NCBI GenBank assembly: GCA_002713585.1
Contig: PATD01000015.1
Span: 8,432 to 44,525, forward strand
DNA from: Methanobacteriota archaeon
GTDB lineage: Archaea > Thermoplasmatota > Poseidoniia > Poseidoniales > Thalassarchaeaceae
Direction: 5' to 3'
Length of the DNA stretch: 36,094 nt
The position numbers and the translations under genes are program-made. The notes below the pieces were generated by a model. The model made no database searches, had not been told where the DNA came from, and was given only the letters and a program-made list of their open reading frames with translations. Position 1 is the first letter of the stretch. The number at the start of each line of letters is the position of its first letter. Shown one piece after another: positions 1-36,094 of the stretch.

Positions 1-3000
1 CCAATCGATACATCAGGTTCGATGTATTCAGAATGGGCGGATGTTTGCACAGTGTTTTACGGTGGTAGTTTCAGCAGCGGTGGATACTTCCGTGGCATCA
101 AGCCAATGTTAGAAGATGCAAACATCACTGTATACGAGACGATTTATGCAATCCTTGGATACGGCATCCCATCTGCAGGACAAGGTAACACTTGTTCGAC
201 AGCATACCAGACTGGAGGGAGTGGTTCGCAAGGTCCCCGAGCAACCCACCTTGGCCAGTACCCTGGTGATGATTCAGGCGGTATTCGCAAACTCCAGAAC
301 TTCATCTTCAATGGGGCGTCAGTAACCGGCTCTTCAGGAGAGGACTGGGGACCTTCGTCAACTTGGGCCTGCCTTTCATGGAAGGATGCAGGTGGCAACG
401 TACCTGGAAACCCTCCTACTGCTTCTGATCACAAGTGGAATCCGAATGCGACCAAGATTGTAATTCCAATTTCCGATGAAGGCCCTCGGAACGGCGACCC
501 AGCCCAGCAATCCGATGATACACAAAGTATCAATGAGGCCCACGATGCTTGCGTTCGAGCGGGCGTTGTACCCGTTCCCATGGCAGGCAGCACTTGGGGC
601 GGCGGAACACAGATTCAATCTCACATGTCAGATCTTGCTAATTGCCCGAATGGTGTTGTGAACACCAACCAACGAATTTGTCCTGGCTCGACTGTTCGAA
701 ATACAGATGCAGGTGGAGAAGTGTACAATTTCCCTGCATCTGGAGGGGGCGGTCAACAGATGCAACTTCTAGTGGAAGCGATGGTATATCTTGCAACCAA
801 CAATTCTCGTGAAGTTTTCCTGACAGTACTTGCCCCTCATGCACTCCTAGACAACCCCTCTCCAGGGTGGCAGAAAGGAGATCCAGCAACTACCACTACA
901 AGCAGTGCATACACTGAGGACGTAGGTCCAGCGATGGATTCTCAAGGATACGGACATTTCGTCGTTGTGAACGATACCCGTGTAACTCTTGATGACGCTT
1001 TCAGCTTCCATCCAGCCATCGCTATCGATAGCCAAGGCAACAGCCACATTACATGGATGGACGGTCGTGGTTATGGATTTGAGAAGAATGTGAATTATGA
1101 GGTCCTCTACACACGCCTCCGCCTTCGTGGTGCGGCAGAATGGAACGGTGTTGAAGGAGGACTCCCCTCCTATGGTATCAAGCAGATTGTCGATACAAGG
1201 ATTTCAGATTTCGAAGGCCCTGCTGGCATCCAGCAAGGGAACCCATTCGCACCTTCATCCTACATGCCAGCAATTTTGACTGATGCTCGTGATAATATCC
1301 ACATCACGTGGTTGGAAAACAGCAATTCATCACAGGGCGAGGCAATCATGTATGCTCGCCTTAATCATACAAATGATCAGCCATCATGGCCATTGAATTC
1401 AATTGCAGCATCAGTTCTTGATCCATGGGAGCCGACAGAAGTCACAACATGGAATTCTGATAAGTTGGGTCCAAACTCAGGTAACGCTCCTGAGTTGAGT
1501 CAACCACCAGCGTTTGCAAATGATTTGGGAAGTGGAGCTCACATTGCTTGGTCCGATACGAACAAGTGCAATGATGAAACGAATTCTAACACATACACAC
1601 TTTGTTATGTCCACGTTCTCACAGGGCAAGTCGAAGTTGGATTGCAAGAGGGAGAGACATTCTACCATGTTATCGAGCCCGGTGAGGATACAATGTACAA
1701 CCTCAGTGTCAATAATACAACACCAGGGCCACCCGAACTTGTCGCTGATACGTTCTCTCTGAACCTTACAGGCGTACCATTGAACTGGTCTGCAACAGTT
1801 TACTTCTCTAGTAACCACACCACAATTTTCCCTGATACGCCCATCCATCTTCTTGGCGGTGAGCGTGTTGAGGTCTACATGCGTGTTATCGCGCCATCTA
1901 TCTATCAAGCCGATGGGGATGAGGTTGCAAACATCATTGTCTCTGCAGTGTCGTACAAGGATCCAGCAATTCGAAGCGATCGGTTGACAAGTACACTGAT
2001 GGACGTAGTCCACGGCATCCAGCTAGATACAAGCCATACGCAGAGTGATGTGGAACAAGGTGGAACTGCAATTTTCTCAATAACAATCACGAATACAGGA
2101 AACGTCTACGATACTTTCCAATTCTATGATCCGAACAGCCTCGAAGGTCAGCAAGAATGGCTCTTACCTTACGGTTGGGGTGTTAAGTTCCCATTGAGTA
2201 TTTCACTTGAGCCGGGGGCATCTGTCACAAAGAATCTCGAAGTGAATATCCCTACGACACAGGAGCCTGGAACATGGGTAATTTTTGTCAAGGGATGGTC
2301 TATGGGTGAACCAGTCAAATCTGTAGAAAAGGGCACATACGACATCCTTGAACTTTGGATTAACGTATCAATTCGTTCAACAGGAAACATCGTCTTCGAA
2401 ATCTTCGATACTTCTGAGGAAGTTCTTCCAGGCGAGTGCGCTGAATACGTAATCAAGGTCACGAAATACTTCGCACCAGGATATCTAATATTCACTACTC
2501 CTGGCGGCCCCGATGAACGCAACACATCGATTCCTCCCGAGATTTGGCGCCAGGATCACTGGACAGTCACCCTTGATTTCCTCAATGCCCCAGATTATGA
2601 TGAAAACACAAGGTATGAACCAGGTATTGCAAGGTATTGGGATCAGACAGAACGGCCCTATGAGGTGACTGCAGAGGTCTGTGCACCATATTTAGCAGAC
2701 GCAGGACTGGGTCCTGCAGTCAAGGTCAAGGCGTATTTACAGGGTTCACCAAAGGTTTCCGATGAGGTAATTCTCTCGACTATGGTGAAGCACGTGTATG
2801 ACCTTGATGCGAATACGGAATCTCTAGAGAATGACATGAATCCTGGTGAGACATGGGCAGTACCAATCAATATCAGAAACGATGGCAATGGACCTGATCG
2901 ATATGATATGCGCGTGACTGAGATTGCAGATTCACAAGGCCTAGCTCAGCCGTGGGATGTCGAAATCTTCCGGTCCGATATGAGTGAATTAGTGCGTGAT

Positions 3001-4323
3001 ACCAATCAGACAGTCATGGTTCATGTGAATGCCCCTGCAGAAGTGGGAGCAGGTGATTACCAAATCACACTCTCAATTTTCTCTGAAGAGGCATTTGATG
3101 GAACTCGCCTTCGAGATATCATTCCACTGACTGTGACAATCAATGAGTTCCATGATATACAACTCTCACTCGATCCATTCGTTGAGAGTGCAGTCAAGAC
3201 TACGGCACCAGGCCGAACAGTCCGGTTTATCCTTAATCTGACGAATAATGGAAACGTTCCCGATATCCCAACCCTCCATAACCATACAAAGAAGGGTGAC
3301 GGGGTCTGGGATCCTACGCCTGGATTGAATGCTCTAGCTGGTTGGGCATCAAGCGACGGAACATCCCCTGCGGTGGAATTCGCTATTCTGGATGGTTTCG
3401 AGACAGAGTATCCAATCGAACTGGCTTGTCTTGTAGTTGCAAGTGGAGAAACTCCACCTGTGTACGAGTGTTACTATGATGAGTTCACAGGAACTTGGTA
3501 CTTCCCGCCGATGCCAGCTTACACCACAATCCAGATTGTAGCAATCATCAATGTGGGTAGTGACGCAGCTCTTGGTGACCAGTCAATGGGAATCAAGGCA
3601 CTTTCTGAATTCGGCGACTCCTTTGATGGCGGCGACCATGATGAAACACCTGAATGGGCGGACTCTTGCTCTATTGATTCAGATGATGACGGCCTACCGG
3701 ACAACGACATTGGTTGTGACACCAACGAACAGATTCTCCACCTTCGTCTACGAGCACCAGACCTGATATTTGTCGGTGAACCATCGATTGGAGACACGAG
3801 TAGGGAGGTTGGTGAAATGATTCCAGTAACCGTCCAGATTCAGAATATTGGTAACGTCCACGCTACCGATGTCAACATCATTCTGTGTGTAGGTGAAGTT
3901 GATGATATCAAGGCCGATGGATGCAGCGAGGAGAATATCGTCTATCGACGAGTTATCGGCGCTCTAATGCCGACCAGTCCCGATGCAAGTAGCGAGGCTC
4001 CAGCGATTACACTACTTTACCCCGTAACTGCTGGCAGCGACCATGTGGTTGTTGTTATTGACCCTGAGCAGACAATCGTTGAGAGCAGTGACGACAACAA
4101 TTACCTCGACATCCAAGACGATCTTCAATCCGAGAATCCAATTATGGATGTGGCACTTGTTGTCGTTAGCAAATGGTCCGTTCCGACCATCATTATGGGT
4201 GCGACAGTCGCTTTGATTGGTGTTGCAGGTCTGATGATGCTATCACGTCGTAAGGAAGCCCTAGATCGAGTTGCAGAGCAGAGTAGTATTCTCCAAAGTG
4301 CAGATGAAGACGCACGCTTTTGA
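1..4323 (+). CDS. Giant cell-surface protein with vWA-like, sialidase-like and CARDB/NEW3-type domains (5' partial)
   Basis: The reading frame is open from base 1, so the true start lies upstream; the first ATG inside is at 22 (numbering below counts from it, 1433 residues). The first ~260 residues look like a divergent von Willebrand A-type fold: KIVIPISDEGP resembles a beta strand plus acidic loop. Around 330-350 and 415-430 two similar strands, IDSQGNSHITWMDGR and TDARDNIHITWLEN, resemble sialidase/BNR-type repeats. From ~560 to ~1200 follow NEW3/Ig-like beta domains with phrases such as NTGNVYDTF and NNGNVPD. Near 1220 an Asp-rich DSDDDGLPD looks like a thrombospondin type 3 calcium loop. 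A CARDB domain (QNIGNVHATDVNI ... ESSDDNNYLDI) comes next. A membrane helix at ~1386-1408 and an RRK stop-transfer tail anchor it with the bulk outside the cell. Many N-x-S/T sites fit a glycosylated surface protein. Role in adhesion or particle attachment is inference. Confidence 0.85.
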   Translation, partial: PIDTSGSMYSEWADVCTVFYGGSFSSGGYFRGIKPMLEDANITVYETIYAILGYGIPSAGQGNTCSTAYQTGGSGSQGPRATHLGQYPGDDSGGIRKLQNFIFNGASVTGSSGEDWGPSSTWACLSWKDAGGNVPGNPPTASDHKWNPNATKIVIPISDEGPRNGDPAQQSDDTQSINEAHDACVRAGVVPVPMAGSTWGGGTQIQSHMSDLANCPNGVVNTNQRICPGSTVRNTDAGGEVYNFPASGGGGQQMQLLVEAMVYLATNNSREVFLTVLAPHALLDNPSPGWQKGDPATTTTSSAYTEDVGPAMDSQGYGHFVVVNDTRVTLDDAFSFHPAIAIDSQGNSHITWMDGRGYGFEKNVNYEVLYTRLRLRGAAEWNGVEGGLPSYGIKQIVDTRISDFEGPAGIQQGNPFAPSSYMPAILTDARDNIHITWLENSNSSQGEAIMYARLNHTNDQPSWPLNSIAASVLDPWEPTEVTTWNSDKLGPNSGNAPELSQPPAFANDLGSGAHIAWSDTNKCNDETNSNTYTLCYVHVLTGQVEVGLQEGETFYHVIEPGEDTMYNLSVNNTTPGPPELVADTFSLNLTGVPLNWSATVYFSSNHTTIFPDTPIHLLGGERVEVYMRVIAPSIYQADGDEVANIIVSAVSYKDPAIRSDRLTSTLMDVVHGIQLDTSHTQSDVEQGGTAIFSITITNTGNVYDTFQFYDPNSLEGQQEWLLPYGWGVKFPLSISLEPGASVTKNLEVNIPTTQEPGTWVIFVKGWSMGEPVKSVEKGTYDILELWINVSIRSTGNIVFEIFDTSEEVLPGECAEYVIKVTKYFAPGYLIFTTPGGPDERNTSIPPEIWRQDHWTVTLDFLNAPDYDENTRYEPGIARYWDQTERPYEVTAEVCAPYLADAGLGPAVKVKAYLQGSPKVSDEVILSTMVKHVYDLDANTESLENDMNPGETWAVPINIRNDGNGPDRYDMRVTEIADSQGLAQPWDVEIFRSDMSELVRDTNQTVMVHVNAPAEVGAGDYQITLSIFSEEAFDGTRLRDIIPLTVTINEFHDIQLSLDPFVESAVKTTAPGRTVRFILNLTNNGNVPDIPTLHNHTKKGDGVWDPTPGLNALAGWASSDGTSPAVEFAILDGFETEYPIELACLVVASGETPPVYECYYDEFTGTWYFPPMPAYTTIQIVAIINVGSDAALGDQSMGIKALSEFGDSFDGGDHDETPEWADSCSIDSDDDGLPDNDIGCDTNEQILHLRLRAPDLIFVGEPSIGDTSREVGEMIPVTVQIQNIGNVHATDVNIILCVGEVDDIKADGCSEENIVYRRVIGALMPTSPDASSEAPAITLLYPVTAGSDHVVVVIDPEQTIVESSDDNNYLDIQDDLQSENPIMDVALVVVSKWSVPTIIMGATVALIGVAGLMMLSRRKEALDRVAEQSSILQSADEDARF

Positions 4324-4329
4324 TGACAA

Positions 4330-4351
4330 AGTATCCAGTTTTAGGGGTACT
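4330..4351. terminator. Weak hairpin after the surface-protein gene
   Basis: AGTATCC and GGGTACT can pair as a 7-bp stem (one G-U pair) with an 8-nt loop, seven bases after the surface-protein stop codon and before the convergent ArsR-type gene end. No T-rich tract follows, so it may be only an RNA-end stabiliser or chance. Confidence 0.25.
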
Positions 4352-4365
4352 AAGTTGGAAGAGCG

Positions 4366-5103
4366 TTAGCCTTGTACAAGCCACCAAGGTAGAGGTGTGT
4401 TGTTAGTTACTGGAAGAAATGTCTCACTGTCCATCATCCCAATTCTTGGGATGATACCACTCATCACAGTCTCCATGTTGAGTCCCATTGGAGCCATGGC
4501 TACAGCCATTGCATCTAGATCAAAGGGGCGCCGAGGATCTTCGAGCATTGTGTGAACGATAGAACGTTCCTGGTAGTCTTCGAATTCACCTTCGACAGAT
4601 CTTGAGACACGTCTCATCACATGTTGGTGGAGGGCAACAAGCGCATTCCTCTGATCATCCAAACGATCCAACATTTCTTGGATATGAGTAATACATTCTG
4701 CAGCTTCCGAGATGGCAAGCCTTCGCCGACCACCAATATGTGTTGCAATTTGAATTGCAGTATCTGGAAGTCCGTGGACATTGGAGATATTCAATGGGCC
4801 ACCACGTGGTAACTGTGAATGCTTTGTTCTGAACAAATCTGGTCCAAGATCCATTCTTAGGCTGAAGGACTGTTTTACGCTGTAAATTCGCTTAGGGGGG
4901 CCACCCTTCTCAGAGGCTACCTTTTCAGAATTAACGAACCCAGCCTCCTCGAGTACATTGAGATGTTTGACTACAGCCTGTTGACTTACATCAAGCTGTG
5001 ATGCAAGTTGTAGGGGATAGTGGGGCTCACGAACGAGCCGTTTGAGAATATCTCTTCGCGTATCATTGCTAAGGATGTCGAGCGCGGCCTCGAATCCGAT
5101 CAT
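4366..5103 (-). CDS. ArsR-family winged-helix transcriptional regulator
   Basis: 245 residues, ATG start. Residues ~5-80 form an ArsR-type winged helix-turn-helix: AALDILSNDTRRDILKRL, then PLQLASQLDVSQQAVVKHL as the recognition-helix segment, then LEEAGFVNSEK and a KRIYSV wing. The remaining ~165 residues contain a helical stretch (HIQEMLDRLDDQRNALVALHQ) that may dimerise, and no Cys-rich metal site like that of classical ArsR/SmtB, so the signal sensed is unknown. This size and architecture are common for archaeal ArsR-like regulators. It is the last gene of the minus-strand run that begins with Topo VI-B, and ends convergently 42 bp from the surface-protein gene. A palindrome lies 8 bp upstream of its start codon, which suggests autoregulation. 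Confidence 0.85.
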   Translation of the reverse strand: MIGFEAALDILSNDTRRDILKRLVREPHYPLQLASQLDVSQQAVVKHLNVLEEAGFVNSEKVASEKGGPPKRIYSVKQSFSLRMDLGPDLFRTKHSQLPRGGPLNISNVHGLPDTAIQIATHIGGRRRLAISEAAECITHIQEMLDRLDDQRNALVALHQHVMRRVSRSVEGEFEDYQERSIVHTMLEDPRRPFDLDAMAVAMAPMGLNMETVMSGIIPRIGMMDSETFLPVTNNTPLPWWLVQG

Positions 5104-5110
5104 CTCTTCC

Positions 5111-5123
5111 CAACCTAAGGTTG
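5111..5123. promoter_or_regulatory. Palindrome at the ArsR-type gene start (candidate autoregulatory operator)
   Basis: CAACCTAAGGTTG has perfect 6-bp arms (CAACCT / AGGTTG) around one central base. It sits 8 bp upstream of the regulator's ATG. A repressor bound here would block initiation or elongation, as is usual for self-regulated HTH genes. That the adjacent regulator binds it is inference. Confidence 0.45.
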
Positions 5124-5169
5124 TGTAGTGGAAGGACCGGTAAAAACTCGATGCTATGTTGTAGATGGC

Positions 5170-5994
5170 TTAACCAGTATCCCAGGCCTTCCAGTCTTCT
5201 TCATCCGAATCGGCGACCTGCACCTCTCTGGGATTTTTACGTTCAAGGGGCTGCTCTACTTTGTTTTCAATGGGAGTTGCCTGATGGGTATTTGTGAAAG
5301 GTGGCGGTACTTCTTTCACCGGCTTCACACCCTTTGCATCTTCAGGTTTCATCACCCCTTGTCGTATCAAGAAGAGCTCATCCGTGGTTGGGATGGTGTT
5401 TTGAGGCATCGTTATGATTGGATTACCAAGAGCCCTATCTTGCTTTTTCCGAGTTAGAAGTTGCACGACCCCTGCGATTGGAAGTAGCAACATTCCGAAG
5501 CAACAAGAGAAGGAAGCCATCAAGAGAACAGGCTCTCGAGTTGCAGCAAGATCACCTTCGTGATCATCAACGACATACAAATTGGATGTGCTATTGAGAT
5601 TTTCAAAAGTAAACGTCCCTGTTTTTTCATTCGAGTATGTGGCAATTGTATCATAGATGACAGTACCACTTTCCCCAGTCCTTGGTGGATGCATCCACGT
5701 AGGCGCATCAAGAATCATCTCATTACCTTCTGAATTTACGATTTTCAAATCATTTCCTAATGCGTCTTCTCCTACATTATCGACAATCCGTAAGAGTGTA
5801 TACGTTCTTCCAGACTGTAACTTTAGGTCTAGAGAATCTCCTGCATCAACGACCCCGATGTTCAGTTTTTCTGGATCAAGGATGTCCTCTACAGCATCCA
5901 TAGAGGTTACAAATGAGATTAAGGAAATTGTGAGGAGACCTGCTGCTACGATTGTGATCAAGCGGGCCCAAGATCGTCCGCTCTTCTCCGCCAT
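5170..5994 (-). CDS. Two-TM membrane protein with extracytoplasmic beta domain, unknown function
   Basis: 274 residues from the ATG at 5994; an in-frame TTG three codons upstream is a less likely start. A first hydrophobic helix (ARLITIVAAGLLTISLISFV) is followed by ~120 residues of beta-rich, acidic sequence that should lie outside the membrane. A second helix with a CC pair (SFSCCFGMLLLPIAGVVQLL) leads into an RKK stop-transfer motif and a ~90-residue Pro/Glu-rich cytoplasmic tail that ends acidic (DSDEEDWKAWD). I recognise no family. It lies between topoisomerase VI-A (53 bp to the chosen start) and the ArsR-type regulator, in the same direction, so it may share their transcript. Confidence 0.75.
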   Translation of the reverse strand: MAEKSGRSWARLITIVAAGLLTISLISFVTSMDAVEDILDPEKLNIGVVDAGDSLDLKLQSGRTYTLLRIVDNVGEDALGNDLKIVNSEGNEMILDAPTWMHPPRTGESGTVIYDTIATYSNEKTGTFTFENLNSTSNLYVVDDHEGDLAATREPVLLMASFSCCFGMLLLPIAGVVQLLTRKKQDRALGNPIITMPQNTIPTTDELFLIRQGVMKPEDAKGVKPVKEVPPPFTNTHQATPIENKVEQPLERKNPREVQVADSDEEDWKAWDTG

Positions 5995-6046
5995 GTTATC
6001 CAACTGTAGGGGTATCTCTTGAGTTCTCGTCTTGATTAGGCCTACT

Positions 6047-7150
6047 TCAGATACTCAAACCATATTCTGCTAGTTTTTCAGGTAGGTAGGTATCAGTGAC
6101 GAAATCAAGCCCATATTTTGCAAGTGCCTGCTGTTCAGCCTTCTGACCTTCATTGAGCATCATATTGATTTGATCCTGCCATTCAGAAGTTGCAAATCGT
6201 GGGTCAGTTAATTCAGCCTTCAATGCTTCAATGTCTTTCGGTGTGAGTTTGTCTGAAGGAAGGTCATATGCTAGGATATCGTCGGCAGTGATTCCAAGAT
6301 AAGTGGAACTAGGAGTTGCAAGATATTCTGAGATGTGCGCGGTTTTAATTGCACCATAAGCAATACTAGCAAAAATTCTGAATGACCAAGGATCACAGTC
6401 AGCAAAGACCATCACAGGTTTACCCCATGTTTCAGACATACGTTTGATCATTCTACGAGTTGATCTAGCAGGCTGCCCCTTTAGGTGGATTAATGCACAA
6501 CGAGCGGACTCATCGAACCCATTCTCAACTAGTCGATCGAACATACCACCGGTTTCGATAGCCATGATGAAATCGATGTCTTGATCAATGAGCCGAATTT
6601 TCTCAGGCTCGACATTGTAAGGCAGCCCATATCCGGAATCGCCAACATCATCCCTGCAATTGATACGCATCCAATCTCCACGACGATTACGTTCTTCGAT
6701 AGTTACGTTACCAATCATCCTAGCTCCATCTTCTTCTGGTCTGAGCTTGAAATCTTCTCGCATACAACGTGTGACAATTTCGAGGTCTTCGGCGATATTG
6801 TTACTTTCATTTTGAGTTCCAAATTTACCCAAACCCCATCCTTCTGAGATGTAGTACATCTCCCTTAGTGTCGATGATTTTGCAGTGTCAATCATTTCCT
6901 CTATGAAATCGATTACGTGTAGTGCACGTAGTAGTTGCCGGGCGGAACCAAGACTCGTCGCATCACGAATAGTCTGTTTTTTTCCGTATTTGTAAACACC
7001 CAATTTTTTGTTAAATTCTATATTCGTCTTTGAACGAACTGGCAAGGTCATGGTGGGAGGTTGCCCTTTCAGCATTTTGTCATGCATTTCAGCAGCAACT
7101 TGATTCAGACTCTCAATAACTTCCTCTCTGGACTTTGCTTCAGACATCAT
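6047..7150 (-). CDS. top6A: DNA topoisomerase VI subunit A
   Basis: 367 residues, the usual length for Topo VI-A/Spo11-family proteins. This subunit cuts both DNA strands through a tyrosine and, with subunit B, relaxes or decatenates DNA using ATP. The catalytic motif REMYYIS lies at ~97-102, with Tyr100 the likely nucleophile. The Toprim metal-binding residues are Glu199 (AIETGG) and Asp251/Asp253 (FADCDPW). The usual DxDPYG is DCDPWS here, a mild deviation next to the metal site. The start ATG overlaps the stop of subunit B in an ATGA arrangement, so the two are translationally coupled. An ATG at codon 2 gives an almost identical protein. Confidence 0.97.
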
Positions 7151-9399
7151 TCATCCCCCCATTCTCCAAGCCCACTCTGTCTCAGAGCATCAGATTGGGT
7201 TGCATCTAACAATTCCTTGCGATCTAGTGTTCCACTGTCATCAACATCATGTTGTGCAATCGCCTCTTCAGCATCTGAATGCTCTAAGCGTTCACCTATT
7301 GGCCCCATCATTGCTTTCTGAAGCTCATCAGCATCGAGATCACCCGAATTATCTACATCATGACCCATTGCATCGTCGAGGGCCATATTGCTCTCTTCAA
7401 GCGCTTTCTTTGTAGCTATCTCTTCTTCAGTACGTATTTGTTCAAGAATCCCCTCATCAATTTTTGATGCTCCGATGATATCTCCAGAACCTCGGAAGAA
7501 CACTTCAGTTGCATTCCAATCATTATGTTCTAAACCTTGAATTGAAAATTCAATATTTCCTGCTTCTCCTGGAGGGATCGTATCTAATTTCCAGCACCAA
7601 ATTCCCTTTACTTCACGTCGACCACCAAGTTCGTTCTCTACGAAAGTTGCAGTATCCGTTTCAGGATATTGGGCCAGGATCGAATAAGCACGGGGCCGAG
7701 CAGTATAGTTGTGAATTTTGATTCTACATCGGTGCACTTTGGCTTCTTTGTCCCATGTGACTTCATCTTCGCAAAATACAGCATTCATGATTCGAGTGAT
7801 GACTGGTGCAAGGTCAGGTTCATCTCGACCAAGTAGGCTTGACGCCTTCGTTGAAATTGCAGGCAATATTTCATTCACAAGCTCAAATTTCTCCTGAGCT
7901 TTTGCCTTTTGAGCACTCTTTTTCCGATGATTCTTCAGGTGCCGCCCCACTTCTTGGAGAGCGAGCCGAATCTCATTGTGCACCTCTTCATTGTCTGCAA
8001 CGGCTTCCTTAGCCTCTGAAGTGAATTGGACATTTGTACTTGCGAGATGGACGAGTATTGTTGCTGCACCTTTAGGCACACCCTTTCCTCCAGGTTGTTC
8101 TAATCCGTAGCCCTTCCAAGATACAGATTCAATCGCCTTTGTGAGCAAACATCCTCCTTGTTGATACATCAATGGAACACGATTTGCGAACCGCAATACA
8201 TCGACTGCACCATCAGCAGGAACGTCCTCTCGCCCAAAAATTAGGCCGACTTCGACTTGGAATGGATTCCCAAGAGATACATTTGGGGGGCGAGTTACAG
8301 TTGCTACAAAAGCGGAATCAACAGATTTTGACAATCCTTTCTTGATTAGAAGATCCTCTATCGGGGAGAGACAATCGGTTGGTGGAGCCATGAGTCGAAC
8401 TGTGTTGAATGCATTCAGAATCCTTTGAGCCTCTTCTGGTGATACCTCGTTTGGAGTGGTTGCAGGATCAACTTCTGCATGCGCCAAAGTCTCCTTCATT
8501 GCCCGCATCGGTACTCCTGAGAAGGTATGTCTTAGGAAGAGGCTCATGCGTCGTTCAGTTGAATCGCGCAGAAGCCGATTCAACGCACCGATTTCGAGAC
8601 CATGAGGGTGGGGTTTGATACTTCGAACTGGGCGAGGAAGACGATCAGTAACGCGTTCAGCAACAAATTCTTCGATGATTTCTCCATTATCATCAATTGC
8701 CCGATATCGAATTGTTGCATGTGGGTTAACAATCGATGTCATACGCAAATATTGTCCAACACTCTTGCGCCCCCGCTGAAATTTTGCTTTCATCGGGGCT
8801 TCCACTTTCAGTCCATGTTCAACAGGTATGCCATTGTAATCTAGGAAGTCATGAGTTCTCTCCCTATTCGAGACAAGTGCAGCGTTCTTCTTTGTGTCCA
8901 GCCCGATATCCATTTGCAGTGCAGTGGCTTCTTTGGTAATTTTCGATGTGACTCGTGTTGTCTTGCCTGTAGTTAACTGACTATACATCACTACACCAGT
9001 TATACCGATTCCTTGCTGACCCCTAGTCTGTCGAATAGTGTGAAACCTCGAACCAAAGAGGAGACTTCCGAATACTTTCTCGATGGATTTTGACGGTATC
9101 CCTGGTCCATTGTCTTGCGAGACCATGATGATTCGATCATTTTTCTTTGGAACCTTTCGTAGCTCGATTGCAATGTCTGGAAGGATTCGATGTTCTTCAC
9201 ATGCATCAAGCGAGTTGTCTACCGCTTCCTTGACTGCCGTAATGATGGATCGTTGTAGAGTATCATAACCTAGGAAATGCTTGTTCTTCTCAAAGAACTC
9301 ACTAATACTCGCTTGCTTCATTGTGCTAGTGGTGCGCTTTGCCAATGAGATACCCCCTGCTGCGGTCCTCCCACGGCCGAATGCCGTAGGGCCACTCAC
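7147..9399 (-). CDS. top6B: DNA topoisomerase VI subunit B with C-terminal EF-hand pair
   Basis: 750 residues from a GTG at 9399; ATG at 9321 (codon 27) is an alternative start just before the conserved core, and the extra N-terminus is Gly/Arg-rich. The GHKL ATPase is clear: catalytic Glu58 in KEAVDNSLDACEE, DNGPG at 96-100 and the GQQGIG lid motif at 128-133. An H2TH/transducer region follows, then an Ig-like C-terminal domain (HNYTARPRAYSI ... GNIEFSIQGLE). The last ~85 residues are not part of a standard subunit B: two canonical 12-residue EF-hand loops, DVDNSGDLDADE (681-692) and DVDDSGTLDRKE (718-729), joined by helices. It heads a minus-strand cluster and overlaps top6A by 4 bp. Calcium or magnesium control of the enzyme is inference. 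Confidence 0.97.
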   Translation of the reverse strand: MSGPTAFGRGRTAAGGISLAKRTTSTMKQASISEFFEKNKHFLGYDTLQRSIITAVKEAVDNSLDACEEHRILPDIAIELRKVPKKNDRIIMVSQDNGPGIPSKSIEKVFGSLLFGSRFHTIRQTRGQQGIGITGVVMYSQLTTGKTTRVTSKITKEATALQMDIGLDTKKNAALVSNRERTHDFLDYNGIPVEHGLKVEAPMKAKFQRGRKSVGQYLRMTSIVNPHATIRYRAIDDNGEIIEEFVAERVTDRLPRPVRSIKPHPHGLEIGALNRLLRDSTERRMSLFLRHTFSGVPMRAMKETLAHAEVDPATTPNEVSPEEAQRILNAFNTVRLMAPPTDCLSPIEDLLIKKGLSKSVDSAFVATVTRPPNVSLGNPFQVEVGLIFGREDVPADGAVDVLRFANRVPLMYQQGGCLLTKAIESVSWKGYGLEQPGGKGVPKGAATILVHLASTNVQFTSEAKEAVADNEEVHNEIRLALQEVGRHLKNHRKKSAQKAKAQEKFELVNEILPAISTKASSLLGRDEPDLAPVITRIMNAVFCEDEVTWDKEAKVHRCRIKIHNYTARPRAYSILAQYPETDTATFVENELGGRREVKGIWCWKLDTIPPGEAGNIEFSIQGLEHNDWNATEVFFRGSGDIIGASKIDEGILEQIRTEEEIATKKALEESNMALDDAMGHDVDNSGDLDADELQKAMMGPIGERLEHSDAEEAIAQHDVDDSGTLDRKELLDATQSDALRQSGLGEWGDE

Positions 9400-9477
9400 A
9401 GAACGAAGAGTCTCGTTTGTTGAGGGTTATTGAAGTCTCATCATTGAAGCATTCACTAATCAAAGAATATCACAGTC

Positions 9478-9503
9478 ATCATTGATATTGACCCAGCAAT
9501 CGC
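9478..9503 (+). repeat. 26-bp direct repeat, copy 1
   Basis: Matches 9854-9879 at 23 of 26 bases (differences at repeat positions 11, 16 and 19). It starts with ATCATTGATA and ends with CAATCGC. The inverted half-sites ATTGAT and AGCAAT inside it are imperfect. It lies upstream of the Cys-rich microprotein gene. Confidence 0.7.
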
Positions 9504-9655
9504 TAACTCAGCCAATAACCAAGAGACAGAGACAACTGATAGAGACCCTAGATTAACTTGTATGGATACTGAAACATGTCAATAATAGACACAACAGGGT
9601 CACAGTCACGAACAGATTGTTGATTGGTGGAAGATGTAAATTCTTCAAATTAGTT

Positions 9656-9675
9656 CAAAATAATAATTATTAATC
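9656..9675 (+). promoter_or_regulatory. Probable TATA element of the microprotein gene
   Basis: AT-rich AAAATAATAATTATTAAT lies roughly 20-35 bp before the ATG at 9695 in an otherwise mixed region. At usual archaeal TATA-to-start spacing, transcription would begin only a few bases before the ATG, giving a nearly leaderless mRNA. No Shine-Dalgarno-like sequence is seen. Confidence 0.45.
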
Positions 9676-9694
9676 GTCATATTGACATGACTTT

Positions 9695-9853
9695 ATGACA
9701 GAATATTCATGTCACCACTGCGGAAAAATCGGACCTTGGCTTTTCTGCATGTGCACTAGAGCAAACAGTCCTTGTTGCCCAGAACATGGATTCAGATGCA
9801 AACATAATTTTGAATGGGTTTGCCGAGATTGTGATGATAAATGCGGTTGCTGA
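9695..9853 (+). CDS. Cys-rich 52-residue microprotein, probable zinc binder
   Basis: ATG to TGA with no interruption, 52 residues beginning MTEYSCHHCGKIGPWLFCMC and ending DCDDKCGC. Eleven cysteines (6, 9, 18, 20, 27, 28, 35, 43, 46, 50, 52) and four histidines (7, 8, 31, 37) make up 29 percent of the protein. The pairs CHHC, CMC, CC, CRDC and CGC look like two or three zinc knuckles. Chance ORFs rarely have this regular spacing, which supports a real gene. An AT-rich promoter-like block precedes it and a small hairpin follows the stop. I do not recognise a family. Candidate roles are a zinc-ribbon partner, a metallothionein-like metal buffer or a small regulator. It is isolated, between the divergent top6B and convergent rlmH genes, and bracketed by a direct repeat. 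Confidence 0.7.
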   Translation: MTEYSCHHCGKIGPWLFCMCTRANSPCCPEHGFRCKHNFEWVCRDCDDKCGC

Positions 9854-9879
9854 ATCATTGATACTGACTCATCAATCGC
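9854..9879 (+). repeat. 26-bp direct repeat, copy 2
   Basis: 23 of 26 bases match 9478-9503. It begins at the base right after the microprotein stop codon and runs across the rlmH stop codon (9872-9874). Confidence 0.7.
9857..9876. terminator. Hairpin between convergent microprotein and rlmH genes
   Basis: ATTGAT and ATCAAT form a perfect 6-bp stem with an 8-nt loop, inside repeat copy 2. It lies exactly where the two convergent genes end, so it could help end or stabilise both transcripts. The stem is AT-rich and weak. Confidence 0.35.
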
Positions 9880-10309
9880 GATGGTAACTACTGCCACGCT
9901 CAATTTCAGAGGCACGGTAGAGTTGTTCCAGAAGTACAACTGCAGCCATCTCATAGGTCATAGTCAAGGGTCCAAGTCCTAGAGTATCGTGTGCGCCAGT
10001 GAATCCATCCATCCATCCATCAACCGGTCCAATCGCAAGATGAATAGTATCACTCCCACTTCTCCATTGATTCCATCGTTGAACAATATCCTTTGTTGAG
10101 ATTGACGGAGCATTCTCGTCAAGGAGGATCAAGACACCGTTTTTCGAATCCTTGAGTAGACGCTTCCGGTAATTGTCATGATTCATGCGTGATGGATGAC
10201 GAATGAGGCGTACTCCCTTCGACTCCAGTCGTTCGGCATACATATCGATGAGGTGTGAATAGGCTCGATCTCTTGCTTTCCCATGGATGTGGACCACAAT
10301 GCGCGCCAT
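9872..10309 (-). CDS. rlmH: RlmH-family 23S rRNA pseudouridine methyltransferase (SPOUT)
   Basis: 145 residues from ATG 10309; bacterial RlmH is about 155. In bacteria this SPOUT enzyme uses SAM to N3-methylate pseudouridine 1915 of helix 69 in 23S rRNA. The C-terminus carries the family signature: GLGPLTMTYEMAAVVLLEQLYRA followed by an ending SSYHRD, matching the usual LSPLTLPHEL...EQLYRA...PYHR. The SAM-loop segment is LAIGPVDGWMDG, with GP in place of the common GG. The open frame extends upstream to 10501, but the conserved fold begins at MARIVVHIHGKARD, so the later ATG is preferred. It diverges from the 10419 gene and converges on the microprotein gene. A tetranucleotide repeat lies within the SAM-loop codons. 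Confidence 0.88.
   Translation of the reverse strand: MARIVVHIHGKARDRAYSHLIDMYAERLESKGVRLIRHPSRMNHDNYRKRLLKDSKNGVLILLDENAPSISTKDIVQRWNQWRSGSDTIHLAIGPVDGWMDGFTGAHDTLGLGPLTMTYEMAAVVLLEQLYRASEIERGSSYHRD
10003..10021. repeat. Tetranucleotide repeat (ATCC x4.75) inside rlmH
   Basis: Four full ATCC units and three more bases in a row, encoding the DGWMDG part of the RlmH SAM-binding loop on the minus strand. A 4-base unit in coding sequence would frameshift on gain or loss of one unit. Confidence 0.85.
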
Positions 10310-10418
10310 GATTGATGTTGGTGGGCGCAGGGTATTTACTATCTCCAATGGCCCACTCAACTTTCCTTTAGTAGATATTAGTCGATGCTTGAAAGACCCC
10401 CACCTACTCTCCACATTC
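10310..10418. promoter_or_regulatory. Divergent promoter region rlmH / 10419 gene
   Basis: 109 bp between two divergent start codons. AT-rich segments GTATTTACTATC (about 10330, for rlmH on the minus strand) and TAGTAGATATTAG (about 10370, for the plus-strand gene) are plausible TATA elements; neither is a perfect consensus. Confidence 0.35.
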
Positions 10419-10754
10419 ATGGGATGGTGGCCTTTCAACCGACGACGGGGGAATTCTGGTGACGACAATCCCCACATGCGAGGCTCACGGATGTGGCTCA
10501 TCGATCTCCAAGAAGCCTGTGAGCGAGAATATCAGAACCCCGCGTCAGGTAAGGCGAAGGTCAGAGAGTTACAGGTCGAGTGGACGGAAGCCCATACACG
10601 CGGCGAGATTAGTGACGAACTCCTTGAGGGCCTTGACCGACGAGCATTTCGCCTAATTCGTTCCGATTCTGAAGAATGGTTACGGTGGCTTGATGATATC
10701 GAGTTTTGGAAACCTGGGTGGCGTGGAGATGAAGGGGTTCCTACCACGGATTGA
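10419..10754 (+). CDS. Hypothetical small soluble protein, Trp-rich
   Basis: 111 residues from ATG 10419 (MGWWPFNRRRGNSG). The frame is open further upstream, but that would run into rlmH, so the start after the divergent promoter is preferred. Eight or so tryptophans, a basic N-terminus and acidic helices (RELQVEWTEAHTRGEISDELLEGLDRRAF, EEWLRWLDDIEFW). No membrane helix. I recognise no family. It is the first gene of a plus-strand run ending with the cobalamin adenosyltransferase, with a 25-bp gap to the next gene. Confidence 0.7.
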   Translation: MGWWPFNRRRGNSGDDNPHMRGSRMWLIDLQEACEREYQNPASGKAKVRELQVEWTEAHTRGEISDELLEGLDRRAFRLIRSDSEEWLRWLDDIEFWKPGWRGDEGVPTTD

Positions 10755-10779
10755 AGTCCTATTGCCCCTTCCTTAGTTC

Positions 10780-11502
10780 ATGCTTCTGTGGGTTCTCCTC
10801 TTCGTTGGAGTTGCCGCCGCTCTCTTTGTCTATGCTCGCCATCAACCATTCCCTGAACATGGGTTCACAGCTGGTGGAATTTTCCTCTTTGTTGGCTTTG
10901 TCCTCTACCTCGCTATGGGTGCGGATCGAGCAACATCCCCCATCGTCCCCCCTGCTCTTGCTATTTTTTTCGGGGGCCTGTTTACTATTATTGGTGGCCG
11001 GCACATGTCTCGTACTCAGCGCGATGTCATTGTTGCCCCGTTTAGCGGCCTCCTTCTTGTGGCGGGAATTTTCGGTTTTGTAACCATAGATTGGATGGAA
11101 CAGAGTACGGTAGAGCAAATCGGTAATTTCGTCATCGCTTCTTTGTTTCTCCTTCTCGAGATTTATTTGCTCTTCCGTGGCCTAGTAGTTGGCGTTCAAG
11201 GCTTGACATGGTCCCAATCCGGCCTTCGTCAAACTCAACGTGGATTAATCGAGGGACCTCGGGGAGCAATCGCTCATTTTGAGCGTTCTTGGGATATGCA
11301 AGATCCAGTTCTGAATGTGATGGCTCATGCCGCTTTGGCCCGCATTCATAGCAAACTTGGCGATATATCTGAATCAGAGATGCATGAGGATCGCCTTCGT
11401 CGCTTAGGTGGTTGGGAAGTGGTTGACACTTCTTGGATTGCAATTATCGATTCAAGCCTTGCTTCGAAGTCTCAGAGCCCCGGAAATCAATCCGAAGAAT
11501 AA
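10780..11502 (+). CDS. Multi-pass membrane protein with cytoplasmic helical tail
   Basis: 240 residues. Hydrophobic helices appear at about 2-18, 28-46, 56-72, 84-101 and 112-135. The soluble C-terminal ~95 residues (RGLIEGPRGAIAHFERSWD ... AHAALARIHSKLGDISESEMHEDRL) look like a single TPR-like helical pair. The family is not recognised. It is followed 6 bp later by another small membrane protein, suggesting co-translation and possibly a shared complex. Confidence 0.75.
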   Translation: MLLWVLLFVGVAAALFVYARHQPFPEHGFTAGGIFLFVGFVLYLAMGADRATSPIVPPALAIFFGGLFTIIGGRHMSRTQRDVIVAPFSGLLLVAGIFGFVTIDWMEQSTVEQIGNFVIASLFLLLEIYLLFRGLVVGVQGLTWSQSGLRQTQRGLIEGPRGAIAHFERSWDMQDPVLNVMAHAALARIHSKLGDISESEMHEDRLRRLGGWEVVDTSWIAIIDSSLASKSQSPGNQSEE

Positions 11503-11508
11503 ATCAGG

Positions 11509-11853
11509 ATGATACACCAAAGACAGGCATTGATAACCCATCAGAACCAGTGTTTTACTGTGAATTGGGATATTACACGTAATTCTTGGAGCAATGGTTC
11601 GCTTCTTTTCTGGATATTGAGTACTTGGTTTGGGGCCAATCTGATTCTTCAAGCTACATGGATGGGCCTGTATGGGGCTCCTTTGGACGCCCAAATCTTG
11701 TTCGATGCATTTGGGCCTTACGCATGGTGGATTGCTGGCATAGAAGTCCTTCTTTGGCTGCTTCTATTTTCTATCGCTGTACGGCGCTTCTATTCGAAAC
11801 TCCGTAACTCTGAATCTAGACATGCGCATTCAAGAGCCGTCGAGCCTGCATAA
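11509..11853 (+). CDS. Small two-TM membrane protein, unknown
   Basis: 114 residues. One hydrophobic segment at ~33-55 (LLFWILSTWFGANLILQATWMGLYG) and a second at ~71-90 (WWIAGIEVLLWLLLFSIAV) followed by the basic RRFYSKLR. An AGG lies directly before the ATG at 11509. Operonic with the upstream membrane protein (6 bp) and downstream adenosyltransferase (15 bp). No recognised family. Confidence 0.65.
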   Translation: MIHQRQALITHQNQCFTVNWDITRNSWSNGSLLFWILSTWFGANLILQATWMGLYGAPLDAQILFDAFGPYAWWIAGIEVLLWLLLFSIAVRRFYSKLRNSESRHAHSRAVEPA

Positions 11854-11868
11854 TGTCCGGGAATAGAG

Positions 11869-12510
11869 ATGGTACGAATCACGAGAGTCCACACCGGCGG
11901 TGGAGATGGAGGGGAGACGAGCCTTCTGACAGGCGAGAGAGTGCCAAAGTCCAATCCACGTGTGGAAATGTATGGAACAGTCGATGAACTAAATTCTCTA
12001 ATTGGTTGGGTTCGGATGGAACTTTCTCGATTACCTAAGCAACATTCCGATGGAGGCGTTCGCGTACCTGCACTTCGAATCGAAGAGGAGCTGGACCCCA
12101 TGCTTTCAATGATCCAGCAGGAATTGTTCGATATTGGAGGCGAATCTGCAGGGACTCCTAGTGCTTTACCTGAGCAGATGGCATTGGTCGAGATGAAACA
12201 TGCTGACCGTCTTGTAGAAGAGATGGATCATTGGACAGATCAACAGGAACCCCTCAGTTCTTTCATCCTACCATCTGGCTCACCAGTTGTCGTGTCCCTT
12301 CATGTTGTCCGTACGGTTGCTCGTCGTTCAGAGAGGTGTGCAGTCAATCTCATTGAGGCAGAAGGAGAAGGAGCAGTCCGCTCCGTTGTTCTTGCTTATC
12401 TCAATCGCCTTTCTGATTGGATGTTTGTTGCTGCCCGACATGTCAGTCAGGCACTTGCAGAGGACGAGGTCCTTTGGGTGCCTTTGGGTACAAGAGATTC
12501 AGAGGCCTAG
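11869..12510 (+). CDS. pduO: PduO-type ATP:cob(I)alamin adenosyltransferase
   Basis: 213 residues. Transfers the adenosyl group of ATP to cob(I)alamin to make adenosylcobalamin in the cytoplasm. The N-terminal ATP loop TGGGDGGETSLLTGERV (9-25) and MYGTVDELNSLIG (34-46) are diagnostic. The C-terminal half has RTVARRSERCAV and AYLNRLSDWMFVAARHVS, the typical helical-bundle signatures. Length is slightly above the ~190 norm, with an insert around 55-65 (KQHSDGGVRVPALRIEE). The product is the cofactor required by the class II ribonucleotide reductase at 24444-28121. The 3' end overlaps the convergent Nudix gene by 12 bp. Confidence 0.95.
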   Translation: MVRITRVHTGGGDGGETSLLTGERVPKSNPRVEMYGTVDELNSLIGWVRMELSRLPKQHSDGGVRVPALRIEEELDPMLSMIQQELFDIGGESAGTPSALPEQMALVEMKHADRLVEEMDHWTDQQEPLSSFILPSGSPVVVSLHVVRTVARRSERCAVNLIEAEGEGAVRSVVLAYLNRLSDWMFVAARHVSQALAEDEVLWVPLGTRDSEA

Positions 12511-12897
12511 AATTTGGCGTGCACCTTGTAGGACTTTTTTCTCTGCTGGGAACGTAATCCAATTGGATGCTTCATCAACTTCTACCCACATGTGATCTGT
12601 GTGTTCATGCGATAGTGACACATCGAAGGTTTTAGTTCTCGCAGGAAACCAGTGTACTTGTTTTTCTCTCTCGACACCTCGTCGAGAATAGGTGTATTGT
12701 GTAGTTTGTGACCAAGTTCCGACGACTTTTGCGTCATCAATTCCTGTTTCTTCTTTTAGTTCTCTTAGTGCAGTATCATGTGGGCCAGCATCAGTATCTT
12801 CGACGTGTCCTTTTGGGAATCCCCAATGGCCTTGAGGATAACGGAGCAGAAGAACGAGATCCCCGTTAACGAGAACGAGCCCACAGGAAGTCTCCAT
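12499..12897 (-). CDS. Nudix hydrolase, Ap4A-hydrolase-like
   Basis: 132 residues from ATG 12897; the frame opens further to a GTG at 12927, but that overlaps a palindrome and adds nonconserved sequence. The Nudix box is GHVEDTDAGPHDTALRELKEETGI, preceded by GFPK as in diadenosine tetraphosphate hydrolases. Between the first Gly and the REL core there are 14 residues where the standard box has 13, and Asp replaces the first conserved Glu. The metal-binding core RELKEETG is intact, so activity is expected. Likely substrates are Ap4A-type dinucleotides or other nucleoside diphosphate derivatives. It diverges from the DHH phosphoesterase gene, another nucleotide-clearing enzyme. Confidence 0.92.
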   Translation of the reverse strand: METSCGLVLVNGDLVLLLRYPQGHWGFPKGHVEDTDAGPHDTALRELKEETGIDDAKVVGTWSQTTQYTYSRRGVEREKQVHWFPARTKTFDVSLSHEHTDHMWVEVDEASNWITFPAEKKVLQGARQILGL

Positions 12898-12926
12898 GAA
12901 GTGCCACGAACGTTGCCCCCCCTTCA

Positions 12927-12943
12927 CCCTTCGGCCGAAAGGG
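12927..12943. promoter_or_regulatory. GC palindrome in the Nudix/DHH divergent promoter
   Basis: Core TTCGGCCGAA (12930-12939) is a perfect 10-bp palindrome, extended by CCC...GGG arms with a one-base bulge (CCCTTCGGCCGAAAGGG). It is centred in the 75-bp space between the two start codons and could be a shared operator. No binding protein is suggested by the sequence. Confidence 0.4.
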
Positions 12944-12972
12944 ACTTGAGACTCACACCAAAGGGCAACCTC

Positions 12973-13977
12973 ATGAGAGACCGAATTTCGATGTTACAGA
13001 GCATTGAACCACATCGAGTTTTGACGGATGGTGATCTTGATGGTATTACGACGGCCGGCATCCTGTTGAGGGCTTTTCCAGATCTTATTGTGAGATTTGG
13101 CCACCCAGGGGGAATTCGAGCAGGAGTGTTTGACGACCAAATCGATTCTCAGACTATCATTTGTGATTTGCCAAGCCATCCTGCATGTGGAGCAGTAATT
13201 GACCATCATGAAACAAATCGATCCGATGTTGAAGGTGTAATCAATTTCTGGAAAGCAACTCCTTCAGCTGCTCGAATCGCCTTTGAGATAGTCGGCGAGT
13301 CACAAGATGTATCGGATCTTCAAGAGATGATTGATTGGGTAGATATTCTCGATGGTGGTAAGATTTCTCGTCAAGATTTCCTTTCAAATCATCCAATGGT
13401 TGTTCTTAGTCGGAGTATTGAGGCGTCTGAACGACCAGAAGCTGCACAGAGGATTGTACAGGGTGTAGCAGAGGGCTGGGGGATTGAACGCATTATCTCC
13501 GATCCATTAGTCGCTGAGTCTATTCACCGAAGAGAAATGGAAGCATCAAAGATTACGAAAATCATTCATGATTCACTCACTATAGTGAATCGAATAGCCA
13601 TAGTTAGGTTTGATGGAACAGGTATTCGGACGAATGGATACCGAATTACTGCAGAAGCGGGTGATGAATGCGATGCATGTATTGTGATTCACGGCGATGT
13701 GAATGGTTCCTTGAATGGTTCAACACATCCACTCAGTGCATCTTTTTACACGAATTCATTCTTACATTCCAACGGAGGCTTAGTTGATTTAACACGCCTT
13801 GCTACTGCTTTCGATCCTCATGGGGGGGGCCATAGGGATGCGTGTGGGTGCCGCATTCAATCCCTTAGTGAGGACGGATTAAGAGAAGACCGCGAGGTTG
13901 AGACGGAAGATGTCAATCGAAACATTGCAGCTTGGATAGAAAAATGGTCGAATGAGCGAGTTAGAAATGCCGCTTAG
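12973..13977 (+). CDS. DHH/DHHA1-family phosphoesterase
   Basis: 334 residues from ATG 12973; an earlier open frame lies antisense to the Nudix gene and is rejected. Motif I is TDGDLDGIT (Asp19, 21, 23), Asp65 is in IICDLPSHP, and the namesake DHH is at 77-79 (AVIDHHE). The C-terminal DHHA1 motif GGGHRDACG is at 284-292. All metal ligands expected of a manganese-dependent phosphoesterase are present. Archaeal relatives degrade short RNA or pAp or act as RecJ-like exonucleases; at this compact length, nanoRNase-like activity is more likely than processive RecJ. The GGGH motif is encoded across a run of eight G. Its 3' end overlaps the convergent membrane-protein gene by 4 bp. Confidence 0.92.
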   Translation: MRDRISMLQSIEPHRVLTDGDLDGITTAGILLRAFPDLIVRFGHPGGIRAGVFDDQIDSQTIICDLPSHPACGAVIDHHETNRSDVEGVINFWKATPSAARIAFEIVGESQDVSDLQEMIDWVDILDGGKISRQDFLSNHPMVVLSRSIEASERPEAAQRIVQGVAEGWGIERIISDPLVAESIHRREMEASKITKIIHDSLTIVNRIAIVRFDGTGIRTNGYRITAEAGDECDACIVIHGDVNGSLNGSTHPLSASFYTNSFLHSNGGLVDLTRLATAFDPHGGGHRDACGCRIQSLSEDGLREDREVETEDVNRNIAAWIEKWSNERVRNAA

Positions 13978-14462
13978 GGCTGAATAATCTGAATTGCTCG
14001 AAGAAACCCGAGAAACATCACAGCAACTAGGAGTGCAAGCATCAGATCACCCGCACGTCGATGAACTCCCTTCATTTTGGCCGTTGAAGATTTTTCTTCT
14101 CTTTGAGTAACTATGCGCTTCCCAGTCCGAGTCATGTAGAATGTCAGGAGTGCGAGAGTTATACCCAACCAACCATGAAGGCTGAATAATTCATTAAAAT
14201 CCGCATTAAGGTTGACATATCGATGGAGATTGGCAAAAATTGCAAACAGAATGACGCCGATGATAGTTGGAAGCGCCCATCGTCCTTGCCGTTCATGTTC
14301 TGCAATAACATCGCCCCGGTCCCTGGCACTGATTCGTGACCATGCTCCACCGCGTTTGAGCCGAATCGCTTTGATGGTGCTCCAGTGACGGTACAGCCAA
14401 ATTCCGAATACCGTTGCGATGAGGGGGTGGAGCAAGAGAATCACGAAATCCACCGCCTCCAT
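13974..14462 (-). CDS. Four-TM membrane protein, cytochrome b561/DUF4079-like
   Basis: 162 residues. Four hydrophobic helices at about 5-23, 64-82, 92-110 and 138-158. Histidines sit in places expected for haem ligands in b561/DUF4079-type proteins: LLHPLIA in helix 1, AEHERQGRWAL before helix 2, ANLHRY, FSLHGWLG before helix 3 and VHRRAGD before helix 4. An arginine-rich loop lies between helices 1 and 2. Role as a small haem-binding electron carrier is inference from the His pattern. Confidence 0.7.
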   Translation of the reverse strand: MEAVDFVILLLHPLIATVFGIWLYRHWSTIKAIRLKRGGAWSRISARDRGDVIAEHERQGRWALPTIIGVILFAIFANLHRYVNLNADFNELFSLHGWLGITLALLTFYMTRTGKRIVTQREEKSSTAKMKGVHRRAGDLMLALLVAVMFLGFLRAIQIIQP

Positions 14463-14565
14463 GAGGTGGGGGACGCAGGTTCAGAACATCATCCTGAGGG
14501 TTCTAAATCGCCAAACATAGCGAATCGTTGATGTATACCGGCCGTGGGCACTCGGTCGTCGGGAA

Positions 14566-17500
14566 GTGTTGAGTCTGGAAACCTACCTGCGAGATTGCAT
14601 CGAAGCTGGCCGTCGTGCCGGGGACGATCCGAATTCTCGGAGCCGCCAACTCGTGAATCATCCTTCTTTCACTCTTCTTGACAGAGCATGGAAACCAGTG
14701 GCGATGGCCATAGTCCAGAAAGAGGAACCACGCAATCCAGAAGAAGAGGTTCAGGTGAAGGCAACTCGTCGCCGAGGAGTCCGCCGAAGGGGTGCACGCG
14801 GTGCGAGTGGGATTGAAGCATTTCTTGAGTCTGTAGATACGATTCGAACATCACAGGAGAGCCCAGCATACCGCCTTACTGTTTTACTGATTCACAAGGG
14901 GCGAGATCCAAAGTCATGGAAGTCCGAAGACAATGCTCTCATCGATGAGTTGCGCTCTACTTGTAATTCAGGAGTCCACCCCGTTTGGGCGCAGGCAGCG
15001 AGAGAATGCCCACTAATTGCAATGCTTGGTGCGTTTCCAAGTACAACTCCATCAACCGAAGAGACGAAACAAACCTTGGATTGGATTGAAGGATTGAGGA
15101 GAGACCCTTCAGATTTCGAAGCATTCGGTAAATGGCTAGAAGATGTGGAACACTCTGAATTGAATTCCAAATCTATTCTTGATTTGCAACGCCTCGCAAA
15201 GGGCCTTCAAGGTAAGATTCGCCCGACTCAGATTCGTAAGGATACTCCAAAGGTTCTGAGCTCAACAACGACTCCCCCTCTCATTCTCATCGATGCACTT
15301 CTTCATATTGCATCGAATCAACCACACTTAGCAGTAGAACGAATCGGAGAAGCGGTCTTCAAGGACACGAAAATCCAAACCATTTCTGATGATTTACATC
15401 ATCTTGCACGGTTACAATCTGGTGACTTCGATGCTTGGAAGAGTTGTGCATGTGTAACAGGGGATGATGCCCTATCTTCAGCAATGCTGACCACGGCGTG
15501 GTCCAATCCAATCGAACAAGAAGATCTTGATTTGTCTACTATCGAATCTGGAATTTTCCATCTCGAGATGAACAATTTGCCAATACCCGATTCACTCCAG
15601 TGGATGGTCATTCGCGCTCTTGCAGCGAAAGGGGATATTGAAGAGGCCACCAAACTCATTATGGAAGCTAAGATTGAAGATACTGCATCTTTCATGGCAG
15701 CATCTCGTATGGCAAAGGGCCATGAAGCGCTTGTTGAGCGTCTGTGTGAATTAGCAATCAATTATGACACAAATACATGGGAAGGAATCATCGCAGATGA
15801 TGGGATTCCAACACAGATTAGAGTATGTTGTGCAACACTTCTCTCTCGATTTAGATTATCTCCTTCAACACTTGAACAAGTAATTGAAATCCTCGTGAAT
15901 GGAAACGACATTGAGCATTTAGCCCTAGTAATTTGCAAGAATGAGCTCCAAGGGTCCGAAAACCCCTATCCAATCTTGCTTGCATCTTCACTTGCCCCAG
16001 CAAATCTCCCACCTGAAAATATCTCTTGGATTCAGGAGCAGGCAATAATGGCGCACGCCATCGTTGAATCCATCGAGCCCCCTTCTTACCTCTCAATCAA
16101 TGAAGCGGCCCTAATCCGTCTTCTAGATGGTGCAAGTGCTGACCTTGAGGAGATTCAAGGGCGCCTCCCCGAGGGTGGTTCAGAAGTTCTTCGTGAAGCG
16201 AGACGTGCATTGATGGATGGCGGGGATGGACTAGTTCGAGAACAACGTGTAGATACGCTAGAATCTTCAATTAACGAGTCAAAACTTCCTGATCTTGAAA
16301 GCACCCTTTTCCTTGCAATCGTCGATTTACTTCGAATGAATCGTGTCAACAATGATGTTCAGATGACTGATTCCGATCGGAAGGAACGAGCGTATACCAT
16401 TCTTGACAACCTTATCTCCAATCGATTCAATGCGCGCTTCTTTCCTCTAGTAACGGATTTGATCATCGAGCACGAGGTCCCCTCTTCAGAACTAGTATCT
16501 TGGCTCCAAAACCATCGCCCTCGTTCAGAATGGACTCCCGTAGCCAATGCAGCAATCTCAGTTCGTGAGGGCCGACACCTCGATGCAGCACGCCTCTACA
16601 AGCAGGCTGCTCCTCGCTTCCAAAACCCCCCTCATGGAGATTTTGAACGAGCGACTTTGCTTTATCGAAAGGCGTTGATCAATTTCGCTCTTTCACAGCG
16701 CTGGTCCGAAGCAGTGGACCTTCTTGATGAACATACTGAGCTTGCCGCTACAATCACATCCCGTTTCCAACTCTATCTGAAGGTCTCGTATGCATTTGAC
16801 AAGATGCCGAAATCAGGTTCGAGAAGCAAGCGTTCCCGCAATCATCCTAAACACCTGATTCTCGATTTTGCGGATTCACGTCTCCCATTTGTAGAAATGG
16901 ATGCCCCTGACGATGATGGTTCAAAGAGAAGGGAGCGCGAACGTCGAAAGGAGGATATCATTGAGTCTCTAATGACTTATCCATCCTCGCGCCGATTACC
17001 GGAAGAGCCCTTCATTGGAAGAGTTCGTGCAGCATTGAATCATATCCAACGTGTGACATCGTCTCGTCGGTACCATATTGAGACTCGCTTCCGTAATGCA
17101 TTGAACGATTTCGCTCGTCCAAAAGAGGTGTACGAGATTGCTAAGGAAGTGGCTCCTGAGGACCCTCTTAGAGCATTGAGAATGATGGAGCATGCCATCA
17201 ATGTCAGTTCACATTACAACCTTCGTGAACAGGCTTCATTACAGGCATCGATGGATGCAATGTATCAGCAATATGAGAGTCAAATTGCAGTCAAAGAACG
17301 ACGCGGCTTCAATGCCCTCGATCTCCCACCTCTCGTTGTTATTGATACCAATCTCCTTCTCGATGGTCTTGCTTCGGAAATTCTTCGACGGATGACCGTG
17401 GATAGAAATGGTCTGATGAATCCTAATTCATCTTTGATGTTCCATCAAATTCTCCGTCATCGTGCATCTACAAACCTTGTCCGAACTTTCGTACCTTCAA

Positions 17501-18057
17501 CTGCTCTCAATGAGTTCAGATCACGAATTATGAATACAGACACTGGAGAATATGATCCACAGAGAGCATTGAGTCTCATTTACAATATCCGTCGCCATAT
17601 CAACATCGATGCATATCATAGTATAATCACACCTCAGGTGCTTGAAGAGATACACCTTGGTATTCTTGAAGAGTTCAGAGATTGGCCTGCACCTGTCGAG
17701 GAAGGCTTCCATGACGGCGTTCTTGCTCAGACCAAGGCCGTCGAGGATTTCTTACAAGCTCATCATTCAATCTACAAACAGGTCACGATGTTCAAAGCAC
17801 GCCGAGGTGGCGCAGACAAGAGAACCGCTCTTAGTGAGGACGGGTTGGTAATGTCAGAGGAAGGCATCTTCCCAGAACCTGGAGATCTTGACATCATGAA
17901 GACGGCTTCGAAACTGGCTTCCGATTGTCTTGAACGAGTGGGTGCTGTAGTCATTGCTACTCGAGATTCTGACTTCACCCTTCTCGCTCGTGCACTTGAG
18001 GAAAATCTGGGTGTAGGTGTAGCGAAGAATGCCATTGAGTTGGCACAGTGGTTGTGA
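14566..18057 (+). CDS. Giant helical-repeat protein with C-terminal PIN nuclease domain
   Basis: 1163 residues from GTG 14566; no better in-frame start is seen. A short N-terminal domain is followed by a basic linker (RRRGVRRRGARGASG at ~67-81). Residues ~85-900 are almost entirely amphipathic helices, arranged like TPR/HEAT repeats (for example LDAARLYKQAAPRFQ, WSEAVDLLDEHTELA), with a charged segment near 785-800. The last ~240 residues are a PIN domain: VVIDTNLLLD (Asp927), TALNEFRSRI (Glu983), DLDIMKTA (Asp1107/1109) and ATRDSDFTLL (Asp1134/1136). All acidic residues needed for a metal-dependent ribonuclease are there. It lies 1 bp from a RluA-type pseudouridine synthase, suggesting an RNA-related job. 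Not a toxin: far too large, with no antitoxin partner. The family of the N-terminal part is not recognised. Confidence 0.9.
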   Translation: MLSLETYLRDCIEAGRRAGDDPNSRSRQLVNHPSFTLLDRAWKPVAMAIVQKEEPRNPEEEVQVKATRRRGVRRRGARGASGIEAFLESVDTIRTSQESPAYRLTVLLIHKGRDPKSWKSEDNALIDELRSTCNSGVHPVWAQAARECPLIAMLGAFPSTTPSTEETKQTLDWIEGLRRDPSDFEAFGKWLEDVEHSELNSKSILDLQRLAKGLQGKIRPTQIRKDTPKVLSSTTTPPLILIDALLHIASNQPHLAVERIGEAVFKDTKIQTISDDLHHLARLQSGDFDAWKSCACVTGDDALSSAMLTTAWSNPIEQEDLDLSTIESGIFHLEMNNLPIPDSLQWMVIRALAAKGDIEEATKLIMEAKIEDTASFMAASRMAKGHEALVERLCELAINYDTNTWEGIIADDGIPTQIRVCCATLLSRFRLSPSTLEQVIEILVNGNDIEHLALVICKNELQGSENPYPILLASSLAPANLPPENISWIQEQAIMAHAIVESIEPPSYLSINEAALIRLLDGASADLEEIQGRLPEGGSEVLREARRALMDGGDGLVREQRVDTLESSINESKLPDLESTLFLAIVDLLRMNRVNNDVQMTDSDRKERAYTILDNLISNRFNARFFPLVTDLIIEHEVPSSELVSWLQNHRPRSEWTPVANAAISVREGRHLDAARLYKQAAPRFQNPPHGDFERATLLYRKALINFALSQRWSEAVDLLDEHTELAATITSRFQLYLKVSYAFDKMPKSGSRSKRSRNHPKHLILDFADSRLPFVEMDAPDDDGSKRRERERRKEDIIESLMTYPSSRRLPEEPFIGRVRAALNHIQRVTSSRRYHIETRFRNALNDFARPKEVYEIAKEVAPEDPLRALRMMEHAINVSSHYNLREQASLQASMDAMYQQYESQIAVKERRGFNALDLPPLVVIDTNLLLDGLASEILRRMTVDRNGLMNPNSSLMFHQILRHRASTNLVRTFVPSTALNEFRSRIMNTDTGEYDPQRALSLIYNIRRHINIDAYHSIITPQVLEEIHLGILEEFRDWPAPVEEGFHDGVLAQTKAVEDFLQAHHSIYKQVTMFKARRGGADKRTALSEDGLVMSEEGIFPEPGDLDIMKTASKLASDCLERVGAVVIATRDSDFTLLARALEENLGVGVAKNAIELAQWL

Positions 18058-18058
18058 A

Positions 18059-18955
18059 ATGTCTCGTATTGATGTCCAAGTGGAGGCGGACAGCGATCTG
18101 CTGAGTGTTCTCCAAACAGTCCATGATAACGCAACAAGCAATCGCCTTCGAAGAATGATTGACGATGGCCGTGTACATATTGATGAGAAGGTCTGTCGTG
18201 TTGCGCGAACTCCCGTAACAGTTGGGCAAAAAGTTTCGATTCTCCCTCGTGCACAAGGAGATGCTCCGAAACGTCAATCCAAAAGTTCGCTTGAACTCCC
18301 AAAAATTCTCTATGAAGATGATCGTTTACTGGTTGCTGACAAACCCGCAGGCCTCTTATCTGTAACCACATCCAAGGGGAAAGAAAAGGATACGATGCAT
18401 GCTCGCGCGTTCGAATATGCTGCAATTGATGGAGGTAGAGTATTCATTGTTCATCGTCTTGATAGAGAGACTTCTGGATGCATGCTATTCGCTAAGGATG
18501 AACGGACTAAGCGCCAACTCCAGGAACAGTTTGCAGATCGTTCAATTCAGCGAATCTATCATGCAATCCTCCTTGGCCATTTATCGGAGGACACAGGTCT
18601 TGCCAGAGATTGGATTCAAGAGTCTAAGGATCTCCGAGTGAGAATAGCTCCACATCGGAATGCAATCAATGCTAAGGAGGCGATTACATATTGGACTGTA
18701 GAGAATACATCAGAGACACATTCTCTTGTTCGTCTCGATATTCGAACTGGACGTAGAGCACAGATACGCCTTCAGATGGCCGCACGTAATGCACCAGTTG
18801 TCGGCGATACCATGCATGGCCAAGGTCGTGCTAAAACTGGGAGGCTCTGTCTACACGCATCGTCACTGAGCTTCATCCATCCGAATGGAGAAACTCTTCA
18901 GGTTAAATCTCAGATTCCTGATACATTCCGGCGTGTTATGAAACGCGGTCATTGA
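18059..18955 (+). CDS. RluA-family pseudouridine synthase with S4 domain
   Basis: 298 residues from ATG 18059, one base after the PIN-protein stop. Residues 1-65 form an S4-like RNA-binding domain (RLRRMIDDGRVHIDEKVCR). The catalytic motif VHRLDRETSG (131-140) contains the nucleophilic Asp135, and KPAGLLSV and RTGRRAQIRLQMA complete the RluA family signatures. It converts uridine to pseudouridine in rRNA or tRNA; the exact target cannot be read from the sequence. The 3' end overlaps the convergent methyltransferase gene by 7 bp. S4-RluA proteins are common in bacteria and less so in archaea. Confidence 0.93.
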   Translation: MSRIDVQVEADSDLLSVLQTVHDNATSNRLRRMIDDGRVHIDEKVCRVARTPVTVGQKVSILPRAQGDAPKRQSKSSLELPKILYEDDRLLVADKPAGLLSVTTSKGKEKDTMHARAFEYAAIDGGRVFIVHRLDRETSGCMLFAKDERTKRQLQEQFADRSIQRIYHAILLGHLSEDTGLARDWIQESKDLRVRIAPHRNAINAKEAITYWTVENTSETHSLVRLDIRTGRRAQIRLQMAARNAPVVGDTMHGQGRAKTGRLCLHASSLSFIHPNGETLQVKSQIPDTFRRVMKRGH

Positions 18956-19641
18956 GCTGCCCGTTGCCAGACGCCGACATATCGATCGATATCCGGCCAA
19001 TCCTCAAGCACAATTGGTTGGAAAATTACCACATCTAACGACGAGAACCGTTCCATCAACCATCTTCGAGAAAGTGGCCAGGGCAGAGTCATACCTTCCT
19101 TGGTTCGATTTGTGGCTTCCCGGCCGATACTGATTAAGCGCCCTTTGGATTTGAGTAATGTTGGAAGTACCTTTGCGGCCCCTTCCCTGATTTCAACTGG
19201 TATTGCTTGCAAGATGTGTATTTCCACTACTAGATCGAAATTTCCAATCCATCTTTCAGGCGGATTGGTTACATCTCCGACTTCCCAATGTACCGATGAG
19301 GATGAGAACCGTTCCTTGCACCAAGCAATACAGGAAGCGGACAAATCAAAGGCAACAACCTCCCACCCCATTTGTTCTAGATATACAGCATCATCTCCAA
19401 GGCCACAGCCGACCATCAGCGCACGCCCTGGTGCAAGAGGATCGCGCTCCAACTCATCTTTTAGAATTGGATTGACACCCATTCTTGCCCATGGAATCAG
19501 TGCAGAATCTCCTTGAGCACCGGCATAGAGGTCCTCAAACCAACGGAGTGGTTCTCCGTCACCCTCAGCCGCTGCCGAAAGTGCTTGCAAGCGACGCTGG
19601 ACATCATCATTCTCTTGCCTTTCAGCCCAATCATCATCCAT
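18949..19641 (-). CDS. SAM-dependent methyltransferase, class I
   Basis: 230 residues. Rossmann-fold motif I VGCGLGDDA (77-85), the acidic end of strand 2 VVAFDLSASCIAWCKERF, and GDVTNPPERWIGNFDLVVEIHILQ as motifs III-IV. The GDDAVYLEQMGWEVVAFDLS stretch resembles thiopurine/tellurite-type (TPMT/TehB) small-molecule methyltransferases more than RNA enzymes. The substrate is unknown. It is the last gene of the icd-hisS run, 6 bp after hisS. Confidence 0.88.
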   Translation of the reverse strand: MDDDWAERQENDDVQRRLQALSAAAEGDGEPLRWFEDLYAGAQGDSALIPWARMGVNPILKDELERDPLAPGRALMVGCGLGDDAVYLEQMGWEVVAFDLSASCIAWCKERFSSSSVHWEVGDVTNPPERWIGNFDLVVEIHILQAIPVEIREGAAKVLPTLLKSKGRLISIGREATNRTKEGMTLPWPLSRRWLMERFSSLDVVIFQPIVLEDWPDIDRYVGVWQRAAQ

Positions 19642-19647
19642 ACAGAT

Positions 19648-21000
19648 TCACCCAAGATCTAAGAGATTACAAATGACATCATCTATTGATTCCAATTCTA
19701 GATTGGATGAGGCTGTATTGCCATCCACTAATCGCTTGATTTCGATTTTACCCGATTCAATATCTCGTTCACCGATAATCATGACCAAGTCAACACCAAT
19801 TCCATCCGCCCATCGCATTGCTCTTTTGAGTCCTCTATCTCGAACTTCTAGGTGGACAATGTGACCTTTATTTCGTAACCCTCCTACGATTGGGAGTACC
19901 TGTGCATGGGTATCTCCAAGAGGAATCACGGCGATTTGCCCACGTTCCATTTTCTGGATACTAACGTCCTCATTTTCCATCGCTAGGAGCACTCTATCGA
20001 AACCCAACCCGAATCCACAACATGGATCTAAATCAGGCTGATCGAATAGATGCATGAGGCGGTAAGACCCTCCTCCGAGGACTTGACTCTCTCCTCGAAG
20101 AGATGGGACGTGGAATTCAAACACCATTCCAGTGTAGTAATCTAAGCCTCGAGAAATAGTGAAGTCAATTTCGAGTTTTGGAGGAGTAGGTGCTAAAACT
20201 TCGATGGCACCAATAGTCGCCTCAAAATCATCCAATACATCCTTCCAAATTTTGAGCCATTCCGCATCGCCTTGAAACATCTCTCGGGCGGTTTCAATAG
20301 GGTCACCTTCTCGTTGAATTTTTCCCGAAGCACCAATGAAATTCGCCAGTAAATCCATCCAATCATCACTAATATCCATTGCAATGTTATCTTGGAACAT
20401 TTCCCAGAATCCAGAATTATCTCCCTTGTCAAGAAGGCGCATAGCATCGCCAACAAAGTCCTCCGAATCGCCCCAATCATCTATTCCTGCTTGCTCCAAT
20501 ACTCTCCTAAGGACGCCTACATGTCCGATTCTGACAGACCAATCTTGCAATCCTGTGGCCTGCATCATCCGAATAGCGAGTGCTATGACTTCTGCTTCCA
20601 CCAGTGGCCCAGAGGCTCCAATGTGTTCGATACCATATTGATAGAACTCTCTGTACCGTCCTTTTTTGGATTCTTCATATCGGAAACATTGCCCGAAGTA
20701 AGATAGCCGAAGTGGCTTGGCATCTGCACGCATTGAATCGGCAACCATTCGCATCACGGGGGCTGTTAATTCAGGACGAAGCGTCAGGTCCCGATCAGAT
20801 CGATCTTTGAATGCATACAGCTGATTGACTACCTCAGGTCCTGACTTAACAGTGAACAAATCAAGACGTTCGAAGATTGGTGTTTGCACCCGATTGTATC
20901 CGTGACTTTTTGCGACGTTATCCAGCGCACGTTCTAGCGCTAAACGCTCCGCCATATCTTTCACACCGAAGTCACGTGTACCTCGGGGGCGCTCAACCAT
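19648..21000 (-). CDS. hisS: Histidyl-tRNA synthetase
   Basis: 450 residues, a normal length. Charges tRNA-His with histidine in the cytoplasm. Class II features: PRGTRDF (5-11), motif 2 CFRYEESKKGRYREFYQYGIE (~105-125), the histidine-specific SRGLDYYTG (283-291), motif 3 GFGLGFDRVLLA (329-340) and a C-terminal anticodon-binding domain (VIPLGDTHAQVLPIVGGLRNKG). Flanked closely (6 bp each side) by a membrane-protein gene and a methyltransferase gene in the same direction. Confidence 0.98.
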   Translation of the reverse strand: MVERPRGTRDFGVKDMAERLALERALDNVAKSHGYNRVQTPIFERLDLFTVKSGPEVVNQLYAFKDRSDRDLTLRPELTAPVMRMVADSMRADAKPLRLSYFGQCFRYEESKKGRYREFYQYGIEHIGASGPLVEAEVIALAIRMMQATGLQDWSVRIGHVGVLRRVLEQAGIDDWGDSEDFVGDAMRLLDKGDNSGFWEMFQDNIAMDISDDWMDLLANFIGASGKIQREGDPIETAREMFQGDAEWLKIWKDVLDDFEATIGAIEVLAPTPPKLEIDFTISRGLDYYTGMVFEFHVPSLRGESQVLGGGSYRLMHLFDQPDLDPCCGFGLGFDRVLLAMENEDVSIQKMERGQIAVIPLGDTHAQVLPIVGGLRNKGHIVHLEVRDRGLKRAMRWADGIGVDLVMIIGERDIESGKIEIKRLVDGNTASSNLELESIDDVICNLLDLG

Positions 21001-21006
21001 GCCCGT

Positions 21007-21600
21007 TTACTTTGGACTAGGGTTCATCAGCCTTCGTCCACGGAGCATTAGGAGATACAACAAGACGGAACCAAATACGAATGCCGCAGATTTCGAATAC
21101 GAATCCATTGATTCCCAAGAAAGGAATTCGTATGTTGTGTTTATTCCTAGAATTACAACTCTATACCAGTCGATTACAACATAGATTAGAGCAATACATC
21201 CGCCGATGACTCCATGCCACCATAAAGGGTCTTTTTCTGAGCGCTTCCATTCCATTAGCAGAATGGCCTGAGGTACGATATGGGATATTGAAAGTGCAAC
21301 AACCCATCCGATTGAAATCACGGAGAAGTAAACTCTGGCAAACGCTGACCAAAATCCCACCATAGTTCCGAATGCTAAACAAATAGCAGTACCAAGGGTA
21401 ACATCGGCCCCCTTTCGAATCAGATTATTTTCTGGCCAGTAGCCATGTAGGAAAGCAAGCACTACAGAAAGGGTGGCTAGTTCAATCGACCATTGAGTTG
21501 CGTAGAGGTAGAGGTAACGTGGACCATTGAGATAGACAGGGGCGATCATCATTGGTAGCATGATAGCAATCGAGATCAGGCGAACCCGTTGCTTTTCCAT
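21007..21600 (-). CDS. Multi-pass membrane protein, unknown
   Basis: 197 residues from ATG 21600 (MEKQRVRLISIAIMLPMM). An open frame reaches 21672 but would overlap icd by 56 bp, so the internal ATG is preferred. Six hydrophobic helices (about 8-24, 36-52, 66-84, 92-110, 123-145, 168-186) with short loops. No family recognised. It lies 16 bp after icd and 6 bp before hisS. Confidence 0.75.
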   Translation of the reverse strand: MEKQRVRLISIAIMLPMMIAPVYLNGPRYLYLYATQWSIELATLSVVLAFLHGYWPENNLIRKGADVTLGTAICLAFGTMVGFWSAFARVYFSVISIGWVVALSISHIVPQAILLMEWKRSEKDPLWWHGVIGGCIALIYVVIDWYRVVILGINTTYEFLSWESMDSYSKSAAFVFGSVLLYLLMLRGRRLMNPSPK

Positions 21601-21616
21601 AGTTACAATCAATGTA

Positions 21617-22849
21617 TCACATGCATGAGATGATTGCTGCACCAAATTCACTGCATTTGAGAAGAGTAGCATCGTCCATTAGTCGTTCGAAATCATAAGT
21701 TACGGTCTTAGCCGAAATTGCCCCTTCCATACCTTTCACTATGAGATCTGCAGCCTCCCCCCATCCCATATGGCGCAACATCATTTCAGCGGAAAGAATT
21801 AGCGAACCAGGGTTGACTTTGTCTTGTCCAGTATACTTTGGTGCCGTACCATGGGTCGCTTCGAAGATTGAAATCCCAGTGTCGTAGTTGATATTCGCCC
21901 CCGGAGCAATTCCAATTCCACCCACTTGGGCGGCGAGCGCATCAGAGATGTAGTCGCCATTGAGGTTCATCGTTGCGAGTACAGTATACTCCTTTGGTCG
22001 AGTTAGGACTTGTTGGAGCATAGCATCTGCAATTACATCCTTGATTAGAATTGTATTACCTGTAGTTGGATTCTTGAGAGTGCACCATGGGCCACCATCA
22101 AGTTCCTCCGCACCAAATTCTTCCTTTGCAAGAGTGTAACCCCAATCTCGGAATCCACCTTCGGTGAACTTCATGATATTCCCTTTGTGGACTAGAGTAA
22201 CACTGGGCTTATCCTCATCAATGGCATACTCAATAGCCGCTCGAACGATGCGATCGGTCCCCTCTTTACTGATTGGCTTAATACCGATACCGGAGGTTTC
22301 AGGGAATCGAATTTTATCTACACCCATCTCGTTTTGTAGGAATGCGATCACTTTCTGTACTTCTGCTGAACCAGCTTCCCACTCGATACCTGCATAGACA
22401 TCCTCACTATTTTCTCGGAAGATGATCATGTCTACAGCCCCTGGGTCACGCACAGGGCTTGGCGTTCCAGAGTACCAACGTACCGGACGTACGCATGCGT
22501 ATAGGTCCAACTTCTGTCGAAGAGCTACATTGAGGCTACGAATCCCGCCTCCGACAGGAGTGGTCAGTGGCCCCTTGATTGAAACCAGTCCAGATCGGAT
22601 TGCATCCAGAGTAGCCTCTGGGAGCCATTCGCCCGTGGCATTGAATGCCTTCTCTCCAGCGAGAACTTCGTTCCATACAATCCCTCTTTCTCCAGCGTAA
22701 GCCTTCTCGACGGCGGCGTTGACGACGTTAATCATCACGGGCGTAATATCAATCCCAATACCATCTCCTTCGATGTAGTGAACAACTGGATTCTTTGGCA
22801 CACTCAATTGTCCATTCTGCATAGTAATCGCAGCCCCATTCCGGTCCAT
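21617..22849 (-). CDS. icd: NADP-dependent isocitrate dehydrogenase, bacterial-type
   Basis: 410 residues, close to the 416 of E. coli Icd. Oxidatively decarboxylates isocitrate to 2-oxoglutarate in the TCA cycle. IEGDGIG at 26-32, the phosphate-binding [10 protein letters not shown] with Ser105 (counterpart of the regulatory Ser113 in E. coli), and NADP-selecting Lys338/Tyr339 in [17 protein letters not shown]. The C-terminal ~70 residues closely match my recollection of the E. coli sequence ([36 protein letters not shown]), which suggests acquisition from bacteria at some time. No AceK kinase gene is seen nearby. First gene of the minus-strand run. A second in-frame ATG at codon 10 is possible. 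Confidence 0.97.
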
Positions 22850-22869
22850 GGCCGAGGCATCATTGCCTT

Positions 22870-22883
22870 GTTCATCAATGAAC
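22870..22883. promoter_or_regulatory. Palindrome in the icd/OsmC divergent promoter
   Basis: GTTCATCAATGAAC: perfect 6-bp arms (GTTCAT / ATGAAC) around CA, 21 bp upstream of the icd start and 54 bp upstream of the OsmC-like start. A candidate operator for one or both genes. Confidence 0.4.
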
Positions 22884-22937
22884 CGGATGAAGAGAAATCA
22901 TCTGAACCCTAATGACCTCCGCTTGAATGCCATATTC

Positions 22938-23345
22938 ATGGCGAGTAGGGTTGAATGGACGCAAGGGGAAGAGATGCTTGGAATTACGAGCGATGGCAAG
23001 CGTGTTATGATGCATACAGACGATACTGCAAGTCCAATGCAATTACTCATCCTTTCTCACGGTGCATGCTCAATGATCGATGTAGTTGTTGGCCTCAAGG
23101 ACAGGATGGAGAATGTCCGGGCAGCGTGGGTTGAAGTTGATGTTGATCGGGCAGAGAACCCCCCTCGGAAATTGACAGCTGTGCGAATGCACTATGTCAT
23201 TGAAGGCAATGTTCCCGAGAAATTGGTTGAGCGCCTCATCCACCAGAGCCATGAGAAGTACTGTTCGGTCGGTGCAACTATTCTTGGTGGCGAAACTACG
23301 CTTGATTGGACCATGGAAATCCGTTCGCAATCAGAGACTGAGTAA
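22938..23345 (+). CDS. OsmC/YhfA-family peroxiredoxin-like protein
   Basis: 135 residues from ATG 22938; the open frame upstream runs into icd and is not conserved in type. Two cysteines in family positions: Cys44 in LSHGACSMIDVV and Cys109 in HEKYCSVGATI. OsmC/Ohr proteins reduce organic peroxides through such a pair; YhfA-type members are less well characterised. The spacing (65 residues) and the KYCSVGA motif fit the OsmC fold. Cytoplasmic. 15 bp of overlap with the convergent hypothetical gene. Confidence 0.9.
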   Translation: MASRVEWTQGEEMLGITSDGKRVMMHTDDTASPMQLLILSHGACSMIDVVVGLKDRMENVRAAWVEVDVDRAENPPRKLTAVRMHYVIEGNVPEKLVERLIHQSHEKYCSVGATILGGETTLDWTMEIRSQSETE

Positions 23346-23771
23346 CTTCTTCGGGTGATTGAAGAATTCCGGTAGATCAGCCTCCCGATCCACCTCCTTT
23401 TCTATCCAAGCCCCTTCAGCAAATGCGTGACCTAGGCCAACAGCCTCCATCCAAGCATATGCCTCCTTCCAACCCGAACGAGTCAAACCCACATCAAGTG
23501 CGGAGCGGCCAAGCCTTCGAGCATGTTCTTCTCCCTCCTCTGGAAACCAAGATTCTAGGTCATGGACATAGGACCGGAGTGCAGAGACACCGGCACCAAC
23601 TCCTTGTGATATCAGGGGCATTGTTTCCATATGTTCCATCTCGAGAGATTCTCTAATCTGATATCCAACACCGAGCAAATTAGCCAAGCGATTTAGCAAA
23701 TTATGACCTTCTTCATTCAATGCATCATCTGCCCAACCGTAGCCAAGTCCGATTGAATATGGATGAACCAT
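23331..23771 (-). CDS. Hypothetical soluble helical protein
   Basis: 146 residues, ATG start. Mostly helical and acidic (GHNLLNRLANLLGVGYQIRESLEMEHMETM; SYVHDLESWFPEEGEEHARRLGRSALDVG). No signal peptide or membrane helix. No family recognised. 5 bp downstream of the TerB-like gene, so probably co-expressed with it. Its 3' end overlaps the OsmC-like gene by 15 bp. Confidence 0.7.
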   Translation of the reverse strand: MVHPYSIGLGYGWADDALNEEGHNLLNRLANLLGVGYQIRESLEMEHMETMPLISQGVGAGVSALRSYVHDLESWFPEEGEEHARRLGRSALDVGLTRSGWKEAYAWMEAVGLGHAFAEGAWIEKEVDREADLPEFFNHPKKLLSL

Positions 23772-23776
23772 CTAAT

Positions 23777-24208
23777 TCACCCAAGTAGGTCGTCGACCAG
23801 TTCCAGGTGACGCTTGAAACTGATTTCTAACTCACTCCGCTTCTTACTGAGGAGCCTAACTTCAGCCGGATCAAGAATGCCATCTACCCATACCGTCTGT
23901 AGAAGCATCACATATGTGGCCTCAGCCTTACGAGTCATTTCAGAGTCAGGAAGTGCACCTTCTAATTCCTCAGCCATTTCCTGTTTGTTGGAAAAGTGAA
24001 TCCCCTGCACATCAGTGGCGCCTTCATCATCATCATCCACGAGATCTGCAAGCGCATCATACCCTGAATTTTCATTTTTTCCAGTTGAAGTTGTATTAAT
24101 CCTAGATCCGACCCCCAGCTCCTCGAAGGGATCAACATCACTGTGGTCCTCAGATTCGATTGAAGCGCTAGGCAAATTGAATTCCTCTTCTTTGTCCTCG
24201 CCGTCCAT
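23777..24208 (-). CDS. Acidic protein with TerB-like C-terminal domain
   Basis: 143 residues from ATG 24208; a TTG at 24238 would add ten residues. The first ~80 residues are acidic and low complexity (SESEDHSDVDPFEEL, LADLVDDDDEGA) and probably disordered. The last ~60 (EATYVMLLQTVWVDGILDPAEVRLLSKKRSELEIS) resemble the TerB/DjlA helical domain, where VDGxxDPxE is the recurrent motif. TerB-like domains are often linked to membrane stress or metal-associated systems, but the function here is unknown. Confidence 0.65.
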   Translation of the reverse strand: MDGEDKEEEFNLPSASIESEDHSDVDPFEELGVGSRINTTSTGKNENSGYDALADLVDDDDEGATDVQGIHFSNKQEMAEELEGALPDSEMTRKAEATYVMLLQTVWVDGILDPAEVRLLSKKRSELEISFKRHLELVDDLLG

Positions 24209-24253
24209 ATTAGCCGAGAACCATCGGGGGTTGTTCAAATCATCTTGTTCTTG

Positions 24254-24290
24254 AGTGTAAAAAAAAATACACTTTTTCCAACATTACACT
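24254..24290. promoter_or_regulatory. AGTGTA-A-tract-TACACT palindrome plus third half-site
   Basis: AGTGTA (24254-24259) and TACACT (24268-24273) form a perfect 6-bp inverted repeat around an A tract, with another TACACT at 24285-24290 in direct orientation 17 bp on. It lies 46 bp upstream of the TerB-like ATG, in its promoter zone, and about 170 bp upstream of nrdJ. The half-site order (GTGT then ACAC) is the reverse of a classical NrdR box, so NrdR is not implied. Confidence 0.45.
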
Positions 24291-24427
24291 ACTCTTCCGG
24301 ACAACAGAATTGCATCGAGGAATGCGCAATGGAAGGAACCCTCCCCTCAATCTTCAATAACCATCGATTGACCCTTGAGATTCCCGCGCTCAGATAACAT
24401 TGCGCAGCCCACTGGTATGGATATTAA

Positions 24428-24435
24428 GAGAGGTG
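24428..24435 (+). promoter_or_regulatory. Ribosome binding site of nrdJ
   Basis: AGAGGTGA, complementary to the anti-Shine-Dalgarno sequence, 8 bases before the ATG at 24444. It fixes the start. Confidence 0.75.
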
Positions 24436-24443
24436 AATAAGAC

Positions 24444-27400
24444 ATGCAAACCACGATGAATGGAAGCAACGATGGAACAAGTGGGATGAATATTGAGCGC
24501 AGATTCACAACCCTTGGCACCGACCCCTTTGATACCTTTGAGTGGATGACGACAAGTATTCAGATCAAAAATCAGGATGGTACAGTTGCTCACAATATGG
24601 AAGACGTTTGCTTCCCATCAGGCTTCGAAGGAGTTCCAGGCACAGTTGCAGCGCAGAAGTATCTCCGAAAGGCAGGAGTTCCTGCTGCATTACGCCCCGT
24701 TCCCGAAGACAACGTCCCAATCTGGCTTCAACGTTCAGCCCCAGATGAGGAGAAGTTGCAGGCTATGGAGCCCGCAGATCGCTACTGTGCTGAGACGGAT
24801 TTCCGTCAGATGTTCAGGCGTCTTGCGGGGACCTGGACCTATTGGGGTTGGAAGCACGGATACTTCGCATCTGAGGAAGATGCCCGTTCTTACTTTGATG
24901 AGATGTGTTACATGATTGCAAGCCAGCGCTCGGCTCCAAACAGCCCACAATGGTTCAATACAGGCCTCCATTGGGCTTACGGAATCGAAGGCAATCCTCA
25001 GGGCCACAAGTATGTAGATCCCGAAACTGGCGTCTTGACAGAGTCAACAAATTCCTATGAGCACCCCCAACCTCATGCTTGCTTTATTCAGAGCGTTGCA
25101 GATTCTCTTGTTGGGGGGACAGAGTCCATCATGGGACTCTGGGAACGTGAGGCTTTACTGTTCAAGTTCGGTTCAGGAACCGGGTCTAACTTCAGTAATA
25201 TTCGAGGCAAGGAAGAACCACTTTCAGGCGGAGGACGCTCATCCGGACTACTCTCTTTCCTCAAGATTGGTGACCGCGCAGCGGGCGCCATAAAATCCGG
25301 AGGAACTACTCGCCGAGCGGCGAAGATGGTCACACTCGATCTCGATCATCCAGACATAGAGGAATACATCAATTGGAAGGCTTCCGAGGAAGAGAAGGTC
25401 TCGGCTCTTATCATAGGGAGCAATCAATTACAGAAGCATGCGAATGCCCTTCTTGCTACGATGTGGTCTGAGGGTGCCGAAGTCGCTTCAACAGACCCTG
25501 CGATGAATGAGCCTCTCAAGCGTGCCATGATTGCAGCTGTGAAAGACAACGTCCCCCAGCCACACATCAAGCGCATCATTGATCTTGCAGGCCAGGGGTG
25601 GCGCTCGGTAAATTTTGAGCGATTTGATTCAGATTGGCAAGGTGAGGGATATATCACTGTCTCGGGCCAGAACAGCAACAATTCTGTGCGGGTTCCGAAT
25701 GAGTTTATGGAAGCAGTTGAAGCCGGTAAAGATTGGAATCTCATTTGGCGGACTGAGAAGGAGAAAGCATTGGCAGAGGGCCGCGACCCGGAGCCATGCA
25801 AAACACTCCCAGCGCAGGAACTCTGGGACCAAATTGCCTACACTGCCTGGGCATGTGCGGATCCTGGAGTTCAGTTTGATTCCACAATCAACGACTGGCA
25901 CACATGCCCTGAAGGCGGTCGAATCAACGGATCTAATCCTTGTTCAGAGTATATGTTCCTCGATGATACTGCTTGCAATCTCGCCAGCATCAATCTCCTA
26001 GAGTACTATGACACAGCATCTCGAACATTCCAGATTGAGGACTTCCAGCACAGCGTCCGCCTTTGGACTGCTACCCTCGAAATATCAGTTCTAATGGCTC
26101 AATTCCCTTCAGCAGAGATTGCCCAGAAGTCCTACGAGTACAGGACTCTTGGCCTTGGATACTGCAATTTAGGTTCCCTTCTCATGCACATGGGTATTCC
26201 ATATGATGATGATCGAGCCCGCTCAATTTGCGGCGCTCTTACCGCAATTATGTGCGGCGAATCTTATGCGACTAGTGCCGAACTTGCTAGTATTCTTGGG
26301 CCCTTCCCTCGTTATGAGGAGAATAGTGAGCACATGCTCCGCGTAATTCGCAACCATCGTCGCGCGGCGTACGATGTCGAGTCAAAAGAGTACGAAGGCC
26401 TTAGCGTTAAGCCAATGGGAATCGATGCCGCTCTTTGCCCTGACGACCTCCTTGATGCTGCACGCGAGTCCTGGGATCGCGCACTGAATCTCGGCTCTGA
26501 ATTTGGATTTAGAAATGCTCAGACCACAGTGATTGCACCCACTGGAACGATCGGTCTTGTAATGGCTTGCGATACCACGGGCGTCGAACCATCATTTTCC
26601 TTAATCCAGTTCAAGTCCCTTGCTGGCGGAGGTATGTTGAAGATCATCAACAACGGTGTAAAACTCGCTCTTTCTGAACTCGGCTACAATGACGTCGAGA
26701 TTAATGAGATTGAATCCTATGTTATGGGCACTAAGAGTATCGAGCGTTGTGAAACTGTGACGCGTGAACGACTGATGAAGGCCGGTTTTACCGAAGCTGA
26801 ATTCGCTCGAGTCGAAGATGCGATTGGTGGGGCTTACGATATTCGTGGTGCTTTCAGTCCCAGTAGTTTGGGCGAGCCCTTCTGCACCGATACTCTCGGA
26901 TTGAACCAAGATCAAATTGAGAACCCCTTCTTTGATGTTCTCAGCCATATCGGTTTCACATCTGCTGAGATTGAGGGTGCCAACGACCATGTATTCGGTC
27001 GTATGACTATTGAGGGTGCACCATATCTCAAGGAAGAGCATCTCGAAGTATTCGATTGTGCAACTCCAGGGGGGAAATATGGTACGCGTTCTATTGCGTG
27101 GCCTGCTCACGTTAGGATGATGGCTGCTGCGCAACCATTCATCTCAGGCGCAATTTCGAAGACGGTAAATCTTCCATCCGATGCTACTATAGATGATATC
27201 CGCGATGTGTACAACCTCTCACATTCTACGATGAATAAGGCAACTGCAGTATACAGAGATCAGAGCAAGCTTTCGCAGCCGTTGATGAACAAACTTGTTG
27301 ATACTTCTTCGATGGATGAAATGGACGAAAATGATTCGTCTACTCTAACCGCCGAGCAAGCAGTTGAGCAAGTTAAGGCAGCCCTACCTCTACCGGATCA

Positions 27401-28121
27401 ACAAGCACAACCTGTTGCCGAAGCCTTTGTTCAAAATTACATTGCAACACGCCGCCCCCTCCCTGATGTTCGAGAATCAAAGGTGATGAAGGCGCGTGTT
27501 GGAGGACACACCGTCTATCTGTCATCGAGTATGTATGAAGATGGCCGTCTTGGTGAGATTATGCTAACAACTTCGAAGGAAGGAATGGCCTGGCGCTCAT
27601 TGCTGAATCAGTTTGCAATCGCAGTATCCATTGGCCTCCAGTATGGAGTTCCCCTCGATGCCTTCGTCAAGTCATTCACTTTCCAGAAGTTTGAGCCTAG
27701 TGGTATGGTGGCTGGAGGATCTGGTCGCGTGAAGATGGCCACATCCATCGTGGATTATATCTTCAGAGAATTAGCAATCAATCATTTGGATCGCGATGAC
27801 TTAGCTCACGTGACTGAAGAAGATCTCGATACGACATCCATTAGCCGTCCAGAGTCTACACCTGATGGAGTGTCTCGCACTATGGGGTCTCAGCGCAATA
27901 TCCAGACTACGTTGGACAGTGTGATGAATATCCCGGAACCACAGGAGTTAGAGGAGCCAACAATTAACTCTGAACTGAGTGCAGAGGAGAATGCAATGCG
28001 AAGCGCTCGAGCACTCGGTTTCACAGGAGATATTTGCACGAATTGTGGAGGTAGCCAAATGGTTCGTAATGGAACCTGCCTCAAGTGCAATGAATGCGGT
28101 GAGACTACCGGCTGTTCCTGA
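24444..28121 (+). CDS. nrdJ: Adenosylcobalamin-dependent (class II) ribonucleotide reductase
   Basis: 1225 residues, within the size of large NrdJ proteins. Converts ribonucleotides to deoxyribonucleotides using a thiyl radical generated from adenosylcobalamin; works with or without oxygen. SAPNSPQWFN marks the substrate region. Redox cysteines are Cys213 (QPHACFIQS) and Cys511 (DTACNLASIN). The catalytic NPCSE motif holds Asn498, Cys500 and Glu502. GTGSNFSNIRG and APTGTIG are further family signatures. The C-terminal CTNCGG ... CLKCNECGETTGCS is the Cys-rich tail that re-reduces the active site and binds zinc. No intein and no NrdB partner are visible. It depends on cobalamin, which the adenosyltransferase at 11869-12510 would activate. 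The stop abuts the convergent gene. Confidence 0.98.
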   Translation: MQTTMNGSNDGTSGMNIERRFTTLGTDPFDTFEWMTTSIQIKNQDGTVAHNMEDVCFPSGFEGVPGTVAAQKYLRKAGVPAALRPVPEDNVPIWLQRSAPDEEKLQAMEPADRYCAETDFRQMFRRLAGTWTYWGWKHGYFASEEDARSYFDEMCYMIASQRSAPNSPQWFNTGLHWAYGIEGNPQGHKYVDPETGVLTESTNSYEHPQPHACFIQSVADSLVGGTESIMGLWEREALLFKFGSGTGSNFSNIRGKEEPLSGGGRSSGLLSFLKIGDRAAGAIKSGGTTRRAAKMVTLDLDHPDIEEYINWKASEEEKVSALIIGSNQLQKHANALLATMWSEGAEVASTDPAMNEPLKRAMIAAVKDNVPQPHIKRIIDLAGQGWRSVNFERFDSDWQGEGYITVSGQNSNNSVRVPNEFMEAVEAGKDWNLIWRTEKEKALAEGRDPEPCKTLPAQELWDQIAYTAWACADPGVQFDSTINDWHTCPEGGRINGSNPCSEYMFLDDTACNLASINLLEYYDTASRTFQIEDFQHSVRLWTATLEISVLMAQFPSAEIAQKSYEYRTLGLGYCNLGSLLMHMGIPYDDDRARSICGALTAIMCGESYATSAELASILGPFPRYEENSEHMLRVIRNHRRAAYDVESKEYEGLSVKPMGIDAALCPDDLLDAARESWDRALNLGSEFGFRNAQTTVIAPTGTIGLVMACDTTGVEPSFSLIQFKSLAGGGMLKIINNGVKLALSELGYNDVEINEIESYVMGTKSIERCETVTRERLMKAGFTEAEFARVEDAIGGAYDIRGAFSPSSLGEPFCTDTLGLNQDQIENPFFDVLSHIGFTSAEIEGANDHVFGRMTIEGAPYLKEEHLEVFDCATPGGKYGTRSIAWPAHVRMMAAAQPFISGAISKTVNLPSDATIDDIRDVYNLSHSTMNKATAVYRDQSKLSQPLMNKLVDTSSMDEMDENDSSTLTAEQAVEQVKAALPLPDQQAQPVAEAFVQNYIATRRPLPDVRESKVMKARVGGHTVYLSSSMYEDGRLGEIMLTTSKEGMAWRSLLNQFAIAVSIGLQYGVPLDAFVKSFTFQKFEPSGMVAGGSGRVKMATSIVDYIFRELAINHLDRDDLAHVTEEDLDTTSISRPESTPDGVSRTMGSQRNIQTTLDSVMNIPEPQELEEPTINSELSAEENAMRSARALGFTGDICTNCGGSQMVRNGTCLKCNECGETTGCS

Positions 28122-29375
28122 CTATTCTGAAAGGGTAAATTCAAGCCCATTTTCAGCGAGACGTTCGACCAATCTTTCTCCAGCACTCGGATCGATACGA
28201 GCCATTTCGTTTGCAAAACGCTTGATTCGCACCTGAGAAGCGGCATCATCCATCTTAATCAGATTCACTAGAATTCCTTGTTCATCAATCGGATCAATCT
28301 GCATTGCGGTCCTCAACCCCGAATCAACAAATCGCCGTCGTACCCTAGGATTTTCATGTTGACTCACTCTCATCGCTCGGATCATGAATTCGATTGGATC
28401 ATGATGGGCTAGGATAGGTAGGGCACTAGTTGCAATTACCGCAGCATCACCTTCTTCTTCGAGACTGGCATCAATAATCATCTTTCCAACACTGATTGAT
28501 TCCGAAACGATTCTTTCTGCGAGTGAAGCGATATCTATGCGCCTTTTCTCATCTCCATTTGCAAGTATTGCATTTACGATGGCCTCTGCTCGGATTACAT
28601 CTGTTCGCAGAAGATGAGGGATAATTTTGATCAGAATAGATGCCCATTCGCTGTTTGTTAACTTCGAATCAAGCCTCTCTGCCATTCTAAGCGGGACGTA
28701 CAAATGACTCCTGTTAACGATTTCAGCCCACCATGCTTCTGGTAGAGGACTCTCTCCCCCTATTGAATCAACGATGTCGAGTAACCAAGCTGCTGCAATA
28801 GCACCGTCGACATGTACTTCCACAGAATCTCCATCTGTTTCTTGACCATCCCAATCGAGATGATGAGGTCCCGGTGCAGCTCTTGTTTGCCATCTTCCTG
28901 GAGGCCGTCCGAGAGCAATTGATTCTAGGAGATGAAAACCATCCTTTTGGATGCATGAAGGTCGCTGAATGCACGCTCCTGTGAACAATGCCATGCCCCA
29001 AAACCACCTATCTGAATCAGGTGCGACTTCATCGAGCCCCGCTCGTAACCATTCGACAATCCGCTCTTTGAGAAAATGATCCGCTAGGTTGTTTTGTGTT
29101 TCAAGGATGTATCGATCGAGAGCTCGCTCTTCATCGATGGCACGTCGTACATAATCTGGCCTTTGAGATTCAAGATGAGTGACGATTATTCGTTTGAAGC
29201 CCGCTTTGTCTAATGTATCGACTGTGATGGCTTGCTGTGCAATAATATCTGGAGACGGCTCAATTACAGGAATCCCCTCAAAGAGATGTGGTGGGGGAGG
29301 AAAAGGAGCATGTTCCACCCCGCTTCTCACAAGTTCTGTTAACAGGTCATGGGAAGTTTGCCAGAGTAGTGCCAT
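28122..29375 (-). CDS. Helical-repeat (HEAT-like) protein, unknown
   Basis: 417 residues from ATG 29375; a TTG at 29414 would overlap the aconitase-family gene in a TTGA arrangement and cannot be excluded. The second half is a series of paired helices (MAERLDSKLTNSEWASILIKII, ADVIRAEAIVNAILANG, IASLAERIVSESISVGKMI, ARIDPSAGERLVERLAENG), like a HEAT solenoid. The first half holds a Pro-rich stretch (FPPPPHLFEGIPVIEPSPD) and a central His/Asp-rich loop. No catalytic signature is recognised. Directly downstream of the aconitase-family gene on the same strand, it is probably co-transcribed. The 3' end abuts nrdJ with no gap. Confidence 0.75.
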   Translation of the reverse strand: MALLWQTSHDLLTELVRSGVEHAPFPPPPHLFEGIPVIEPSPDIIAQQAITVDTLDKAGFKRIIVTHLESQRPDYVRRAIDEERALDRYILETQNNLADHFLKERIVEWLRAGLDEVAPDSDRWFWGMALFTGACIQRPSCIQKDGFHLLESIALGRPPGRWQTRAAPGPHHLDWDGQETDGDSVEVHVDGAIAAAWLLDIVDSIGGESPLPEAWWAEIVNRSHLYVPLRMAERLDSKLTNSEWASILIKIIPHLLRTDVIRAEAIVNAILANGDEKRRIDIASLAERIVSESISVGKMIIDASLEEEGDAAVIATSALPILAHHDPIEFMIRAMRVSQHENPRVRRRFVDSGLRTAMQIDPIDEQGILVNLIKMDDAASQVRIKRFANEMARIDPSAGERLVERLAENGLEFTLSE

Positions 29376-29410
29376 TGGCTCTCTTCTATCCAATTCAATC
29401 CCTTCATTGG

Positions 29411-31408
29411 TCAAACTTTTGAAAAGATTTCAGGATGCCATGCTGTGATGCATCCCATGAATGCACTAGCCATGACAGTCAGAGGACTGGCAAGATACAA
29501 TTGACCCGGGCCAGAGCGGCCCTGAAAGTTACGATTAATCGCGGATATGGTGACCTGGTCGGGGTTATTACTGATACCAGGGCCTGCTCCGATGCAAGCG
29601 CCACAACCCGGATCTATGAGGTGGATACCAACCTCTTCAAAGAGTGCTGTCCATCCCATTCTCTCAGAAAGTTGCTTAACGGATCCCGAACCGAATTGAA
29701 TGTAGCATTCAACACCATCTGCGACTTTCAATCCGGCATCCTTAGCAGCCTTTGCGACTTTTGCATAGTAAGAGAAATCATCATCCTTACCTGCAGTACA
29801 GGACCCAGCATAGGCGATGTCGATTGGGACGCTTCCAATATCATCGATGTAAGCCCCATTAGTAGGATCCGATGGAATTCCTTTGTCGGGATCTCCAGGA
29901 TGAGCGACCATTGGTCGGATTTTGTCAAGATCAATGGTGTGTATTCCTCCGTGATATACAGCATCCTCATCAGGAAATACAAACGCATTTCTAATCTCTT
30001 CTTCATTCAAATCATTTCGTCGTTTCAACAACCAATCGATCGTCAATTGATCAGGGTCACAAATCCCAGTTTTAGCACTACATTCCGTGGCCATGTTGCA
30101 TAGTGTCGCTCGCTCATCCATAGAGATAGAAGCAAGACCAGTCCCACCGAATTCCATTGAACGATCAAGTGTATCAGAGTGTTTTGCATACCGCCACAGG
30201 ATGTGAAGAATGACATCTTTAGCCGTACATCCTGGGTTCAAACTCCCAGTCAACTCAAAACGAATACTTTCAGGGACTTTGACGAAAGCAAACTGATTGT
30301 GAACCAAATTTGCATATTCTGTTGAGCCCACACCATAAGTCAACGCGTTCGAGGCACCACCCATACAAGTGTGACTATCAGTAGCTTGAATGAAATCACC
30401 AACATCGATGAATTCCTCTCGGGCCACTTGGTGACAAATTCCAGGGCTAACACCGTCCTTCGCCGAGTAATCACGAACACCGGTATGCTGTTGGAACGCT
30501 ACCTGTAAATCTCGCAATGTTTGAATTTTATCGGCGAACGGCCCAAACCTTGGAACACCAGTTGCATAGAGCAGATGATCTTCAAACACAGCAAACTTTG
30601 GTGGATTAGGTAACGTATAATCCGCACCATATTCGGCCGCTAGAAAATTATGAACTTGAGCGGTTGTAAACTCATGACTGTAACCCCCGTCGACTGTTGC
30701 CAATACTGCATCGCCTGGAGATACATAGCATTCTACACCATTTTTACCAATCAACTTCTTTGCAATAATTTTCTCTGCCATTGTCATACCTCGCCGCTCA
30801 GTAGAAACGGCTGGCAACTCGATTTGCCCATCTTTTAATTTCTTGGCGAAGGGAAGAATTCCACCATTCTCTAGAATTAATCGTGTGACTGGATCGTATT
30901 GTTGTGTGAATTCATCGAGTGGAATTACTTCTCCATTCTGCAATCTCTCCAACATTTTGTGATTACCCATTACTTGTCCGAGATTGATGTTGTTCCGTTC
31001 ATGAATCGGAGCAAATGAGGCGGCAATCACAATTCGAATTCCAGACCATCGTTCACACTGAGGAGCAGTTTCACGACTACTCCCAGTCCCTTTTCGATGC
31101 CCACTAACAATCACTTTGAAACCCCCTTCCTTTAGAGCACCTTGATTGAAAACACGCTCGCCTTCATGGAGCAGACCAGCATATGCATTTTCAGCTATTT
31201 TTGCCGGATCGTGATCGAAGCAGACCCATGCTGGCGTCATCACATCAGTGTTGATGTCATCCAACAGATCATCGACAGTGAGGTCAGCCATTTTGAGATT
31301 CAAGCCATTGTATAGCTGTTGACGAATTAGATCGAGATTTTTGGTTAGAAACAGGACACGTGCATCTGGATCTAGCCTTATTGATTCAGGGGGCCAGACC
31401 TCGGTCAC
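29411..31408 (-). CDS. Aconitase-family hydro-lyase, fused swivel (LeuD-like) then catalytic (LeuC-like) domains
   Basis: 665 residues from GTG 31408, with GGTGA 8 bases upstream. Members dehydrate and rehydrate citrate/isocitrate, isopropylmalate or homocitrate. The small swivel domain comes first (~95-180): GHRKGTGSSRETAP and IRIVIAASFAPIHERNNINLG, both LeuD-like. The large Fe-S domain follows (~205-665): DSHTC with Cys348, TAKDVILHIL, and the GCGAC pair Cys602/Cys605. These three cysteines bind the 4Fe-4S cluster. Most aconitases and LeuCD have the catalytic part first; AcnB also has swivel first but carries an extra N-terminal HEAT domain that is missing here. With icd nearby, aconitase activity in the TCA cycle is the best guess, but isopropylmalate or homoaconitate isomerase is possible. 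Confidence 0.93.
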   Translation of the reverse strand: MTEVWPPESIRLDPDARVLFLTKNLDLIRQQLYNGLNLKMADLTVDDLLDDINTDVMTPAWVCFDHDPAKIAENAYAGLLHEGERVFNQGALKEGGFKVIVSGHRKGTGSSRETAPQCERWSGIRIVIAASFAPIHERNNINLGQVMGNHKMLERLQNGEVIPLDEFTQQYDPVTRLILENGGILPFAKKLKDGQIELPAVSTERRGMTMAEKIIAKKLIGKNGVECYVSPGDAVLATVDGGYSHEFTTAQVHNFLAAEYGADYTLPNPPKFAVFEDHLLYATGVPRFGPFADKIQTLRDLQVAFQQHTGVRDYSAKDGVSPGICHQVAREEFIDVGDFIQATDSHTCMGGASNALTYGVGSTEYANLVHNQFAFVKVPESIRFELTGSLNPGCTAKDVILHILWRYAKHSDTLDRSMEFGGTGLASISMDERATLCNMATECSAKTGICDPDQLTIDWLLKRRNDLNEEEIRNAFVFPDEDAVYHGGIHTIDLDKIRPMVAHPGDPDKGIPSDPTNGAYIDDIGSVPIDIAYAGSCTAGKDDDFSYYAKVAKAAKDAGLKVADGVECYIQFGSGSVKQLSERMGWTALFEEVGIHLIDPGCGACIGAGPGISNNPDQVTISAINRNFQGRSGPGQLYLASPLTVMASAFMGCITAWHPEIFSKV

Positions 31409-31449
31409 GTAGTTTCACCAGCCGTACCATGGGTTCAGCCTATTTGACC

Positions 31450-31469
31450 ATTAGCCGTTATTATTAGCC
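31450..31469. promoter_or_regulatory. Direct repeat ATTAGCC x2 in the aconitase/TFB divergent region
   Basis: ATTAGCC at 31450-31456 and again at 31463-31469, 13 bp apart, about 40-60 bp upstream of the aconitase-family start on the opposite strand. A tandem operator or activator site is possible. A related CATTAGG lies just before the TFB TATA box. Confidence 0.35.
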
Positions 31470-31521
31470 AATTTCTTCACATAATTCAATCTAAAATCTA
31501 CTAAAAAAACAACCATTAGGA

Positions 31522-31529
31522 TTTAAATA
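31522..31529 (+). promoter_or_regulatory. TATA box of the TFB gene
   Basis: TTTAAATA matches the archaeal TATA consensus. Transcription would start near 31550, about 20 bases before the ATG, leaving room for the GGAGAGG ribosome binding site at 31558-31564. Confidence 0.7.
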
Positions 31530-31570
31530 CCTTGGCCATCCGAGCAATAATATCTTCGGAGAGGAATCAA

Positions 31571-32497
31571 ATGTCTGATGCACAAGTGGAAGATATCGTC
31601 AAATGCCCAGAATGCGGCAGCAGAGAACTCGATCGCGATGAGACACGTGGAGAAATTGTGTGCTCAATGTGTGGTTTAGTGATTGAGGATAATGTCATCG
31701 ATCAGGGTGCTGAGTGGCGCGTCTTTAGTCCCGAACAGGGGGACCAGAGAGCTAGGACTGGAGCACCCATGACTGTAATGCTCCACGATAAAGGGCTCTC
31801 TACCGATATTGATTGGCAGAATAAGGACTACTCTGGTAAGACAATCTCTTCTCGATATCGCAGTCAATTTTACCGCATGAGGAAGTGGCAAAAGCGGTCC
31901 CGTGTTTCGAACGCGACCGAGAGAAACCTTGCTATGGCCCTCGCGGAACTCGATCGAATGGCTAGTCGATTGAATCTTCCAAAATCAATTCGTGAAGCTG
32001 CCGCTGTCAACTATAAACGCGCAGTAGAAGCCCGCCTTATTCGCGGACGCTCTATCGAAGGTGTCGCCGCGGCCAGTCTTTACGCTGCCTGTAGACAGTG
32101 TGGAAACCCTCGAACACTTGACGAAATCAGTACAGCATCTAGGACCGGCCGGAAAGAAATTGGTCGCACTTACCGTTTCATGGTTAGAGAACTACGGATG
32201 AAAATCCCTCATACAACACCAGAGATGTATATCCCACGATTCTGTTCAGGTCTTGATCTCGATGCAGAGGTACAATCAAAGGCGTATGAATTGATTCAGA
32301 AGGCTCAGGAAAAGGAACTGACTAGTGGACGGGGCCCCACGGGGATCGCAGCCTCGATTATTTACATCGCTTCAGTTCTATGTGGTAAGCGTCGCACACA
32401 GCGGGAAGTGGCAGAGGTTGCTGGAGTTACCGAGGTTACAATCCGAAATCGATACAAGGAATTAATTCAGAATTTGAATATTGAATTAGAGATATAA
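31571..32497 (+). CDS. tfb: Transcription initiation factor TFB
   Basis: 308 residues, typical for archaeal TFB. It binds TBP-TATA complexes and recruits RNA polymerase. The zinc ribbon has Cys12, 15, 31 and 34 (CPECG / CSMCG). The B-reader region follows ([21 protein letters not shown]). Two cyclin-like repeats span ~115-205 ([19 protein letters not shown] ... [10 protein letters not shown]) and ~215-308 ([11 protein letters not shown] ... [13 protein letters not shown]), ending with the helix-turn-helix [18 protein letters not shown] that contacts BRE. ATG 31571 is chosen because GGAGAGG lies 6 bases upstream; the frame opens a little earlier. It is the strongest archaeal marker in the window. 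Confidence 0.98.
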
Positions 32498-32547
32498 TTC
32501 AATATTTTCTTTAACATTTGATTGATATATCCTGGTTGGGGAGAAGT

Positions 32548-33252
32548 ATGCGGGAAAAAGGGATGTCAACAGAGTCCGATCAGGATTTTAAGATGGATTC
32601 TCCTGACGAAATTTTTGAAAATTTCCAGAAATTATCTTCGACATTACGAAGCACTTCGTACGAACCCAGTCCCATATTAAGTGATAAAATCCGCTCATAT
32701 CTCAAAGATGAATTACCCGAAGAAATCGAGAGTGGTGTTGAAGAATTACAGGAAAAAAAACCTAATCTCATTCAATCGCCTCTTTTGGAATCAGCTCGTA
32801 ATTATCTAGAAAAGAATGAATGGAATTTCGAAGTTCTATCAGATCATAGTACAATTGCCCTTGGTTTTGAGGGAGTAAATGGTGAATGGCATTGCATGAT
32901 TCAGACACGTGAATTAGAGGAACAGATGATATTCTATTCTTCTCTAAGTGAGAATATATCTTCAAATCGAATTGAAACGATGATGAGATTCATCACAATG
33001 GCGAATTATAGATTAGTTGTGGGAAATTTCGAATTAGATGTTACTGATGGGGAATTGAATTACAAAACAGCACTAGATTTGGAGAGTGTGACTCTAAATA
33101 ATGACATGATTCGAAATATTATTCATACGAATCTAGCAACTTTTGATCGCCACCTTCCTGGGGTCCAAATTATCCTCAATGGTGGCTCGACTGAAGAGGC
33201 AATGGATGCCATTGAGATGAATCAGTCTTCAGGCACCCATTCCATATCGTGA
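32548..33252 (+). CDS. YbjN-domain protein
   Basis: 234 residues from ATG 32548, preceded by GGGGAG; ATG 32563 is an alternative start. An acidic N-terminal ~75 residues lead into a YbjN-type alpha/beta domain: ARNYLEKNEWNFEVLSDHST, GEWHCMIQTRE, QMIFYSSLSENI, IETMMRFITMANYRLVVGNFELD, then LDLESVTLNNDMIRNIIHTNL. YbjN-like folds resemble type III secretion chaperones and act as poorly understood regulators in bacteria. 50 bp downstream of tfb, probably co-transcribed. More AT-rich than its neighbours. Its 3' end overlaps the convergent GNAT gene by 31 bp. Confidence 0.8.
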   Translation: MREKGMSTESDQDFKMDSPDEIFENFQKLSSTLRSTSYEPSPILSDKIRSYLKDELPEEIESGVEELQEKKPNLIQSPLLESARNYLEKNEWNFEVLSDHSTIALGFEGVNGEWHCMIQTRELEEQMIFYSSLSENISSNRIETMMRFITMANYRLVVGNFELDVTDGELNYKTALDLESVTLNNDMIRNIIHTNLATFDRHLPGVQIILNGGSTEEAMDAIEMNQSSGTHSIS

Positions 33253-33662
33253 TGCGGTCCAATACCTTCAATTTCGAATACATCTGAGACTATTACGAAT
33301 CCACATCTTTGGTACATTGGTACAGCACGAATTCTGGCATTGCACCATATTCCAGTTTGGTGAGAGGCCGCAAATTTCTGCATTAAATTGACAATTTTTG
33401 TCCCAATACCTAGATTTCGTGACTCCTCGTCTACTGCCATTCCACGAATCCTGTAAATTGCACCATCCCTAGGATCAGTTTGCAAAGTGGCACAACCAAC
33501 CATTCGTTCCCCAATGTGCGCGACAACGAATTTCGTTCTAGGATCCTGATCAATTCCATGATAATGTGCAGTTTCAAGAGGGAGGCCAATCCGAAGGACC
33601 TTCCATCTGAGATTGAGATGATCACTGTCGACAGAATTTACCCATGAGTATCGTGCCTCCAT
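33222..33662 (-). CDS. GNAT-family N-acetyltransferase
   Basis: 146 residues from ATG 33662, with GGAG 6 bases upstream; an earlier TTG start is rejected for that reason. Motif A, which holds acetyl-CoA, is RIRGMAVDEESRNLGIGTKIVNLM, with R-N-L-G-I-G at 82-87. The strand FVVAHIGERMVGCATLQ and the C-terminal CNARIRAVPMYQRCGFVIV are the other GNAT signatures. The ending GIGPHHDMEW is like that of ElaA/YitI-type small GNATs. Substrate unknown. Overlaps the YbjN-like gene's end by 31 bp. Confidence 0.93.
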   Translation of the reverse strand: MEARYSWVNSVDSDHLNLRWKVLRIGLPLETAHYHGIDQDPRTKFVVAHIGERMVGCATLQTDPRDGAIYRIRGMAVDEESRNLGIGTKIVNLMQKFAASHQTGIWCNARIRAVPMYQRCGFVIVSDVFEIEGIGPHHDMEWVPED

Positions 33663-33744
33663 GCCCTTCTCCAGTATCTCCCAACGCAAATAGCCACCGG
33701 GAAAGACCCAATCTCTGAAACGATGAAGGGGCGTCCCCGGTTTG

Positions 33745-34329
33745 ATGATGGAGGATTCATCCGACTTGATGGTCCATCCTACATCGATTATTGATGACGG
33801 CGTAAAATTAGGCTCTGGAGTTCGAATATGGCATTTTTGTCATATTCGGGAAGGGGCCCGAATAGGAGCAGAATCCTCACTTGGACAGAACGTTGTAGTG
33901 GGGCCTGACGTTGAAATTGGCACGGGTTGCAGAATTCAAAACAACGTTTCCATCTTTTCAGGTATCACTTTGGAATCGGATGTATTCATTGGACCTTCTT
34001 GCGTATTTACGAATGTGCGAAATCCTCGCGCAAGAATCAATCGCCAATCGGAATTTGAATCCACATTAATCAGACAGGGTGCCACTATAGGTGCTAATGC
34101 TACTATTCTTTGTGGAATTGAAATCGGAGCCTTTGCGATGGTTGGTGCTGGCAGTGTGGTCACGCGTACAGTCCTTCCTCATGCTCTCGTCGTAGGAAAT
34201 CCCGCAAGACAAATCGGCTGGGTTGGTCAATCTGGTGAGACCTTGGATTCCGACTTGGTCTGCCCAAAAACAGGAGAGAAGCATATCATCGAGAACGGAT
34301 TCCTTCGCCGAAAGGGGGTGGACCAATGA
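33745..34329 (+). CDS. Hexapeptide-repeat sugar N-acetyltransferase, WlbB/WbpD-like
   Basis: 194 residues from ATG 33745 (33748 or 33769 are also possible). A left-handed beta-helix of hexapeptide repeats: VHPTSIIDDGVKLGSGVRIWHFCHI, ARIGAESSLGQNVVVG, IQNNVSIFSGITLE, VFIGPSCVFTNVRNPRA, GATIGANATILCG, then GAGSVVTRTVLPHALVVGNPARQIGWV. This closely follows WlbB/WbpD, which acetylates UDP-2-acetamido-3-amino-glucuronic acid during surface polysaccharide or glycan synthesis. Here it may serve N-glycan or exopolysaccharide formation, but the other pathway genes are absent from the window. Its stop overlaps the SCO1-like start (ATGA). Confidence 0.92.
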   Translation: MMEDSSDLMVHPTSIIDDGVKLGSGVRIWHFCHIREGARIGAESSLGQNVVVGPDVEIGTGCRIQNNVSIFSGITLESDVFIGPSCVFTNVRNPRARINRQSEFESTLIRQGATIGANATILCGIEIGAFAMVGAGSVVTRTVLPHALVVGNPARQIGWVGQSGETLDSDLVCPKTGEKHIIENGFLRRKGVDQ

Positions 34330-34913
34330 AGTGGCTTAGCCTGTTGTTAGCATTCATGTTTGTCGGTTGTATTGGTGCTTCTCCCGAGCCCGAGGATCCG
34401 TACCATGGATTCGAATGGACAGGAACGAATCCCGCCCCACTGTTCATGTTGGAGTCTTCAGATGGTGAACTTTGGTCGCTTGAGGAGCAGCGGAACAAGA
34501 CAGTAGTTCTTGCTTTTACTTACACTCGTTGTTATGCCACTTGCCCAGTGACTTCAGCTACGTTAGCAGCAATCTATGATACTCTCACCGATGAGGAAAA
34601 GGATCGAATTTCATTTGTATCGGTTACTATCGATCCTTGGCATGATTCACCCTCGGTCTTGACCAATTGGACTGAGGAACGAGGATATGAATGGCCTCAT
34701 CTAACTGGTTCTCCAGAGGCTGTTGTTCCGGTGTTAAACGAATATGGGGTTGATCCAGTAAATTTTGAGGATGATTCTGATGAAGGATATGGATTCAGCC
34801 ATACACAGCCGACTTACATCATCGATGAAACCGGTAATGCTCTCGTACTTTGGACAGAGCCTGATTTACCCTTAGATCTCTTCCTTGAGGATCTTCGACT
34901 CATTGCGGAGTGA
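34326..34913 (+). CDS. SCO1/SenC-family copper-binding thioredoxin-fold lipoprotein
   Basis: 195 residues. The N-terminus has a short hydrophobic signal and a lipobox-like FVGC with Cys15, so the protein is probably lipid-anchored outside the membrane. The SCO1 metal site is complete: Cys69 and Cys73 in TRCYATCPVT, and His159 in FSHTQPTYIID. SCO1 proteins deliver copper to the CuA site of cytochrome oxidase or handle thiol redox chemistry, which suggests aerobic respiration. Starts within the ATGA overlap of the upstream gene, so it is translationally coupled to it although unrelated in function. Confidence 0.93.
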   Translation: MKWLSLLLAFMFVGCIGASPEPEDPYHGFEWTGTNPAPLFMLESSDGELWSLEEQRNKTVVLAFTYTRCYATCPVTSATLAAIYDTLTDEEKDRISFVSVTIDPWHDSPSVLTNWTEERGYEWPHLTGSPEAVVPVLNEYGVDPVNFEDDSDEGYGFSHTQPTYIIDETGNALVLWTEPDLPLDLFLEDLRLIAE

Positions 34914-34920
34914 TTTTCAG

Positions 34921-35844
34921 ATGAATGTTCGCCGTCGAGCGACTTGGGCCCTTCTATTGGTCACACTTCTCTGGGGTGGAACATTCATCTGGATGAAACA
35001 GGCATTAGATGCAAGTGCTGCTTTGACACCATCCCTAGCGAAAAATGACGCTGCAATTTTCTTTGTTCTCATGAGGTTCCTAATCGCTTCCGCAGTCCTC
35101 CCCCTGGTCCTTAGTGAAGCAAGAAACGGCCTCTTGAGCCTATCCAATTGGAAGGCCGGGTCTTTTCTTGGAGTGCTTATTTGGGGGGGCTTCCTTCTAC
35201 AGATGATTGGCCTTACTGATGTTACACCAGCAGTCTCAGCTTTTCTGACAAGCCTCTACGTTGTATTCACATCTTTGATTGCCATGGCAATTACTCGGCG
35301 CTTCCTTTCGCTTCCAGCGATAATGGGGGTCATCCTTGCAACAATCGGAGCAGGTTGGATTTCTGGGCCACCTCAAATCAATTTTGGACTTGGTGAGTGG
35401 TTGACCATTGCATGTGCTTTTCTTTTTGCGGGACACATTATTGCAACAGATCGTTTGACACAAGGTCAAGATGCAGTGGGTATGACTGCAACGATGCTGC
35501 TTACTGTGACCATTCTTTCTGTAATTACTCAATTTGTATTCGGGTCAAGTGATTATAGTACCCTCGTCGACCTTACATTCTCACCTTCGTTTCTTTTCCC
35601 TCTACTATGTTGTGCAATTCTTGGAAGTATAGTTGCGTTGCTAATATTGATGATGCATCAGAGAAATCTTGACCCAGTTCATGCGGCGGTCCTCTACGCT
35701 GCTGAACCTGTTTGGGCAATGCTGGGGTCTCTTGCTTTTGACCTTGAAGAAGGACTTACAGGATGGCTCATTTTCGGTGCTTCAGCAATCCTTGTTGGCA
35801 ATTTAATTGTCCAGTTCGGTGAGAATTCTGATGAAGAAGAATGA
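34921..35844 (+). CDS. EamA/DMT-superfamily transporter
   Basis: 307 residues from ATG 34921, 7 bp after the SCO1-like stop; the frame opens earlier, into SCO1. About ten hydrophobic helices in two EamA repeats. The first begins ALLLVTLLWGGTFIWMKQAL and contains VSAFLTSLYVVFTSLIA; the second contains ALLILMMHQRNLDPVHAAVLYAAEPVWAML, the classical EamA signature. Probably an exporter or importer of amino acids or small metabolites. An acidic DEEE tail ends the protein. Confidence 0.94.
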   Translation: MNVRRRATWALLLVTLLWGGTFIWMKQALDASAALTPSLAKNDAAIFFVLMRFLIASAVLPLVLSEARNGLLSLSNWKAGSFLGVLIWGGFLLQMIGLTDVTPAVSAFLTSLYVVFTSLIAMAITRRFLSLPAIMGVILATIGAGWISGPPQINFGLGEWLTIACAFLFAGHIIATDRLTQGQDAVGMTATMLLTVTILSVITQFVFGSSDYSTLVDLTFSPSFLFPLLCCAILGSIVALLILMMHQRNLDPVHAAVLYAAEPVWAMLGSLAFDLEEGLTGWLIFGASAILVGNLIVQFGENSDEEE

Positions 35845-35903
35845 CTTCCCTTGAGTCCTGAGTATTGAGGAGTGTTCAAGAATCGGTGAATAGTCGGCAA
35901 TTC

Positions 35904-36094
35904 ATGGCGACCTTCGATCCCGCTACAATGGTCTTCGGGGGCTTTGCTGACCAACTTGATGCTGCATTTGGGGCATCCATGGGTTGGTTCATCGGTAATC
36001 TGCTTGTACTCATAATCGCTTTTGGTTTGATTCAGGCGCTTAGGAACGCTTCTGACCTCATTAGATATTTTGAGATTACAAATGCGAAACTGAC
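35904..36094 (+). CDS. Start of a membrane protein (3' partial)
   Basis: ATG 35904 opens a frame that runs to the end of the window, 63 complete codons. It starts MATFDPATMVFGGFADQ and contains one hydrophobic helix (GWFIGNLLVLIIAFGLIQAL) followed by RNASDLIRYFEITNAKL. No family can be assigned from this fragment. It lies 59 bp after the EamA gene in the same direction. Confidence 0.6.
   Translation, partial: MATFDPATMVFGGFADQLDAAFGASMGWFIGNLLVLIIAFGLIQALRNASDLIRYFEITNAKL

Follow-up and report, generated by a model that had tools for sequence, protein, structure and literature searches.

The zinc-finger micro-proteins of Haloferax volcanii, among them HVO_2753, HVO_0758, and other C(P)XCG proteins, have been described (PMC11241148, PMC10716476). 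Deletion led to a phenotype for most of the members examined in that way (PMC10716476), and 5 of 14 produced proteins were zinc-free, a warning that a predicted zinc motif need not hold metal and that AlphaFold2 does not reveal its absence (PMC11241148). The stretch of DNA analysed in this study (the window, 36,094 nucleotides) contains a gene whose product is likewise archaeal, under about 70 residues in length, Cys-rich, and predicted to bind zinc, but which is, unlike the Haloferax genes, a mobile insertion.

A Cys-rich Microprotein Gene between top6B and rlmH

The 52 codons of the gene, which lies in the gap between top6B and rlmH, encode MTEYSCHHCGKIGPWLFCMCTRANSPCCPEHGFRCKHNFEWVCRDCDDKCGC, a product with 11 Cys and four His residues (21% Cys and 8% His) and with CxC, CC, and CGC motifs. 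The coordinates, residue counts, and intergenic location given for this ORF in an earlier note on the same DNA proved exact. A Cys fraction of 0.21 was reached by none of 8,399 ATG ORFs of 40–70 residues from dinucleotide-shuffled windows, the highest value being 0.146. No Rfam match was found in the window or at three loci. The adjacent topoisomerase VI subunit B ends in a C-terminal EF-hand pair at residues about 680–734 (EF-hand_6, 1.3e-6; EF-hand_1, 8.5e-6), a calcium-binding-type tail that is unexpected for this enzyme.

TABLE 1 Features of the window and genomic contexts of the copies in relatives
Feature	Position	Strand	Details
Topoisomerase VI subunit B (top6B), core gene, left flank	7147..9399	-	Topo-VIb_trans 8.6e-54
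Direct repeat, top6B-side copy	9478..9503		26 bp, imperfect; 23/26 identical, spacing 376
Unique part of insert	9504..9853		absent from this site in sister genome G004 and in others of the genus
Decayed 3' end of membrane/surface-protein gene	9529..9655	+	79% nucleotide identity over 128 nt to G006:C100
TATA-like box ATTATTAA	9666..9673	+	29 nt before ATG; putative leaderless-type archaeal promoter
Cys-rich microprotein gene	9695..9853	+	52 residues, ATG to TGA; single copy in its own genome
Direct repeat, rlmH-side copy	9854..9879		26 bp; starts right after the microprotein stop, overlaps last 8 nt of rlmH
RlmH-type SPOUT rRNA methyltransferase (rlmH), core gene, right flank	9872..10312	-	SPOUT_MTase 8.1e-22
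G006 and G001 copies			beside CDO-like cupin and folD
G147, G150, G145, and G163 copies			upstream of ttuA
G033 copy			between rps3ae and RNA-binding protein gene
G285 copy			between radA and ZIP transporter gene
G147 and G145 second copies, G151 copy			beside DUF63 gene
G049 copy			between tRNA-Val and CARDB surface-protein gene
G051 copy			at contig end

Distribution and Conservation of the Family

Clear homologues were first obtained from a search of close relatives and then from an alignment-based search over 319 genomes of the order, which placed the family at 14 sites in 12 genomes, with 13 of these sites in 11 Poseidoniales genomes other than that of the window. Both families of the order and four genera are represented. 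Most of the genomes are incomplete MAGs, in which absence is uncertain unless an empty site can be read. A second pass over the order with the 13-member alignment added nothing credible, and among 390 genomes sampled throughout the phylum Thermoplasmatota no credible member was found outside Poseidoniales. The weak matches in that sample (G221, G063, G515, and G455) either lay in other frames of unrelated genes or were short and due to chance, and a scan of genome contigs with the single protein matched nothing but part of a gammaproteobacterial contig, again by chance. None of the members has a convincing match in Pfam, NCBIfam, PHROGs, PADLOC, or PDB sequences. The family is previously unnamed and, as far as the 319 genomes of the order and 390 of the phylum reach, restricted to Poseidoniales.

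All 14 copies are open frames of 47–70 residues. Three relatives end five codons early and are otherwise intact; their in-frame TAA was considered as a sign of gene breakage and rejected, these proteins simply ending at residue 47. In the alignment of 13 sequences, from which the G001 copy was omitted owing to undetermined bases, M1, C6, C9, L16, C18, C20, P26, C27, C28, P29, G32, E40, W41, V42, C43, and C46 are invariant. The eight Cys residues among them are spaced as CxxC / CxC / CC / WxCxxC. Differences between close pairs are mostly synonymous, with dN/dS values of 0.02–0.27, of which most are at or below 0.11 and the highest comes from one pair with few changes; the gene is thus under purifying selection. 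The earlier note had proposed such an analysis within Poseidoniales and had named loss of the Cys positions, or frameshifts or stops in relatives, as evidence against a gene; the Cys positions are conserved and the frames open. With its homologues, invariant Cys residues, and purifying selection, the ORF is a genuine protein gene, as the note had claimed.

C35, H37, C50, and C52 are jointly absent from the 47-residue type, probably through a single event in one clade. The gene for this type (L057, L058, and L059) and a neighbouring DUF63 membrane-protein gene are divergently oriented. The two genomes G147 and G145 carry it there together with the long type at ttuA, so that the types can coexist.

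Promoter and Downstream Region

A TATA-like box at such a distance before the ATG is the expected appearance of a leaderless archaeal promoter. Across nine independent loci the best TATA-like octamer begins at −29 or −30 from the ATG in eight and at −22 in the ninth, its position being kept although the flanks of the loci are otherwise unrelated. The AT-rich upstream block described earlier is borne out, and the positioned box suggests leaderless transcription from the gene's own promoter. The downstream hairpin of the same description is borne out in part as a fold (−17.1 kcal/mol, z = −3.9) but is not clearly a terminator of the microprotein gene, because stem 1 overlaps the direct repeat and stem 2 falls within the terminal part of rlmH.

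The Window Copy Is an Insertion

Between rlmH and top6B the sister genome G004 has a gap of about 97 nt, with no microprotein gene, as compared with about 476 nt in the window. The gap is similarly short in the other members of the genus that carry both genes on a single contig. The two genomes are otherwise close, with 99% identity in the N-terminal part of TopoVI-B and 95% in RlmH. The window gene is thus an insertion that is absent from the sister genome, a feature that had escaped the earlier note. The insert of ~376 bp comprises the microprotein gene, its TATA-like box, and the decayed 3' end of a surface-protein gene, and is bounded by an imperfect direct repeat of 26 bp (score 17, against a maximum of 11 in shuffles), of which G004 holds one copy. 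The flanking DNA of the window and G004 is 89–94% identical, and the three mismatches between the repeat copies are therefore compatible both with a duplication of that age and with recombination between two similar sites.

Relative to its intact homologue in G006, the ORF of which ends in ...DPRLTGMDSETYQYWAQQGYSHEQIVDWWKEANSSN, the surface-protein remnant is interrupted by two in-frame stops and lacks one nucleotide. The insert therefore carries a decayed fragment of another chromosomal place. The surface proteins of the genus (L079, 1503–2105 on the minus strand; also L081, L082, and L085) share a conserved tail, DPRLTGMDSETYQYWAQQGYSHEQIVDWW in G006, that stands after a transmembrane-like segment. 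DNA related to it is present in several genomes, and the tail perhaps serves as a signal for sorting or anchoring.

No inverted repeats surround the window insert and no ORF of transposase size lies within it. A transposable element of the IS/MITE type was rejected, given the lack of terminal inverted repeats and transposase and the single copy in its own genome. A search for a direct repeat shared by all insertions found none: the 26-bp imperfect repeat, a possible target-site duplication, is limited to the window copy and so points to no common mechanism of insertion.

Other Slots and Probable Horizontal Exchange

Empty alleles could be read at the window site and at three slots of the relatives, namely folD, ttuA, and rps3ae. 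The corresponding genomes are G007 at the CDO-like cupin/folD slot, G146 and G152 before ttuA, and G287, G023, and G286 at the slot between rps3ae and the RNA-binding protein gene. For G006 and G001 as compared with G007, loss in G007 and gain in the others are equally likely.

The microproteins of G285 and G033 are 93% identical despite occupying different loci, as against 89% for RadA, 80% for S3Ae, and 54% for the RNA-binding protein, whereas between G285 and G051 RadA is 96% and the microproteins only 67% identical. The ttuA slot is shared by two divergent versions, with TtuA 87–93% and the microproteins 54–56% identical between the two groups. Since the identities of the gene contradict those of the core genes, horizontal exchange is the simplest account. 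The microprotein tree also interleaves the two archaeal families, with weak support from a small alignment. No recombinase was recognised beside the microprotein gene.

Before ttuA in genus g12 (L097, L122, and other loci) there is also a strongly conserved non-coding block, located between a small divergent gene and ttuA and containing a ATCCCCCTAAAGGGGGAT hairpin, a CGCGGA...TCCGCG pair, and CAATTGAAAAATT...CAATTG. The block has no Rfam match at E values up to 0.1 and is possibly a new RNA or regulatory element.

Predicted Fold and Metal Binding

The AlphaFold2 model of the protein (pLDDT 62, low confidence) consists of a β-hairpin followed by a short helix with a CxxC at its start, and a second model has a pLDDT of 43, also of low confidence. 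The top Foldseek matches are LIM, PHD, and RING zinc fingers, all weak and none below an E value of 0.1. The earlier note's suggestion of at least two zinc clusters and a compact fold agrees with the eight invariant Cys residues. Arranged in four close pairs, these residues are suited to two zinc ions, which they may bind in a small core of the treble-clef or cross-brace type. The joint absence of C35, H37, C50, and C52 from the 47-residue type suggests an optional third metal site. We regard a small zinc-stabilised binding module as the most likely nature of the protein.

Origin and Possible Function

The explanation that we favour, with about an even chance of being right, is that of a roaming solitary gene encoding a folded zinc microprotein that acts as an adaptor or regulator. 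The folded protein would be a small intracellular factor binding protein or nucleic acid, and a conditional benefit from such a role would explain its patchy spread. The window copy would have arrived as the ~376-bp insert together with the surface-protein gene fragment, probably by short-homology recombination or target duplication. A related reading, which we regard as possible while leaning against it, is that the promoter and ORF (about 230–380 bp) form a nomadic, recombinase-free single-gene cassette that moves between the intergenic slots of core genes and swaps divergent alleles within a slot, owing to a frequency-dependent benefit of the microprotein, for example, resistance to viruses or competitors.

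Were the protein instead a buffer of the metallothionein kind, it would mainly sequester zinc, copper, or cadmium with its 11 Cys and four His residues, in place of offering a folded surface for binding, and would spread as an accessory metal-tolerance gene. Its composition and its CxC, CC, and CGC motifs suit this, as do the accessory, horizontally moving distribution and the ZIP metal transporter adjoining the G285 copy. This neighbour is, however, one of seven contexts, the invariant non-ligand residues L16, P26, P29, G32, E40, W41, and V42 point to a fixed fold, the 47-residue type remains under purifying selection without four of the ligands, and there is no metallothionein match in PDB or Pfam; we consider the buffer unlikely. 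To a similar degree we doubt an origin in a virus or mobile element, by which an anti-defence or similar accessory gene (a moron or anti-restriction gene) was stranded in host chromosomes. The small size, patchy presence, different loci, and divergent alleles sharing a slot would all be expected of such a gene, and the insert contains a decayed foreign gene end, but no homologue was found in IMG/VR or in phage or plasmid collections, no PHROGs or PADLOC family includes it, the flanks are mostly core genes, and no integrase, transposase, or viral gene was recognised beside any copy.

A part in a neighbouring core pathway, such as that of an accessory zinc protein for tRNA thiolation by TtuA, is very improbable. 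In four g12 genomes the gene does immediately precede ttuA and shares its strand; three of these leave 5–25 nt before the ttuA ORF, and in the fourth the gene touches the longest possible ttuA frame. Yet the close relatives G146 and G152 possess ttuA without it, and elsewhere its neighbours are the unrelated rlmH/top6B, folD, radA, rps3ae, and DUF63. Scarcely any weight can be given to a chance ORF or assembly artefact. The ORF is short, lies in a gap, and is missing from the sister genome, but the chance reading is already refuted by conservation, with 14 homologous places in 12 independent genomes, invariant Cys residues, purifying selection, and a positioned TATA-like box, and shuffling never yields such a Cys content.

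The roaming microprotein gene adds a genuine unnamed family to Poseidoniales, among the most abundant archaea of the ocean, and offers a base-by-base view of how a gene of ~160 bp, together with its own promoter, enters gaps that separate core genes. If the swapping of alleles at fixed slots is general, it would provide a clean system for studying how the smallest genes spread among archaea that have not been cultured. The small size of the protein also puts synthesis, metal analysis, and NMR within reach.

Comparison with Known Systems

Bacterial metallothioneins (SmtA/BmtA) are similar to the microprotein in length and in Cys/His density. The latter gives no match to their profiles and differs in its conserved aromatic and hydrophobic positions and in the fewer ligands of some members. 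The eukaryotic-type cross-brace and treble-clef fingers of the PHD, LIM, and RING classes have four ligand pairs, as does the microprotein, and PHD fingers share with it a WxCxxC at the last ligand pair. The third ligand group is, by contrast, CC-x2-H in the microprotein and H-x2-C in the cross-brace fingers, and the microprotein is free-standing at 47–70 residues, with no significant sequence or fold match to these classes. No PHD, LIM, or RING profile scored above its curated cut-off, the best being PHD-1st_NSD with an E value of 0.043 in one of 13 members.

Minimal mobile elements, a term from Neisseria genomics, denote alternative gene content between core genes that is exchanged without a recombinase of its own. 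In these, unrelated genes occupy one slot, whereas here one homologous gene occupies several unrelated slots.

Two C(P)XCG motifs define the Haloferax micro-proteins. In the window protein there is a single CxxCG (CHHCG, C6–G10), and most of its relatives have none, carrying CxC, CC, and WxCxxC pairs instead, so that the family falls outside the two-motif definition, while all 14 members lie within the length of under about 70 residues. The microprotein perhaps works like its haloarchaeal counterparts. It is best seen as a variant within a known kind, an archaeal Cys-rich microprotein whose gene roams, with its own promoter.
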